Shown here: positions 1 to 62,915 of the stretch, piece after piece
Position numbering within the stretch: the stretch's first letter is position 1
Layout of the letters: the number at the start of each line of letters is the position of its first letter
Assembly: GCA_001915025.1 (NCBI GenBank)
Contig: MNDR01000101.1
Coordinates: forward strand, 23,327 to 86,241
Length of the DNA: 62,915 nt
Direction: 5' to 3'
DNA from: Gemmatimonadetes bacterium 13_2_20CM_2_65_7
GTDB taxonomy: Bacteria; Gemmatimonadota; Gemmatimonadetes; Gemmatimonadales; GWC2-71-9
Program-made: the position numbers and the translations under genes
The notes under the pieces: model-generated
What the model was told of the DNA's origin: nothing
Database searches by the model: none
The model's input: only the letters and a program-made list of their open reading frames with translations

Positions 1-2
1 CA

Positions 3-3000
3 TTCGCGCATGCCGCCAAGCCACTCGGGATTCAGGCAATCACCGGCGCCGCTGTCACGCTCACGGATGGCAGCGAGCTGATTCTGCTCGCCGAGACGCC
101 ACAGGGATATACGAATCTCTGCCGTCTACTCACCACCACGCACCTCGGCGCCGAGCGGCTCGATCCGCGACTGCCGCACACGGCGCTTGAAGAACGGCAT
201 GACGGACTCATCATCCTGTCTGGCTCGCGCCGGGATGGCTTGCTGCCGCGGACGTTGGAAAACGATGGATTGAGCGCAACCAGAAAGCTCGCCGAGCGAT
301 GCAAGGCGATATTCGGCGCCGATCGATTTTTTGTCGAGATCCAACGCAACCGGGTGCGGGGCGATGTCGCCCTGACGAGTGCCCTGATAAGCCTTGCGAA
401 TGACGTAGGCCTCAGCGCTGTCGCCACGGGCAGCGTGCATTACCACGCGCGCGAGCTGCATCGTCTGCACGATGTCATGGTCGCTATTCGCCATCGCACC
501 ACGCTCGACGGCTCGCATCGGGTCAGGAATCCGAACAGCGAGTTTTACCTGCGGCCACTGGAAGAAGTCACTACGCTGTTTCGTGACTGTCCGGATGCTG
601 TCGCCACTACTTTAGCCATCGCCGAGCGTTGTCGCGCCTTCGATTTGACGCGCGATCTGGGTTACACATTCCCCGACTTCCGGGGGGCCGATCGCGCGCC
701 CGCACCCCAAGCCCTCACCGAGCTGTGCCGTGCCCGTTTGGAGGAGCGCTACCCGGAAGACTCGCTCTATCACTCTCAGGCAGTGCGCCGGCTCGAAGCA
801 GAATTGGTGCTGATCGAGCATCATAAGCTCAGCGGCTTCTTTCTCGTCTATCACGATCTCTTCGATCTCGCGCGCGAGGTCGCGACCGACGTCCGGCGCG
901 GATCGCGACGCGCCAGCGGCAATCTCCTGCCGGGCAGAGGCCGCGGCTCCTCCGTCTCTTCCATTGTCTGCTATCTCCTTGGCCTGTCGCACATCGATCC
1001 GATCGCGAACAAGCTGTTCCTCGGCCGCTTTCTGAACGAGACCCTCGCGTCGGTGCCCGACATCGATCTCGATTTCCCCCGCGAGATTCGCGAGGAGCTG
1101 ATCCGCCGTGTCTACACGCGCTACGGCGCCGAGCACGTTGGGCTCGTGTGTTCGTTCCCCACCTATCGGCTGCGCTCGGCCGTGCGCGAAATCGGCAAAG
1201 CACTCGACCTGCCACTCGGCGAAATCGAGCTGGTCGCAAAGTTGGCGGATGGGCGCGCGGACGACCTTCCCGAAGAGATGGAACATCTGCCGGGCTTTGC
1301 CGGCCGCAAGGATGCTCCCCTGTGGCGGGATTTGTGTGCACTCGCGCACGAGATTCGCGGACTGCCGCGCCACGTGTCACAGCATCCGGGTGGCATGGTG
1401 ATTTCCTCCCGGCCCCTGGTGGAGCTGGTGCCACTCGAGCACGCGGCAATGGAAGACCGCGTCGTCTGCCAGTGGGATAAGGATTCCTGCGATGACGCGC
1501 GATTCATCAAGATCGATTTTCTCGCGCTCGGGATGCTGTCACTTGTCGAAGAATGCGTCGAGCTGATCGCCCGTCACACCGGGTCGCCCCCCGACCTCTC
1601 GCGTATCGACTTCGAGGATCCCGCGATCTACGATCGCATCTGCGCCGGTGACACCATCGGTCTGTTTCAAATCGAGAGCCGGGCGCAGATCCAGATGATC
1701 CGTCGCAGCCGCCCGCGCAATCTCGAGGACCTCGCGGTCGAGGTCGCAATCGTGCGGCCAGGACCGATCGTCGGCGGCGCCGTGAACCCGTACGTGCGGC
1801 GGCGCGAAGAGCAGCGCCGCGCGCACGCGGCGGGTCGTGCCTATGAGCCACCGGTCGATCATCCCTTGCTGCGCGACTGTCTTGCGGAGACGCTGGGCGT
1901 GATCCTTTATCAGGATCAGGTGCTGCAGGTCTGCCAGGCACTCGCGGGATTCACCACTGGACAGGCGGAGGCGCTGCGGCGGGCGATGAGCCGGCGCCGC
2001 TCGCACGATCTGATGGCCGGCTTCTGGGACGAATTCCGCCAGGGGGCGCAGAGCCGCGGCGTTCCCGAAGCGACCGCCGAAAAAGTGTTCGCCCAGGTGA
2101 TCGCCTTCAGTGAATTTGGATTTCCCAAATCGCACGCCGCAGCGTTTGGATTGCTCGCCTATCAATCGGCGTGGCTCAGGCACTATCATCCCGTCGAGTA
2201 CTACGTCGCGCTCTTCAACAATCAGCCGATGGGGTTTTACTCGATCGATGCGCTGGGTCGCGACGCATTGCGCAACGGCATCGATATGAAATTGCCGGAC
2301 CTCAATCGCAGCGACGTCTGGTGCACGGTTGAACGGGACACGGCTGCTCTACGGGTGGGATTGGGTTTCGTGCGGCATTGGAGCGAAGAGACAGCGACCG
2401 CCACTGTACTGGAGCGTGAGCAGCACGGACCGTTCAAGAGCGTCGGCGATTTCATACGACGCGCTCCGCCTGCTCTCAAACGAACGGCGATCGAAGCACT
2501 CATGTGGGTCGGCGGCTGTGATGGGTTCGGACTCACCCGGCGCGAGCTGTTGTGGCAGGTGGGTCTCTGGCTCCCTCCCAAGGCCCAGCGCAGCAGCGAC
2601 GGACGCGGGCGTTGCCAGCTCGAGCTGGCGCTGAATCATCCTCACGAGCACTTACGTTTCCGCGGTCTGGCCGCCCACGAACAGCTGCTCGCCGAATACG
2701 CCACACTCGGCTTCTCGGCCAGCGGCCATCCTTTGTCGTTGGTACGTAATGCATTACCAGCCGATCTCACGCTCAACCGCGATCTCGAAAACCTGAAAGC
2801 TGGAGTCAAGTGTCAGGTGGCGGGGCTGGTCGTTGCGCGCCAGCGGCCAGAAACCGCGAAGGGGACCGTATTCCTCCTGGTCGAAGACGAGACCGGCATG
2901 ACGAACGTGATCGTGCGGACCGACGTGTACGACCGCTATCGCGCGGCTGTCCGCGGGGAGCCGTTTGTGCTGGTTCGTGGCAAGCTCGCCAAGGATGATG

Positions 3001-3152
3001 GGACCGTGAATGTTCTGGCGGAGGAGATTACCGGACTGCAATGCGAAATGACAAAGCCGCCTGATGACTCCGCCTTCCGAGCTCCGCATTCCGCATTCGC
3101 CTTTTTGAAGGCAATGCGTCGAGTCGCACCCGACTCGAAGGATTGGGGATGA
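3..3152 (+). CDS. dnaE2: Error-prone DNA polymerase III alpha subunit, DnaE2 type (5' end outside window)
   Basis: C-family replicative-type polymerase, probably used in translesion synthesis. The frame is open from the first bases of the window, so the N-terminus lies outside. The visible part begins inside the PHP domain (GSVHYHA is the later PHP histidine region). The polymerase core holds PDIDLDFPREIREE, which carries the paired catalytic aspartates, and the nearby G-RGR-GSS signature. GLFQIESRAQ and the FPKSHAAAFG region of the fingers follow. An OB fold lies near the end (VAGLVVARQRPETAKG). The C-terminus KDWG resembles the SRDF-type ending of DnaE2 proteins. Between the OB fold and that tail, about 20 residues are encoded by a repeat-like insert at 3040-3097. 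ImuA/ImuB partners would be expected upstream but cannot be seen. The next gene overlaps the stop codon (ATGA). Confidence 0.93.
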   Translation, partial: FAHAAKPLGIQAITGAAVTLTDGSELILLAETPQGYTNLCRLLTTTHLGAERLDPRLPHTALEERHDGLIILSGSRRDGLLPRTLENDGLSATRKLAERCKAIFGADRFFVEIQRNRVRGDVALTSALISLANDVGLSAVATGSVHYHARELHRLHDVMVAIRHRTTLDGSHRVRNPNSEFYLRPLEEVTTLFRDCPDAVATTLAIAERCRAFDLTRDLGYTFPDFRGADRAPAPQALTELCRARLEERYPEDSLYHSQAVRRLEAELVLIEHHKLSGFFLVYHDLFDLAREVATDVRRGSRRASGNLLPGRGRGSSVSSIVCYLLGLSHIDPIANKLFLGRFLNETLASVPDIDLDFPREIREELIRRVYTRYGAEHVGLVCSFPTYRLRSAVREIGKALDLPLGEIELVAKLADGRADDLPEEMEHLPGFAGRKDAPLWRDLCALAHEIRGLPRHVSQHPGGMVISSRPLVELVPLEHAAMEDRVVCQWDKDSCDDARFIKIDFLALGMLSLVEECVELIARHTGSPPDLSRIDFEDPAIYDRICAGDTIGLFQIESRAQIQMIRRSRPRNLEDLAVEVAIVRPGPIVGGAVNPYVRRREEQRRAHAAGRAYEPPVDHPLLRDCLAETLGVILYQDQVLQVCQALAGFTTGQAEALRRAMSRRRSHDLMAGFWDEFRQGAQSRGVPEATAEKVFAQVIAFSEFGFPKSHAAAFGLLAYQSAWLRHYHPVEYYVALFNNQPMGFYSIDALGRDALRNGIDMKLPDLNRSDVWCTVERDTAALRVGLGFVRHWSEETATATVLEREQHGPFKSVGDFIRRAPPALKRTAIEALMWVGGCDGFGLTRRELLWQVGLWLPPKAQRSSDGRGRCQLELALNHPHEHLRFRGLAAHEQLLAEYATLGFSASGHPLSLVRNALPADLTLNRDLENLKAGVKCQVAGLVVARQRPETAKGTVFLLVEDETGMTNVIVRTDVYDRYRAAVRGEPFVLVRGKLAKDDGTVNVLAEEITGLQCEMTKPPDDSAFRAPHSAFAFLKAMRRVAPDSKDWG
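3040..3097. repeat. Short inverted repeat embedded in the dnaE2 3' end
   Basis: AATGCGAAATG (3040-3050) and CATTCCGCATT (3087-3097) are inverted copies matching at 10 of 11 positions, with a 36-nt interior. The element is translated in frame between the OB fold and the conserved C-terminal tail of the polymerase. The same TTCCGCATT core recurs inside lhr at 6503-6536. This is probably a small dispersed palindromic element tolerated in coding sequence; copy number elsewhere in the genome is unknown. Confidence 0.45.
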
Positions 3153-3724
3153 GCGCTGCCTTGGGGTTTCGCGTGAAATCCGGCTGGGCCGCCGCCGTGC
3201 TCCTCACGGGCCCAAAAACAGCCCCGCGCGTGGTGGACAGCCGCATCGTCGAGCTGAGTGATGCCAAGGTGCCGCACTCGCGCCAACCCTATCACGCGGG
3301 AATGGGGACCGCGCAAACCAACCGCCACATCGTCGACAGGCTGGTTCGAGGAATCGAGCGGTTCTCGCGCCTGTCCCTGGCCGCCCTCGTTGCCGAGCAC
3401 CGGGCCGAACATCAGCTGCGTGCCGCGGGAGTCGTCGTGTCGTCGTTGATCGATCCCGCGACGATCGCCAGTCCGCACATGCGCGCGCATGCGTCTGAGG
3501 GCCGGTTGTTCCGAGCCGTCACCGCCAGCGGGCTGGAGCGCTGCGGATTGGCAGCCGCGGTCGTGCTCGAGCGCGATGTTTACGACCGGCTCGCCAGGAA
3601 ACTCCGTCGGGCGCCTGCGACCGTGAAGGCTCAAGTCGCGGCGCTCGGCGACGGCGTTGGACGCTGGCGCGCCGAGCAAAAGGTCGCGGCGGCCGCCGCC
3701 TGGTTGGTCCTGAGCGGGGGTTGA
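3149..3724 (+). CDS. Conserved-looking hypothetical protein, translationally coupled to dnaE2
   Basis: About 191 residues, starting at an ATG that overlaps the dnaE2 stop as ATGA; a TTG two codons upstream (3143) is a less attractive start. I do not recognise a named family. The N-terminal half has ordered alpha/beta-like sequence, including AAAVLLTGPKTAPRVVDSR followed by VELSDAKVPHSRQPYHAG. Hydrophobic strands such as AAAVVLERDVYD and an alanine-rich C-terminal helix follow. There is no signal peptide or membrane segment, so it is probably cytoplasmic. Overlap with the polymerase points to co-expression, but no DNA-repair function can be read from the sequence. The RQPYHAG motif looks like a possible active-site or ligand loop (inference). 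Confidence 0.75.
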   Translation: MSAALGFRVKSGWAAAVLLTGPKTAPRVVDSRIVELSDAKVPHSRQPYHAGMGTAQTNRHIVDRLVRGIERFSRLSLAALVAEHRAEHQLRAAGVVVSSLIDPATIASPHMRAHASEGRLFRAVTASGLERCGLAAAVVLERDVYDRLARKLRRAPATVKAQVAALGDGVGRWRAEQKVAAAAAWLVLSGG

Positions 3725-3756
3725 CGCGGTCACGGCACCGGGCGAGATATTTTGTC

Positions 3757-5043
3757 GTGGGCCGCCGCACCCATCTGCTGGTTTTTGCTCTCGTCCTTTT
3801 CGTCGTCCCCGGCGCAGCCGGGCAAGGTCGCAGTGCGGAGTCCGTACGCGCCGCTCGCGCGCTGATCGGCAGCGGTCAGTTCGCCAAGGCCGATACGGCG
3901 CTGCACGAAGCGCTCGAGTCCGCGCTGTACCTCATGGACAGCGTCAATGTTTTCGTCTGGCGCGGCATTCTCGAGTACGTGCGCGGCTCGGACAGTCTCG
4001 CGCGGACGAATTTTCGCAGCGCGCTGCAGTTGCGTCAGATCGTCGCCGTTCGTGGCCTCGACGAGATTTCCCCCGGCCTGCAAGACGTTTTCGACGCAGA
4101 GGCGCGGCCGTTCCGCATTTTCGTCGCGAGCGACCTCGATGAGCCCGCGGCTTGGCGTGCCGGGCCGAAGCTCGTCTATCCGGCAGAACTGCGGCGGCGG
4201 CGCGTGGGCGGTCACGCTCTCGTAACCGCGGTCATCGATACCCTCGGCCGAGTCGAGGAGCGCGGTTTCGAGATCCTCGAATCGCCGGACTCCGCATTCA
4301 ACGCCCCGTTGCGGCAGATGATGTTCGCCGCGCAGTTCACGCCGGGTCGCGTCAAGGGTCATCTCGTGAGGAGCGCCGTCAGCCTCGGATTCACGCTCAA
4401 CCCGCCGGCTCCCGCGAATCCCACGACGCTCATCGGCGCGGCACGCGAGCAATTGCGCGCGCATCGCGCCGACAGCGCGCTGGCGCTCACCGCAGACGCG
4501 TTGGACAGTGCCAACAACGCGACCCCCGGCGAACGCGTGTACGCGGTGCTCGTTCAAGGGATTGCATGGCACGCGAAGGGCCGGGACAGTCTGGCGGCGC
4601 GGTCGTTCGAGGAAGGTCTCGCGGGCTATCACGATCTCACGGCGCGCGGCGTCGACCTCGCGCCGTTCCTCAAACGGCTGGCGGATTCCATCCGCATCAG
4701 CCGCCACCGCGGCAGGACCACCGCTGGTGTGGCCTCACCGTTCGGCGCACCCAGCGTTGTGGGAGCTGCCGATGAGCCGCCGGCGCTCATTTCGTATCCG
4801 CCGATTCGCTACGCCGCTGAGATGCAGGCCCTGCGGATCGGCGGCACCGTGATTGTGGAAGCGACACTCGACACCACCGGGCGCGTCCTGCCACCCACTG
4901 TGAAGGTGGTCCAGAGTCCCAATCCAGTATTCGATGCGGAGACGAAGCGGGTCGTCCTTGCCGCGGTATATCGACCGGCCCGGATTGGGGGCCGGCCCAC
5001 GCGTGTGACGATTCGTCAGCCGGTCACATTTGCAGCCTATTGA
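3757..5043 (+). CDS. Exported protein with two TonB C-terminal-like domains
   Basis: About 428 residues. The GTG at 3757 is chosen because it gives a clean signal peptide (RRTHLLVFALVLFVVPGAAG) and follows GGCGAG by about ten bases; a TTG at 3721 overlapping the previous stop is the alternative. After the signal, a TPR-like alpha-helical stretch rich in ARALIGSGQFAKAD-type helices is followed by a first TonB_C-like domain (YPAELRRRRVGGHALV, ending in the AQFTPGR region). A second helical stretch and a second TonB_C-like domain follow (YPPIRYAAEMQALRIGG through AVYRPARIGG). It has no proline-rich spacer and no ExbB/ExbD genes nearby. A periplasmic interaction or scaffold protein is therefore more likely than an energy transducer (inference). 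Confidence 0.82.
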   Translation: MGRRTHLLVFALVLFVVPGAAGQGRSAESVRAARALIGSGQFAKADTALHEALESALYLMDSVNVFVWRGILEYVRGSDSLARTNFRSALQLRQIVAVRGLDEISPGLQDVFDAEARPFRIFVASDLDEPAAWRAGPKLVYPAELRRRRVGGHALVTAVIDTLGRVEERGFEILESPDSAFNAPLRQMMFAAQFTPGRVKGHLVRSAVSLGFTLNPPAPANPTTLIGAAREQLRAHRADSALALTADALDSANNATPGERVYAVLVQGIAWHAKGRDSLAARSFEEGLAGYHDLTARGVDLAPFLKRLADSIRISRHRGRTTAGVASPFGAPSVVGAADEPPALISYPPIRYAAEMQALRIGGTVIVEATLDTTGRVLPPTVKVVQSPNPVFDAETKRVVLAAVYRPARIGGRPTRVTIRQPVTFAAY

Positions 5044-5064
5044 CGCCCGAGCGAGAATCAAGGC

Positions 5065-5601
5065 ATGACAACTGAAGTCGCTACACTCGCTGGCGGTTGC
5101 TTTTGGTGTCTTGAAGCGGTTTTCGAGCAGCTTCGCGGCGTCAGCAAGGTGACCTCCGGCTACACGGGCGGTCACGTCGCCAATCCCACTTATGAGGCCG
5201 TCTGTACCGGCACGACCGGACATGCGGAGGTCACGCAGGTCACCTTCGATCCCGACGTGGTCTCCTACCGCGATCTCCTCGGCGTCTTCTTCTCGCTGCA
5301 CGATCCCACCACCGTCAATCGCCAGGGCGGCGACGTGGGCACGCAGTACCGCTCAGCGATCTTCTATCATGACGACGAGCAGCGCCGGACGGCGGAGGAA
5401 GTCATCAGGGAGCTGGAGGCCGAGCATATCTTCGACGACCCGATCGTGACGACGATCGAGCCACTGAAGGCTTTCTATCCCGCCGAGGAATACCACCGGG
5501 AGTATTACCGCCGCAATCCCAACCAGCCGTATTGCCGCGCGGTCATCGCCCCCAAGGTCGCCAAACTCCGGACCAAGTACCTGCAGAAGCTCAAAATCTA
5601 G
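5065..5601 (+). CDS. msrA: Peptide-methionine (S)-S-oxide reductase MsrA
   Basis: Repairs methionine-S-sulfoxide in proteins and free methionine using thioredoxin-derived electrons. The 178-residue protein has the diagnostic [11 protein letters not shown] motif near the N-terminus, with the nucleophilic Cys before FW. It also has the [24 protein letters not shown] block that builds the substrate pocket, and [11 protein letters not shown] later. Length is normal for a single-domain MsrA; there is no MsrB fusion and no signal peptide, so it is cytoplasmic. The second FWC cysteine and the CTG cysteine are candidates for resolving residues. The gene follows the TonB-C gene by about 20 bp. Its stop overlaps the convergent lhr stop by four bases. 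Confidence 0.96.
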
Positions 5602-8600
5602 CCGGCTCGACTCTTTCCCAAGTAGGTGCGCACAAGAGGAACTGGGCGGCGGCGCATCAACGCGGCCCGCAGCACGTCGCGCTCCTCAGTTGGCGCCTCG
5701 ACGAGGAAGCGCTCCTTGCCTTCGCTTTCCTTCACAACGATCGGTACGCCGTCACGATAGAGCACACGGTTGCTGGTAATCGCCGGCACCGCTTCGCCGG
5801 GCGTCAGGATCCCAACGAGGTTCAGAGGATCCGCGCCACTGATCGCGACCAGCTCCCCGTCCCCACCTTCGCGGCGCGTCGTGCGGAGCAGCCCGATCGC
5901 TTCGGGCAGCGCATACTGCTCGCCCGAGACCCCGCCGACGAATCTCCCGCCCCTGATCTCGCCGCGCGCTTCGAGCCGGCGGTACACGCGCAGGATGTCG
6001 CGCCAGGGTGCCAGCAGCGTCTCACGCTGCACCAGGCGGCGGAAGACCACGCCGTAACGCCGCAGCAGCTGCCAGGCGATGGCTTCAGCAATGTCCTCTT
6101 CGGGAATCGGTGGCCGCGCGTGCGTGCGCGACCAACGTCCCGCCGTTTCGACGCCGAACGGCGCGATTCTGCCGCGCCGCCGGTAGCCTCCACCCAGTGG
6201 TCGGCGCCGATCGGACGGCACCAGCAACGCGCGCAGGCCCGCGAAGCTGTCGGATGAAACCAGTCCCCACGCGACCAGCTCGCCGAGTCCCTTCTCGACT
6301 TCGGTTCGCAATAGCCCGGTCGCGTTGACGAGATCCCCGAAAAAGAGCGCGCCCCGTTGCTCGAATGCAGAGAGCATCGCCTTCGCGGTTGAAGAAAGCG
6401 GCAGTGCGCTTGGATCCGGCTCCGGAAGTCCGGCCCGCCAAACCTCCCCGCGGTCGCGCCGGAACAGCGCGATCGGAGTGCTGCGCACGGGACCAGCCTT
6501 TCGATTCCGCATTGCGACTTCCGCATTCCGCGTTGCTGTGAGTCTGCCCCACGCGATCTCGCCCGACAGGCACAGTCCATCGAGCCAGAGCGGATCGTAA
6601 TCCATGAGCCGCCCCGGCAGCACTTCCGATTCCCAGGCGCCCGCGGCGAGCTCGTAGCCGTCGAGGACGTCGAGAACCGCCGCCAAACCTTCGGGCCCCT
6701 CGGCTCGCGATCCCGGCGCGAGGCGCTGCCACCGGAACAGGAAGCGCAGGAAGTCCGCCGCGGCGACCGGCTCGATCTCTCTGCGTAGCCGGTCGAGCGT
6801 GTAGCGATGAATCCGCGCCAGCAGCCGGCGCTCGCACCACTCGGTTCCCTGCACTCCGGCGGAGAAGCGGCCGCGAAGCGCGAAGCCTTCGTGCTCGAGC
6901 GCCGCGAGCGCGAAGTCGACGTCAATGGTAGGAAGCCCGGTAGCGTCGGCGATGTCGGCGGCGGTGGTCGGGCCGACCACCTCGAGCCGCCCACGCACCA
7001 GCTCGCGAATCGCGTCTTCCCTGTTCCAGGTTCTTGCTCGCTCGCGCTCCGGCGGTGTCACGACCGGCTCGTGCAGAGCGCCGGGGAACGCGGTTTGTAC
7101 CATGGGCAACCGCTCAGTCGCCACCCACAACCGTCCATCCACAGTGGTCACCCGGCCGGCGCTGATCAGGCTGTCGTACGTGTCCTTCCAGGACGCGTGC
7201 GTTCCGGCCTCGACGCTTGGGACGGCGCCCATGATGAGCAGCGCGTCGTGGAGCTCGTCCGCGGTTTCGGGATCGGGCCATGCTTGCTCGCGCACGAGGT
7301 CGATGGCGGACTGATCAAGCTTCCCGAACTCGTCCGCGGTCTTCACGTCGAGCCCGCGACGGGTTAGCACCGCCTGCGTGCGGCGCTCCTCGAGCGGTGC
7401 GTCATCGAGGAACGCGTAGGGCCGGGCGTTCAGGACCTCATGCGACAGCGGCGACGGCTCTGAGGTGTCGCGGGCGATCATCGTGAGCTGTCCCGCTTCC
7501 ATTCCCTCGAGAATCCGCTTGAGACCGGGGAAATCCATCGCCTCGAGCAGGCAGTCGGCGATCGTCTGATTCACGAGGGGGTGATCGGGGATCTCGCGGT
7601 CGCCGACGAGATTCTCGGGACAGGCGAGCTGATCGGGGAACACCGCCGCCACGAGATCCTCGGATTCCATCCGTTGCAGCGGCGTGGGGACTTTGCGCCC
7701 GCCTCTGAACCGCAACACGGCGAGCGCGCGTGTCGCGTTCCAGCGCCACCGCGTCCCGAAGACCGGCGCGTCGAGCATGGCCTGCACAAGCAGGTGTTCG
7801 GCCGTCGCCGGCTTCAAGTACTGGAAGACATCCTCGAGCGGGAAGCTGTGCTGCGGACCGAGCGACAAGACGATGGCGTCCTCGGTCGCCGCCGCCTGGA
7901 GCTCGAAGTTGAAGCTGCGGCAGAAGCGCTTGCGGAGCGCGAGTCCCCACGCGCGATTGATGCGGCTGCCGAACGGCGCGTGCAGCACGAGCTGCATGCC
8001 GCCCGCTTCGTCGAAGAACCGCTCCAGCACGAGACATTGCTGCGTCGGGATCGTGCCGAGGATCTGCCGGGTCGCGCCGAGGTACTCGACGATCTGCCGG
8101 GCGCCCGGCTCGTTGAGTCCGAGACTCTCAACCAGCCACTGAGTCGCGGCCGGCGGATCATCCAGCCGGTCGGCGATATCCTGCCGCAGCCGCGACACTT
8201 CCTCCGACAACTCGTTTGTGCGCCCCGGCGCTTCGCCGAGCCAGAAGGGCAGCGTCGGTGGCTGTCCCTTGGCATCGGCCACGCGAACCTGCCCCGACTC
8301 GACTTTGACGATCTGGTACGACGTGTTGCCGAGCTGGAAGATGTCACCCGGCGTGCTCTCGATCGCGAAGTCCTCGTTCAACGTGCCGACGAATGTCTCG
8401 GTCGGCTCGAGAATGACGCGGTAATCCCCCAGATCGGGGATCGCGCCGCCCGACGTGATGGCGGCGATGCGCGCCCCGCGCCGCCCCTTGAGCTTGCGGT
8501 TGATCCCGTCGTAGTGGATGTGCGCGCTGCGCCGGCCGCGCCGGGTCGTAAACCCTTCCGCCAGCATCTGCACCACGGCGTCGAACTCCGCCCGGGTGAG

Positions 8601-9917
8601 CTCACGGTACGGATACGCGGAACGCACCCGCTCGTAGAGCTCGTTCTCATCCCACTCTTCGCCGGCGGTCGCCGCGACGATCTGCTGGGCGAGAATGTCG
8701 AGCGGCTTGTTGGGGATGATCAGGCGATCGAGCCGGCCCTCGCGGGTGGCGCGGAGCATCGCCGCGCACTCGATCAGCTCATCGCGCGAAAGGGGGAAAA
8801 GCCGCCCTTTCGGAATTGCGCCGAGGCGATGCCCGGCCCGGCCAACGCGCTGCAGCAGCGTGGCAATCGAGCGCGTCGAGCCAACCTGGATGACGAGATC
8901 GACGCTGCCGATGTCGATGCCCAGCTCGAGCGACGCGGTGGCGACGAGCGCTTTGAGCTCGCCCCGCTTGAGTCGCTCTTCGGCTTCGAGCCGCTTCTCG
9001 CGCGACAGGCTGCCGTGATGGCTCGTGACGTGATCGGCACCGATCCGTTCCGAGAGGTGCATCGTGAGACGCTCGGCGAGGCGCCGAGTGTTCACGAACA
9101 CCAGCGTCGTGCGATGCTGCGTGATCAGCTCAGCGATCCGGGTGTTGATCTCTTCCCAGACCTCCGCCGACATCACCGCCTCGAGCGGCGACGATGGGAT
9201 CTCCAGCTCCAGATCGAGCCTGCGGATGTGGCCGGCGTCGACAATCGTGGGCAACGGCTGACCGGTGCCCACGAGGAACTGGGCGATCTCTTCGATCGGT
9301 TTCTGCGTGGCCGAGAGCCCGATTCGCTGAGGCCGCTTCCCAATCAGGGCATCCAGTCGAGCGAGCGACAGGGATAGATGACTGCCGCGTTTGTCGCGCG
9401 CTACCGCATGGATCTCATCGACGATCACAGTGCGCACCGAGCGCAACATCTCGCGCGCGCGCTCGGACGTGAGGATGAGGTAGAGCGATTCCGGCGTGGT
9501 CACCAGGATGTGCGGCGGCTGCTTGAGCATCGCCTGCCGCTCGGACTGCGGCGTGTCGCCGGTGCGGACCAGCGTCCGCACCTCCACGTCCGGCAGCCCC
9601 TGCTCCGCCAGCGTCGCGCGGATTTCGGCCAACGGTTCAGACAGGTTTTTCTGTACGTCGTTCGACAGCGCTTTCAGAGGCGAGACGTAGACCACCTGCA
9701 TCTCGTCTGTCAGCTCACCATTCAATCCCTGCCGTACCAGACCGTCGATGGCAGACAGGAAAGCGGCGAACGTCTTACCTGAGCCGGTGGGCGCGGCGAT
9801 CAAGACATCGCCGCCCTGTTGAATTACCGGCCAGGCGCGACGCTGTGGCTCGGTCGGCTCGGCGAAGCGGTTGGCAAACCAGCGCTCGATGACAGGATGA
9901 AAGCGGGACAGCGGCAT
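5598..9917 (-). CDS. lhr: Lhr-type large DEAD/DEAH-box helicase
   Basis: 1439 residues, close to full-length Lhr proteins, which have an N-terminal ATPase/helicase and a long accessory C-terminal half. Visible motifs are APTGSGKT (Walker A, near residue 45), TTPESLY, VDEIH (motif II), LSATQKP (motif III), [20 protein letters not shown], and RVGRAGHR (motif VI). Winged-helix and Lhr-core regions follow. Lhr proteins are 3'-5' nucleic-acid translocases linked to DNA repair; the substrate here is inferred from the family. Near residue 1130 the coding sequence contains a short repeat-like insert (6503-6536) translated as [11 protein letters not shown]. The start ATG lies 27 bp after the ispH stop on the same strand, so the two may be co-transcribed. 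The 3' end is convergent with msrA. Confidence 0.94.
6503..6536. repeat. TTCCGCATT direct repeat inside lhr
   Basis: Contains ATTCCGCATT, then CTTCCGCATTCCGCG about 15 bases later, sharing the TTCCGCATT core with the element in dnaE2 (3040-3097). It is translated in frame in a C-terminal linker of the helicase. The amino acids it encodes look foreign to the surrounding Lhr sequence. It is best read as a small dispersed repeat; only two copies can be seen here. Confidence 0.4.
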
Positions 9918-9944
9918 AGGACCCGAAATATACCCGAAACTGAG

Positions 9945-11165
9945 TTAGCGGAGAACCTCGTGCAAGGTGACCCCACGCAGCGCCGCGATGCGCTCGATGG
10001 TCTCACCGATCTTGTTGTTCGGCGTCGAGGCACCTGCGGTCACGCCGATCGTGAGCGGACCCCCTCCCCCAGGAAGCCAATGCTCACGGCGTTCTTCATT
10101 GGTGTGGGTACCCACCGGACGGTGGCGAATGCTGCCGTCCTCCATGTCGATGCACGCCGCATCCTCGATGTGATACGTCGGCACTTTTTCCTGGCAGATG
10201 GCGGCGAGATGCGTCGTGTTGCTCGAATTGTATCCGCCGATCACCACCATGAGGTCGAGTGGCTCGGCGATCAGCTTGAGCACCGCGTCCTGCCGCTCCT
10301 GAGTCGCCGAGCAAATCGTGTCGAATGTCCGGAAATGCTCGCTGACCGCCGCATCGCCCCAGCGGCGAGCCATGCTCTTTCGCACCTCCGCGGCGATCGC
10401 GAGCGATTCGCCCGACAACATCGTCGTCTGATTCGCGACGCCCACATGCTCGAGGTCCCGATCAGGATCGAAGCGTGGTGACATTTTCCCCTTGAACTGC
10501 TTCAGGAACTGCTCCTTGCTCCCTGCTCCCTCGATGTAGTCGCAAGCGATCCGCGCTTCCTTCATGTCGCGCACGACTAGATATTTGCCGCCCGGATATT
10601 TCGTGACCTGACTGGATGTCGCCTTCGTCTCTTCGTGATAATTCTTGCCGTGGACGAGCGCGGTGAAGCCGTCGCGCGCGTACGATTCGACACGCTTCCA
10701 GACGTTGAGCACCGAGCCGCACGTCGTGTCCACGAGAACGCAACCGATCGTGCGCAGCCGCTCGAAGTCGTGGACCGTCACGCCGAATGCGGGAAGAATC
10801 ACGACATCGTGGGCGGTGACGGCGCCGAAGTCGAACTCCCCGTCGCGCTCTTCGGGCCGGTGTAGGAATTGAACACCCATCGCGGCGAGCTTCTGATTGA
10901 CGTGCGGGTTGTGAATGATCTCGCCGACGAGGAACGTGCGCTTGGCAGGGAACTTCGTGCGCGTTTCGTACGCGTACTCCACCGCGCGGTCTACGCCATA
11001 ACAGAACCCGAATTCGCCGGCGAGCCGGAAGGTGACGTCCCCTACTGTAAGCCTGTAGCCCCCCGTGCGAATCGCATCCACCACACGGCTGTGGTAGTCC
11101 GCGGCGAGTGCGCCTTCGATGGCGCCCTTGAGGCCGAATCCTTTCCGGTAATACGTCTGTTCCAC
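9945..11165 (-). CDS. ispH: 4-hydroxy-3-methylbut-2-enyl diphosphate reductase, long plant/cyanobacterial type
   Basis: Last step of the MEP isoprenoid pathway: reduces HMBPP to IPP and DMAPP using a [4Fe-4S] cluster. 406 residues, clearly longer than E. coli-type IspH (about 316) and resembling the cyanobacterial/plastid form. The three cluster cysteines lie in GFCYGVDRAVEYAYE, VDTTCGSVLNVW and FDTICSATQERQ. GGYNSSNTTHLA and TAGASTPNN are substrate-site blocks. The GTG start at 11165 gives the typical N-terminus (EQTYYRKGFGLKG); longer readings run into the upstream gene. It starts 5 bp after the Gfo/Idh stop and has little Shine-Dalgarno sequence, so translation is probably coupled. A GCTCC-repeat stretch at 10511-10530 and a glycine run before PLTIGVTAG are slightly unusual insertions. 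Confidence 0.95.
   Translation of the reverse strand: MEQTYYRKGFGLKGAIEGALAADYHSRVVDAIRTGGYRLTVGDVTFRLAGEFGFCYGVDRAVEYAYETRTKFPAKRTFLVGEIIHNPHVNQKLAAMGVQFLHRPEERDGEFDFGAVTAHDVVILPAFGVTVHDFERLRTIGCVLVDTTCGSVLNVWKRVESYARDGFTALVHGKNYHEETKATSSQVTKYPGGKYLVVRDMKEARIACDYIEGAGSKEQFLKQFKGKMSPRFDPDRDLEHVGVANQTTMLSGESLAIAAEVRKSMARRWGDAAVSEHFRTFDTICSATQERQDAVLKLIAEPLDLMVVIGGYNSSNTTHLAAICQEKVPTYHIEDAACIDMEDGSIRHRPVGTHTNEERREHWLPGGGGPLTIGVTAGASTPNNKIGETIERIAALRGVTLHEVLR
10511..10530. repeat. Short GCTCC(C/TTG/CTG) tandem-like repeat inside ispH
   Basis: GCTCCTTGCTCCCTGCTCCC reads as near-identical 7-base units, encoding part of the EGAGSKEQF segment. This lies in a part of IspH that is variable between homologues. 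It may be a short dispersed repeat accepted in coding sequence; coincidence cannot be excluded. Confidence 0.3.
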
Positions 11166-11170
11166 GGGGC

Positions 11171-12244
11171 TCAATCTAACTGGACGCCGCGGCCACCGCG
11201 GATCGCGTCGAGCACGCGCTGAATTTGCCAGCCATCGCGGAACGTCGCCGGCTCGCCGTCGGGCGTGCCACCGCGGATCACATGGACCATGTCTCGCAGC
11301 AGCCGCACGAACGATCGCGCCCACATGTTGTTGGGCTTTGTTTTCTCCCAAAGATCGTCGGCGGCCGAGATGTCTTCGAGTGGACCGCCGGAGTTGCCCA
11401 GCTCGAGCTTCGTTTCGCCGCTGAGCAGCAGCGTTCCGTCGCTGCCCGTGACCTGGCCGAGATGGCCCGGGCCGTGATGTGCGACAGCGCTGAGCGTGAT
11501 CGTGGCGAGGGCACCTCGCGCTGTCTCGAGCACACAACTGGCGAAGTCGTCGGCGGTCACCGGCCGCACGACCTCACTCTCGTCCTTCCTCTCCTTCACG
11601 AACGTCTCGACCAGGCCCGCGACGTATGTGATCTCGGTCCCGCTCCAGAATCGGCATAGATCGACGAGGTGTGATCCCACGGCGCCGAGGATGCCGCCTC
11701 CGCGCGCGGCGTCGAACCACCAATTCCACGGAGCATCTGAGGTCTGCGGCCGGCCGTCCCCGCGCAGGTATGGCTTTAACGACAGCTCGATGTGACGCAG
11801 CTCGCCGATGGCGTTAGACCGAATCAGTTCTTTCGCCCGGCGTCGGTTGCGTTCGTAGCGAAGTTCGTGGTCGACCCACGCCACGCTGTCGGGATGCTGT
11901 TCGGATGCTGCCACCATCTGCGCCGCTTCGAACGCATCGATCGCCATCGGTTTTTCGCACAGCACGTGCTTCCCTGCTTCCAGCGCAGCAATCGCGTATC
12001 GCGCGTGCGAATCAGGCGTCGTCGACACGACGACCAGGTCAACGTCCGAGGCCTGAGCTAACGCCTCACCGTCTTCGTACGCGCGCAGCCCGAACTCGCG
12101 CGCCACAGCTTCCGCGTTGGAGCGATGGCTGCTCGCGACGGCCGTTGTGCGCGCGCCCGGAACGAACCGAAGTCCAGGCAGCTGCACGCGACGGGCGAAC
12201 CCCGATCCAATGAACCCGACGCGCACTTCTCCCGATGCGGTCAT
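11171..12244 (-). CDS. Gfo/Idh/MocA family NAD(P)-dependent oxidoreductase
   Basis: 357 residues. The N-terminal Rossmann fold starts at RVGFIGSGFARRVQLPGL (GxGxxG-like dinucleotide loop). The family hallmark CEKPMAIDAFEA follows, with the active-site lysine in EKP. The C-terminal alpha/beta domain has GGGILGAVGSHLVDLCRFWSG, containing the family's usual GSHxxD histidine and aspartate. Members oxidise or epimerise sugars, inositols or related polyols; the substrate here cannot be told. The ATG overlaps the stop of the upstream lipoprotein gene (ATGA). ispH follows after 5 bp, so this is an internal gene of the 13.2-to-5.6 kb minus-strand cluster. No signal peptide is present; the enzyme is cytoplasmic. 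Confidence 0.92.
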   Translation of the reverse strand: MTASGEVRVGFIGSGFARRVQLPGLRFVPGARTTAVASSHRSNAEAVAREFGLRAYEDGEALAQASDVDLVVVSTTPDSHARYAIAALEAGKHVLCEKPMAIDAFEAAQMVAASEQHPDSVAWVDHELRYERNRRRAKELIRSNAIGELRHIELSLKPYLRGDGRPQTSDAPWNWWFDAARGGGILGAVGSHLVDLCRFWSGTEITYVAGLVETFVKERKDESEVVRPVTADDFASCVLETARGALATITLSAVAHHGPGHLGQVTGSDGTLLLSGETKLELGNSGGPLEDISAADDLWEKTKPNNMWARSFVRLLRDMVHVIRGGTPDGEPATFRDGWQIQRVLDAIRGGRGVQLD

Positions 12245-12738
12245 GGTTGGTAGTTGCAGGACACGGTGTGGTTCGACATGGGCACGTCATGGAACTCGAT
12301 GCGTGCGGGAGTGCGAATGGCGTTCTCGATCCCCGAGCCGGTGACCCGAACGCCGATGCTGTTGCCGTCGCGACGAACCTGTGCACTGCCGGTATCGAAA
12401 GCGAATTCATGTGGCACGTCGCGCAGCAGATACCGAAGCGCCGCATTCGCGCTGGGAGTGGTGATCGTGTCCCCCAGCGACGTAATCGGATAAGCGCCCG
12501 ACGTGAGCGAATCGCGAAACCGCAGGCGCGCGAGCACGCCGCTGCCTTGCGGATCAAATCCCTGGAGGAGAATCGACCGGCGATCGGTGCAACGGCGCAG
12601 CGTCGCCGGCAAGGCAAAGCGCACGGTGTCCTTCGGCGGAAAAGCCACCATGCCCTGTACCCGAATCGGGTCCTCGGCGCCTCCCGAGCAGGAAGCCGCG
12701 AGCACCAGCAGAGCGAAGATCCGTGTCAGCGCGCCGAT
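12241..12738 (-). CDS. Small predicted lipoprotein (proposed AUC start)
   Basis: No recognised family. The reading frame contains a lipoprotein signal, LTRIFALLVLAASCSGG, with LAASC as lipobox. The first ATG/GTG/TTG in frame is the GTG at 12705, inside the hydrophobic core, which would leave no n-region. The frame stays open upstream to 12771 without any standard start. AUC at 12738 lies 7 bases after GGAG (12746-12749) and would give a normal signal sequence; CTG at 12729, overlapping the thioesterase stop as CTGA, is the main alternative. The mature part (about 145 residues) is beta-rich and ends in NHTVSCNYQP, with few cysteines. Function is unknown; it is probably anchored in the outer or inner membrane. 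It overlaps the genes on both sides and is probably translationally coupled. Confidence 0.65.
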   Translation of the reverse strand: MGALTRIFALLVLAASCSGGAEDPIRVQGMVAFPPKDTVRFALPATLRRCTDRRSILLQGFDPQGSGVLARLRFRDSLTSGAYPITSLGDTITTPSANAALRYLLRDVPHEFAFDTGSAQVRRDGNSIGVRVTGSGIENAIRTPARIEFHDVPMSNHTVSCNYQP

Positions 12739-13217
12739 GTCTGAACTCCAAGTGCAGAGCGCGCCGCTTCAGGGGTCAACGTATGCGGGGCGAGCGCGCG
12801 GATCAGTCCGGCGGGCAGCGGGCGCGGCTTCAGCTGCTTGCGATCGACGCAGACGAGCACCATCCAGCCGGCCGCGCCAAGCGACACGGGGAGGGCGGGG
12901 GGGGCGTTCGTCCGCAGCACGTCGAAATGCAGTGTGAGCGACTTGGTGCCGACCTTGCCGACGTACGCGGCGATGCGCAGACGATCATCGAGTCGCGCCG
13001 GCCAGTAGAACTCGCTGTGAACCGCTTTGCGCGGAAGGAAGATGTCGTACTCGTCGAACATGCGGGCGTACGCGAGACCGCAATGCCGAAACATTTCCGT
13101 CTCGGCGATCTCAAACAGCCGCACGTACGAGCCGTAGAAGATGATTCCCGCGAAGTCCACGTCGGACCAACGGACGTATTCTTCGATGACGAACGGTTGC
13201 GGGGCCGGGGATCCCAT
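12726..13217 (-). CDS. Acyl-CoA thioesterase, 4-hydroxybenzoyl-CoA thioesterase (hotdog) family
   Basis: 163 residues with the YbgC/4HBT signature VRWSDVDFAGIIFYGSYVRLFE, in which the aspartate of SDVD-AG is the catalytic residue. IFLPRKAVHSEFYWPARLDD and the paired beta strands of a single hotdog domain follow. It hydrolyses acyl- or aryl-CoA thioesters; chain preference cannot be predicted. The ATG at 13217 is the first possible start, since a stop lies seven codons or fewer upstream. It is preceded only by a G-run, so the ribosome site is poor. The end overlaps the proposed lipoprotein start. It is likely the first or second gene of the cluster leading to ispH and lhr, 20 bp after the regulator gene. 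Confidence 0.88.
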   Translation of the reverse strand: MGSPAPQPFVIEEYVRWSDVDFAGIIFYGSYVRLFEIAETEMFRHCGLAYARMFDEYDIFLPRKAVHSEFYWPARLDDRLRIAAYVGKVGTKSLTLHFDVLRTNAPPALPVSLGAAGWMVLVCVDRKQLKPRPLPAGLIRALAPHTLTPEAARSALGVQTSAR

Positions 13218-13237
13218 CCCCCGGGGAAGCTAGGACC

Positions 13238-13663
13238 CTAGGCTGTGGGGCGAAAGCCGTCCATGCCGTAGGCCTTCAGGCGTCTCCACAATGTCGTGCG
13301 ACTGATCCCAAGCCGGCGCGCAGTCTCCGCGAGCTTCCCGCTCGTGCCCTGCAACGTGTCGGTGATGGCCTGGCGTTCGCGCTCGGCGAGGGTGAGGGGG
13401 CCGGCTGAGGGAAGAATGGCTGCTTCACCAAGATTCTGCGTGCCGTTCTTGAGTGAAGAGAATCTGGCGCCGAGACTCTGCAGTCGATTGCGGATGTCGC
13501 CATTTCCGTCGATCGCCCGGCGTGCTGACGCGTTGGCATAGAGCACTCGCCCCTGCGGATCGAAGATAACGATGCCCTCGCTCACGGAATCGATGACCGC
13601 GCGAACGAGGGGCGAAAATGTGGCGGGGGAATTCCCCGCAGGACTGACGGGTTTGTCGATCAT
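13238..13663 (-). CDS. PAS-like domain plus Fis-type helix-turn-helix regulator
   Basis: 141 residues from the ATG at 13663, which follows GAGGGA by about 9 bases; a TTG at 13735 would add 24 residues and is less likely. Residues about 18-60 (AVIDSVSEGIVIFDPQGRVLYANASARRAI) are a truncated PAS fold. The C-terminus (TLQGTSGKLAETARRLGISRTTLWRRLKAYGM) is a Fis/NtrC-like helix-turn-helix. It has no receiver or AAA+ domain, so it is not a classical sigma-54 activator. It may sense a small ligand or redox state through the PAS part. Being directly upstream of the thioesterase cluster on the same strand, it may regulate that cluster and itself (inference). Confidence 0.85.
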   Translation of the reverse strand: MIDKPVSPAGNSPATFSPLVRAVIDSVSEGIVIFDPQGRVLYANASARRAIDGNGDIRNRLQSLGARFSSLKNGTQNLGEAAILPSAGPLTLAERERQAITDTLQGTSGKLAETARRLGISRTTLWRRLKAYGMDGFRPTA

Positions 13664-13802
13664 GGGTTGGCATCCCTCATACAGGATTGCGTCGTGGTTC
13701 AGGCTGCGCCGGGCGATCGCATAGGATCGTGTCAAGATGAGACCTGCTCATAGGGCAAAAGGTTGCTGACTTGTTTCGGGTTGCGCCATCGCGTTCTCTA
13801 TG

Positions 13803-13812
13803 AGTACGTACT
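13803..13812. promoter_or_regulatory. Palindrome in the 187-bp gap upstream of the PAS-HTH gene
   Basis: AGTACGTACT is a perfect 10-bp palindrome flanked by two direct copies of CTATGAG/CTATGAG-like sequence. It sits between the helicase stop and the regulator start, where a promoter and operator for the regulator would be expected. No convincing -10/-35 pair was fixed. A regulatory role is inferred from position only. Confidence 0.25.
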
Positions 13813-13850
13813 ATGAGGGGCTTTGTTAACGGGGTGGACACTAAGAAATC

Positions 13851-16412
13851 TTAACGCCTGCGACGCCGCCCTCTTCGACCCGCCCGCATCAGGCGCGCCC
13901 GATGTGCGCTCTTGAGCGTGCGCAAGCCCGAACGTAGCTCATCGAGCGAGCTCGCCCGCACGGCTTCGTGCTTTCCGCGCGTCACCGTATAGCGGACGGG
14001 TCGGTCAAACGCGGGGAGATCGTTCGGGTGAAGCCGTCGGGCCTGACCTTCCTTTAGCCGCAACCTGACGATGCCGCCGACGCCCTGCTCGACGTCGTAA
14101 TCCACCGGCACGCGGTCGCCATACAGGAATACAGAAGAGGGCAGGGAATCGAGGCGATGCCGTTCCCGCTCGGGGATCGCTGCGTCGGGATCCAGGACGA
14201 TCCGCGCGCCGATGAATTCATCCCATGAGCGCACACGCGCGAGCTGAGCCGCGATCTGCTCCGATAACTCCTCGCTCCGCGCCTGGCTGAGCTGTCCCCC
14301 CGAGCGCCGCCAATAATGGCCGAACCGTTCGAGCGCGCGGCGGACCTTACCTTGGTCCGGGTGCGGCGTTTCGCCGGCCAGGAGTGCCTGTACCAGCGCC
14401 TGGCGCGCCGCGTCCGCAAGCTCCTCTGGGAACGGACTCGGTAGCGGCTCGACATCGCGATCGAGCGTGAACCCGAAGTACTCCACGGCACGCACTACCA
14501 TCAGGCCTTCGCGCCGGCGCTGCCGCTCGAACACCGCTTGCGGCCTTCCGCGGCGCGCGTAACCGCGAATCGCGCGCTCGGGAATCTGCGTGCCCTCGAT
14601 GCTCGCGCGCGGCACGCCGAATCGGTCGGCGAAATACCGCAACGTCCCGGCGATGGCGCCCCAGCTGCCACAGACGGAGCTGCGGCTGACCCGCGCTTCC
14701 CGGCCATCGGCGGTCTGTTCGTCGATGACTAGGTCGAAGGGCATGATCTTGGCCACAAGGTCAGCAAAGACTTCCAACGTCTTCCGATCGCCGTACGGCA
14801 ACTTTGCCGGTAACGGCAGCTCCAGCTGGCGATAGACGGACGCCGCACCGAGCGCGATGTCCTCTATCGCCTTCACCAGCACCCCGCGCTCCTCAGCCCA
14901 CCGCTCGATGTCCTCATCTCGGAACAGATGGCGCGGCAGTCCGTACACCTCGCCCAGGTAACCGTGTTTGTTCACGGCTTCAGCGTAGACGTTGTATGCG
15001 GTGATGTGATCGGAGCCCGGTACGATCAAGCCACCGAGCTGACGTTCCTCTCGCGTCATGCGATGCAGCGACTCGATGTTCGACGCCACGGCGACGAGCG
15101 GCACAAGCGAGGGCTCCGCATGATACAGGAGCTCGCCCCAGGGACGCTCCACCGGCATGGCCTCGACATCCCTCCCGTAAGTCGTTAGCCTGCCGTGATC
15201 TATGAGACCGCGCTCGGTCAGCATTGCCACGCTTTCGCGATAGGCGCGGCGGTCGAGCGGAACGGGAAGGTCGAGCTCCGCAGCATCGACGCCGATTGCC
15301 GCGCAGGTGATCGCCACGCGCTCGGCGTCACCCGCAAGCTGGAACTCGGGCGCTGTCGGCCGAAGGTCTGCGAATTCGAGGTCCCGATCGCTGAGGATGT
15401 AGACTTCGCCGCCCTGGACTCTTCCGTGCACGCGTCCGGCCATCTGCAGAATTTCGTTGGCACCGAGATACGCGCGCGTCAGAACGTTCTTGCCACGCTC
15501 GACGACGTTGGTATAGCGCGCATCGTAGATCACGACCGTATCGAGACCGCGGATATTGAGCGCGGATTGTCCTGCGGCGGTCATCGCCAGCAGGAAAGGA
15601 CGTTTGACCAAACCGTCAAGAAAGGGTCGGATCACCCGAATCGGCTCGCCGCCGTGGTAAAACGCCGTCGCGAGGTTAGGCCAGCGATCGCCCAGCTCCG
15701 TAGCGATTTGCTCGACTTCGGCACGGGTTGGCACGAAGACGGCGACCCCCCGACGCTCGCGCATTACCGTTTTTATGAACCGATCGTTCAAGAACTCCAG
15801 CGGCTGCTCGGCCAGGACGTTTACCTGGGCGGCCTTGGCGGGATCGAACGCGCGCGTCTCAAGCACCTCCGCGGAAGTCAGATACTGCGCATAGAAGCTC
15901 GGATCCACCGTCGCCGAGAGCCAGATAAAGCGGCAGCGAGCGCGCTTCCCGAGCGCAAGGCACAGCTCCATTTCCGCCGACGTTTGATGAATTTCATCGA
16001 CCACCAAGGTGTCTTGAGCGGTGATGAGCCCGTCCTGGAACCAGCGCCGCGCGATCCCGGTGGTGACAATCACGACGTTCCACGTCGGCGTCTCGGGCGT
16101 GGCTTCCCGCTCGCGGTTGACTACGCCGACCTTGAGCGGCGCTCGCAGAATTGTCTCCGCCATGCTGCGAATCGCCAGCGTCTTGCCGGTGCCCGTGCCG
16201 GCGACGATTCCGAATCCCTGCCCGGACCCCGCCAGCCGGCGAATGTCGTCGCCGTGCTCTCGCTCGAGGAGGGTTTCGAGCTTCAGGCCAAGCGCGAGCT
16301 CGATGGTCTCACATGCCGCGCGCGTCGGCGCGATGACGATGACCCGACCGGTCGATGGTTCGGCAGCGAGGAATGCCTGGGGGTCGGGAGGAAGGAAATG
16401 GTCGCGAGAGAT
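13851..16412 (-). CDS. DEAH/HrpA-like superfamily 2 helicase (proposed AUC start)
   Basis: About 853 residues if translation begins at the AUC at 16412. Standard start codons occur only from residue 84 (ATG at 16163), which would remove the Walker A motif AGTGTGKT at residues 71-78. The frame upstream is open back to the pfkA stop and clearly coding (RVIVIAPTRAACETIELAL). GGAG at 16421-16424 lies 8 bases before the AUC. Other motifs are VVDEIH (II), LSATVDP (III) and QMAGRVHGR (VI). The C-terminal half is specific to this family, with an arginine-rich tail, probably RNA or DNA binding. The exact substrate is unknown. It is the last gene of the selW-pfkA-helicase operon. Confidence 0.8.
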   Translation of the reverse strand: MSRDHFLPPDPQAFLAAEPSTGRVIVIAPTRAACETIELALGLKLETLLEREHGDDIRRLAGSGQGFGIVAGTGTGKTLAIRSMAETILRAPLKVGVVNREREATPETPTWNVVIVTTGIARRWFQDGLITAQDTLVVDEIHQTSAEMELCLALGKRARCRFIWLSATVDPSFYAQYLTSAEVLETRAFDPAKAAQVNVLAEQPLEFLNDRFIKTVMRERRGVAVFVPTRAEVEQIATELGDRWPNLATAFYHGGEPIRVIRPFLDGLVKRPFLLAMTAAGQSALNIRGLDTVVIYDARYTNVVERGKNVLTRAYLGANEILQMAGRVHGRVQGGEVYILSDRDLEFADLRPTAPEFQLAGDAERVAITCAAIGVDAAELDLPVPLDRRAYRESVAMLTERGLIDHGRLTTYGRDVEAMPVERPWGELLYHAEPSLVPLVAVASNIESLHRMTREERQLGGLIVPGSDHITAYNVYAEAVNKHGYLGEVYGLPRHLFRDEDIERWAEERGVLVKAIEDIALGAASVYRQLELPLPAKLPYGDRKTLEVFADLVAKIMPFDLVIDEQTADGREARVSRSSVCGSWGAIAGTLRYFADRFGVPRASIEGTQIPERAIRGYARRGRPQAVFERQRRREGLMVVRAVEYFGFTLDRDVEPLPSPFPEELADAARQALVQALLAGETPHPDQGKVRRALERFGHYWRRSGGQLSQARSEELSEQIAAQLARVRSWDEFIGARIVLDPDAAIPERERHRLDSLPSSVFLYGDRVPVDYDVEQGVGGIVRLRLKEGQARRLHPNDLPAFDRPVRYTVTRGKHEAVRASSLDELRSGLRTLKSAHRARLMRAGRRGRRRRR

Positions 16413-16424
16413 CCTTTAGTCTCC
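16410..16424 (-). promoter_or_regulatory. Shine-Dalgarno and AUC start of the helicase, across the pfkA stop
   Basis: On the minus strand the order is GGAG, ACTAAAGG, ATC. The spacer contains the pfkA TAA. The 8-base spacing is ideal for initiation, while no ATG, GTG or TTG is available in this frame until after the Walker A codons. This suggests initiation or re-initiation at AUC by ribosomes finishing pfkA. Confidence 0.55.
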
Positions 16425-17483
16425 GAAGCTGATGCCGAGATCTCGGGCGGTGGTGATAGTGTCAGAGTCGAGCGGCACGCGTCGTGGTTGAGCGATGGCC
16501 TGCTCGAGAGGAATGGCCACGATGCCCGGCGGTTGGAACGCAACCATCATCCCGAACTGGCGCTCTGCGACGATGCGGATGGCGGCCGCGCCGAACCGCA
16601 GCGCCAGCAGACGGTCGAAGGTCGTGGGACTGCCGCCGCGCTGGAGGTGGCCCAACACCAACGAACGCGTCTCCTTGCCCGTCATCCCCTGAATGGAGTG
16701 CGCCACTTTGTCCGCGATACCGCCGAGCCGCTCGTGCTCGGGGTCGATGAGGGAGACCGTGCCTCCTTTAGGGAGCGCGCCCTCCGCGACCACGACGACG
16801 CTGAAATGGCGGCCTTCCGCTTCGCGGCGCCGGATCTTGTCGCAGACCTTGTCGATGTCGAAAGGAATCTCGGGGATTAAGATCACGTCCGCCGAGCCGG
16901 CGACGCCGGCATTCAAAGCGATGAAGCCGGCATGGCGCCCCATGACCTCGACCACGATCACGCGTTCGTGGCTCTCGGCGGTCGAGTGGACCTTGTCGAT
17001 CGCGTCGGTCGCGGTGGCGACAGCGGTGTCGAAGCCGAAGGTCGACGACGTTCCACCGACGTCGTTATCGATCGTCTTGGGCACGCCGACGACCGGCAGT
17101 CCTTTCTTCCATAGGCTGTGCACTATTCCCAGTGTGCCTTCTCCGCCGATGGCAATCAGCGCGTCGAGGCGATGCGCGTGAAAGGAATCGAGGAGCTCCT
17201 GCGAGCGATCGCGCTCTTCCCACGATCCGTCGGGCCGCTGCACTCGCCATTTGAGTGGATCGCCCCGGCTCGAGGTGCCGAGAATCGTACCGCCGAGGTG
17301 GGTGATGCCGCGGACTTCGTGAGGACCGAGAGGAATGAGGTCCGACTCGCCGAGCAGACTGCCGAAGCCACGCTTGACGCCGAAGCACTCCCAACCGCGG
17401 TGGACCGCGGCCAGGACGGCCGCCCGGATGACGGCGTTCAGCCCCGGCGCGTCGCCGCCGCCGGTGGAGATGGCAATTCTCAC
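16416..17483 (-). CDS. pfkA: 6-phosphofructokinase, ATP-type by active-site residue
   Basis: Phosphorylates fructose 6-phosphate in glycolysis. 355 residues with STGGGDAPGLNAVIRA (nucleotide loop), AIGGEGTLGI, and PKTIDNDVGGTSSTFGFDTA containing the catalytic TIDND aspartates. MGRHAGFIAL and EIPFDI follow. The glycine after GGE corresponds to the position that is Gly in ATP-using and Asp in PPi-using enzymes, while the lysine of PKTIDND is typical of the actinobacterial-like long group. ATP use is therefore likely but not certain. The GTG start overlaps the SelW-like stop (GTGA), indicating translational coupling. The TAA is followed 3 bp later by the proposed AUC of the helicase. Confidence 0.94.
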   Translation of the reverse strand: MRIAISTGGGDAPGLNAVIRAAVLAAVHRGWECFGVKRGFGSLLGESDLIPLGPHEVRGITHLGGTILGTSSRGDPLKWRVQRPDGSWEERDRSQELLDSFHAHRLDALIAIGGEGTLGIVHSLWKKGLPVVGVPKTIDNDVGGTSSTFGFDTAVATATDAIDKVHSTAESHERVIVVEVMGRHAGFIALNAGVAGSADVILIPEIPFDIDKVCDKIRRREAEGRHFSVVVVAEGALPKGGTVSLIDPEHERLGGIADKVAHSIQGMTGKETRSLVLGHLQRGGSPTTFDRLLALRFGAAAIRIVAERQFGMMVAFQPPGIVAIPLEQAIAQPRRVPLDSDTITTARDLGISFGD

Positions 17484-17719
17484 TGCTTGCCGACGACCGC
17501 CTCGCCGATCAGCCGCACTACTTCACCTGGTTCAGCGTGCCGCTTCGTGGCCTTTTTGGAGAACACGCGCCGCCCGTCGACGTCCACTTCGAAGACGCCG
17601 CCCGAGGACTGAATGAGGCGCACCTCGGCATGAGGGTAGGTGTCGCGAATCTCGGCCGCCAGACCGGTGGCCCGAGGTTCGTAGTTTCAAATGACGCAGT
17701 ATTCAATTGTCACCGTCAT
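17480..17719 (-). CDS. SelW/Rdx-family selenoprotein with in-frame TGA (Sec)
   Basis: 79 residues if the TGA at 17687-17689 is read as selenocysteine. The protein starts MTVTIEYCVIU, giving a CxxU redox motif at residues 8-11 after the first beta strand, exactly where Rdx proteins carry CxxC or CxxU. Family sequence continues after the TGA: NYEPRATGLAAEIRDTYP, then SSGGVFEVDVDGRRVFSKK and KRHAEPGEVVRLIGEA. Conservation on both sides of the TGA and overlap of the stop with the pfkA start (GTGA) argue that the whole frame is used. Rdx proteins are small thioredoxin-fold redox proteins, some of which bind glutathione or 14-3-3-like partners in eukaryotes. The bacterial substrate is not known. 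No sel genes lie in the window. A sequencing error or pseudogene is the alternative. Confidence 0.82.
17651..17676 (-). promoter_or_regulatory. SECIS-like hairpin downstream of the in-frame TGA
   Basis: Starting 11 nt after the TGA, CTCGG pairs with CCGAG. A two-base GG bulge on the 3' side separates these from GCCA pairing with TGGC. The apical loop is CCGGTC, with its GG at 22-23 nt from the TGA. The GGTCT in and beside the loop matches the GGUCU of the E. coli fdhF element, and the loop distance falls in the range known for bacterial SECIS elements. It would bind SelB. The first two loop bases are C rather than G, a small deviation from the common rule. Confidence 0.6.
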
Positions 17720-17781
17720 GGCGTGAACGATAGTCGTGCTTGACACACCGCGCCACGGCGCCGACCTTGCGCCACAGCCTT

Positions 17782-19902
17782 ATGCGGCTCCTCTCGCGGA
17801 TCGCGGCGGCACCGGCACTCGTCGTCCGTGTCGCCGTTTCTCTCGCCGCACTTGCCAGTTTCGGCGCCGGGCTCGCGGCCTACGCGAGCGGCCGCGTGCC
17901 TGCGGGCGAGAATCTGCCCCTCGCCGGCGCACTGCTCGTCCTCATCGCCTCGCTCACGCGTCGCTACGGGATCGCGCTCCCCGGCAACGGCTTCTCCTCG
18001 TACGTCCTCGGCGTCATGCTCTACGCCATCCTCGATCGAGGTTGGGCGTTCGCGGCGATCGTGTCGCCATTCGCCATGCTCGGCGGCGACGTGCTGCTGC
18101 GGCGGCTGCCGCTCCGGGCGGGGCTCGGGAATGCCGCGCATCTCACCATGGGATCGACGCTCGTCGGTTTGATGTACGCACGCCTGAGCGGCGTACAGGG
18201 TGGGGCGGCACTCGGGATCGACAACCTCGCTCCGGTGATCATCACGGTCGTCCTGTTGCCAATCATCGTGAACGGCACTTTCTACCTGGAATTGGCGCTG
18301 GGCCAGACCATCGCGTGGGTCGATGCGCGTCTCACGCTGCGCTGGGAATCGATCGTCTATCTGATGTCGGCGGTATTGGCGCTCGCCTGGCTGGCGCTGC
18401 TTCATGGGACGACTCCGCTCGGAGCTCGGATACTCCTCGCCGGCGTCTTGGCGCTCGCGACGGCGGGCAGTCTGTATGTGTTACGACTCGGCGTCCGCGC
18501 CGATGAGCTGAATCTGATTCAGCGTCTCGCGCAGGCCATCGCCGCGGAGCTCACCTTATCCCGAAGCTTTGAACGAGTGCAGGAGCTCACGCGCCAGCTG
18601 GTACCGTGGGAGCAAATGGGATTCGCCCGCTACGACCCACGGACCCGCCAAATGGAGCTTGTCGCCGACACGGCAGCCCAACCCGGCACGACGTTCCGAT
18701 TCGACTCCGATGCCGGCCTCACCGGCGAGGCACTGCGACTGCGGCGGCCCGTGGTTGCGCATGGTCTCGCCCGGGATCAAGTCGTCGTACCGGGTGCCGA
18801 GACGCCAGGCTCCGAGATGCTGGTCCCGCTGTATCACGCCGGCCAGCTGGTCGGGTTGTGGAGCGTCCGGCATTCAGATCCCGCCATGTACCGCCAGTCC
18901 GACGGGGACCTGCTCGAGCTGCTGGCACCCCAGCTCGCGCTCATGGTCGCGATCGATGGTTCGCTGCGACCGGTGACCGGCGCGTCGGATCAGACGACGC
19001 AGTACGTGCAGACACTGACCGCGACCGCCGAACAAATCCACGCCTCCAGCGAAGAGGTCGCGGCCGCGGCTCAGCGGGCAAGTCATGGTGCAGGAGAAGC
19101 GGCGAACCTGGTCACGGCGGCTGCCCGAGAAGCCGGCCAACTCAAGGACAGCGCCGCCGAGCTCGCGGCAGCGGGTGACCGCACCCGCGACGCGGGCGCC
19201 CAGATGGAAAAGACGGCCGACCGGGTGCGCACCGGGACCCAGAATGCCGTCCGTCAACTGACGGACTTAGGTGCGACAACCGAAGAAAGCGCGGCGGAGG
19301 TCGGACGACTGCGCGACGTGGCGGCGCAAGTCGAAAAGTTTTCGGAGACGATCGGGTTCGTCGCCAATCAGACCAATCTCCTCGCGCTCAACGCCACGAT
19401 CGAAGCGGCGCGCGCCGGAATTCACGGCCGCGGGTTCGCGGTCGTGGCTGATGAGGTGCACAAGCTGGCGGAGGCGAGCGGACGTGAGGCCCGGAACGTC
19501 GGCAAGTCGGTGCAGGACACCCGCCGCGCTTTGGATCGCGCGGCGCAATTGATCGAACGAATTCGCGGCGATCTGGGCCAGGTCGTCCAGAATTCCGCCG
19601 CCTGGTTGCAGGATCTCGATCGCATCGCGGACGCCGCGGCCGAGACCGCCCACGCCGGCAAACAAGTCGCGGAGGTCGGACGCCAGAGCGCCCAACTGGC
19701 CACAAAGATCACCGAGACTCTCGGGCAGGCGCGCAGCGGAGCCCAGACGTCGAGCCAGGAGGCGCAAGCCGTGGCCGCCGCGGCCGCCGAGCAGCTCCGC
19801 GCCATCCAGGATCTCGCGCATGGCGCTACCGAGTTGTCGGCCCTCGCCGAGCAGCTCGCGCAAGCGTTGCGCTTCATCCGCGGAGAGAACGGTCATCGGT
19901 AG
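17782..19902 (+). CDS. Methyl-accepting chemotaxis-like protein with multi-TM sensor and GAF domain
   Basis: 706 residues from the ATG at 17782 (a TTG at 17740 is possible but weaker). About seven hydrophobic helices occupy residues 1-235. These include [20 protein letters not shown] and [24 protein letters not shown]-like domain (about 245-395, with [18 protein letters not shown]) follows. The C-terminal signalling domain has the conserved hairpin [20 protein letters not shown] and [14 protein letters not shown]. There is no HAMP domain and no large periplasmic ligand domain, so sensing is probably within the membrane or by the cytoplasmic GAF. No che or flagellar genes are nearby; it may feed a non-motility chemosensory system. 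It is divergent from the SelW operon and overlaps the next gene's proposed start. Confidence 0.9.
19882..19897 (+). promoter_or_regulatory. Shine-Dalgarno and AUC start of the IPT/Kelch-like lipoprotein
   Basis: GGAGAG followed by ACGGTC and ATC. The AUC precedes the chemoreceptor TAG by three bases. No ATG, GTG or TTG lies between here and the signal-peptide codons. It is of the same design as the helicase and small lipoprotein starts. Confidence 0.45.
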
Positions 19903-21376
19903 GCTGCTTACCGCCGCGGCCGCCGCGCTCATCGCGACAACTGCCGGAGCGTGCAGCGGGGGTGGGACCACGCCGAACCTCCCGTCCGCGCGTATCGACT
20001 ACATGGACGGGGCCATCGAGCCGATCATCGCCCGCGGTGAACGCTTCGTGATCGAGGGCTTCGGATTCGGAACCGCGCCGGGAAAGGTGCGATTCCCGCG
20101 CATCGGTGGTGGCACCGTCGACGTTACGGTCGCCGATTCCGACTGGACGTCGTTTACGATCGCGACCGCGGTGCCGGACTCCGCCATCGCCGGAAGGACG
20201 TCGCTCACTGTGGCGACCGCCGGTGGCGTCTCACTCAGCGCAGTGATCCACATCCTGCCACCGCCATCGTTCAATCCGTCCACCTTCACGTGGACCGCCC
20301 GCACACCGTATCCTGGGGCCCCGGCGGGCGTCGCCCTGGCGGCGGCTGAGTTTCCCGACGCGACCGGTTTGCGCGCGACGCTGTACACGGCGGGGGGCGC
20401 CGAGCCCATGCAAATGACTCCGGACTCGGGTGTCTATGTCGCCCACACGATCGTGGCGGGGGCGGGCAGTATCGGAAACTGGGCTCGCCAGCGCGACGTC
20501 ACCGATGCGACCCGCTCCCACGTACTTCCCGCGCCACGAGCGTTTGCTGCGGCAGCGGTGGCCACTCGCTACAACTCACGCTTCTCCGGGACCGCCCTGT
20601 ACGTGATCGGCGGAATCGATGCCACTGGCCGCGCGCGCGCATCGGTCTTCAACGCGAACGTCACAGCCGACAGCGTAAGCGGGACGTTTGCGTTGGTCGA
20701 GCCGTTGCCAACCCCGGTCGCGGGCGCGATCGCCGTCGTGCGCCGGGGAAGGATTTACGTGATCGGCGGAACCGACATGCTCGGACATCCGCAGCAGACC
20801 GTTTACATGGGAAGAATTGGGTCGGACGGGCACATCGATGGCTGGTATGCAGAGCCGATGCTCCCGGGGCCGCGCGCCTACGGTAGCGGACTGGTCCGTG
20901 ATAGCCGTGCGGTCACTATCGGCGGAGTCGCCGACAGCGTGCCTCCGGGCGGCGGTCTGGACGCCGGGACCTCGCGCCTGGTGACGGGGGATACGGCGGC
21001 CGTTAGCCTGCTTTCGGGATTCTTCATCGGAGCGTGGGGATCAGGGCCAACGCTGCTGCCCGTGGGCCGGTCCCAATTCGCACTGCTCGATCTTGGAAAT
21101 ACGGCGCTCGCCGTGGGCGGCATGTACGCCGGCGCGTCGACCAATTCGGCCGAGACCCTGGCTGCAACCGTGAGTGCCGACTCGGTTGGGCCGTTTGCGG
21201 GACCGGTGGGCGGCAACCGGATCGCCGACCAGATGTGCCTGACGCAGCCGGCAGGAACGCTCGTCGGACCGGCTGGAGCCGTCTGGCGAGACGCTGACGG
21301 GACCCCCCATGGACTGGTGGTCGGGGGTCTCGATTTGAACACTCAGACGCGCCGCAGCTGCGCATGGGGTTTCTGA
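19895..21376 (+). CDS. Predicted lipoprotein with IPT/TIG and Kelch-like regions (proposed AUC start)
   Basis: About 493 residues. The signal sequence [21 protein letters not shown] is in frame, but the only standard start upstream is the ATG at 19820, 75 bases earlier within the chemoreceptor gene, giving an arginine/serine-rich unnatural leader. AUC at 19895 lies 9 bases after GGAG (19882-19885) and gives a normal lipoprotein signal. After the lipidated cysteine, an IPT/TIG-like Ig domain ([20 protein letters not shown]) precedes repeated blade-like units such as [19 protein letters not shown] and [17 protein letters not shown], resembling a Kelch beta-propeller. The ligand is unknown; it is probably a surface or periplasmic binding protein. 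It overlaps the chemoreceptor stop by 8 bp and may be co-expressed with it. Confidence 0.72.
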
Positions 21377-21424
21377 ACGGAAGGCCGACTATTAAAGTGG
21401 AGTGCCGCTAACCCGGGGAACCAC

Positions 21425-22873
21425 ATGCGTGCGCGGACGACCGTGCTAGTCCTCTGTCTCGCTGCTGTTCCTGCCCCAGGACTCGCGCAGCATACCCATC
21501 AGTTCGAAATCGGCGCGTTCGCCTCATTCACGCGCTACGATCGGGCGTTCAACCTCGATAACCAGATCGGTGGCGGCGGCCGACTGGGATATTTCTTCAG
21601 TCCCGTTATCGGCCTCGAGTTCGACCTCGGCTATCAGCAGCCATCGCCCAGGAGCGGCGGCACCAACGCGGGCCTGGCGCTCGGCAGCGGCAGCCTGATT
21701 CTTAACATGGGCAGCGACCGCAATCTCTTCTACGTCCTGGGCGGTTACACGCGGCTGTCGTTTAGCAACAGTCCCAGCTACACCTTCACCGATCACGCAG
21801 TCCATGGAGCCATCGGCGACCGCATCTTCTTCGGCGATCGTGTGGCGTTGCGCGTCGAAGGCCGCGCGATCTATTCGCCGAGCAGCGGATTCACCGGAAC
21901 CAGCTCTTGGGCCGGTCACGTCGTCGGCTCAGCGGGGCTGTCGATCTTCACAGGGCCGAGCGCGTTTCACGACGCGGACCTGGACGGGGTCGCCGATAAG
22001 AACGACAAGTGCCCCGGCACGCCGGCCGGCGCCGCGGTAGACCCGCAAGGATGTCCGCGCGACTCCGACCGCGACGGTGTCTATGACGGCCTCGATGCCT
22101 GTCCGAACACGGTGCAAGGCGCCGAAGTGGACGCGCGCGGTTGCCCCAAGGATGCGGATGGCGACGGCGTCTATGACGGCATCGACAAGTGTCCCGGAAC
22201 TCCGACCGGCGCTCGAGTCGACGCGCAGGGGTGCCCGACCGACTCGGACAACGACGGCGTGCCGGACGGCATCGATCAATGCCCCAATACGCCGGCGGGG
22301 GCCACAGTGGACCACTCCGGCTGCCCGGTCGACAGCGATCACGACGGCGTGCCGGACGGCATCGATAAGTGCCCGAATACGCCAGCGGGAACCGAGGTCG
22401 ATAGCGTCGGCTGCCAGCGCGCGACCGACTCGGACGGCGACGGCGTAGACGATACCAAGGACAAATGCCCCGGCACCGCCCCAGGTACCAAGGTGGACGC
22501 GGCCGGCTGCCCCATCCTGTTCACCGAAGCGCGGACGCCCGTCGTGCTGCGCGGTGTGACGTTCGAGACGGGTCGCTCCGCGCTCAAACCCGATTCGTAC
22601 ACGATTCTCGATATCGTCGCGGCTTCGCTCGTCGCGAACCCCGACATCAAGATCGAAATCTCCGGGCATACCGATAACACCGGGTCAGCGGCGACCAACA
22701 CGCGGCTATCGCAAGCGCGCGCCGCTGCGGTGCAGGCGTATCTCGCCAGCAAGGGCGTAGCGCCCCAACGCATGGTCGCGAAGGGCTACGGCCCCTCGCA
22801 GCCGGTTGCTCCGAATACGACCGCGGCAGGTCGCGCGCAGAACCGGCGCGTCGAGCTGCGGCAGACGAACTGA
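21425..22873 (+). CDS. OmpA-family outer-membrane protein with six thrombospondin-3 repeats
   Basis: 482 residues. The signal peptide (about 1-21, RARTTVLVLCLAAVPAPGLA) is followed by an eight-strand OmpA-like beta-barrel to about residue 180. Six calcium-binding TSP3 repeats of about 30 residues follow (DSDxDGVxDGxDKCPxTPxGxxVDxxGCP). The C-terminal OmpA peptidoglycan-binding domain has FETGRSALKPDSYTILD, EISGHTDNTG and RAQNRRVEL. It probably ties the outer membrane to the cell wall, with a stiff Ca2+-dependent linker. The ATG follows GGGGAACCAC. The neighbouring gene is a paralogue with the same order of domains, 15 bp downstream, so the two form a duplicated pair in one operon. Confidence 0.94.
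   Translation: MRARTTVLVLCLAAVPAPGLAQHTHQFEIGAFASFTRYDRAFNLDNQIGGGGRLGYFFSPVIGLEFDLGYQQPSPRSGGTNAGLALGSGSLILNMGSDRNLFYVLGGYTRLSFSNSPSYTFTDHAVHGAIGDRIFFGDRVALRVEGRAIYSPSSGFTGTSSWAGHVVGSAGLSIFTGPSAFHDADLDGVADKNDKCPGTPAGAAVDPQGCPRDSDRDGVYDGLDACPNTVQGAEVDARGCPKDADGDGVYDGIDKCPGTPTGARVDAQGCPTDSDNDGVPDGIDQCPNTPAGATVDHSGCPVDSDHDGVPDGIDKCPNTPAGTEVDSVGCQRATDSDGDGVDDTKDKCPGTAPGTKVDAAGCPILFTEARTPVVLRGVTFETGRSALKPDSYTILDIVAASLVANPDIKIEISGHTDNTGSAATNTRLSQARAAAVQAYLASKGVAPQRMVAKGYGPSQPVAPNTTAAGRAQNRRVELRQTN
21971..22512 (+). repeat. TSP3 coding repeats in the first OmpA gene
   Basis: Six consecutive units of roughly 90 bp, each encoding DxDxDGVxD, a CP pair and a VDxxGCP end. The units are diverged but clearly tandem; spacing is constant at 30 to 32 residues. 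Such coding repeats can change number by recombination. Confidence 0.9.
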
Positions 22874-22888
22874 AGCGGAGGCCAACTC

Positions 22889-24565
22889 GTGAGAAAGCTC
22901 GCGGCAGTCCTGGTACTGTTCGCCCTCAGTGGCACCCGACTGGCGGCGCAGTACGAACGGCGCTACGAAGTCGGGCTGTTCGGCGCCTACACGAAATACG
23001 ACAAGACGTTCGGCCTCGCGGACAAGCCGGGTGGCGGCGTGCGGTTCGCGTACGCGCTCGGACCAGCCCTGAGTCTCGAGGTCGAAGCGCTCTTCCAGTC
23101 GCCGCAGAACCTGCCTGCTTCTGCGCAAATCGAGCCGCTGATCGGGTCCGGGAGCCTGCTGCTCTACGCGCTGAACGCGAGCCGGATGTCGCTGTACTTG
23201 ATCGGCGGTTATTCCCGACTCGACTTCGGAGGAACGAGTCCCTACCGGTTTACGGACGGCGGCGTGCATGGAGGCGCCGGCGTCAAGTTCTTCATGAGCT
23301 CGCGTTTCGCCCTGCGGTTCGAGGGACGGGGGATCTACACGCCGACGACGAACGCCACGTTCGGTCCGAAGAACGCGACACATCTCGTTGCGTCCGCTGG
23401 AGTCTCGTTCTTCCAGTCGAGCGGACCGCCCGCTGCGGATGCCGATCACGACGGCGTGCCGGACAAACAAGACGCGTGCCCTGATACGCCGTTGGGAGCG
23501 ACGGTCGACAAGCGCGGTTGCCCGAGTGATTCGGACGGCGATGGGGTGTTGAACGGCATCGACAAGTGCCCCGATACTCCGGCCGGCGCGACCGTGGATG
23601 CGACGGGCTGCCCGCACGACTCAGATGGTGACGGCGTCCTGGACGGAATCGACAAGTGCCCCGACACGCCGGCGGGCGTCAAGGTCGATGAGAAGGGCTG
23701 CCCGCCCGCCCCCCCCGATTCCGACGGCGACGGCGTCGACGACAGCATCGACAAGTGCCCCAACACCCCCGCGGGCGCGAAGGTCGATCCAACCGGGTGC
23801 CCAATCGACTCCGACCATGACGGCGTCTGGGACGGGCTGGATAAGTGTCCTGACACACCCCCCGGCGCCGTGGTCGACACGAACGGGTGCCCGGTGGACA
23901 GTGATCACGACGGCGTACCCGACGGCATCGACAAGTGCCCGGACACCGTCGCCGGCACGCCGGTCGATGCACTCGGCTGTCCACTGGACAGCGATCACGA
24001 CGGCGTTCCAGACAACCTGGACAAGTGCCCGAACACCCCACCGGGCACGCCGGTGGACGCGAACGGCTGCCCGATCGAAAAGGACACCGATGGCGATGGG
24101 GTCCCCGATTCGCGGGATCGCTGCCCCAACACGCCTAAGGGATCGCGCGTGGATCAATTCGGCTGCTTGCTCCTGTTTGAGGAGCACGCCGTTGCGCCCG
24201 CCGCGCCCGGTGCGCCGCCGCCGCGCCCGACACTCATTCTCAGCGGCGTGAATTTCCAGACCGGTCGCTCGGTTCTGACGACTGCGTCCTATGCGGTACT
24301 GGATCAGGTCGCGGGATCGCTGGTCGCAAATCCCGAGATTCGCATCGAGATCGCAGGCTACACCGACTCCGTCGGACGGCGTTACACGAACCTGCGGCTC
24401 TCGATGGCGCGCGCGGGGGCGGTGCGTGCCTACCTCGCACGCAAAGGCGTGAGTCCGTTGCGGATGCAGGCGCGCGGCTATGGAGCCACGGGGTACATCG
24501 CGCCGAATGCGACGGCCGAAGGTCGCGCGCAAAACCGCCGGGTCGAGCTTCACAAACTGCCGTAA
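22889..24565 (+). CDS. OmpA-family outer-membrane protein with eight thrombospondin-3 repeats (paralogue)
   Basis: 558 residues from a GTG at 22889, seven bases after GGAGG. The signal peptide (RKLAAVLVLFALSGTRLAA) is followed by a beta-barrel resembling that of the preceding gene (YEVGLFGAYTKYDKTFGLAD). Eight TSP3 repeats and an OmpA C-terminal domain (FQTGRSVLTTASYAVLD, EIAGYTDSVG, RAQNRRVEL) follow. It differs from its neighbour mainly in repeat number and a proline-rich spacer (APAAPGAPPPRPT) before the OmpA domain. It is a tandem gene duplication. It is probably abundant in the outer membrane. A strong inverted repeat follows the stop, so transcription of the pair likely ends there. Confidence 0.94.
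   Translation: MRKLAAVLVLFALSGTRLAAQYERRYEVGLFGAYTKYDKTFGLADKPGGGVRFAYALGPALSLEVEALFQSPQNLPASAQIEPLIGSGSLLLYALNASRMSLYLIGGYSRLDFGGTSPYRFTDGGVHGGAGVKFFMSSRFALRFEGRGIYTPTTNATFGPKNATHLVASAGVSFFQSSGPPAADADHDGVPDKQDACPDTPLGATVDKRGCPSDSDGDGVLNGIDKCPDTPAGATVDATGCPHDSDGDGVLDGIDKCPDTPAGVKVDEKGCPPAPPDSDGDGVDDSIDKCPNTPAGAKVDPTGCPIDSDHDGVWDGLDKCPDTPPGAVVDTNGCPVDSDHDGVPDGIDKCPDTVAGTPVDALGCPLDSDHDGVPDNLDKCPNTPPGTPVDANGCPIEKDTDGDGVPDSRDRCPNTPKGSRVDQFGCLLLFEEHAVAPAAPGAPPPRPTLILSGVNFQTGRSVLTTASYAVLDQVAGSLVANPEIRIEIAGYTDSVGRRYTNLRLSMARAGAVRAYLARKGVSPLRMQARGYGATGYIAPNATAEGRAQNRRVELHKLP
23438..24169 (+). repeat. TSP3 coding repeats in the second OmpA gene
   Basis: Eight tandem units of about 90 bp encoding DSDxDGVxDGIDKCPDTPxG. 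Several neighbouring units are nearly identical at the DNA level, e.g. GACGGCATCGACAAGTGCCC recurs, consistent with recent unit duplication. Confidence 0.9.
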
Positions 24566-24572
24566 AAAAGGC

Positions 24573-24607
24573 GGGCCATGCAGGGGCTTCTGGCCTTTGC
24601 ATGGCCC
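24573..24607 (+). terminator. Intrinsic-terminator-like hairpin after the OmpA pair
   Basis: GGGCCATGCA and TGCATGGCCC form a perfect 10-bp stem around a 15-nt loop, starting 8 bp after the second OmpA stop. GTCCGTATTTTG follows, a weak T-tract, and AAAAAA lies before the stem, so it may act in both directions. Confidence 0.7.
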
Positions 24608-24646
24608 GTCCGTATTTTGTCTGGCCTCCCACGAATTGAGTCTGGT

Positions 24647-26755
24647 ATGCGTTTCCAAACTGTTGGGATGATGCTCGGACTGGCCCTGCTCCCTCTAACC
24701 CTCCAGGGACAACAGGCCGCCCTCCGGCCATGGCAACCCACCGACTACTATCGCCTCACGGTCGTCACCGATCCGAAGCTCTCACCCGACGGCCGGCGGG
24801 TCGCGTTCGTCGTCACGACCGTCGTCGAAGACAAGGATCGGCGCCACAACGAGATCTGGCTCGCGCCGTCCGACGGATCGGCGCCCGCCTTCCGCTACAC
24901 CAGCCCAGCAACCGAAGCCACGAGTCCGACCTGGTCCCCGGACGGCTCACTGCTGGCGTTCTCGAGCAAGCGCGAGGGCTCGGACGTCGACATCTGGTTC
25001 TTGCGCACCAGCGCGCCCGGTGGAGAGGCTTTTCAGATCAAAGGCGCGCATGCGATGCCGGTGTTTTCGCGCGACGGCCAGAAACTGGTCTACAGCTGGA
25101 GCGGCGATGAGCCCGACAGCCTGAAGCAGCAGACCTGGCGCACGCGCGTTTCTCCGGCCGCAATCACTCACGGGCCCGATCCCAAGCGATTCGACGGCCG
25201 TGTGTACACGTCGATACCGCTCGTCGCCGATGACCGTGGGTTCCTGGCGCCGAAGGAGACGCGCCGCCCCAATCACCTCTATCTGGTGCCGGTTTCGGGC
25301 GGCGTGCCGCAACAACTCACCAGCGGCGACTTCAGTCAGACGGCCCCAGCGTGGTCGCCCGACGGCAAGACGATCGTCTTCGTGCAGGATTCGACCGAGA
25401 ATCAGGAAGTGCCCGACGATCAGTATCCCGCGCTTTTCCTTTTGAGTGTCGCCGACAGCTCGGTGCATCCACTGCGGACGGGATTCGTGCAGAGCAATGA
25501 TCCCGCCTGGTCGCCCGACGGAAAGACGATCGCGTTCATTTGCTCAAAGGGTCGCGGTATGGAGAATGACGTCTGCGTCATCCCGGCGGCGAGCGGGGGG
25601 GGGACGGCGCGGAACCTGACGTCGGATTGGAGTCTCGTTCCGAATTCGCCCACCTGGTCGCCGGACGGCAAGACGATCTACTTCAATGCCGAGATCAGCG
25701 GGAACGTGCATCTGTTCTCGGTCGCGTCGAACGGTGGACCGGTCCACGAGGTCACGTCGGGCGAACGGCAGCTTCGGGGCTTCTCGCAAAGCAGCGACGG
25801 CCGCTGGTTGACGTACACGGCGAGCGACATCACTCACGCCACCGAACTGTACATCACACCACTTGGCAGCAGCCGGCCGCCAGAGCGGCGGCTGACGTCA
25901 TTCAACGACTCGCTTTTCTCGAAGCTCACAGTGATTCCCGCGGATACGTTCTGGTTCGCGGGCATTGGCGGCTTGAGAATTCAAGGCTGGCTGATGAAGC
26001 CGTACGGCTACCAGCCTGGAAAGAGTTATCCACTCGTCCTCTCGATCCACGGCGGGCCCCACTCGAATTACGGCAACGTGCTGTTTCCCGAATTCCAGAT
26101 GCTCGCAGGCCAAGGCTACTGGACGTTGTTCATCAATCCGCGCGGGTCGAGCGGCTATGGACACGCCTTCACGTTCGCGACGCGCGGCCGCTGGGGCATG
26201 GAGGATTATCAGGACCTGATGCAGGCTGTGGACGTCGCGATCGCGCGCGGCAAGGGTGGCGTGGATACGACGCGCATGGCTGTCCTGGGCGGCTCGTACG
26301 GTGGCTTCATGACGAACTGGGTTGTCGGGCACACGAATCGCTTCCGCGTGGCCGAGACCGATCGTTCGATTTTCAACTGGTACTCGTGGTACGGGTCGTC
26401 CGATGCGCAGGTCCTGACCGACTACGAGTTCCACGGCGCACCGTGGGAGAACGATTCGCTCTATCGCGCGATGTCGCCAATGACGTATGCGAGCAACATG
26501 CGCACGCCGATGTTGATCGTGCATTCCGAGGATGATCGGCGTACGCCCATCACCGATGGCGAGCAGCTCTTCATGTCGCTCCGCAAACGAGGCATTCCGG
26601 CGGAATTCGTTCGCTATCCGCGGTCCTTCCATGGATTATCGCGAACCGGCCCGCCCTGGTTGCTCGTGGACCGGCTGGAGCGGATCCGCACGTGGTTCGC
26701 CCACTGGATCGGTACGGGGGACGCGCCGCCGGTCACTGCGGCGAGCCAGCGTTGA
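24647..26755 (+). CDS. Exported S9 family peptidase (prolyl oligopeptidase / acylaminoacyl-peptidase type)
   Basis: 702 residues from the ATG at 24647, which gives the signal peptide RFQTVGMMLGLALLPLTLQG; an ATG at 24578 lies inside the preceding hairpin and is rejected. The N-terminal seven-bladed propeller has WD40-like TolB repeats (SPTWSPDGSLLAF, APAWSPDGKTIVF and similar). The C-terminal alpha/beta-hydrolase domain has GGSYGGFMTNW (nucleophile Ser), HSEDDRRTP (Asp) and SFHGLSR (His). It cleaves short peptides in the periplasm or outside. The next gene, an M14 carboxypeptidase, starts 2 bp after its stop, so the two form a peptide-degradation operon. Confidence 0.95.
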   Translation: MRFQTVGMMLGLALLPLTLQGQQAALRPWQPTDYYRLTVVTDPKLSPDGRRVAFVVTTVVEDKDRRHNEIWLAPSDGSAPAFRYTSPATEATSPTWSPDGSLLAFSSKREGSDVDIWFLRTSAPGGEAFQIKGAHAMPVFSRDGQKLVYSWSGDEPDSLKQQTWRTRVSPAAITHGPDPKRFDGRVYTSIPLVADDRGFLAPKETRRPNHLYLVPVSGGVPQQLTSGDFSQTAPAWSPDGKTIVFVQDSTENQEVPDDQYPALFLLSVADSSVHPLRTGFVQSNDPAWSPDGKTIAFICSKGRGMENDVCVIPAASGGGTARNLTSDWSLVPNSPTWSPDGKTIYFNAEISGNVHLFSVASNGGPVHEVTSGERQLRGFSQSSDGRWLTYTASDITHATELYITPLGSSRPPERRLTSFNDSLFSKLTVIPADTFWFAGIGGLRIQGWLMKPYGYQPGKSYPLVLSIHGGPHSNYGNVLFPEFQMLAGQGYWTLFINPRGSSGYGHAFTFATRGRWGMEDYQDLMQAVDVAIARGKGGVDTTRMAVLGGSYGGFMTNWVVGHTNRFRVAETDRSIFNWYSWYGSSDAQVLTDYEFHGAPWENDSLYRAMSPMTYASNMRTPMLIVHSEDDRRTPITDGEQLFMSLRKRGIPAEFVRYPRSFHGLSRTGPPWLLVDRLERIRTWFAHWIGTGDAPPVTAASQR

Positions 26756-26757
26756 AG

Positions 26758-29136
26758 ATGCGGCGTGGCGCGCTGGTCGCGCTCGCGCTCGCAACGCTTG
26801 TGGGACCGTTGCCGGCGCAGCGGCCGCGCAGATCTCCGCGCCGGACCGCGCCGGCTGCATCCGCCGCCCACCGGCCGGTTCGCACCGTCATTCCCACCCC
26901 GCGGTCGATCCTGGGCTTCGACCCCGGCGATGATCGGAAGCTCGTCGAATGGCCGGTGCTCGTGCGCTACTATGAGGCGCTAGCGAAGGCGAGCGACCGC
27001 GTGGATTACCGGGAGCTCGGCAAGACCACGCTGGGTGCGCCCTTTGTCGCTCTGGTGATCTCGAGTCCAGCGAATCTCCGCCGTCTCGATTACTACCGGC
27101 AGCTCAACGCACAACTGGCCGATCCACGGACGCTGCGGACAAGTCGCGCCGCACGAGAGGCCGTGCAGAACGGCAGGACGATCGTCCTCATCACGTCGAG
27201 CATTCACTCGACTGAAGTCGGCGGTCACCTCTCGCCCGTTGCGCTGGCGTATCGGCTCGCCACCGACACCAGCGCCGCCACGCGAGCGATCCTTGACAAC
27301 GTGATCCTCTGGCTCGTGCCCTCGCAGAACCCCGACGGCGTGACCATCGTCGCGCACTGGTACAACCGCACACTCGGCACGGCCGCCGAGGGGACCGCGC
27401 CACCGGAGCTGTATCACCATTACACCGGCCACGACAATAACCGCGATTGGTACGCCTTCACCCAAGTCGAAACGCAGTTGACGGTCGACTCGCTCTACAA
27501 CGTCTGGCATCCGCAGATCGTGCACGACATCCATCAGATGGAGCAAAGGGGAGCGCGTCTCTTCCTGCCGCCGTATCTCGATCCCGTCGAGCCAAACGTC
27601 GATCCGTTGCTGATCGACGGCGTGAACGCGCTCGGCTCAGAAATCGCATGGGAGCTCGCCGGGCAAGGGAAGACCGGCATCTCGATCAATTCGACCTACG
27701 ACGCCTGGACGCCGGCGCGAGCGTATCAGCATTACCACGGCGGCGTGAGGATTTTATCCGAAACCGCCAGCGCCGATCTCGCCTCTCCAGTCGAGATCCC
27801 GTTCGATCGCCTGGAGGCCCGTTCTCGGGGCTACAACCCGCGCGAGCGATCGTGGAATTTCACGAACCCGTGGCGCGGCGGCCGCTGGACGATCAGGGAC
27901 ATTGTCGCGTATCAAACTGACGGCGCGTACGCGCTGCTCGCCCACGCGGCGACGCAGCGGGAACACTGGCTGGCGAATTTCCTCACTATCGAGACGCGCG
28001 CGGTGCGAGGGTGGCGCGAGTGGCCGTATGGCTACATCATCCCCGCCCGACAGGACTCCGTCGCGCTCAGCGCGCTCCTCGGCATCCTGCACCGCGGCGC
28101 CGTGGAGATTCGTACCGCCCAGCAACCGTTCACGCTGCAAGGACAACGGCACGCCGCGGGAACGTACGTCATCGTGCTGCGGCAACCGTACGCCGCCTTC
28201 GCAAAGACGCTGCTCGAAGTCCAGCACTATCCGGACCGGCGTCAGTATCCCAATGGCCCGCCGGAGAAGCCATACGACGTCACGGCTCAGACGTTGCCGC
28301 TGCTGATGGGCGTGAGCGTGATCGTCGCCACCGACTCGTTGCGAGTTCCGTTGTCGGGGCTGATCACTCCGCGGTCCGTCGCCACCCTCCCCCCGCTCCG
28401 CGACGCGGAGAGGGGGTCAGGGGGTGAGGCCCGGCGCATCGGTCTCTACAAGTCCTACAATGCGGCGATCGACGAAGGCTGGACGCGCTGGGTGTTTGAC
28501 AACGGGAAGGTGCCCTACACCTCGCTCGTCGATTCAGTGGTGCGCGCGGGCAAACTCAAAGAACGGTTCGACGTGATCGTTCTTCCCGATCAATCACCGC
28601 AGGAAATTCTGGAAGGCTTGCCGTCGCGCTATCCCGCGCCGTATCCGGGCGGAGTGGGCTCCGAAGGGAGCGAAGCATTGCGTGAGTTCGTGAACGATGG
28701 CGGAACGCTCATCGCGCTGAACGACGCGAGCCGATTCGCGATCCAGGCGTTGCTGCTGCCGGTGCGCAACGTGCTCGAAGCGACGAGCGAAGAGGATTTC
28801 TACGCTCCAGGCTCGATTTTTCGGCTCGAGCTCGACACGACACAAGGGATCGCTCGCGGATTGCTGCGAGAGACGATCGGCTGGTTCCAGGGAGGACCGG
28901 CATTCGAGGTGCTCGATACCGCGGCCGTGCGCGTGATCGGGCATTGGCCGGACGATCCCGCTCGTGTGCTGCTCTCGGGCTGGGTACTCCACCCCGAGCG
29001 GGTAGCGGGAAAGGCAGCCATCGTCGAAGTGCAACAAGGTGCAGGACGGGTTATCCTCTTCGGCATGCGTCCGCAGTACCGCGGTCAGAGCATTGCCACT
29101 TACGCCTTGCTATTCAATAGCTTACGGGGTCCATGA
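26758..29136 (+). CDS. Exported M14 family zinc carboxypeptidase
   Basis: 792 residues from ATG 26758 with a signal peptide (RRGALVALALATLVGPLPA). The M14 zinc ligands are in SSIHSTEVGG (HxxE), with the third ligand probably in HDIHQMEQRG. NPDGVTIVAHWYNR and HDNNRDWYAF form the substrate-binding region. A long C-terminal part with a glutamine-amidotransferase-like fold is possible (REFVNDGGTLIALND). It trims peptides produced by the S9 enzyme (inference). Around residue 545 a GC-rich palindromic repeat (28384-28430) is translated in frame (PPLRDAERGSGGEARR). The stop overlaps the next ATG (ATGA). Confidence 0.92.
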   Translation: MRRGALVALALATLVGPLPAQRPRRSPRRTAPAASAAHRPVRTVIPTPRSILGFDPGDDRKLVEWPVLVRYYEALAKASDRVDYRELGKTTLGAPFVALVISSPANLRRLDYYRQLNAQLADPRTLRTSRAAREAVQNGRTIVLITSSIHSTEVGGHLSPVALAYRLATDTSAATRAILDNVILWLVPSQNPDGVTIVAHWYNRTLGTAAEGTAPPELYHHYTGHDNNRDWYAFTQVETQLTVDSLYNVWHPQIVHDIHQMEQRGARLFLPPYLDPVEPNVDPLLIDGVNALGSEIAWELAGQGKTGISINSTYDAWTPARAYQHYHGGVRILSETASADLASPVEIPFDRLEARSRGYNPRERSWNFTNPWRGGRWTIRDIVAYQTDGAYALLAHAATQREHWLANFLTIETRAVRGWREWPYGYIIPARQDSVALSALLGILHRGAVEIRTAQQPFTLQGQRHAAGTYVIVLRQPYAAFAKTLLEVQHYPDRRQYPNGPPEKPYDVTAQTLPLLMGVSVIVATDSLRVPLSGLITPRSVATLPPLRDAERGSGGEARRIGLYKSYNAAIDEGWTRWVFDNGKVPYTSLVDSVVRAGKLKERFDVIVLPDQSPQEILEGLPSRYPAPYPGGVGSEGSEALREFVNDGGTLIALNDASRFAIQALLLPVRNVLEATSEEDFYAPGSIFRLELDTTQGIARGLLRETIGWFQGGPAFEVLDTAAVRVIGHWPDDPARVLLSGWVLHPERVAGKAAIVEVQQGAGRVILFGMRPQYRGQSIATYALLFNSLRGP
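28384..28430. repeat. REP-like palindrome embedded in the M14 peptidase gene
   Basis: CTCCGC-GAC-GCGGAG forms a perfect 6-bp hairpin flanked by CCCTCCCCCC on the left and AGGGGGTCAGGGGGTGAGG on the right, which extends pairing. The element is in frame and encodes residues with no obvious fold. This design resembles bacterial REP/palindromic elements that insert between and sometimes within genes. Confidence 0.5.
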
Positions 29137-29171
29137 GGTCTGAATCCTTGCCGCCCGGGGGACCAATTCCT

Positions 29172-30368
29172 ATGTTGGTGGCCCCTATGAGGTTGGCTCG
29201 GCAGGCAGGCGCTGTCTTGCTCTGGGCCGCGACCATGAGTCGCGGCCTTTTTGCGCAGAGCTTACCCGCCTCGCCCGACAGTATGCGGCTGCGGGGCGTC
29301 GAGTTGCGTTACGTCCTCCCTGAACCGCTATTCGACAACACGCCTGCCGCCGAACCCATCAAAGCCCTCTACGTCAACGCATGGGCGTTCGGCTCGAACA
29401 AGCTGGAACATCTCGTGAGACTGGCCGACTCGACCGAGATCAACGCCTTCGTCGTGGACGTGAAGGACGACACGGGCTGCCTGCTCTATCCGTCCGAAGT
29501 CAAAGTCGCGCAGGAAATCGGCGCCACGCGTTGCGTGCGTACGAAGGACGTGCGCTCGCGTCTCGACACGCTCCTCGCCCACGACATCTATCCGATCGCG
29601 CGCATCGTGGTTGCCAAGGATCCGCTGCTCGCTGAACATCGTTCGCGATGGTCGGTGCAGCATCGCGAGGGTGGTCTGTGGCGTGATCGGATCGGCATCG
29701 CCTGGGTGGATGCGTACAATGACTCCGTGTGGATTTATGCGGCGCTGCTCGCCGAGGAAGCGGTTCGGTTGGGCTTCAAGGAAGTGCAGTTCGATTATGT
29801 GCGCTTTCCGGACGAGCCAAAGGAAGCGATGGCGGAGGCCATTTTTCCTGCTCGTCGCGCCCGTGAGACTCAGCGCATGGGCGTTCAGGCGGGGATCGCG
29901 ATCCTCACGAATCGCATCCAGCCGCTGGGCGTGCCGGTCACGTTCGACATTTTCGGTCTGACGTCTGCTGCGACGGGCGACCTCGGCATCGGGCAGGTGT
30001 GGGAAGACTTCATCACGGCCGCTGACGTGGTGCTGCCGATGGTGTATCCCAGTCACTACTATCGCGGCAGTTACGGACTGGCCTGGCCGAACGGCGAGCC
30101 GTACCGCGTCGTCCATAACGCGCTCAGCGAGGCGATCCAGCGCTCGAGTCCGTTCGCGCAGGCCGCAATCATCCGTCCGTATCTCCAGGCGTTCACACTC
30201 GGCCGCCGCAAGCCGCGTTACACGCCGCACGAAATCCGCGAGCAGATTCGCGCCGCCGAGGAATTGGGCATCAAGACGTGGGTGCTCTGGAATCCTCGCA
30301 GCGTGTATCAACGCGATTCACTCCGTCCCTATAAGGACGGCGTGACAGTTACGAGCGGCGATCAGTAG
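29172..30368 (+). CDS. DUF4015 putative glycoside hydrolase, exported
   Basis: 398 residues from ATG 29172 (nine bases after GGGGGA); an ATG at 29133 overlapping the previous stop and one at 29187 are alternatives. The signal peptide runs to about GLFAQS. The core begins IKALYVNAWAFGSNKLEHLV and continues with INAFVVDVKDDTG, GFKEVQFDYVRFPDEP, VTFDIFGL, VLPMVYPSHYYRGSYG and LGIKTWVLWNPR. These motifs follow the (beta/alpha)8 order of DUF4015/GH-like proteins, with QFDYVRFPD carrying a likely catalytic aspartate. It probably acts on a polysaccharide in the periplasm or outside; the substrate is unknown. A terminator-like hairpin lies within its signal-peptide codons (29225-29252). Confidence 0.88.
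   Translation: MLVAPMRLARQAGAVLLWAATMSRGLFAQSLPASPDSMRLRGVELRYVLPEPLFDNTPAAEPIKALYVNAWAFGSNKLEHLVRLADSTEINAFVVDVKDDTGCLLYPSEVKVAQEIGATRCVRTKDVRSRLDTLLAHDIYPIARIVVAKDPLLAEHRSRWSVQHREGGLWRDRIGIAWVDAYNDSVWIYAALLAEEAVRLGFKEVQFDYVRFPDEPKEAMAEAIFPARRARETQRMGVQAGIAILTNRIQPLGVPVTFDIFGLTSAATGDLGIGQVWEDFITAADVVLPMVYPSHYYRGSYGLAWPNGEPYRVVHNALSEAIQRSSPFAQAAIIRPYLQAFTLGRRKPRYTPHEIREQIRAAEELGIKTWVLWNPRSVYQRDSLRPYKDGVTVTSGDQ
29225..29252 (+). terminator. Terminator-like hairpin inside the DUF4015 signal-peptide codons
   Basis: GGCCGCGAC (29225-29233), loop CATGA, and GTCGCGGCC (29239-29247) form a perfect 9-bp stem followed by TTTTT. It has the form of an intrinsic terminator but lies about 55 bases after the chosen start. 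It may be an attenuator or an exaptation of a terminator following the peptidase genes. Confidence 0.45.
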
Positions 30369-30385
30369 CCCCATATTCTCCCGAC

Positions 30386-31117
30386 ATGCGTAGCCTGTTG
30401 ATTCCTCTGGCGCTCGCCGGCGCGGTTGGCGCGTGCTCCGACGCGGGAAGCGTCGATGCCGACGCGATTCGCGGTCCTGAGCTGGCCGCGGTCCGCACGG
30501 CGCTCGATTCCGCTTTTCTGCACGACACGACACTCGACCGCGCGTTCACGGGAGATTCGGGACTCTATGCCCTCATGTCGGCGGTCGTGTTTCCGTTCAT
30601 CGATCGCGCGTCGCATATCGGGGAAGGAACGGATACCACGCGGATCGTCGGCATCGAATTCGATATCGATGCGACGCAGGGCGGGGTGCACGTCGTCAGC
30701 AATCTCACCGCTGTACTCGCGTGGAAGGGCTACGACTCAACCTCGGGCACCGTTGACACCGTGTTCTTTGTCCTCGGATCCGGACGCGCGCCCGTCACCG
30801 ATTCGCTGTGGACGCGATTCACACTCGACACGGCAGGCACCGGAACTGGTTTTGTCGTCCACCAGGCGACTAGTTCGAAGGTCACGAAGTGGTTATCTCA
30901 CGGTGGCCACTTGCGCACCACGTTGAGTCAATACGGCTCCGGCCGAACGCTCGGCGCAGGGAGCACGACGCTCACGGTGTATCGCGGCACCCTGAACGGC
31001 GAGCTCGTCATCGATGCAAAGTTGGTTCCGGATTCTACTACTGCGGTGTCGTCAACGAAGGATTTCGGAAGCGGATCGCGAGCACTGAAGGTGAAAATCC
31101 GCGGCAGCTTACTCTGA
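30386..31117 (+). CDS. Hypothetical lipoprotein
   Basis: 243 residues with a lipoprotein signal RSLLIPLALAGAVGACSDAG (lipobox GAC region). The mature part has no recognised family. It is beta-rich with VVFPFIDRASHIGEGTDTTR, GGVHVVSNLTAVLAWKGYD and a C-terminal HLRTTLSQYGSGRTLG segment. The regular strand pattern suggests a compact beta-sandwich or lipocalin-like fold, but nothing catalytic is visible. It sits 17 bp after the DUF4015 gene on the same strand and may be the last gene of that operon. The 3' end overlaps the convergent aconitase-family gene by 9 bp. Confidence 0.72.
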   Translation: MRSLLIPLALAGAVGACSDAGSVDADAIRGPELAAVRTALDSAFLHDTTLDRAFTGDSGLYALMSAVVFPFIDRASHIGEGTDTTRIVGIEFDIDATQGGVHVVSNLTAVLAWKGYDSTSGTVDTVFFVLGSGRAPVTDSLWTRFTLDTAGTGTGFVVHQATSSKVTKWLSHGGHLRTTLSQYGSGRTLGAGSTTLTVYRGTLNGELVIDAKLVPDSTTAVSSTKDFGSGSRALKVKIRGSLL

Positions 31118-33085
31118 TCGAGAAGTCCACGGCGTGATGTACCCGGTGATCGCCGAGGCGGCCACGGTGTAGGGATTCGCCAAATACAGTTGACCGGGAC
31201 CTGAGCGTCCCGGGAAGTTGCGGTTGATCGCGCTGATCGTGACCTCTTCACGCGTCTTCGATACGCCTGGACCGGCGTTGATGCAGGCGCCGCACGATGG
31301 CTCGAGAAAAGTCGCACCGACCTGCTGAAAGACGTCCAGGTATCCGCGCTCTTCGCAGTAGCGCTTCACATCCTGCGAGCCACACTGAATGAAGAAGCGA
31401 ACCCAGGGCGCGATGCGCTCGCCTCGCCCGGCAGCTTCCGCCAGCACGCGCGCGTACATGTCCATATCCTCTTTCTTCCCCGCGGTGCACGAGCCGGCGT
31501 AAGCGATGTCCACCTTGATCCGCTCGGCGACGTCGTCGATGTACAGACCGTTTCCGGGGTCGCCCGGCAGCGCGATCATCGGACGAATGGCGGCCGCGTC
31601 GATCTCGATAACCTCGCAGTACTCGGCAGCCGCATCGCTTTCGAGCCCCGCGCACAGCTGCTCGGCTTCGGCACGGGACATCTTGCGGTAATCCATGAGG
31701 TACGCGACGGTTTTCGCATCGGGCGCGACGTAGCCCGTAAAACCGCCAACTTCGGCCGTCATGTTGGTCATCGTCGCACGTTCGTCTACCGACAGCGACT
31801 CGACAGCTTCTCCACAGTACTCCACCAGTTTGCCGATGGCGTGCCCGGTCTTCACGTATGGATGGCGCAGCACCTCCAGCATGAAATCCTTTGCCGTGAC
31901 GTTGTCGGGCTTCGTGCCGCGAATTACAACCTTCACGGTTTCGGGCACTTGGAGGCGGACATCGCGTGTGATCCACGAATTGAAGATCGCCGTCGTCCCG
32001 ACGCCGAAGGCGACGCAACCGACCGCGCCCGCGTGTGGCGTATGCGAATCGGAACCGATGATCACCTGACCAGGCAGCGCGTGCGATTCGAGAATCTTCG
32101 AGTGACAGATCGCCTCGGAGCCGTGGCGGCCCAGGCGCAGCTCGCCGTAGAGTTTGATGCCCTGCGCTGCCGCGAATTCGCGCTGCTTTTTCTCGAGCTG
32201 CAGCGCGATGTCGAGGAGACCTTCCTTGACCCGCTCCGGCGTCATCGCTTCGGGCAGGAATGTGAGGTGGTCGCGGAACATGAGGATCGAGCCGGGATCG
32301 TTGACCTTCGCGTTCTTGCCCACCAGCTGCTCGAAAAAGATCGCCGCCATGGGAGTGACGTATTCGTGACTGAAGCGGATGTCGGTCAGCACGAATCCTT
32401 CATCGCCCGGCTTGACGGCTGGGACGCCGATCTTCCCTTTCGCGGCATCCACAACCCAGCGGCGCGCGAGAATCTTTTCCCCTAACGTCATCGGACGACG
32501 CGCGGTCTTGGGTGGATGCAGCACGACATCACCCTTCAGCCGCGCCATGTTGTAATTGAAGAGCCCACCGTGCTCGATGATGCCGCGCGTGATCTCGCCC
32601 TCGCCGGCTGTGAACGCAGAAAGCGGAATGCTCTCGCCCCGGCGCATCTTGTCGAGAATCGAAAAGTCCGTCGTTGTCAGGACGCCGAGGTTCTGGCAAT
32701 TCTCGCGGTAGATGCGCTCGATGCTTTCCGCGACAACCAGTTTGATGCCGGCGCACATCTCGGCGTAGGGCGACTGCTCGCGGGATGAGCCCTTCCCGCG
32801 CCGCTTGCCGCTCACCGCGGCGACGAACCCGCCACGCTTCACGCTGCCGCGCGCAATCGGGAATTCATCGCGGCACTTGAGGCCCAGGTACGGGAATTCT
32901 CCTAACGTTTCGTCGTAGTAGTAGCAGATGTAGGCGGGAGTGATTTCGTCAGTCGATATGTCATCGCGAAGCTTGATCGCAGGCGTCCAGTTTGGGTCTT
33001 CGCCTGCCACCTGGGTGCGCACGAACGCGGGATCCTCGGCCAGATAGAGGATCCGGCCTTCCAACCGGACATTCGCATCGCGCAT
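31109..33085 (-). CDS. Aconitase-family hydratase with swivel domain first (permuted)
   Basis: 658 residues. Unlike AcnA, the small swivel domain is N-terminal: DDISTDEITPAYICYYYDE and GSSREQSPYAE (substrate-binding SSRxQ) come first. The three-domain catalytic part follows (IGSDSHTPHAGAVGCVAFG, AEVGGFTGYVAPDA). The [4Fe-4S] cysteines are in AGSCTAGKKEDMD and EPSCGACINAG. This order is the one in AcnB, but without the AcnB HEAT-like domain. The SCGAC signature and length also fit homoaconitase or isopropylmalate-isomerase relatives, so substrate (citrate, homocitrate, isopropylmalate) is undetermined. It is divergent from the M28 peptidase gene across 53 bp, with promoters presumably overlapping there. 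Confidence 0.88.
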   Translation of the reverse strand: MRDANVRLEGRILYLAEDPAFVRTQVAGEDPNWTPAIKLRDDISTDEITPAYICYYYDETLGEFPYLGLKCRDEFPIARGSVKRGGFVAAVSGKRRGKGSSREQSPYAEMCAGIKLVVAESIERIYRENCQNLGVLTTTDFSILDKMRRGESIPLSAFTAGEGEITRGIIEHGGLFNYNMARLKGDVVLHPPKTARRPMTLGEKILARRWVVDAAKGKIGVPAVKPGDEGFVLTDIRFSHEYVTPMAAIFFEQLVGKNAKVNDPGSILMFRDHLTFLPEAMTPERVKEGLLDIALQLEKKQREFAAAQGIKLYGELRLGRHGSEAICHSKILESHALPGQVIIGSDSHTPHAGAVGCVAFGVGTTAIFNSWITRDVRLQVPETVKVVIRGTKPDNVTAKDFMLEVLRHPYVKTGHAIGKLVEYCGEAVESLSVDERATMTNMTAEVGGFTGYVAPDAKTVAYLMDYRKMSRAEAEQLCAGLESDAAAEYCEVIEIDAAAIRPMIALPGDPGNGLYIDDVAERIKVDIAYAGSCTAGKKEDMDMYARVLAEAAGRGERIAPWVRFFIQCGSQDVKRYCEERGYLDVFQQVGATFLEPSCGACINAGPGVSKTREEVTISAINRNFPGRSGPGQLYLANPYTVAASAITGYITPWTSRSE

Positions 33086-33138
33086 GTGCGAAGTATCACC
33101 ACTTGCCGAGAGGCCAGCAAGCGGATTTTGTTGAGGGC

Positions 33139-34707
33139 GTGATCATCGCCGCCTTCCTCCTTCAAGTAGCCTTCGCGGTGCCGGTCGATACCGCCGCCAT
33201 GGACGCGCATCTCCGGTTTCTCTCCAGTGATCTGCTCGAAGGCCGCGCCCCTGCCACGAGAGGCGGTCGCATCGCCGCGGAGTACATCGCCGCGCAGTTC
33301 GAGGCACTGGGGCTCGAGCCCGCGGGGACTAATGGGACCTACTTCCAGCCGATCGCGCTGGTCGGGATGACCCCGCAGCCCACGTTCGCGTGGGGTAAGG
33401 CGGGCAGGCCCGCAGAGAGTCTTGCTTATCGGGACGCTTTCGTCGCGTGGGGGGAACGACCGGAGGCCGACATCTCCTCCGACGGTGACGTCGTGTTCGT
33501 CGGCTACGGCATTCGCGCCGCGGAATGGAAATGGGACGACTACAAGGGCGCCGATCTACGCGGGAAAATCCTGCTGATGCTCGTCAACGATCCTGGTCTG
33601 GTCGATTCGACCGTATTCCTGGGCAAGATTCTCACGTATTACGGGCGTTGGACGTACAAACTCGAGGAGGCGGCCCGGCAGGGCGCCACAGGCGCGATCC
33701 TGATTCATACGACGGAGAGCGCGACTTATCCGTGGGATGTCGTCCGTGGCTCGTGGTCCGTCGAGCAGTTCAAACTCGACCAACCGCAGTCTCCCAACCT
33801 CGCGTTCGCGGGGTGGGTAACCGAAGCCAGCGCGCGAGCCGCTCTCTCGCAGGTGGGTTTCAATCTCGATTCACTGAGTCGCGCAGCCGCTCGTCGCGAC
33901 TTTCGCCCCGTCAGCACAGGGTTGCGCGCCGCAGCGCGGATTCATAGCGCGCTACGTCGCGTGGCATCGGAGAATGTCGTGGCACGCTGGCCGGGCACCG
34001 ATGCCCGCGTGGGCCAGGAGGCGGTTCTCATTGCGGCGCATTGGGACCACAAAGGAATCGGTCCCGCGGTGCGCGGCGACTCCGTCTACAATGGAGCTGA
34101 GGATAACGCCTCGGGGGTGGCTGCGATCCTGGGCGCGGCCCAGGCGCTCACGCATCTGCCCCGGCCCGCCCGCTCGATTGTACTCATCGCGACGACGGCC
34201 GAAGAAAGCGGCCTGCTGGGTAGTCAGGGCTATGTGCAGCGCCCGCTTATTCCGCTCGCTCGCACGGCGGCGGTCTTGAATCTGGACGTCACCAATGTCC
34301 GAGGCGCGACCCGGGACATTGGCGGGCTGGGTATGGACCGCTCGACGCTCGGGCCAGTCTTCGAAGCCGCGGCACATGCCGAATCGTTAACCGTGCAATC
34401 GCAGCCGGATGTCCGCGGCTCGTTCTTCCGCTCGGATCATTTTCCATTCGCGCGTGCCGGCGTCCCAGCGCTTTCCATCAAGCCGGGCATCGATTTCGTT
34501 GGCCGTCCCAAGGGCTGGGGCGAAGAGCAGGAAAACATCTACAACCAGCAGCGCTATCATCAGCCGAGCGATGAGTACCGGTCGTCGTTCCGCTACGATG
34601 GGTTGGCACAGGAGGTGCGCGTCACCGTCCGCACCGCGCTCGCCGTCGCCAACAATCCGCAGCTGCCGCGGTGGCTGCCATCATCGGAATTCCAGCGCCA
34701 ACCGTAA
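33139..34707 (+). CDS. M28 family aminopeptidase, exported
   Basis: About 522 residues. The signal sequence IIAAFLLQVAFAVPV is followed by a PA-domain insert (about 140-260, ADLRGKILLMLVNDPGL). The M28 catalytic core has AHWDHKGIG (first zinc ligand), NGAEDNASGVAAIL (bridging Asp), TAEESGLLGSQGY (catalytic Glu and ligand Glu) and RSDHFPFARAGVPAL (last ligand His). It is a two-zinc exopeptidase of the periplasm or outside. The start is uncertain: GTG at 33139 lies only one base after GAGGG, while AUC at 33145 lies seven bases after it. The gene ends before a terminator at 34793-34818. Confidence 0.93.
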   Translation: MIIAAFLLQVAFAVPVDTAAMDAHLRFLSSDLLEGRAPATRGGRIAAEYIAAQFEALGLEPAGTNGTYFQPIALVGMTPQPTFAWGKAGRPAESLAYRDAFVAWGERPEADISSDGDVVFVGYGIRAAEWKWDDYKGADLRGKILLMLVNDPGLVDSTVFLGKILTYYGRWTYKLEEAARQGATGAILIHTTESATYPWDVVRGSWSVEQFKLDQPQSPNLAFAGWVTEASARAALSQVGFNLDSLSRAAARRDFRPVSTGLRAAARIHSALRRVASENVVARWPGTDARVGQEAVLIAAHWDHKGIGPAVRGDSVYNGAEDNASGVAAILGAAQALTHLPRPARSIVLIATTAEESGLLGSQGYVQRPLIPLARTAAVLNLDVTNVRGATRDIGGLGMDRSTLGPVFEAAAHAESLTVQSQPDVRGSFFRSDHFPFARAGVPALSIKPGIDFVGRPKGWGEEQENIYNQQRYHQPSDEYRSSFRYDGLAQEVRVTVRTALAVANNPQLPRWLPSSEFQRQP

Positions 34708-34792
34708 CGTGCAGCGCTTTGCATACAAACCGGAAGATCGGAACATCTTGCACGACAAAGGGTTAATGCGTGGCGATTGCCTATTACGCGGG

Positions 34793-34818
34793 AGCGGGGT
34801 AGTTTGCCCCCGCTTTTT
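34793..34818 (+). terminator. Intrinsic terminator after the M28 peptidase
   Basis: AGCGGGG and CCCCGCT form a 7-bp GC-rich stem with an 8-nt loop (TAGTTTGC), followed by TTTTT. It lies 86 bp after the M28 stop and 47 bp before the next gene. The rest of the 158-bp gap shows nothing else clear. Confidence 0.8.
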
Positions 34819-34865
34819 GACCCGGCTGCACCAGCTGTCCCGACCTCCTCGAATTGGAGCGGCGG

Positions 34866-35972
34866 TTGGAGATTCCCTCCACGCATACAGTGCCTCTTTC
34901 GTGGTTGTTCGAGGCAGGCAGTCCCCCCATCCAATATCGGACGCTGACGGAGGTCATTCCCGAATCGGGACGTGACCTCGAACGCGTGACGGCGCTGCGC
35001 GAGCAGGTTCTCCATGACAAGGAGGCGCTCGCGATCACCCGCAAGCAGAAGGATACGGGGCTCTGGGGCGGTAACCTCCTTGCGCCGGAACCCTCCAAGG
35101 CATTCGGATGGAAGGAACGGGGGACCGTCTATCATTACCGACGTCTGCTCGAGTTGGGCTGGCCGCCCGATGCGCGACCGTTCCGGTTTGCCGATCGCTT
35201 TCTGTTTCGACTGCTCTCTCGCGACGACGATCCAGCCTTACTGGTAGAGTTTCAACGCGTCGCCAAGGGAGATCCTGGGCTCGCCCTCTGGGCCCGAAGC
35301 ATGGGTGCGCAGGCGGCTGCGGCCGCGCTGGCGCGCGGCGCCCATCAGGATGATCCCCGACTCAGGGGTGCCGCCCACCGCATCGCGAGTGATATCTCGA
35401 CCTACCTGCGAAGCGAGATTGCGCTAAAACCGTTCAGGAAGGCTCAAGGAAAGACCGTTCTCGACCCGCTCTCCTACACGCCCACCGTTTTCTCGATAGA
35501 AATGCTCGCGTTCATGCCTGCCGTGCAGCGCGAGCGCGCCGGGTTTCTGGAGCGACTGGCTGCGTATTTCTCTGTTCCGACGCCGCGCCGCGTGTTCTTC
35601 ATTCAGGCCGGCAAGAAGCTGTTCCGACCGCTGTTCGAGATTCTTGGAGACCCGCTCCACGCTGATGCCCAGGGCCGCCTGGACGACATCCCCTTCGCAT
35701 TGTACTGGCTCGAGCTGCTGGCACGGCTCGGTATCGTCCGGCAGGTCCCCAGCGCCGCTCGTGTCCTCGCAAGGCTTTACAACGAGTGCTCCGACCAAGG
35801 GATCTGGAGCCCGAAGAGCCTTCGGGCCATGCCCAAGTCCGAGAACCCAGTGGTAGCGCATTATTTCCCGCTGGAAGGGCCCGGCAAGAGTCCCGCGCAA
35901 CGGCAAACAGACGTCACATTCCGGCTGGCGCTGATCGCGCGGCTACTGGGAATTCCATTGAATATTGTCTGA
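34866..35972 (+). CDS. Hypothetical protein, mainly alpha-helical
   Basis: 368 residues from a TTG at 34866, six bases after GGAG; a TTG at 34854 is the alternative. No family is recognised. The sequence is almost entirely predicted helix with regularly spaced leucines, and it carries WGGNLLAPEPSKAFGWKERG, YHYRRLLELGWPP and a repeated pattern of helix pairs. A toroidal or HEAT/alpha-alpha solenoid fold is likely (inference). There is no signal peptide, transmembrane helix or cofactor motif. It is followed 36 bp later by the TrmB-like regulator, with an operator palindrome between, so it may be outside that regulator's operon. Confidence 0.68.
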   Translation: MEIPSTHTVPLSWLFEAGSPPIQYRTLTEVIPESGRDLERVTALREQVLHDKEALAITRKQKDTGLWGGNLLAPEPSKAFGWKERGTVYHYRRLLELGWPPDARPFRFADRFLFRLLSRDDDPALLVEFQRVAKGDPGLALWARSMGAQAAAAALARGAHQDDPRLRGAAHRIASDISTYLRSEIALKPFRKAQGKTVLDPLSYTPTVFSIEMLAFMPAVQRERAGFLERLAAYFSVPTPRRVFFIQAGKKLFRPLFEILGDPLHADAQGRLDDIPFALYWLELLARLGIVRQVPSAARVLARLYNECSDQGIWSPKSLRAMPKSENPVVAHYFPLEGPGKSPAQRQTDVTFRLALIARLLGIPLNIV

Positions 35973-35981
35973 AGCATAGTT

Positions 35982-36005
35982 AAGTAGTAGTATTTGCTAC
36001 TACTT
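35982..36005. promoter_or_regulatory. Operator-like palindrome before the TrmB-family regulator
   Basis: AAGTAGTAG (35982-35990), TATTTG, CTACTACTT (35997-36005) is a perfect 9-bp inverted repeat with a 6-bp spacer, ending 3 bp before the start ATG. Its size and place fit a binding site for the winged-helix protein encoded immediately after it, so autoregulation is likely (inference). Confidence 0.6.
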
Positions 36006-36008
36006 CAA

Positions 36009-36677
36009 ATGCTAGACCTCACTCCTTTCGCGTTCACTCCGACCGAATCGCTCGTTTACTCGGTCCTGTTGCGACTCGGTCCATCCACCGGCTATGCGGT
36101 GGCCCACGCAAGTCGTCTTGCCCGCGCCAACGCGTACGGTGCCCTCGAGGGTTTGGTCACGCGTGGCGCGGCATCCCGGACGCCGTCGCCCGCTCGACCG
36201 GTGCGCTACCGGCCTACGGATCCTCAGGCCCTGCTTGCTCAACTCGCCACTCTCCAAGGCGAGGCGCTGGATCGCCTGGGGCGGGAACTGCGTGGTCTCT
36301 CGCTGCCGGTCGATCCAGTCACCAAGGAAATCGCCGGTAACCGCGCGGTTGCGAATCTCATTCTTCAGCTCGTCGCGCGCGCCGAACGCAGGGTAGACGG
36401 TGTGATGGCTGCAGAGTTGTGGCGCCCGACGCTCCCCGCATGGCGGCGGGCGGGCGAGCGCGCCCAGCTCGAGGTCGCGCTGGCAGGCGAGCTACCGGCG
36501 GATGCGCCCGCATGGCTCAAGCAGGCGTCCGAGAACGCACCGAAGGTCACGATGCTCATCATGGACGAATCGCAACTGGTCTTGACGTCGGGCGAGGGTG
36601 ATGCGATCGCGGGGTTGTGGAGCTCCCATCCTCTAATCGTGATGATCGGACGTCGCGCCTTGCAGACCATGTCATGA
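36009..36677 (+). CDS. TrmB-family transcriptional regulator
   Basis: 222 residues from the ATG at 36009; the TTG at 35994 sits inside the operator palindrome and is rejected. The N-terminal winged helix (FAFTPTESLVYSVLLRLGPSTGYAVA, then RLARANAYGALEGLVTRG) matches TrmB-like proteins. It is followed by a helical linker and a C-terminal half with a phospholipase D-like or effector-binding fold (VMAAELWRPTLPAW, KVTMLIMDESQLVLTS). Bacterial members often control sugar or lipid genes; the effector here is unknown. The stop overlaps the start of the alpha/beta hydrolase (ATGA), so the two are coupled and probably regulated together through the palindrome upstream. Confidence 0.84.
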   Translation: MLDLTPFAFTPTESLVYSVLLRLGPSTGYAVAHASRLARANAYGALEGLVTRGAASRTPSPARPVRYRPTDPQALLAQLATLQGEALDRLGRELRGLSLPVDPVTKEIAGNRAVANLILQLVARAERRVDGVMAAELWRPTLPAWRRAGERAQLEVALAGELPADAPAWLKQASENAPKVTMLIMDESQLVLTSGEGDAIAGLWSSHPLIVMIGRRALQTMS

Positions 36678-37630
36678 GGGCGCTCGCCGCATTGGCCCTG
36701 CTCGCGCTGACTACCGCGTGCCGGGCCGCACCCATTCCCGCGGACCAACGCTACCCCGCGGGGACGCCGTTCCGCGCACAATATCGAACCATCGATGGCA
36801 CGCGCCTGCGCATCATCGATTCCGGGAATGGCACGCCCGTCGTTCTCATCCACGGCATCGGCGCATCGTTGTACGCGTGGCGTTACGCGTTGCCTCCGCT
36901 CGTCGCCGCGGGGTATCGCGTCGTCACGTTCGACAACCGGGGCTTTGGATTCTCCGATAAACCGGCGCATGGCTATAGCACCAGCGATTACGCTCGACTC
37001 GTCGTCGCGTTGCTCGACTCGCTGGGAATCTCGAGCGCGGTTCTCGTCGGTCACTCGATGGGCGGAGCGATCGCGGCTGAGACGGCGCTCCGTCATCCCG
37101 ATCGGGTACGGGGCCTGGTGTTGATCGACGCCGCGGGCTATGGGGTGAGCTGGCCCGGCGCTCTGAAGATCGCGCGCTGGCCAGTCGTCGGCGCGATCGC
37201 AACGTCGTTCCGCGGTCGCTGGATTACCGGTCGCATTCTGCGTTCGACCTACGCCGTTCCGGACAAGGTCACGGAAGCGGACGTCGATCAGTACTATGCG
37301 CCGGTTCCCGATCCGGACTTCGGACGCGGGTTGCGAGGGGTGCTGCGCGAGTTCAGGTTCGATAGTCTCGCCCGCGGGCGCCTGGCAAGCCTGCAGACCC
37401 CGACCTTGATTGTGTGGGGCGACGGCGACCGGTGGATTTCGGTGCGCACCGGCAGCCGGTTTGCGCGCGAGCTACAGCGTAGCGCCTTCGTCGTTCTTCC
37501 TCACACGGGACACGCCGCCGCCGAAGAGTCGCACGACGAAGTCAATCGCCTCCTGCTGGATTTTCTGAAGGAAGGTTTGGCCCGCATTCCGGAGAACGTC
37601 GCACTGGCGGCGCCCCACGAAGAGCCATAG
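36674..37630 (+). CDS. Alpha/beta hydrolase, exported
   Basis: 318 residues. The N-terminus RALAALALLALTTACRAA looks like a lipoprotein signal with TTAC as lipobox. The hydrolase fold has LIHGIGASLYAWRY (oxyanion-hole HG), GHSMGGAIAAETAL (nucleophile Ser), VWGDGDRWISVRTG (Asp) and LPHTGHAAAEES (His). A cap region sits between these. It probably hydrolyses an ester or amide in the cell envelope; the substrate is not predictable. It is translationally coupled to the TrmB-like regulator. A TetR gene preceded by its own palindrome starts 34 bp later. Confidence 0.9.
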   Translation: MRALAALALLALTTACRAAPIPADQRYPAGTPFRAQYRTIDGTRLRIIDSGNGTPVVLIHGIGASLYAWRYALPPLVAAGYRVVTFDNRGFGFSDKPAHGYSTSDYARLVVALLDSLGISSAVLVGHSMGGAIAAETALRHPDRVRGLVLIDAAGYGVSWPGALKIARWPVVGAIATSFRGRWITGRILRSTYAVPDKVTEADVDQYYAPVPDPDFGRGLRGVLREFRFDSLARGRLASLQTPTLIVWGDGDRWISVRTGSRFARELQRSAFVVLPHTGHAAAEESHDEVNRLLLDFLKEGLARIPENVALAAPHEEP

Positions 37631-37659
37631 ATTTCATCAACCAAATGGTTGACGAAATC
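37630..37659. promoter_or_regulatory. Operator-like palindrome before the TetR gene
   Basis: The half-site ATTTCATCAACCA (37631-37643) is mirrored by TGGTTGACGAAAT (37646-37658) with 12 of 13 matches and a two-base centre; G and C outside extend it by one pair. It lies 5 bp before the TetR start. TetR proteins bind such sites to repress themselves. Confidence 0.65.
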
Positions 37660-37664
37660 GCCTA

Positions 37665-38279
37665 ATGCCGCCTAAACTCAGCAACGACAGGGCATTACGC
37701 ATTGTAGTCGCGGCGCGCGACGAGTTTGCGCGGCGTGGCTTAGCGGGTGCTCGGGTCGAGCAGATCGCTCGACGCGCTGGAGTCAACAAGCAGCTGCTGT
37801 TTTACTACTACCACTCAAAGCGCGGCCTCTTCCAAGCGGTGCTCGCCGAAGCCGCAGGCGAGCTCGAAGCAGCCCTATCGAACCTCGCGCTTCCCAGCGG
37901 CGTCCCCCTCGACCGGCTGCGGTTAACGCTCCAGGCTCAATTTGAATTCCTGGCTCTCCACCCGCAGCTCGTTGCCTTGCTTTCCCAAGCCACGCATCTC
38001 GGTGGTTCGGGTCGAGGGATGGATCTCGCGCCATTCGCACCGGCGATCAAACGCTTGGTGGTGTTGCTCGCCGAGGGGCAGGGGCTCGGCCAAGTGCGGG
38101 ACGACGTCGACCCGCACCTCGCCGCAGCCCAAGCCCTGATCCTGATGATCGGCTATCTCAGCATGGAAGCGGTCGTCGCGGCCAGCGCCCGTCCGCTCGG
38201 CGGCGATGAGCCGGCGCTGCGCGAGCGCTGGCGCGAAGCGGCCGTCGACTTAGTTGTGGCCGGAGTGAGCGCGCGCTAG
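37665..38279 (+). CDS. TetR/AcrR-family transcriptional regulator
   Basis: 204 residues. The N-terminal helix-turn-helix is clear: ALRIVVAARDEFARRGLAGARVEQIARRAGVNKQLLFYYYHSKRGL, with the TetR signature LFYYYHSKRGLF. The C-terminal ligand domain is helical and has no motif identifying the inducer. The palindrome at 37630-37659 immediately before the start is the probable autoregulatory site. It may also read on the preceding hydrolase, which ends at the palindrome. The stop lies inside the 3' end of the convergent lon gene, a 30-bp overlap. Confidence 0.9.
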   Translation: MPPKLSNDRALRIVVAARDEFARRGLAGARVEQIARRAGVNKQLLFYYYHSKRGLFQAVLAEAAGELEAALSNLALPSGVPLDRLRLTLQAQFEFLALHPQLVALLSQATHLGGSGRGMDLAPFAPAIKRLVVLLAEGQGLGQVRDDVDPHLAAAQALILMIGYLSMEAVVAASARPLGGDEPALRERWREAAVDLVVAGVSAR

Positions 38280-40685
38280 CGCCCCCACTGAAGCTTCGGT
38301 TTCGAAGATCAGGTGTCCCGATTCGAAGCGCGCCCCTCGCAAGGCCAGACTCAGCACCTCGTCCAGGTCCTCGACGAGATGCACCTCGAGCGTCTTGCGC
38401 ACCTCATCCGGAAGATCCTCGAGATCGCGCTCGTTCTCCTTCGGCAGAATCACCGATGAGATGCCCGCGCGCACCGCTCCGAGGACCTTCTCCTTCACGC
38501 CACCGATCGGCAGTACCCTGCCTCGCAGCGTGACTTCGCCCGTCATCGCGATGTCGTGCCGCGCCGGCCGCCGGGACAAAGCGGACACGAGTGCGGTCGC
38601 CATCGTCACACCAGCGGACGGACCGTCCTTCGGAATGGCCCCCGCCGGCACGTGAACGTGAATGTCGGTATCCACGAACGCGCCCTCGGGAATACCGAGC
38701 AGGTCTGCGTGCGACTTTGCATACGTCAGCGCGGCTCGCGCTGATTCCTTCATGACGTCGCCGAGCTGACCGGTGAGGACAAGCTCACCTTTGCCGCGCA
38801 TCACGCTCGCTTCGACGAACATGATGTCGCCACCGGCGGGTGTGTAATACATCCCGGTCGACACACCCACCTGATCCTCGCCGGCCATCCGCTCCGGATG
38901 CACCTTGGGACGCCCTATCAAATCGGGGACGTCCTGCGGGCGCACGGTCACACGCTCCGCGGCGCCGTCGGCGATCTTGCGCGCGATCTTGCGGCCCAGC
39001 TTGCCGATCTCGCGCTCCAGCTGGCGGACGCCTGCTTCGCGTGTATAGCTGGCGATCATCTCGCTGAGCGCGCCGTCCGTCAGTGTCAGCTGATCAGGCA
39101 GCAAGCCGTTCTCACGGAGCTGCCGCGGAACGAGATAGCGCTTGGCGATCTCGAGCTTTTCTCGTTCCGTGTATCCCGCGAAGTTGACGGTCTCCAGACG
39201 GTCGAGCAGCGGCGCCGGAATGCTCTGCAGGAAGTTCGCGGTCGCGATGAACAGGACCTCCGAGAGATCGAACGGCACGCCGAGGTAGTGATCCGTGAAC
39301 GTGTCGTTCTGAGCCGGGTCGAGCACTTCCAGTAGGGCCGCGGCCGGATCGCCCTGGAACGAGATGCCGAGCTTATCCACCTCGTCGAGCAGGAAGATCG
39401 GGTTCTTGGCGCCCGCCTGTTTCATGCCCTGAATAATCCGGCCCGGCATGGCACCGACGTAGGTGCGCCGGTGGCCGCGGATGTCGGCTTCGTCGCGCGC
39501 GCCGCCGAGCGAAATGCGGACGTACGGCCGGCCCATCGCCCGCGCGATGGATTTCGCGATCGACGTCTTGCCGACTCCCGGCGGTCCGACAAACAGCAAC
39601 GTCGGCGCCCGCGCCGCGCGATCGTCTTCATTCCCCGGCGCTTCCGTCTTCGGCTGGCGCTGGCGCAGCTGACGGACCGCCAGAAACTCGAGCACCTGAT
39701 CTTTGACGTCCTGAAGACCGTAGTGATCCTCTTCCAGTATCTCCGCCGCCCGTTTCAGATCGAGCGACTCGTCGGCGCGCTTGTTCCAGGGTAGCTCTGC
39801 GACCGTCTCGAGATAGGTCCGAATGACCTGCGCTTCCATGGATTCGCGACCGGCGCGCTCCAGACGCGTGAGCTCCCGATCGACTTCCTTGCGGGCTGCC
39901 TCTGGAAGATCCAGGGCCTCGAGCCGCTTGCGGAGGTCATCCGCTTCGGCCGCCTCCTCCTCCTCGCCGAGCTCTTTGCGGATCGCCTTCATCTGCTCGC
40001 GAAGCAACATCTCCCGCTGACGCTCGCCCAGCTCTTCCTGCACCTGAGACTTGATGTCCTCCTGGGCGTCCAGTACCGCGATCTGCCGCTGCACGTGGAC
40101 GAGCACTCGACGCAGCCGGTCTTCTACGGCCAGAGTCTCGAGCAGCTGCTGGCGCTCCGTCGACTGGATATCGAGATGCCCGGCGACGAGGTCGGCGAGC
40201 GCACCAGGATCGCTCACACCCTGAAGGACCTGCTGCACCACCTCCGTCGGCAGGCCGGACTTCTGGCCCAATTCCCCCGCACGCTCGCGGACTTCGCGAT
40301 GCAGGGCGACGAACGCGGCGTCCTTCTCGTTGAGGGGTGGAAGGTCTGACGTTTCCCGAACAGTCGCTTCGAGATAGCCGTTCGTCTCCGTGTAATGAAC
40401 GGCGGTCCCACGAGCATCGCCGTGCACGACAAGCTGCACACCGCCGAGGTTACGCTGCACCTGGCTGATGCGCGCGATCGTCCCGGTCGTATACAGCACG
40501 CCGGGCGAGACTTGATCAACGTTTTCCTTCTGAGCGACCGCGAAGACCTTGCGATCGGGTTGCTTGAGGGCTGCTTCTATCGCGCGCAGCGTCGCGGGAC
40601 GGCCCGCACCGATGGGCGTGGCGACACCGGGAAACAAGACGGCATCGCGCAGCGGCAGTACGGGGAGAGTCATCCGGTCGGCCAT
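38250..40685 (-). CDS. lon: ATP-dependent Lon protease
   Basis: 811 residues, typical LonA. The N-terminal substrate domain (LPVLPLRDAVLFPG) and coiled coil are followed by an AAA+ module with GPPGVGKTSIAKSIA (Walker A) and FLLDEVDKLG (Walker B). The protease domain has GPSAGVTMATAL (catalytic Ser) and GGVKEKVLGAVRAG (catalytic Lys). It degrades damaged and regulatory proteins in the cytoplasm. No CIRCE element or other heat-shock site was seen in the 236-bp gap upstream. The 3' end overlaps the TetR gene. Confidence 0.97.
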   Translation of the reverse strand: MADRMTLPVLPLRDAVLFPGVATPIGAGRPATLRAIEAALKQPDRKVFAVAQKENVDQVSPGVLYTTGTIARISQVQRNLGGVQLVVHGDARGTAVHYTETNGYLEATVRETSDLPPLNEKDAAFVALHREVRERAGELGQKSGLPTEVVQQVLQGVSDPGALADLVAGHLDIQSTERQQLLETLAVEDRLRRVLVHVQRQIAVLDAQEDIKSQVQEELGERQREMLLREQMKAIRKELGEEEEAAEADDLRKRLEALDLPEAARKEVDRELTRLERAGRESMEAQVIRTYLETVAELPWNKRADESLDLKRAAEILEEDHYGLQDVKDQVLEFLAVRQLRQRQPKTEAPGNEDDRAARAPTLLFVGPPGVGKTSIAKSIARAMGRPYVRISLGGARDEADIRGHRRTYVGAMPGRIIQGMKQAGAKNPIFLLDEVDKLGISFQGDPAAALLEVLDPAQNDTFTDHYLGVPFDLSEVLFIATANFLQSIPAPLLDRLETVNFAGYTEREKLEIAKRYLVPRQLRENGLLPDQLTLTDGALSEMIASYTREAGVRQLEREIGKLGRKIARKIADGAAERVTVRPQDVPDLIGRPKVHPERMAGEDQVGVSTGMYYTPAGGDIMFVEASVMRGKGELVLTGQLGDVMKESARAALTYAKSHADLLGIPEGAFVDTDIHVHVPAGAIPKDGPSAGVTMATALVSALSRRPARHDIAMTGEVTLRGRVLPIGGVKEKVLGAVRAGISSVILPKENERDLEDLPDEVRKTLEVHLVEDLDEVLSLALRGARFESGHLIFETEASVGALARAHSGHN

Positions 40686-40865
40686 GGATTCTCCATTCTA
40701 GGGATTAACGACGATATTCCGGGGCGCAGAATGCACCGACTATGCCACGAGAAAACGCCGCTGCAGGCAGACGCGTTCCGAAATACGCCGCCAAAGCGGC
40801 GCGGACACGGTATCAGGCTGCCAAGTCGACGCGGTAAACGCGCTAAAGGCAAATTGTTGAATTGG

Positions 40866-40894
40866 TTGCAACGTCGCCAAGTTGCGGCTAAATC
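40866..40894 (+). promoter_or_regulatory. Candidate promoter for the Ser/Thr kinase gene
   Basis: TTGCAA, 17 bases, TAAATC, 28 bp before the start codon. Match to sigma-70 consensus is moderate. It lies in the 236-bp divergent gap between lon and the kinase (40686-40921), which otherwise shows no clear hairpin or operator. Confidence 0.35.
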
Positions 40895-40921
40895 TTATCC
40901 GCGGATGGATCGCGAATCGGC

Positions 40922-42865
40922 ATGAACGATCCGCTGGCGCAGCGGCTGAGTCTGGCCCTCGGTTCCTCTTTCACGCTCGAAGGAGAGATCGGGCGCGGCG
41001 GCATGGGAGTCGTGTATCGCGCCCGGGACGAGCGGCTGAAACGGGGCGTCGCGGTCAAGGTGCTGCCGCCGGAGCTCGCCTTTCGCGAGGAAATCCGCAT
41101 CCGATTCCTCCGCGAGGCGGAAACAGCGGCGCGGTTGTCGCATCCCCACATCGTTCCAATCCACTCCGTCGGCGAAGGTCCGGACGGGCTCGTCTACTTC
41201 GTCATGGCTTATGTGGACGGTGAATCGCTCGCGGCGCGTCTCAAACGCCGCGAGCGACTACCGCCGGAGGAAGCCCGCCGCATCATGATGGAAACGGCGG
41301 ACGCGCTCGGCGCGGGACACGCCTTAGGCATCATCCACCGCGACGTCAAACCCGACAACATCCTGCTCGAAGGGAGCCGCGGCCGCACGGTCCTGACGGA
41401 CTTCGGTATCGCGAAGGCGCTGACATCGACGACAGGTCCTGGCACCTTGACGGCCACCGGCGTGGCGATCGGCACACCCCACTACATGAGTCCCGAGCAA
41501 GCCGCCGGCGATCGCGAGATTGATGGTCGCTCGGACATATACAGTCTCGGCGTGGTCGGCTATCAGATGCTCGCCGGGGAGTTGCCGTTCTCGGCTCCGA
41601 CGGTGCCGGGATTGCTGCTCAAGCAAATCACCGAGCCGGCGCCGAATCTCCAGGACAAATCACCCACCTGTCCCGATGATCTCGCGGCGTGCGTCATGCG
41701 TTCGCTCGAGAAGGAACCCGAGGCGCGCTGGCCGACCGCGGATGCCCTGCGGCGCGCGCTCGAATCGCGTACCGCGCCGGCCTATCGCCCGCGGCGGACG
41801 AGCGTCGCCGGCGCAGGAGCCGGAGGAGCGGCCATGGCGGGAGGGGGGGGGGCCGGTCTGCCGCGGGTCCGCAACGAATCGCGGTTTGGCGGACCTCCCG
41901 CGCGGGCATCCGGCGGCGGCCGCCCAGAGCGGAGGCGCGGGACTCGCCCGACGCCCAAGGGTAAGGACGCTCAGAGCCTGCTCACCGCGAGTGGCGAACC
42001 GAAGATGGTCGCGAAGTTTCGCGACGGCTTCGTCTCGTGGGCGTCCGTGTGCGGCGGACTGACGCTGATCGACCTGATCTCGGGTGGCGGACTCGGCTGG
42101 TCACTGTTCGTCACGGTGCCCTGGGCAGCATTCGGGTTGCTGCCGCAGTACATGAAGCTGTGGCAGTCAGGGTATTCGTGGCGCGATGTGATCAACCGGC
42201 CGGCAGCGGCTGATGCGCACGAAGCGCTCCTCGGCACCGGGGTGCGTCGCAACCTGCCGCAACCGAAAGCCGACGAATTCGGCAAGCACATCGGAACCGT
42301 GCAACTCGCGCGCAACGATCGGGAAGCGATCCTCAAGATCATGGAACGCCTGCCGACCTCGGAGCGCAAGCTGTTGCCCGACGTGGCCGCGACGGTCGAC
42401 GGGCTCCTCAAGCGCACCGAGGACCTCGCGCGCATGCTGCATGGCATGAGTGGCGACGTCGACGACGGCGCACTCGCCCGCATCGAAATCCGGATCGAGA
42501 GCGTGAAGCATCATGAGGAAGGCACCGAACGGGAGCGGCAGTTGAGTTTGCTCGACCGGCAGCGCCAGGCGCTGAGCGATTTGCTCACGCGCCGCAACCG
42601 CGTCGAAGAGCAGATTGACTCGTGTCTGCTGGCGATGCAGAACGTGCGGTTTGACTTGCTGCGGCTGCGGTCGGCCGGAGTCGCGGCGGTGTTGAGCGAC
42701 CTCACCAATGCGACGCAGCAGGCGCGCGCGCTATCCCGCGATGTGGATCACGCCATCGCGGCGGCGGGCGAGATCCGCGATCTGCTCAGTGCGTCGCCTT
42801 CTCCTGCGTCCTCCGTACAGCGCCAGAACCCCCCCGATGGAGGGTCCCGGTCGACTCCACGGTAG
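40922..42865 (+). CDS. Hanks-type serine/threonine protein kinase with membrane and coiled-coil C-terminus
   Basis: 647 residues. The kinase domain (about 18-280) has GEIGRGGMGVVYRA (P-loop), VAVKVLP (Lys), IHRDVKPDNILL (catalytic loop), LTDFGIAKAL (DFG) and MSPEQAAG (APE-like), so it should be active. A low-complexity Gly/Arg linker follows; in the DNA it contains a run of ten Gs (41843-41852). Two hydrophobic segments (WASVCGGLTLIDLI, LFVTVPWAAFGLLP) are a possible 2TM hairpin. The rest is a long coiled coil (ERERQLSLLDRQRQAL). It probably acts at the membrane on unknown targets. No phosphatase is adjacent. The last 80 bp overlap the convergent MFS-spermidine synthase gene. Confidence 0.94.
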   Translation: MNDPLAQRLSLALGSSFTLEGEIGRGGMGVVYRARDERLKRGVAVKVLPPELAFREEIRIRFLREAETAARLSHPHIVPIHSVGEGPDGLVYFVMAYVDGESLAARLKRRERLPPEEARRIMMETADALGAGHALGIIHRDVKPDNILLEGSRGRTVLTDFGIAKALTSTTGPGTLTATGVAIGTPHYMSPEQAAGDREIDGRSDIYSLGVVGYQMLAGELPFSAPTVPGLLLKQITEPAPNLQDKSPTCPDDLAACVMRSLEKEPEARWPTADALRRALESRTAPAYRPRRTSVAGAGAGGAAMAGGGGAGLPRVRNESRFGGPPARASGGGRPERRRGTRPTPKGKDAQSLLTASGEPKMVAKFRDGFVSWASVCGGLTLIDLISGGGLGWSLFVTVPWAAFGLLPQYMKLWQSGYSWRDVINRPAAADAHEALLGTGVRRNLPQPKADEFGKHIGTVQLARNDREAILKIMERLPTSERKLLPDVAATVDGLLKRTEDLARMLHGMSGDVDDGALARIEIRIESVKHHEEGTERERQLSLLDRQRQALSDLLTRRNRVEEQIDSCLLAMQNVRFDLLRLRSAGVAAVLSDLTNATQQARALSRDVDHAIAAAGEIRDLLSASPSPASSVQRQNPPDGGSRSTPR

Positions 42866-45800
42866 CATGTTGTCCGGCCCAGCACTCGCGCACTAACGCC
42901 GGGCCGTTCTCCCGGCGGATCGCGAAGTCCATCAACTCGACGAAGGTTGCCGCCGCCGCCTCGCACCGACCCGCACGCAGCGCCGCGGCGGCCGCAAACT
43001 CCCGATACCGCGCGGACCCAGGGCGCCGCAGCACGGCATAGCGGAGCACGCTGTCCGCGAGCTCCGGCGGCGCCTCGAGTGCGACATGGCTCATCGCCTG
43101 CGTGAGAAATTCTCCAGGGAAAGGGTGGCGAAACGTCCCCTGCGCGATGGCCAGTGAGCCACGGGCCTGGAATGCCGCCTCCCGCCAACGAGAATTTCGT
43201 GCCGCGAGCAACGACAGAGCGGCGCGGACCTGTCCGGTATCGGCGCCGGCAGCGAGTGCCTCCCGAAGCGCAAGACCGGCGAGCGGTTTGTTCTGCGCGG
43301 CGGCCAGCAGCGAACGCGTCATCAACGCGTCCGCCCGCGGCGGGAAGCCGGGCGGCGCGATCACAGCGTCGAGCAGCGAGTCGGCCGTGATCGTGTCACC
43401 CATCGCGAGATAGATCCCAGCCGCGCGCACCGGCCACTCAGCGGCACCCGGTTGTGCCCGCTGCGCCGCATCCAGGTACGGAAGCAAGCCGGCATCGCTG
43501 CGCCGCGCCGCCAGCACGCTGATCCGCGCGAACGGAGCCAGCCCCTCATCGCCCCGGCCGATTTGGACAAGCGAATCGAAGACGGCGTAGACGTCGCTCG
43601 TGGGATCGAGAAACCGCCGGGCTGCCACGAACTCGAGCCGTGGCCGATCGTCCGTGTGCACGAACGCCGCGCGCGCGAGGAGCCGGGTCGCTCCCGAATC
43701 GCCGAGCAGCATCCGGCCGAAATACTCTTCGGGCGAGTCGATGCTCAGCCACTCCGTCGCGAGTCCCTGCAAGGGGCCGCCGCGACCGATCAACCGCGCC
43801 AGCCACGTTCGGTCGTAGCTCAGCGGACGCGACGATCCGAGCACGAACAGATCAGCCGTGCCTCCAAACCACACGTTGACGTGCGGAAAGACTTGTCGAA
43901 GGCTGCGGACGATTCCCGCGACGACGGGTAGCGGGAGCTGATAGAGTTGGATCCATTGACAGAACACGCCGCCATCCGACAGCCTGCCCTTGGCGATGCG
44001 AAAAAACTCCGGCGTATAAAGTGTCGCGATGCCCGCGATCCATGGATTCGACGGCTCGGACACGATCACGTCGTAGCGATCGCGATCGAGCTGGAGCGCG
44101 CTGCGCGCATCGTCGACGACGACCCGAACGTTCGGCCACGTCAGTACCGAAGCGTTTACTGAGCGAAAGAGACTGTCCATTTGGAGGACGGCGGGCTCGA
44201 TCTCGACGATCTTCACTCGAGTCATTCCCGGCGCCGCGGCGAGGACGCTGGCGGTTACACCCGTTCCGTAACCAATGAGGAGGGAAGATTCCGCTCGAGG
44301 GCGCGACACCAGGGGGGCGAGACCGATCATGACTTGCGTATCCATATCGCCGCGATCGGACGCATCCACCTTGCCGTTCACGCGCAGCGATCTGCCAGCT
44401 TCCCCTTCCCACACACTCACGGTGGCGTTCGGCCCTTCGCGAAAACTCAGCTGGCGTACGCCGCGATGCTCCAGGAACAGCCGGCGCGCGGCCTTGTCCA
44501 TGCGTTGGCGCGCGTAAATCGTGGGCCCGAGGTCGATGAGCCGCGTGCTCCAACCCGGACCTGCGGCCGCCACAACAACCGCAACGGTCCCCAGGATCGC
44601 TGCGCCCAGCACCCGCACGCGCAGCCGCCGATCCTCAGAGGAGCCCTCCGCGACGCCGCGGGCCGCGAGTAGCGCCAGAGCGAGCGCCGCGATGCCGTTT
44701 ATCACCAAACCCACACGCAACGTCGCCTGAGTACCGATGGCGACGACGAGGACGAAGCCGGTCAGTACCGCGCCCAGGATGCTGCCGATCGTGTTGAGCG
44801 CATAGGCGGCGCCAACGTCCGCTCCTCGCGACTCGCGATCGCGCGCGGTGAGATCCGTGAGCAGCGGGAACGTCATGCCCATGCCGATTGCCGGAATGAG
44901 GACGACGGCGCCGATCGCGACAGCCATGAGAACAAGCCGCGATGCGGCGCTCAGACCTGAGATCTGAAAGACCGCGATGATATAGGCGGGCAAGACGCCA
45001 AAAAACAAAAACAGCGCCGCCGCGCCAAGGCCGGTCACGCCTTGCGCGAGCGCCGCCGCGGCGGCCGTGTCGGCGCGCGGTACGCTCCGCCGCGCGACGA
45101 ACAAGCTGCCGAGTCCGATGCCGAGCAAGAATACCAACAGGATCAGCGTGAACGCGTACGTGGACCCGCCGACGATCATGACGAGGACGCGAGTCCAGGC
45201 GATTTCGTCGAGCAGCGCTGCAAAGGCGGTGATTCCCAAGAGAATGAGGGCGAGTGTCCGGAGCCGATCAGCGGCAGGTCTCGAAATCTGTTCATCCCCG
45301 GGCTGGCGCTCGGGGTCAGACAAACTCCGCCGGCGGCCGAGTCCGATCGCGGCCGCACCGATCACGAGGTTGCTGGCGGCCGTCGCCCAGAGCGAGAACT
45401 TCACGCCGACGAACTCGATCAGGAAAAAGCCCGCGAGCGCCGTGCCCACCATGGCGCCGAGCGTGTTCAAGCCATAGAGCCGGCCGAGCGACGGCTTGAG
45501 CAGGCTCCGATCTTCGCCGGTGAACGCCCGGGTCAACACGGGGAGTGTGCCGCCCATGAGCGTCGTAGGAATGAGCAGCACCAGGGCTGCCAACCCAAAT
45601 CGCAGCGCAACACTGGCGCTGCCGCCGAGCGCGAGGGCTCCGGCGGTGCCGATATAGAGCCAGTGCGCGAAACCGAGCACCAATGGTGAAAGGACGCCGA
45701 ACGCGCCGATCGCGATTTCCAGCCGGCCGTACAGGACCGCGGGCCGGGCCGTGCGGTCGGCGATGCGGCCGAACAGCCACGCGCCGAGGCCGAGACCGCC

Positions 45801-45950
45801 CATGTAGGCGGCAACGACGGTGGTGACGGACTGGATGGTTGAGCCGAACGACTGGTAGAGAACGCGGACCCAAAGCAGCTCGTAGATCAGCCCGGTCGCG
45901 CCTGAAAGAAAGAAGAGACTGCTGTAGACGCGCGCCGGTTTAGAACGCAT
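42786..45950 (-). CDS. Fused MFS-like membrane domain and spermidine-synthase-like methyltransferase fold
   Basis: About 1054 residues from the ATG at 45950, which gives [20 protein letters not shown]; a longer reading is an artefact of the overlap with the E1 gene. The first half has about twelve hydrophobic helices like an MFS transporter ([21 protein letters not shown]). Next is a spermidine synthase-like domain with [16 protein letters not shown] (nucleotide loop), [12 protein letters not shown] and [14 protein letters not shown]. The C-terminal 250 residues are helical TPR-like repeats. These fusions are known in several phyla, but aminopropyl transfer is not proven; a polyamine or related metabolite is the likely substrate. 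It ends the M1-E1-MFS operon and overlaps the E1 stop by 11 bp. Confidence 0.88.
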
Positions 45951-48069
45951 GCAGCTCGCGCATCGCCTGCGCGAGATCCTCCACCTGGGGCAGGATGAAA
46001 TCTTCGAGGTCGGGGGCGTACCCGACGAACGTGTCCGTGGACGCGACGCGCCGGACCGGCGCATCGAGCCAGGGGAAGCATTGGTCAGCGATACGCGCCG
46101 CGAGCTCGGCGCCGTAGCCCCATGAGGTGGCGTCCTCGTAGGCCACGAGCACCTTGTTGGTCTTCTGGATAGAGGCGGTGATCGCGTCCCAATCGACCGG
46201 AGAGAGCGAGCGCAAGTCAATCACTTCGACGCTGACACCTTCTTTTTCCTCTAGCTCTTTCGCGGCGACGAGCGAGCGTTGGACCACCGCGCCGTACGTC
46301 ACCACGGTCAGCGCCGACCCCGCGCGCACGACTTTCGCCTTGCCGAACGGGATCATGAAGTTGGGCCCAGGATTCGGCGCTTTATTGTAGGTCTGGCGAT
46401 AGAGGTGCTTGTGCTCGAGGAAGATGACGGGATCATCGCAGCGGATGGCGGTGCGCAACAGGCCGTTCGCGTCGAGCGCGGTCGACGGACAGATGACCCG
46501 CAGCCCCGGCACGGACGTGAATACCACCGCGCCCGTCTGCGAGTGATAGACGGAGCCGCCCTTCAGGTACCCGCCATAGGTCACGCGCACCACGACCGGC
46601 GCGCTGAACGCATTGCTCGAGCGCCAGCGCAGCGTGGCCAGCTCGTTGCGCAGCTGATGATACGCGGGCCAGATGTAGTCGAAGAATTGGATTTCGACCA
46701 CCGGTTTCAGCCCACGAGTCGCGAGACCGATGGCGCGTCCCACGATGTTTGCCTCGGCGAGGGGCGAGTTGTAGACGCGGTCGCTGCCGAATTGCCGCTG
46801 CAGGCCCCAGGTCACCTTGAAGACGCCGCCCTTGCCTTTGACTTCCTTGAGGTATTGCTCGCGGCTGACGTCGGCGACGTCCTCGCCGAACACGAGGATG
46901 CGCGGGTCGCGCGTCATCTCATCTTTCATGCACGCGTTGAGCAGATCCACCATCGTGGTGGGCTCACCCGTAAAGTGGGGATCATCCTCGGTGTCGAATT
47001 GCTCGGAGGTGGGATCGACGTCCGGCGAGTACACCCACAGCAAGGCTGATTCGGGCTTGGGCTGCGGCGACGCCAAGGCCATGTCCGCGGCGATTTGAAT
47101 TTCCTCGTCCACTTGTGCCTTGATCGCTTCGATCTCAGCGGCGGTCGCCGCGCCATCCTCGATCAGGCGTCGGGGGAAGGTGACGATAGGGTCGCGCTTC
47201 GCTTCCGCTTCACGCTCGCGGGGCGGCTTGTACAGAATCTCGTCGTCAGACAGCGAGTGCGAGTAGGGGCGCGTCACATGCGCGTGAACGATCGCCGGTC
47301 CTTTCCGCTGCCGGCACCACTCCACCGCCCGCGTCAGGGCTTCGTATGACAGCAGCGGATCGCTGCCGTCGACCTCTTCCAGCAGCAAGTTCGGAAAGTT
47401 GCAGACGAGCTTCGAGACCGAACCACCGGCAGTCTGCACTTCGACGGGTACCGAGATCGCGTACTTATTGTCCTCGATCAGGAACAGGACGGGCAGCCGG
47501 AGATTGCTGGCGCTATTGAGCGCTTCCCACCATTCCCCCTCGCTCGTCGTGCCGTCGCCCGCGGAGCAGTAGACGACCTCGTCACCGTGGATCGACTTTT
47601 CTTTGATGTCATCGATCCGCTCGTAGCGGAGCCAGGCTTCGGCGCATCCGACCGCCTGGAGGAACTGCGTGCCCGTAGGGCTCGACTGGCTGACGATGTT
47701 GAGCTGCTTGTGTCCCCAGTGCGACGGCATTTGGCGGCCACCCGAGTTCGGATCATCAGCAGCGCCTACCGCCGCCAGGAACATTTCGGTCGGTGTCATG
47801 CCGACCGTCAGACAGAGAGCGCGGTCGCGATAATACGGATAGAACCAGTCATATGCGGGCCGCAGCACTTTTCCCGCCGCGACCAGCACGGCTTCGTGTC
47901 CCGCACCGGAGATCTGAAAAAAGATCTTGTTTTGCCGCTTGAGCTGAATTTCCTTGTCGTCGATGCGGCGCGACAGGAGCATCAGCCGGTACATATCGAG
48001 GAGATCGGCCTTTGTCAGGCCCGCGCCCGACTTGGCCGTCCGTGCGGCGGTGCGCGAACGAGTCGCCAT
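45940..48069 (-). CDS. 2-oxoisovalerate (branched-chain 2-oxoacid) dehydrogenase E1, alpha and beta fused
   Basis: 709 residues. The first half is the alpha part: thiamin diphosphate motif [18 protein letters not shown], then [13 protein letters not shown], and a phosphorylation-loop-like SHSLSDDE. The second half is the beta part ([37 protein letters not shown]). Fused E1 of this kind decarboxylates 2-oxoacids from Val, Leu and Ile, feeding lipoamide E2/E3 complexes; a pyruvate or 2-oxoglutarate preference cannot be excluded. E2 and E3 genes are not in the window. It is 22 bp downstream of the M1 peptidase gene on the same strand; the E1 may use amino acids released by peptidases (inference). 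Confidence 0.9.
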
Positions 48070-48091
48070 ACCTCAAAATAGCCTGGTTGGC

Positions 48092-50383
48092 CTACCAGCG
48101 CTCCATCTTCACGTCCGCCAGAACACTGTGCAGCTCATTGAACGTGACGGCCTGCGGAGCGATGGGTAACACCGGGCTCGCGTACTCAGTCTGCGCGCCC
48201 GTCACCTTGATGCGGAAGTTTGCAAAGCGATTCTGACCGAGATCGGCGGACACCAGTACGTACGCCTGGAAATCGGGCGGAACATTCTCCTGTGTGATGC
48301 GAAAGCGTGCGCGTTGTTTGCCATCCGGTGTGGCTTCGCTCGTCCACGCGACGTGATACGTCGGAATGGCCGTCCCCTTCACCCACTCATTGAAGAACCA
48401 GTCCATCGGTACGCCGACGTGTTTTTCGACGATGCCGCGAAAATCGTCCGTTGTGGCGCTCCGTCCGGAGAAACTGTCGTGGAAATCGTGCATCATCGCG
48501 CTGAAGCGGTCGTCTTTTCCCGTATTGAGATCGAGCATGAGTATGCGCAGCATGTGCATGATCCAGGCGCCCTTCTCGTAAATCATCGCCTGGTAGCCGT
48601 AGGGTCGCTCCGGCGACGCGTCCCGGTAGCCCAGCCACGTGGCGCCGCCGCCATCGCGATTGTCCTTGATGTTCTGGACGTACGCGTCCAGGAATTTGAA
48701 GTACTCCTTGTTGCCCTTCCGGATGCTTTGCAGGTACCACAGGCCGCAGAACGAGGCCACGCCTTCCGCCAACCACGTGTCCCGGTATGTCGCCGGCCGG
48801 ACGCCATTGCCCCACCACTGGTGTGATACCTCATGTGCGCGGAAGAACTCGTCGAAGCCATCGAGCGACGTGTTCTGAAACGTCACCCACGAGAGATCGA
48901 TCATGCCCGGAAACGACACCCCCTCGTAATACGGAATTTCCGTGATGTAGAAATGATCGTACAACGGCGGGCCGAAGGCGTGCGTGAACCACTTGAGACT
49001 GTTCGAGATGTCGGCCGCGACGGCCTCTTGCATGTGACTTTGCGCCAGCATCATGTAGCCCGCGTCCATCATGGCGTTACGCAAAGCCCGGTGTGCTTCC
49101 TCGGACATCATGACGTCCAGTGGCGGTGCGCCTTCGTACTGGGCGTGGTAGGTCGTGAATAGGCCGAGGTTAAAGGTCGCAAATGGTGTCGGCCGCTTCG
49201 TGACCCAGCGCGTGGTCATGACCTTACCGTCTAGCGAAGAGTCGCCGCGCTCACCGATGCTCGCGATCGGGTACCACGCAGGGCTGTGGAACGTCACATC
49301 GAACAGCGCTGCATCGCCACCCTGCTGATTCTTCGGATACCAGGCGGCGCCTGGATCGATGAAGAACCAGTTGGCGTAGCGGTCGATGAGGTCGCCGTGA
49401 TAGTACAGGGTCACGAAGGCGGAGTCGCCCGCGGCGAGGCGATGCGGAGCGCGCACCCACAGGTCATCGTCATTCTTCGCTTTGAACGTCGGTACCGCCG
49501 TTCCGTCACTCCAGCGCCCAGAATCGACGACGAGTTTCCGATGGAGGGCAAAATGCATCCACGGTCCGCTCGCCTCGTGAGCACGGAAGCTGGCTATGGC
49601 GGACGCCGCAAAGCTCAGGTCTGCAATGCCGGTCGTCTTGAGCCAGACCTCGAGCTTGTAACTCGGGACCGCCACACGCTGCCGAAACTCCCACATGCCG
49701 GCGCTTCCCGCGAGCGGCTGCGCAGGCGCGAACTCGGTGACCACCGACCAGTTCGCTCCCCAGTGCATCTTGCTCGCGGGCTTGAACAGCTGAACCGCGT
49801 GGACGACGTCAGGATCGTATTGGAACAACAGTGGCGAGCCGTTCGCGCGGCGCACGTGGACCATCAAAAATCCATTCGGGCTCTCACTCAAAAGCGATGC
49901 CATCACACTCGGCATGAACGCCCCGTCGTTCTCCCCGCGAAGACTCTGCACGAAATCGTGCACGTGCCCCAGCAGATCGTCGGGAACGTCCCCCCCGTGA
50001 AACGATAGACCGCGGAGCTGTGTCGCCGTCGAGTCGTCGAAGATGAGAATCGCTTCGGTGATGCTGTCGTCGACCGCGTTGCCGCCAAGCAACCGGTGTA
50101 GCGCATCCCGTTCGGGCGCTTCCGGCGGCGTCAGCGTCAATCTTCCCGCCCCGCGAAAAACCGCCGCCACGGTCCGGCCTCCGACGGGCGAGAGCAGATA
50201 GATCGTTCCCTGGTTGAGCGTGATAACACCGGCGTCGCGTTTCAGCACCAGCTGCTTCACGTCCGCGGCCGATTGCGGGAGTGAGGCGAGAGACATGATG
50301 CCGCGGTAGTAATCGAGATAACGTGTGGACGTCGTGTCGGCGGGGAACGCGGCGGCGAGAGCGAGCAGGCTGTGCAAGAACAT
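48092..50383 (-). CDS. M1 family zinc aminopeptidase, exported
   Basis: 763 residues. The N-terminus (FLHSLLALAAAFPADT) is a short signal peptide. The M1 active site is HEVSHQWWGN followed by TYRDTWLAEGVASF, giving HExxH and the third zinc-ligand Glu. The usual GAMEN exopeptidase loop is not seen. In its place is the sequence YYEGVSFPGMIDLS, a common variation in bacterial relatives. The N-terminal half is beta-rich. It removes N-terminal residues from peptides in the periplasm. It starts an operon with the E1 gene 22 bp downstream and the MFS-spermidine synthase gene. Confidence 0.91.
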   Translation of the reverse strand: MFLHSLLALAAAFPADTTSTRYLDYYRGIMSLASLPQSAADVKQLVLKRDAGVITLNQGTIYLLSPVGGRTVAAVFRGAGRLTLTPPEAPERDALHRLLGGNAVDDSITEAILIFDDSTATQLRGLSFHGGDVPDDLLGHVHDFVQSLRGENDGAFMPSVMASLLSESPNGFLMVHVRRANGSPLLFQYDPDVVHAVQLFKPASKMHWGANWSVVTEFAPAQPLAGSAGMWEFRQRVAVPSYKLEVWLKTTGIADLSFAASAIASFRAHEASGPWMHFALHRKLVVDSGRWSDGTAVPTFKAKNDDDLWVRAPHRLAAGDSAFVTLYYHGDLIDRYANWFFIDPGAAWYPKNQQGGDAALFDVTFHSPAWYPIASIGERGDSSLDGKVMTTRWVTKRPTPFATFNLGLFTTYHAQYEGAPPLDVMMSEEAHRALRNAMMDAGYMMLAQSHMQEAVAADISNSLKWFTHAFGPPLYDHFYITEIPYYEGVSFPGMIDLSWVTFQNTSLDGFDEFFRAHEVSHQWWGNGVRPATYRDTWLAEGVASFCGLWYLQSIRKGNKEYFKFLDAYVQNIKDNRDGGGATWLGYRDASPERPYGYQAMIYEKGAWIMHMLRILMLDLNTGKDDRFSAMMHDFHDSFSGRSATTDDFRGIVEKHVGVPMDWFFNEWVKGTAIPTYHVAWTSEATPDGKQRARFRITQENVPPDFQAYVLVSADLGQNRFANFRIKVTGAQTEYASPVLPIAPQAVTFNELHSVLADVKMERW

Positions 50384-50458
50384 GATCCGATCCGTGACGG
50401 CGGTTAGGAAGAATTTGCCGCGGTTGCGCGGCTCAATCTAGCCTTCTTATTTGAAGTC

Positions 50459-50938
50459 ATGGACGACGCCGCCAAGAAGACCGTACTCCGCCACTTTCCC
50501 TATGGATTGTTCGTGGTCACCGTCGCGCATGACGGCGATGACCATGGGATGACTGCCAACTGGTTGACGCAGGCAGCCTTCGAGCCGCCTATGGTCGTGG
50601 TGGCGATCGAGAACACCTCGAGGACGATCGGGATGGTCCGCGATTCGCATCACTTTGCCGTTAACCTGCTGCTGAAGGGCCAGCGCGACCTGGCCGGAAA
50701 GCTGGGACGCAGCTCCGACCAGGCCCCGCAGAAGCTCAAGGGCATCAAGACAAAACCGGGGCCCGTGTCGGGAGTACCGGTCCTGGTTGACTGCCTGGGA
50801 TGGGTCGAATGTCGGGTGGTGGCGACGTTACCTGCGGGTGATCACACCCTGGTGCTGGGGGAGATCGTCGCCGCGGGCGTGGAGCACGACGGCGCGGCGC
50901 TCACACTGGAGGAAGCAGGGTTCAAGTACTCCGGCTAA
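50459..50938 (+). CDS. Flavin reductase-like (FMN-binding split-barrel) domain protein
   Basis: 159 residues. The N-terminus has the flavin reductase motif FPYGLFVVTVAHDGDDHGMTANW, where the TANW region binds FMN. FEPPMVVVAIENTSRTIGM, HHFAVNLLLKGQRDLAGKLG and LGWVECRVVATLPAGDHTLVLGEIVAAG complete the split barrel. Such proteins reduce flavin with NAD(P)H for a partner monooxygenase or bind flavin themselves. No partner is adjacent. The stop meets the convergent amidohydrolase stop with no gap. The ATG at 50459 is preceded by little Shine-Dalgarno sequence. Confidence 0.88.
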   Translation: MDDAAKKTVLRHFPYGLFVVTVAHDGDDHGMTANWLTQAAFEPPMVVVAIENTSRTIGMVRDSHHFAVNLLLKGQRDLAGKLGRSSDQAPQKLKGIKTKPGPVSGVPVLVDCLGWVECRVVATLPAGDHTLVLGEIVAAGVEHDGAALTLEEAGFKYSG

Positions 50939-52585
50939 TTACGGCTTCTGGTAGACGACTCGCCCGCCGGAAATCGTATAGCGCACTCGCACCGCGCCGA
51001 GCGAGTCGGGCGGTACCGTAAACAGATCTCGATCCAGCACCACGACGTCCGCATACCGATTCGGCGCGAGCGTTCCCCATTTTTGATCCATGAACAACGC
51101 CCAGGCGTTGCCGTAGGTATACGCGCGCAGCGCCTCGCCGACGCTGATTTTTTGTTCCGGCACCCAGCCACCCGGATTCGTGCCGTCGAGCGTACGTCGG
51201 GTGACGGCAGCGTACACGCCGAGAATCGGATCCAGTGGCGCGACGGTCCAATCGGACCCGAAGGCCAGCGGTGCATCGGTATCGAGCAGCGTGCGAAAGG
51301 CGTAGGTCGTCTTGATGCGAACCGGCCCGATGCGTTTCTCCACCCAACGCCCGTCGTCGATCGCGTGGTAAGGCTGCATCGACGCCACGACGCGCTGCGC
51401 TCCGAAGCGCGGAATATCCTGCGGGCGCAGATGCTGCGCGTGTTCGACACGCAAACGCCGGTCGCGCGCGCCGTGCGCGCGCGCGACGGAGTCGTAGATC
51501 GCGAGGATCATCGCATTGGCTCGGTCACCGATCGCATGCACCGCGATCTGCAGTCCCGAAGAATCGGCGGCGCCGACCCAGCTTCGCATATCTGATTCCG
51601 GTTGTCGCATCAGGCCGCGATACCCGGCTGAGTCCGAGAACGGCTCGAAGAAAAAGGCGGTTCGGGAGCCGGCTGAACCGTCCATATAGCCTTTGACGCC
51701 GCCGATGCGCACCCAGTCATCGCCTGCGCCGTCGCGATGGACGCTGTCAGAGACGGTGCGCCAGTCTTCAATCGGCAAATACAGCGCGACCCGCAGCGTC
51801 ATCCTGCCGGCGCGTTCCAATCGCTTGTAACTGGCGAGGTCCGCCCACGAGGCGGACATGTGCCCCGTCGCCGTCACGCCCAGCGACGCCGCGTGGGCGA
51901 GGGCGCGCGCCAGTGCGGAATCGCGTTGCTCGGCCGACGGCGCGGGAATGGCCCGCCCGATCAGGTCTTCCGCGTTGTCCTTGAAGATGCCGATCGGATC
52001 ACCATGAGCATCGCGCGGGACCTCGCCACCCACGGGGGCCGGCGTGTCCTTCGTGACCTTCGCGGCGCGCATCGCGGCGGCGTTCGCGAGCACCATGTGG
52101 CCATCGAGCCGGTTCACAAAGACAGGATTGTTCGGTGTCACCGAATCGATCCATTGGTGCGTCGGCAATGGCGATCCCGGCCACAGCGTGTGATCCCAGT
52201 CGCCGCCGAGAATCCACTCGCCGGGCTTCAAGTTCGCGGCGTACGCCTTGATGCGCCGCACGAATTCCTGCGGCGTGGCAGCGTCGCGCAGATTGATCCA
52301 AGCGAGCTGGAAGCCGCCGTCGATGAAGTGCGTGTGTCCATCGGCGAATCCCGGCATCACCAACCCACCATGCGCGTCCAAGACTTTGGTTTTTGAGCCG
52401 ATGTGGCGCGCGATCTCGGCAGAATCGCCGACCGCGAGGAGTTTTCCATCGCGCATCGCGACCGCACCAAGTTGGCCTCTTCCTGTCGAGAGGCCGGTCC
52501 AGACGAGGCCATTCGTGACGACGATGTCCGCTTTGTGGCTGCAGGCAGAAACGAACAGGAGCAAGAGCACCGGACGTAGATTCAT
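50939..52585 (-). CDS. Amidohydrolase family 3 protein (YtcJ-like), predicted lipoprotein
   Basis: 548 residues. Lipoprotein signal RPVLLLLFVSACSH with VSAC as lipobox. The metal-dependent hydrolase has GFADGHTHFIDGG (HxH ligand pair), GDWDHTLWPGSPLP, GIFKDNAEDL, LQIAVHAIGDRANA (His), RVEHAQHL (His) and FGSDWTVAPLDP (Asp). All ligands of the amidohydrolase_3 group are present, so it should be active. Natural substrates of this group are mostly unknown; N-acyl amides or amidines are likely. It is divergent from the DJ-1/PfpI gene across 26 bp. Confidence 0.92.
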   Translation of the reverse strand: MNLRPVLLLLFVSACSHKADIVVTNGLVWTGLSTGRGQLGAVAMRDGKLLAVGDSAEIARHIGSKTKVLDAHGGLVMPGFADGHTHFIDGGFQLAWINLRDAATPQEFVRRIKAYAANLKPGEWILGGDWDHTLWPGSPLPTHQWIDSVTPNNPVFVNRLDGHMVLANAAAMRAAKVTKDTPAPVGGEVPRDAHGDPIGIFKDNAEDLIGRAIPAPSAEQRDSALARALAHAASLGVTATGHMSASWADLASYKRLERAGRMTLRVALYLPIEDWRTVSDSVHRDGAGDDWVRIGGVKGYMDGSAGSRTAFFFEPFSDSAGYRGLMRQPESDMRSWVGAADSSGLQIAVHAIGDRANAMILAIYDSVARAHGARDRRLRVEHAQHLRPQDIPRFGAQRVVASMQPYHAIDDGRWVEKRIGPVRIKTTYAFRTLLDTDAPLAFGSDWTVAPLDPILGVYAAVTRRTLDGTNPGGWVPEQKISVGEALRAYTYGNAWALFMDQKWGTLAPNRYADVVVLDRDLFTVPPDSLGAVRVRYTISGGRVVYQKP

Positions 52586-52611
52586 AGGCGCAAAAGATAT
52601 AGGTTCCCGCC

Positions 52612-53142
52612 ATGACTCTCAAAGGCAAACGCGTTCTGTTTTTCGCGGCTCCGAGTTATGAAGATCTGGAGCTGTGGTATCCGAAGATCCGGCTCGAAGA
52701 AGAAGGGGCGGCCACTACCGTCGCCGGCATGGGTGAACGCACCTATCAAGGAAAGCGCGGCTATCCGGTCACGGTGGACACGAGCGTTGATGAGATAGAC
52801 GCCGCCGATTTCGACGCGCTCGTGATCCCCGGTGGATTCGCTCCCGACCAACTTCGGCGATCCGAGAAGGTCCTGCGCCTGACGCGGGAGATTTACCAGG
52901 CCGGCAAGCCGGTTGCTTTCATCTGTCACGCGGGGTGGGTCCCGATCTCCGCCAAGATCCTAAAGGGCAAACGCGCCACCAGCGTCCGCGCGATCAAAGA
53001 CGACATGGAGAATGCCGGTGTGATTTGGGAGGACAGCGCAGTCGTCGTGGACGGCAATCTGATTTCATCGCGCACACCCGCGGACTTGCCGCAGTTCTGT
53101 AAAGCCCTGATCGCAGCCCTACGACAGGGGCCGCAAGACTAG
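52612..53142 (+). CDS. DJ-1/PfpI family protein
   Basis: 176 residues. The Rossmann-like fold begins RVLFFAAPSYEDLELWYP and contains DALVIPGGFAPDQLRR. The nucleophile elbow VAFICHAGWVPIS has the conserved Cys (CHAGW), and the Glu of YEDLE lies close to it. The nearest relatives are YhbO/PfpI-type proteins with general stress roles, claimed as glyoxalase, deglycase or peptidase; the activity here is uncertain. There is no signal peptide. Its end overlaps the convergent DUF1015 gene by 24 bp. Confidence 0.92.
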   Translation: MTLKGKRVLFFAAPSYEDLELWYPKIRLEEEGAATTVAGMGERTYQGKRGYPVTVDTSVDEIDAADFDALVIPGGFAPDQLRRSEKVLRLTREIYQAGKPVAFICHAGWVPISAKILKGKRATSVRAIKDDMENAGVIWEDSAVVVDGNLISSRTPADLPQFCKALIAALRQGPQD

Positions 53143-54366
53143 CCCACTCGGCACCTTCGGCACGAAGTATGTGGACTTGGGGGGCATGACGTCCCCCGCG
53201 TCCGCCACCGCGAATACCTGGTCGACGCGCGTCGGATTCAGGAGGACGGCCGCCGCGGCGCCTCCATGTTGAACCATGGTGAGCGCCTCCGTTGCGTCCG
53301 CCACGTAGCGAACGATCGGCGTCGATGTCCCCGCCCCCAGAAGCTCCTTCACGACGAGCGACTCGATGCGCGCGACATCGAGGTCGCGGACCGCCGTGCT
53401 CTGCGCGAGGCTCGGTAGACGGTCGAGCAAGGCGCCGGACCGTAACAGCAACGCCAGAATGCGCGAGCGGTCCGCAACGAGACACGCCGTGTGGTCGCGG
53501 CCCACCGATGCGAGATGCTTCACCGGATCGGCACCGGCGGGCAGCTGTTGGACGTCAAACCATTCGCTCCAGCGCGGCAACAGCCGCTCCAGCTCGCGCC
53601 CGGCACCGAAAATCACCCGATGGGTGGGCAGCACCGCGAGCCCAACGTCCTGGGCCGACACGATCAAGGCGAGCACGCGATCGGCCGCCGGATTTTCCTG
53701 CGCGTAGGCGCTCGCCGTCTCGTAGCGGTGATGCCCGTCGGCGATGTAGAGAGGGGACGCGGGAAGGGGGAAGGGGGAAGGATCGCGAGCAATCCAGAGT
53801 CTGATGCGAACGCCATTGAGCTCCGCTCTTGCGTCGGGATTGCCCTGGGTCACGGCTGAAATGGCGTTGGCTAAGGCGCGATCGCGATCGGGTGCGAGCA
53901 GAAAAATCGACTCGATGTTCGTCGCCGTAGCGCGCAACAGGGCCAGCCGGTCGGCCTTTGGGCCCGCGTGCGTCTTTTCATGTGGACGGATGCGGCGCGG
54001 CTCGTAGCCCTCCGCCTTGACGGCTGCGAACACACCGCACCGCGTTCGCCGGTCTCCGCTCGGTAGCGTGAAGTCCTGCGCGAGCACATACAGCGCGGGC
54101 GCCGGATCGCGCATCAGGACGCCGCGTTGGCGCCACGCGGAGAGCAGCTCCGCCGCCACCGCGTAACGCGCGTCGGGCGGGCGACCGTTTGGCGCTTCCG
54201 GCAGCATGACGTGCACGATATTGTGTTCGTCGAGCGCAGCGAGCTGCGCCCGCTCCCCGGCGTCGATGACGTCGTACGGGGGCGCAATGAGGCGACTCAA
54301 CCGCTCCACGGCCGCATATCGCTCGCCCTGAAAGGGCGCTACAAGATCAGAGGAGGGGAGGCCCAT
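53119..54366 (-). CDS. DUF1015 family protein
   Basis: 415 residues. The family hallmarks are LIAPPYDVIDAGERAQL near the N-terminus, RRIRPHEKTHAGPKADRLAL, YIADGHHRYETASAYA and the C-terminal MPPKSTYFVPKVPSG. It is cytoplasmic, with a possible enzymatic role. HHRYETA and the arginines around RPHEKT look like active-site residues, but no activity is established for the family; some members lie near serine or phosphoserine metabolism genes. An oligo-C/T stretch (53751-53781) encodes SPFPLPASP before ADGHHRY. The start ATG shares the CATG at 54364-54367 with the divergent mazG start. Confidence 0.9.
   Translation of the reverse strand: MGLPSSDLVAPFQGERYAAVERLSRLIAPPYDVIDAGERAQLAALDEHNIVHVMLPEAPNGRPPDARYAVAAELLSAWRQRGVLMRDPAPALYVLAQDFTLPSGDRRTRCGVFAAVKAEGYEPRRIRPHEKTHAGPKADRLALLRATATNIESIFLLAPDRDRALANAISAVTQGNPDARAELNGVRIRLWIARDPSPFPLPASPLYIADGHHRYETASAYAQENPAADRVLALIVSAQDVGLAVLPTHRVIFGAGRELERLLPRWSEWFDVQQLPAGADPVKHLASVGRDHTACLVADRSRILALLLRSGALLDRLPSLAQSTAVRDLDVARIESLVVKELLGAGTSTPIVRYVADATEALTMVQHGGAAAAVLLNPTRVDQVFAVADAGDVMPPKSTYFVPKVPSGLVLRPLS
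53751..53781. repeat. GGGGGAAGG repeat inside the DUF1015 gene
   Basis: Units of GGGAAGGGGGAAGGGGGAAG read on the plus strand just after GAGGGGACGC. On the coding strand they give SPFPLPASPL immediately before the conserved ADGHHRY motif. It looks like a low-complexity or dispersed repeat accepted in frame. Confidence 0.35.
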
Positions 54367-54685
54367 GAGTCTCCGCGACGCGCAGCAGGCGGTGGATCGC
54401 TGGATCGGGGAATTCGAAGAGGGCTACTTCCCGCCGCTTGCGAACGTGGCGCGCCTGACCGAAGAAGTCGGCGAGCTGGCGCGGGAGATCAATCACCGCT
54501 TCGGCCCTAAGCCAAAGAAGCCGAGCGAGCCCGACGATTCGATTGCAATGGAGCTCGCGGACATTCTGTTCGTCGTAATTTGCATCGCGAACTCTCAAGG
54601 CCTCGATCTCGATGACGCCTTCGCGCAAATGATGGCCAAGGTCACCTCCCGCGACGCCGGCCGCTGGACCAGGAAGGCTCGCTGA
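54365..54685 (+). CDS. MazG-like nucleotide pyrophosphohydrolase
   Basis: 106 residues, the length of a single MazG domain. RLTEEVGELAREINHRF is the first metal-binding helix (EExxE) and AMELADILFVVICIAN the second (ExxD). The protein hydrolyses non-canonical or stress-related nucleotides to monophosphates. The ATG follows GAGGAGGGGAGG, a very strong ribosome-binding site. The start shares CATG with the opposite DUF1015 start, so the two promoters must lie within each other's genes or far upstream. The 3' end overlaps the convergent rsgA gene by 44 bp. Confidence 0.92.
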   Translation: MSLRDAQQAVDRWIGEFEEGYFPPLANVARLTEEVGELAREINHRFGPKPKKPSEPDDSIAMELADILFVVICIANSQGLDLDDAFAQMMAKVTSRDAGRWTRKAR

Positions 54686-55568
54686 CTTCCTCGTAAATCC
54701 TCTCGTACGACAGCAGGCGATCGGGATCGATCGCTCCCGCCGGTGCGCCGCGCACCGCACATCCGGGCTCCGCAAGGTGGCGGCAGTTGTCGAACCGGCA
54801 TTGATCGAGATAGGGACGGAACTCGGGAAAGCAAGCGCCGAGCTCATTGGGGTCGATGCCCCAGGCGCCGACTTCGCGGAGCCCGGGCGTATCGACGACA
54901 TAGCCGACACCGGCAATGGGGACGAGCTCCGCGGCCGTCGTCGTGTGCTTGCCGGTCCGCCATTTCTCGCTGATCGCGCCCACGCGCAGCTTGAGTCCCG
55001 GCTCAAGCGCGTTCAGCAGGCTCGACTTCCCCGCGCCCGACGCGCCCGTGAAAACGGAATGACGGCCGCGCAGCAAGTCACGCAGGGCGGCGAGTCCTTC
55101 GTTGGCCTTTACGGAAGTCGGCAATACCTGGTAATTCGCGGTCCGATATCGCTGCGCAACCGTCACCGAGACGGACGGATCGAGCTCCGTCTTGTTGACG
55201 ACGATTGCCGACGGCAGACCGTTGGCCTCGGCAATCACCAGGAAGCGATCCATCATGCGCGGGTTGGGCTCGGGGTCGCGCGCCGCCGCGACGACGACGA
55301 CCTGATCGACGTTGGCGGCGACGGGTTGCGCACGACGCGGACCCGCGCCGCTGCTTCCCTGCGCCGCGCGACGCGCCAGCACCGACCGCCGCGGCCGGAT
55401 CTCGGCGATCGTGGTGCCATCCAACACAACGACGTCGCCCGGGACGACGCGGTCCGTGTCCTGATGTTTGAGTTTGCCGCGCAGCGTGGCGGTGATTTCG
55501 CCGGCCTCGGTGTGCACGCGATATCCGCCACCCGCGCGCGCGAGCACGACCCCGGTCGTTTGCGTCAC
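54642..55568 (-). CDS. rsgA: Ribosome small subunit-dependent GTPase A (RsgA)
   Basis: Late 30S maturation GTPase. 308 residues. The N-terminal OB fold (VVLARAGGGYRVHTEAG) is followed by the circularly permuted GTPase: NKTELD (G4) comes before TGASGAGKSSLLNAL (G1) and VDTPGLREVG (G3). The C-terminal zinc site is CRFDNCRHLAEPGC, with Cys and His ligands visible. Its ATG overlaps the stop of the 102-residue gene before it (ATGA). It is the last gene of the thiolase to rsgA operon. Confidence 0.96.
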   Translation of the reverse strand: MTQTTGVVLARAGGGYRVHTEAGEITATLRGKLKHQDTDRVVPGDVVVLDGTTIAEIRPRRSVLARRAAQGSSGAGPRRAQPVAANVDQVVVVAAARDPEPNPRMMDRFLVIAEANGLPSAIVVNKTELDPSVSVTVAQRYRTANYQVLPTSVKANEGLAALRDLLRGRHSVFTGASGAGKSSLLNALEPGLKLRVGAISEKWRTGKHTTTAAELVPIAGVGYVVDTPGLREVGAWGIDPNELGACFPEFRPYLDQCRFDNCRHLAEPGCAVRGAPAGAIDPDRLLSYERIYEEVSEPSWSSGRRRGR

Positions 55569-55873
55569 TTCGGCTGCCTCGCGACGCAGCGGTCGAGATG
55601 GGCCTTGACCTGTTCGAGCGTCAACGCGAGCAGCGGGGCCAGCGCCTCATCCGGGCTGTTTCCGTAAGCCAGATAGTCCGTCTCCAGGTGACCGACCGGC
55701 CGGTCCACTCCTCCGTCGCCCCAACAGACGAACAACAGCGCCGCGCCGAAGCGTCCCGCTTCGGCTGTGTCGTCGGCGAACGCAGCGACAGAATATGCTC
55801 GACCATCCGCGGCCCCGAACGCGGGCGGCCGTCCGTGCACTTGCTGGTAGCCACCGAGCGTCGTGTCGTCCAT
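55565..55873 (-). CDS. Small hypothetical protein between proline dehydrogenase and rsgA
   Basis: 102 residues from the ATG at 55873, which shares a base with the proline dehydrogenase stop (TGATG). No family is recognised. YSVAAFADDTAEAGRFGAAL and LFVCWGDGGVDRPVGHLETD form an alpha/beta-looking domain, and a C-terminal helix (ALAPLLALTLEQVKAHLDRC) follows. There is no signal peptide. Its stop overlaps the rsgA start. The overlaps on both sides show a real, translated gene; function is unknown. Confidence 0.78.
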   Translation of the reverse strand: MDDTTLGGYQQVHGRPPAFGAADGRAYSVAAFADDTAEAGRFGAALLFVCWGDGGVDRPVGHLETDYLAYGNSPDEALAPLLALTLEQVKAHLDRCVARQPK

Positions 55874-56805
55874 CAGCGGCGATGCACCGATTCTTTGAGC
55901 ACGTTGGCGACAATGAACGCGACGTTGGCCGGCCGTTCGGCGAGCCGGCGCATCAAGTACGGATACCAATGTGTGCCGAACGGCACGTACACACGCATGT
56001 TGCAGCCCTCGCGCCGCAACTTGCTTTGCAGGTCGCGGCGCACGCCGTACAACATCTGGAATTCGAATCGGTTGGCAGGAATGGCGTTGCTCTTGGTGAA
56101 TTTATTGGCGTGGGCGATGATCTTTTCGTCGTGCGTCGCGATGCCGGGATAATTCCCGTGCTCGAGCAGGCGCTCCATATAGGTAATGAATTTGGCGTCC
56201 ACGTCCTTCTTGTCCGGGAAGGCGACGCTGTCGGGCTCTTGGTACGCGCCTTTGCATAGACGCACGCGCGCGCCCAAAGCGATCATCGCGTCGACATCAC
56301 TTGCGGTCCGTCGCAAGTAGGATTGCAGGACGACTCCAACCGCGTTGCCGAATTCCGGATAGAACACGTCGGTGAAGAGCTGCAACGTCTTTTCCGTATA
56401 GCTCGATTGCTCCATGTCGATGCGGACAAACGAGCCGTGCTGCTGTGCCCGTCCGATGACGGCGCGCATGTTCTCGATGCACAGTGCCTCGTCGACGTCG
56501 AGCCCCATCTGTGTGAGCTTGACCGACACGTTGGCGTTGGCCTTCGCGGCGCGGATGCGGTCGAGCAGGTCGAGATAGGTCGCGCACGCCCGTCGCGCTT
56601 CCGCGGCGTGCAGCACCGATTCTCCGAGCAGGTCGAGCGAGGCGGAGAGCTTGCCGTGATTCAGCTCGGCGAGCGTGCTGATCGCTTCCGCGGCAGTCTC
56701 ACCGGCGACGAACCGCGATGCCAGTTTGCGCGCGAGACGGTTTTGCCGCACGAAGCCGAAAATGCGCGGCTGTTCGCTCAACCACAGAAAGACGGCTCGC
56801 AGCAT
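55873..56805 (-). CDS. Proline dehydrogenase (monofunctional)
   Basis: FAD-dependent oxidation of proline to P5C, passing electrons to the membrane quinone pool. 310 residues, the size of a single-domain PRODH rather than fused PutA. The barrel motifs are visible: NVSVKLTQMGLD (with catalytic Lys), SFVRIDMEQSSYTEKTL, ARVRLCKGAYQEP, GIATHDEKII, FEFQMLYGVRRDLQ and the substrate-binding RRLAERP at the end. The start overlaps the fadB-like stop (TGATG), so it is coupled to beta-oxidation genes. The P5C dehydrogenase is not in the window. Confidence 0.94.
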   Translation of the reverse strand: MLRAVFLWLSEQPRIFGFVRQNRLARKLASRFVAGETAAEAISTLAELNHGKLSASLDLLGESVLHAAEARRACATYLDLLDRIRAAKANANVSVKLTQMGLDVDEALCIENMRAVIGRAQQHGSFVRIDMEQSSYTEKTLQLFTDVFYPEFGNAVGVVLQSYLRRTASDVDAMIALGARVRLCKGAYQEPDSVAFPDKKDVDAKFITYMERLLEHGNYPGIATHDEKIIAHANKFTKSNAIPANRFEFQMLYGVRRDLQSKLRREGCNMRVYVPFGTHWYPYLMRRLAERPANVAFIVANVLKESVHRR

Positions 56806-58961
56806 CAGGAATAGAGCTTGGTGCCGCGGCGGGCATGCTCCTGAAGGACCTCGCTGGGTGCGAAGCGAACACCATAGCGCTCGGCCAGGCGCTCGAGATC
56901 ACTGACCACGCGCTCCGCACCCAAGTCGTCGGCATAGCGCAGCGGTCCCCCGCGAAATGGCGGAAAGCCGAATCCAAAGATCGCGCCGATATCGCCGTCG
57001 CGCGGACTTCTCACGACGCCCTCGCCAAGCGCGCGCGCCGCTTCATTGACCAGGCCGAGCACCAAACGCTGGAGGATCTCCGCCGGTCTGGGCCCGCCGT
57101 TCGGATGAATGCCGAGCAGGCCGTAGACGCTCTCGTCTACACCGCGCTTCTTGCCGCCTGTATAGATGTAGAAACCGCGTCCCGACTTGCGGCCCAGGCG
57201 GCCTTCCTTCACGAGGGCGCCAATCCCGGGGCCAGGTGCCGGAACGATCCGATCGCCGTACGCCGACTGCATGACTCCGGCGACGTTGACCGCGACGTCG
57301 AGTCCGACTTCATCAAGCAGCGTGACCGGGCCCACCGGAAATCCGAACCGCACGGCCATCGAGTCGATGTCTTCGATCGACGCGCCCTCGGCGAGCAGAT
57401 GCCCGACTTCATTCCCGTACGGCGCAAGAATGCGGTTGACCCAGAAGCCGGGACTGTCCTGCACCACGATCACCGTCTTGCCGATGCGCCGGCCGAACGC
57501 GACCGCCGTGCTCACCGTCTGCGGCGACGTGCGCGCGCCCGGAATGACCTCGAGCAACGGCATCTTGGCGACCGGCGAAAAGAAATGCATCCCGATCACC
57601 CGCTCCGGCGCGCGCGCGGCCTCCGCGATGCGGGTGATCGGAATCGTGGACGTGTTCGACGCAAACACGCTGGCGGACGGAAGCACTGCTTCGGCTTCAC
57701 GCAGCACCTGTTGTTTGACGCCCAGCTCTTCGAACACCGCCTCGATCGTCAGCTCAGCCCTGCCGAATCCGGCGTAACTGTCACCGCCGGACAGCAGCGC
57801 GATGAGCCGGGCGTACTCGTACTTCGTGATGCGGCGCCGCTTCAGCCGATCGTCGAGGATCGCGCGCGCGGCGAGGATTCCCTGCGCGACTCGGGCCAAG
57901 TCGGCGTCCTTCATGCGGACGTCCACTTCCGCCTGCGCGACGGCGGTGCCCGCGATCCCCGAGCCCATGAACCCCGAACCGATGATGCCGAGGCGATGAA
58001 CTCGGACCGGCGGTGGCGCATTGGCAATGCCGGGGTCTTTCTTGAGCTCGTTCGTCGCGAAGAAGATCTGGACCAGTTTGCGCGAGACATCGGTGACGGC
58101 GAGCTGACCGAAGAGCTGCGCCTCCCGTTTCAACCCCTCGGCGATTCCGTGGCGCATGCCGTACTCGACCGCCTCGAGCGCAGCGAGTGGGGCCGGATAA
58201 TGCCCGCCGGTTTTCTCCAAGACCTGTTTTCGAGCGGCGCGATAGACGAGAAGTCGGCCCAGCGGATTGCCATCGAGCAGGAAACCCATGATGCCACCGC
58301 GCCGTTTGCGCTTCGGTCTCCAGCCGCCGGCCATCCGTCGCGCGGCACCGACCGTGATCTCAGCGAGAATTGCGGGAGGGACCAGCTCGTCGACCATTCC
58401 CAAACGGAATGCTTTCGCCGCCCGTTCCGATTTGCCGGCGAGAATCATATCGAGCGCGGCGCGCACACCGACGAGCCGGGGGAGGCGCTGGCAGCCGCCA
58501 GCCGCCGGCAGGATGCCCAGCTGCACTTCGGGCAAGCCGATTTGCGTCTTGGGGTGATCGGTGGCCACGCGATAGTGGCAGGCGAGCGCGAACTCGAATC
58601 CCCCGCCGAGGCACGCGCCGTGAATGCCGACGGCGATGGGCTTCAGGAATCGCGCCACGCGATCGAGCATTTCCTGGCCGTCGGCCGATAACCGCTCGGC
58701 TTCCGCCGCGGAGGTGAGCGTCACGAACTCTTCGATGTCCGCGCCCGCAATGAAGTTGTCGGCCTTACCGGAGAAAAAGGCGACGGCGCGCACACGCGCA
58801 TCGTCGGCTAACGCGGCGAAGCAGGCGATGAATTCATCCTTCACAGCGCGCGATATCACGTTGACGGGCTGACCTTTGAGATCGAGCACGACGGTCGCAA
58901 TGCCGTCGGTGACCTCCCAGGTAACTGCGGGAGCGGTGATCGCGGGAGCGGTCGCCGCCAC
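56805..58961 (-). CDS. Fatty-acid oxidation complex alpha subunit (enoyl-CoA hydratase / 3-hydroxyacyl-CoA dehydrogenase)
   Basis: 718 residues from the GTG at 58961, which shares its G with the thiolase stop (TAGTG); a longer reading in the thiolase gene is a shadow. The N-terminal crotonase domain has FIAGADIEEF (oxyanion and catalytic Glu region) and GGGFEFALACHYRVAT, the loop of the hydratase. The C-terminal dehydrogenase has IGSGFMGSGIAGTAVA (NAD loop), SNTSTIPITRIAEA and HFFSPVAKMPLLEVI with the catalytic His. Closest to FadB/FadJ. With the thiolase it forms the beta-oxidation trifunctional complex. Confidence 0.95.
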   Translation of the reverse strand: MAATAPAITAPAVTWEVTDGIATVVLDLKGQPVNVISRAVKDEFIACFAALADDARVRAVAFFSGKADNFIAGADIEEFVTLTSAAEAERLSADGQEMLDRVARFLKPIAVGIHGACLGGGFEFALACHYRVATDHPKTQIGLPEVQLGILPAAGGCQRLPRLVGVRAALDMILAGKSERAAKAFRLGMVDELVPPAILAEITVGAARRMAGGWRPKRKRRGGIMGFLLDGNPLGRLLVYRAARKQVLEKTGGHYPAPLAALEAVEYGMRHGIAEGLKREAQLFGQLAVTDVSRKLVQIFFATNELKKDPGIANAPPPVRVHRLGIIGSGFMGSGIAGTAVAQAEVDVRMKDADLARVAQGILAARAILDDRLKRRRITKYEYARLIALLSGGDSYAGFGRAELTIEAVFEELGVKQQVLREAEAVLPSASVFASNTSTIPITRIAEAARAPERVIGMHFFSPVAKMPLLEVIPGARTSPQTVSTAVAFGRRIGKTVIVVQDSPGFWVNRILAPYGNEVGHLLAEGASIEDIDSMAVRFGFPVGPVTLLDEVGLDVAVNVAGVMQSAYGDRIVPAPGPGIGALVKEGRLGRKSGRGFYIYTGGKKRGVDESVYGLLGIHPNGGPRPAEILQRLVLGLVNEAARALGEGVVRSPRDGDIGAIFGFGFPPFRGGPLRYADDLGAERVVSDLERLAERYGVRFAPSEVLQEHARRGTKLYS

Positions 58962-60220
58962 TACGGGCGTTCCAGGACTATGGCGAATCCCATCCCGCCC
59001 TGCGCGCACACGGAAATCAGACCGAACTGGACATCGCGGCGGCGCATCTCGTTCGAGAGCGTCGTGACGAGACGGCCGCCCGTCGCGCCAAACGGGTGCC
59101 CGATGGCGATCGAACCGCCCATCACGTTGATGATGTCCTCGTTGATCTCCCACCCCTTCGCCGCAAAGCCCTGGAGATTCGAGAGCACCTGTGACGCGAA
59201 CGCTTCGTGCATTTCGATGAGACCGAGGTCCTTCCACTGTATGCCCGCGCGCTCCAGCGCCTTGGGGACCGCCCAGAGCGGCGCCTGCAACAGTTGCCAC
59301 CCTGGATCAACGGCCGCGACGGCGTACGATCGAATGAAAGTGAGCGGCTCATACCCAAGTGCGCGCGCGGCCTCGGCGCTCATCAACAGCACGGCGGACG
59401 CGCCATCCGTCAGAGGGGAGGCGTTCGCGGCGGTGACAGTGCCGTAGCGCCGGTCGAACACCGGTTTGAGCTTGGCCATCTGCTCGAGCGACGTATCCGT
59501 CCTGATGCCGTTGTCCTGCTTTACGACCGCCTCGCCGGGCTTCGTCGATAACCAAGGCACGATCTCGGCCGTGAGCCGGCCATCGGCGGTGCCCTTGGCG
59601 GCAAGCGTATGGCTGCGGAGCGCCCAGCGATCCTGCGCGTCGCGGGAGATGTGATTTTCTTTGGCCATTTTCTCGGCCGACTGGCCCATCGATTCGCCGG
59701 TAGACGGCTCGGCGATCGCGGGCGCCACAGGGATCAAGTCGCGCGGGCGAATCTTCGCGAATGCCCTGATGCGCGCACCTACCGATTTCGCCTTGCTGGC
59801 TTCCACGAGAATGTCGGCAAGACGACGCGACGCGAGAATGGGAATATCGGAGAGCGCCTCCGCGCCCCCCGCGATGGCGATGTTCGCGTTGCCCAGCACG
59901 ATCTGATCGCTCGCGGAGGTGATGGCCTGAGTCGCCGATGCGCAGGCGCGGTTTACCGAGTAGGCGGGAATCTCCTTCGGAAACTGCGGGAGGAGACTGA
60001 CCTCGCGCCCGATGTTGGGCACGAGCGCCGAAGGCACCACCTGACCGAAGACGACTTCGTCGACTTCGTCGCCATCGAGGTTCGTGCGCTCGAGGAGCTC
60101 GCGCGCCGCGTAGCGACCCAGATCGACGGCACGCACGTCTTTGAGGACCGTGCCTGCTTTTGCGAACGGCGTACGGACGCCGGCAACGACTGCCACGCGA
60201 CGTCCGTTGAGACCGGGCAT
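58961..60220 (-). CDS. Acetyl-CoA acyltransferase (thiolase, beta-oxidation beta subunit)
   Basis: 419 residues from the ATG at 60220, with AGGAGGG nine bases before it. It cleaves 3-ketoacyl-CoA. SVNRACASATQAITSA contains the nucleophile Cys. AIGHPFGATGGRLV and ISVCAQGGMGFAIVL contain the other catalytic His and Cys. EMHEAFASQVLSNLQGFAAKG (NEAFA-like) is present. The family is FadA/FadI; FadI-like because of its length. It is the first gene of the operon, divergent from glpD across 58 bp. Confidence 0.95.
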   Translation of the reverse strand: MPGLNGRRVAVVAGVRTPFAKAGTVLKDVRAVDLGRYAARELLERTNLDGDEVDEVVFGQVVPSALVPNIGREVSLLPQFPKEIPAYSVNRACASATQAITSASDQIVLGNANIAIAGGAEALSDIPILASRRLADILVEASKAKSVGARIRAFAKIRPRDLIPVAPAIAEPSTGESMGQSAEKMAKENHISRDAQDRWALRSHTLAAKGTADGRLTAEIVPWLSTKPGEAVVKQDNGIRTDTSLEQMAKLKPVFDRRYGTVTAANASPLTDGASAVLLMSAEAARALGYEPLTFIRSYAVAAVDPGWQLLQAPLWAVPKALERAGIQWKDLGLIEMHEAFASQVLSNLQGFAAKGWEINEDIINVMGGSIAIGHPFGATGGRLVTTLSNEMRRRDVQFGLISVCAQGGMGFAIVLERP

Positions 60221-60278
60221 TAGATTCTTCCCTCCTTCTGGGAATCGAAACCTACCACCAGCCCCAAGTGGAGGGGAG

Positions 60279-61934
60279 TTGGCCGCGGAGTCCCCCTTTT
60301 CGCAACACACGCGCGCAGCCGCCCTGGCGTCCATGGCTGAGACTCCGGTGGACGTGCTGATCATCGGCGGCGGCATTACCGGAGTGGGTATTGCGCGTGA
60401 TGCGGCGTTGCGCGGCTTTCGTACGGCGCTGATCGACAAAGCGGACTTCGGCGCGGGCACCTCCTCACATTCGTCCCGACTGATTCACGGCGGCATCCGG
60501 TACCTCGAGCAGGGCGCTTTGCACCTGGTGTTGGAGGCGAGCCACGAACGCCGTGTGCTCCTGAAGATCGCGCCGCACCTCGTGCGTCCACTGGCGTTCT
60601 TATTCCCCGTGTATCGAGGCAGCCGCGTTCCCGCGTGGAAGCTGCGCGCGGGCATGTGGCTGTACGACTTGCTGTCGGCGTTCCGCAACGTGCGTGCGCA
60701 TCGCTGGCTGCGACCCAAGAAGGTGCGTCGCATCGAGCCGTCGTTGCGTGAGCGCGGGCTGGTCGGCGCCGCGCTGTACTACGACGCGCAGACAGATGAC
60801 GCCCGTCTCGTTCTCGCGACGGCGCGCAGTGCCGCGCGCGCGGGGGCGCTCGTCGCGAATTACGTCGAGGTGTCCACCCTGCTCAAGCCGGACGGACGCG
60901 TACGTGGCGCGGTGGTGCGCGACGTGTTGACAGGCGAGACCTTCACCATTCGTGCCCACGCGGTCGTCAACGCGACGGGTCCATGGTCGGATGTTCTGCG
61001 GAGACTCGACGACCCCGAAGCCAAGCCGCTGTTGCGGCTGACCAAGGGCGCTCATGTCGTCGTCCAGCGGCGGCGCATCGCGAACGAGCATGCGGTGACG
61101 TTGCTGTCACAGCTCGACGGCCGGGTGATGTTCGTGCTTCCGTGGGGAGAGTTGTCCTACATCGGAACCACCGATACCGATGCCGATTCGTCGCCCGAGA
61201 CGCTGCGCGTCACGGCCGACGACGTCACCTATCTGCTGCGCTCGGCCAACGCCGCCTTTCCCGACGCGCACCTCGGCGCCAAAGACGTCGTTTCCGCGTG
61301 GGCGGGGTTGCGTCCGCTGCTCCGCCAGGACGATCACGCCAATCCGTCACAACTGTCGCGCGAGCACCGCGTCGTGGAGAGCGCCCACGGCTTGATCACG
61401 ATCGCCGGTGGGAAGCTGACCACGTACCGCGTGATGGCACGCGACGTCGTCGATCGCATCGCCGCTCGACTCCACGAGCTGGATGGGCGGCCCGTGGCGC
61501 CGCGCCCTGCAACGGATCTGTTGCCGCTGCCGGGAGGTGAGGCCGCGGAGTTGGAGGTGCTCGTAGAGGCAGCCCGAGCGCGCGGCGCTCAGGAGGCCAC
61601 AGCCCGCCATCTCGTCGCGAACTATGGAAGTGAGGCGGCTGCGATCCTCAACTATGTGGATCGTGAGCGCTCATTAGGCGACCCGCTCATCACCGGCCGG
61701 CCGGAGATCTGGGCCGAGGTCAACTACGCCGTCGAGCGCGAAATGGCGATGCGGGTGCAGGACGTGCTCATCCGGCGACTGCATCTCTTCTACGAGCTAC
61801 GCGATCACGGTAACGCCATCGTAACGGCCGTCGCCGGCCGCATGAAGAAGCTCCTCGACTGGGACGATTCCCGAGAGGCCGAGGAGCTTCGCGACTACTT
61901 CAAGATGGTCGAGCGAGGTCGGATCAAGGCTTGA
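60279..61934 (+). CDS. glpD: Aerobic glycerol-3-phosphate dehydrogenase
   Basis: 551 residues from TTG 60279, chosen because the family begins with an RAAAL-x(8)-DVLIIGGG segment that would be lost with the ATG at 60333; GGAGG lies only 4 bases before the TTG, so the start is not certain. FAD loop: DVLIIGGGITGVGIARDAA; also HSSRLIHGGIRYLEQG, TTDTDADSSPETLRVTADD and ITIAGGKLTTYRVMA. It oxidises glycerol-3-phosphate to DHAP at the membrane and delivers electrons to quinone. Divergent placement from the beta-oxidation operon links breakdown of glycerol and fatty-acid parts of lipids. The 3' end overlaps the convergent HEAT gene by 11 bp. Confidence 0.93.
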   Translation: MAAESPFSQHTRAAALASMAETPVDVLIIGGGITGVGIARDAALRGFRTALIDKADFGAGTSSHSSRLIHGGIRYLEQGALHLVLEASHERRVLLKIAPHLVRPLAFLFPVYRGSRVPAWKLRAGMWLYDLLSAFRNVRAHRWLRPKKVRRIEPSLRERGLVGAALYYDAQTDDARLVLATARSAARAGALVANYVEVSTLLKPDGRVRGAVVRDVLTGETFTIRAHAVVNATGPWSDVLRRLDDPEAKPLLRLTKGAHVVVQRRRIANEHAVTLLSQLDGRVMFVLPWGELSYIGTTDTDADSSPETLRVTADDVTYLLRSANAAFPDAHLGAKDVVSAWAGLRPLLRQDDHANPSQLSREHRVVESAHGLITIAGGKLTTYRVMARDVVDRIAARLHELDGRPVAPRPATDLLPLPGGEAAELEVLVEAARARGAQEATARHLVANYGSEAAAILNYVDRERSLGDPLITGRPEIWAEVNYAVEREMAMRVQDVLIRRLHLFYELRDHGNAIVTAVAGRMKKLLDWDDSREAEELRDYFKMVERGRIKA

Positions 61935-62915
61935 CCTTCGAGACATGGACGTGCACGTGCGGGTGTACGTGCACGTGGATACCGTTGTCGCCGTCGTCGT
62001 TGTCGTTCAGTTGTCGCAAGGCCCAAGTCGCCGCGTGGCGGACCGCTCCCGACTCGTCGCGTTGCGCCGCCGTCAATCCTTCCCGCGCCCGCGGACTCTG
62101 GATCTCGCCTAAGGCCCACGCGGCTGTCGCGCGCACATCGCTGTCGCTGTCCTTGAGCGCCGTCACGAGGGGCGTGACCGCACGCTCGTCCTGAATCTCG
62201 CCCAGCGCCCATGCCGCCACGGTGCGGACTTCGGGATCTGCGTCCTTGAGGGCGGCTGCGGCGGGCTCGACGCCACTGCCGTCCTGAATTTCGCCGAGCG
62301 CCCACAGCGCGGTCTTGCGAACATCCGCCGACTGGTCGCGGAGCAATGCTTCGAGCGCGGCGATGCCTTGCCCACTTTGGATCTCGCCGAGCGCCCACGC
62401 AGCGGCCTCGCGAACGCGCGGGTCCCGGTCCTTCGTGGTGTTGGCGAGCAGCGGGACGGCGGAAGCATCCTGGATCTCTCCGAGCGCCCAAACGGCCGTC
62501 AGCCGCACATCGGCGGCGGCATCGCTCAACGCCACGCTCAGCGGGTGAACCGCCTGCTTGTCCTGGATCTCGCCGAGTGCCCTCGCGGCGGTGCGCCGCA
62601 CCTCAGGCGACCGATCGCCTAACGCGCGCGCGAGCGTCTCAGTCGCCACTTTGTCCTGTATCTCACCAAGAGCCCATGCGGCTCGTACGCGCACGGCCAC
62701 GTCGTTATCGCTCTTGAGGGCGTCGCTCAACGGCCCGATCGCCCGCGAATCCTCCAGCTCACCAAGACCCAACGCGCCCGTCTCGCGCAAGTCAGGGCGG
62801 GAGTCGCGCAGTAATCCGAGAAACAGCTCGTACGACGCTGAACCACCGTGGTTCCCCAGCACACGGGCGGCGATGTTGCGCACGCAGCGGTTGTCGTCGC
62901 GGATCACCGCTCGAA
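61924..62915 (-). CDS. HEAT-repeat protein with histidine-rich tail (5' end outside window)
   Basis: At least 330 residues; the frame is open to the window edge, so the start is outside. Nearly all is a tandem array of 31-residue HEAT/PBS-lyase-type repeats (VRxxAAWALGEIQDxxAVxPLxxALKD). Nine or more repeats are visible. The tail alternates His and Val (GIHVHVHPHVHVHVSKVKP), which could bind zinc or another metal. A role as a protein-protein interaction scaffold is likely. The part outside may carry an enzymatic or membrane domain, such as an M56 peptidase seen with similar repeats in related bacteria (family knowledge, not visible here). It is convergent with glpD. Confidence 0.85.
   Translation of the reverse strand, partial: RAVIRDDNRCVRNIAARVLGNHGGSASYELFLGLLRDSRPDLRETGALGLGELEDSRAIGPLSDALKSDNDVAVRVRAAWALGEIQDKVATETLARALGDRSPEVRRTAARALGEIQDKQAVHPLSVALSDAAADVRLTAVWALGEIQDASAVPLLANTTKDRDPRVREAAAWALGEIQSGQGIAALEALLRDQSADVRKTALWALGEIQDGSGVEPAAAALKDADPEVRTVAAWALGEIQDERAVTPLVTALKDSDSDVRATAAWALGEIQSPRAREGLTAAQRDESGAVRHAATWALRQLNDNDDGDNGIHVHVHPHVHVHVSKVKP

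Follow-up and report, generated by a model that had tools for sequence, protein, structure and literature searches.

Does a frame that is interrupted by a TGA codon, and that lies directly ahead of a phosphofructokinase gene in Gemmatimonadetes bacterium 13_2_20CM_2_65_7, encode a selenoprotein? The following features of the window (the whole stretch of DNA analyzed here, 62,915 nt) raise this question:

17481..17719, minus strand: predicted gene for a SelW-like selenoprotein of the Rdx family; 79 residues, selenocysteine (Sec) as codon 11
17687..17689, minus strand: in-frame TGA, codon 11, presumably read as Sec
17696..17698, minus strand: Cys (codon 8), the first of the redox residues in CxxU
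16416..17483, minus strand: pfkA, 6-phosphofructokinase, GTG start, 4-nt overlap with the selW stop

The frame starts with an ATG at 17719 and ends with a TGA stop at 17483-17481 (minus strand). With TGA translated as U, the protein begins MTVTIEYCVIUNYEPRATG; its 79 codons include one internal TGA, which occupies the second redox position of a CxxU motif (C8-V-I-U11) located after the first strand. Reading the frame thus bore out the coordinates (17689-17687) and the motif position that an initial annotation of this DNA had given for the internal TGA, and the overlap it had described between the selW stop and the pfkA start is intact (GTGA at 17483). Judged from sequence, it is highly probable that the region encodes a SelW-like Rdx-family selenoprotein, with UGA codon 11 being read as Sec by the dedicated machinery. 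This reading, which the initial annotation had put forward, is supported by the protein family, by homologues with TGA or Cys at the site, by a hairpin, and by the genes for tRNA-Sec, SelA, and SelB.

The read-through protein was assigned to the Rdx family by Pfam (PF10262; E = 1.7e-21, 76.6 bits versus a cut-off of 22.6) and by TIGR02174 (64.8 bits versus a cut-off of 34.2). It is also recognized by a current NCBIfam model, the Campylobacter SelW model NF041051 (SelT/SelW/SelH, SelTWH_Campy), which covers it with 101.7 bits (curated cut-off 88). Two solved structures were matched, those of Atu0228 (PDB 2fa8; profile E = 2.9e-16; Foldseek E = 4.1e-7, TM 0.86) and of mouse SelW (PDB 2npb; profile E = 7.8e-7; Foldseek E = 2.2e-3, TM 0.69); both have the fold and the motif position of the window protein, and 2fa8 contains Cys at the position where the window has TGA. 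An AlphaFold2 model, built with Cys replacing Sec, reached a mean pLDDT of 91.4, with a strand at residues 2-8 and a helix from residue 14. The predicted fold is thioredoxin-like, SelW-related structures being the best Foldseek matches and thioredoxins weaker ones. Profiles, solved relatives, and predicted fold therefore all back the Rdx/SelW identity that had been proposed, and Cys8 and Sec11 (CxxU) would probably constitute a thiol/selenol redox center. For SelW of C. jejuni, full-length translation past the UGA was demonstrated by ribosome profiling and peptides (according to the accessible part of PMC11955535), whereas the window gene is known from sequence alone.

If the internal UGA is to be read as Sec, a SECIS element is to be sought immediately 3′ of it. 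A SECIS-like hairpin had been predicted at the expected distance, and one is located there, which is conserved in relatives:

17651..17676, minus strand: hairpin resembling a bacterial SECIS; its apical loop, GGUCU (17665-17661), lies 21 nt 3′ of the TGA

It falls within the published limits for bacterial SECIS elements (rules as given in the legend of Fig. 2, PMC13188914), and its 24-nt piece folds with −11.1 kcal/mol. An A·C mismatch interrupts its upper stem, a trait found in 26 of 89 distinct related sequences, the window included. Folding of 17690-17640 yielded −18.2 kcal/mol, which 4 of 200 dinucleotide shuffles equaled; since other cuts of the region gave 7, 18, and 35 of 200, folding energy alone is weak evidence. 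A strict scan for perfect stems of at least 6 bp did not pick up the window hairpin, and Rfam returned no family for the region or the whole window, the sole sub-threshold hit, to a viral element on the opposite strand, being attributed to chance. That the hairpin is above chance is concluded because the protein match spans the TGA and because both TGA and hairpin are conserved in relatives.

Codon choice within the hairpin points in the same direction, although the 89 distinct sequences compared are related to one another, which is a weak point of the following statistics. The 7-bp stem was paired in 93.4% of cells, versus 60% or less when it was slid by 1-5, and the MFE of the hairpin was −7.5 or lower in 89/89. 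All 89 were more stable than the mean of resampled codons for the same protein (mean z −2.16); for the window hairpin, 5 of 2,000 such resamplings were as stable. The loop codon (+8) was GGT in 51, AGT in 32, AGG in 5, and GGG in 1 of the sequences, that is, GGT or AGT in 83/89 and GGC in none (0/89), and codon +10 was GCG in 85/89; at a conserved Gly pair, GGC leads (72/92 and 53/92). Thus, the codons of the hairpin are constrained beyond the need of the protein.

Within the phylum, 193 of 395 genomes contained an Rdx match, and 191 of 198 matches carried an in-frame TGA, with 7 lacking it (hand tally of this sample); its placement in CxxU was verified in 25 loci (L027-L051), in three weaker loci, and in a set of 80 loci. 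The latter comprises the best 80 of 199 relatives and overlaps with the 395-genome sample, some contigs being common to both; 75 are from Gemmatimonadota by title, the other five from Terriglobia, Acidobacteria, Deltaproteobacteria, or Krumholzibacteria. TGA was present at the site in all of these 80 loci, and the scan was not biased toward it because, of its two search patterns, one required Cys there and the other disregarded the site. The same was true for 92/92 distinct sequences, each of which also kept the Cys at codon 8, and 8/8 sampled genomes of the genus contained the in-frame TGA. Residues downstream of the TGA stay conserved among relatives, and differences after it distribute over codon positions 1, 2, and 3 as 464, 206, and 757, the third varying most.

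This conservation bears directly on the alternative that the TGA is a real stop and the gene a pseudogene in decay, derived from a Cys-containing member of the Rdx family. It is true that TGA normally ends translation, and that selD scored below the cut-off in this assembly (see below). Still, the notion is refuted by the conservation described, namely, the invariant TGA in the best 80 of 199 relatives and in the distinct sequences, the maintenance of the residues behind it with predominantly third-position changes, and the constraint on the hairpin codons; its probability is very small.

Sec insertion further depends on the corresponding machinery. The assembly (2.68 Mb in 101 contigs) is 81.74% complete. 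It contains tRNA-Sec (74.6 bits, gathering threshold 47; called tRNA-SeC (tca) by ARAGORN), selA (520.5 bits), and selB, which scored above its cut-off and has the SelB winged-helix domains. The search for the Sec machinery was thus positive for these three, but selD remained below the cut-off in the 81.74%-complete assembly (best match 28.4 bits). Of 81 genomes from the family, 73 have a selD match above the cut-off, five of five congeners among them, and the simplest reading of the low score here is an assembly gap. One in-frame TGA was counted by hand in 54 of the 73 selD matches above the cut-off (e.g., L052-L061), which suggests that selD itself is probably a selenoprotein gene in many relatives.

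We infer that Sec is inserted in Gemmatimonadetes bacterium 13_2_20CM_2_65_7 as follows: SelD would supply selenophosphate and SelA would make Sec-tRNA(Sec); SelB, together with Sec-tRNA(Sec), would bind the hairpin just 3′ of the UGA; and the ribosome would decode UGA codon 11 as selenocysteine. The product would be a small thioredoxin-fold protein with its redox center at Cys8/Sec11, encoded by the first gene of a tight pair with pfkA.

The presence of the Rdx gene was also compared with that of the machinery across genomes. In a sample of 24 hand-picked genomes (G407 was left out, its Rdx state not having been searched), a TGA-bearing Rdx gene and selA occurred together in 12/12, one of which (G013) has a weak partial Rdx match, and selA was missing from 11/11 without such an Rdx gene. 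Among 66 genomes of the family, 55 had both Rdx and selD, 5 neither, 4 only selD, and 2 only Rdx (Fisher p = 2.6e-4, relatedness ignored); the two with only Rdx are the genome of the window and G148, where selD was below the cut-off.

Homologues with Sec or Cys aligned at the TGA codon had been proposed as a check on its identity, and TGA or Cys is what they contain. Cys aligns with the TGA in five Rdx proteins that belong to another subgroup (30-38% identity). Closer to the window gene in its context is a Cys form of SelW in genome G129 (locus L142; contig positions 2897500-2897706, minus strand), which also directly precedes a PFK gene. No match for selA was found in this one-contig genome (listed completeness 100), and the locus represents a natural change from Sec to Cys in place. 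There, the loop codon GGT/AGT is replaced by GCG. Loss of the SECIS was considered for G129 and rejected, as a 5-bp hairpin meeting the loose rules persists; only the changed loop is therefore claimed. That this hairpin passes although it follows a Cys codon illustrates the low specificity of the loose SECIS rules in GC-rich DNA.

Could the TGA result from faulty sequencing or assembly, with TGC or TGT (Cys) as the true codon? The assembly is fragmented into 101 contigs; however, the TGA at this site in all of the best 80 of 199 relatives and in all eight sampled genomes of the genus renders an error very unlikely, and the presence of selA with the TGA-bearing Rdx gene and its absence without it (in the hand-picked genomes) also argue against it, leaving next to no probability for this explanation. 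TGA is recoded in other bacteria, but translation of this codon as Trp, or as Cys via a suppressor, instead of Sec is just as improbable here, given tRNA-Sec, selA, and selB in the genome, the ordinary genes ending in TGA (the selW-like gene included), the alignment of the site with Cys in homologues, and the SECIS-like hairpin 3′ of it.

Some observations beside the selW-like gene of the window concern the distribution of the Sec trait. In genus g3, which belongs to the same family, selA is missing from nine genomes that lack Rdx, and G273, the single g3 genome with a TGA-bearing Rdx gene, has selA; for this reason, the whole Sec trait seems to have been lost within the genus. Genome G146 (L146, contig C55, positions 623-862) contains a paralog of Rdx that is interrupted by two TGAs in frame and reads UxxU (UAEU); 21 nt after the second of these, a SECIS-like hairpin with the loop CGUGU follows. 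A search for it in 395 genomes returned itself as the only close match; it is situated on a 5-kb contig and may be contamination. Within the window, six further candidates for Sec genes were obtained mechanically, none of which was convincing by eye; the scan is insensitive, as it missed the selW-like gene itself.

The protein encoded downstream of selW matches Pfam PFK with E = 5.7e-101. Among the best 80 of 199 relatives, PFK starts no more than 450 nt downstream of selW in 54 loci, while the pair is absent from 26, the five loci titled for other groups included. The selW stop and the PFK start share 4 nt in 22 of these 54 linked loci, and gaps extend up to 113 nt. Shine-Dalgarno strength averaged −3.7 for 34 near and −2.1 for 17 far starts, which gave no clear sign of overlapping starts relying on coupling. 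A functional tie of SelW to pfkA may exist. Because the selW stop overlaps the pfkA start, selW could be envisaged as a selenium gate on glycolysis: ribosomes would arrive at the pfkA start with good efficiency only if the UGA is decoded as Sec, and pfkA translation would track the selenium supply. The 54 linked loci and the 22 overlaps among them speak for such a gate, whereas the gaps, the 26 unpaired loci, and the Shine-Dalgarno data speak against it, and it is considered unlikely. Redox control of PfkA by SelW via a cysteine was rejected: Cys214 is present in 51/52 linked PFKs, yet also in 5/5 readable PFK loci from Rdx-less comparison genomes (10 of 15 unread) and was dropped as evidence because genomes with and without SelW share it.

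Upstream of selW, the 20 nt at 17720-17739 (minus strand) contain no Shine-Dalgarno sequence in the window. The stretch CTATCGTT recurs upstream of selW in 10 of 51 relatives read, and TATCGT is positioned 7 nt upstream of the ATG, a layout that resembles a leaderless start. A leaderless promoter ahead of selW was not retained; the sequence is suggestive, and a promoter scan gave no site on the minus strand.

The selenoprotein family is already known in bacteria, and the window gene is a further member of it. According to the available extracts of the literature, bacterial SelW-like selenoproteins have been on record since at least 2005 and, with 48 genes, formed the largest family of the Sargasso Sea set (PMC1088965); with 427 genes, they also ranked with the most widespread families of the GOS set, where Prx adjoins SelW in ten reads and the extract does not mention phosphofructokinase as a neighbor (PMC2398784). 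Few or no Cys homologues of them were reported in Sec-using organisms (extract of PMC1794560). Members with CxxU and a SECIS element are described in the portions available of PMC1088965, PMC1794560, PMC2398784, PMC13188914, and PMC4607533. The window gene has the family (PF10262), the length, CxxU, and the hairpin after the UGA in common with these bacterial proteins; it differs from the Sargasso Sea and GOS SelW in its phylum and in its conserved neighbor pfkA (54/80 loci). No publication on SelW of Gemmatimonadota or on a selW-pfkA pair was found in the open literature searched, and the extracts of PMC12013277 and PMC5330540 contained nothing on Gemmatimonadota.

The Sec trait with SelW is thus common among the Gemmatimonadota; in this soil phylum, most of which is uncultured, small TGA-containing genes are easily overlooked. 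The Cys form in a relative devoid of selA provides a clean natural control for loss of the trait, and the stable selW-pfkA pair is a concrete lead on the role of bacterial SelW.
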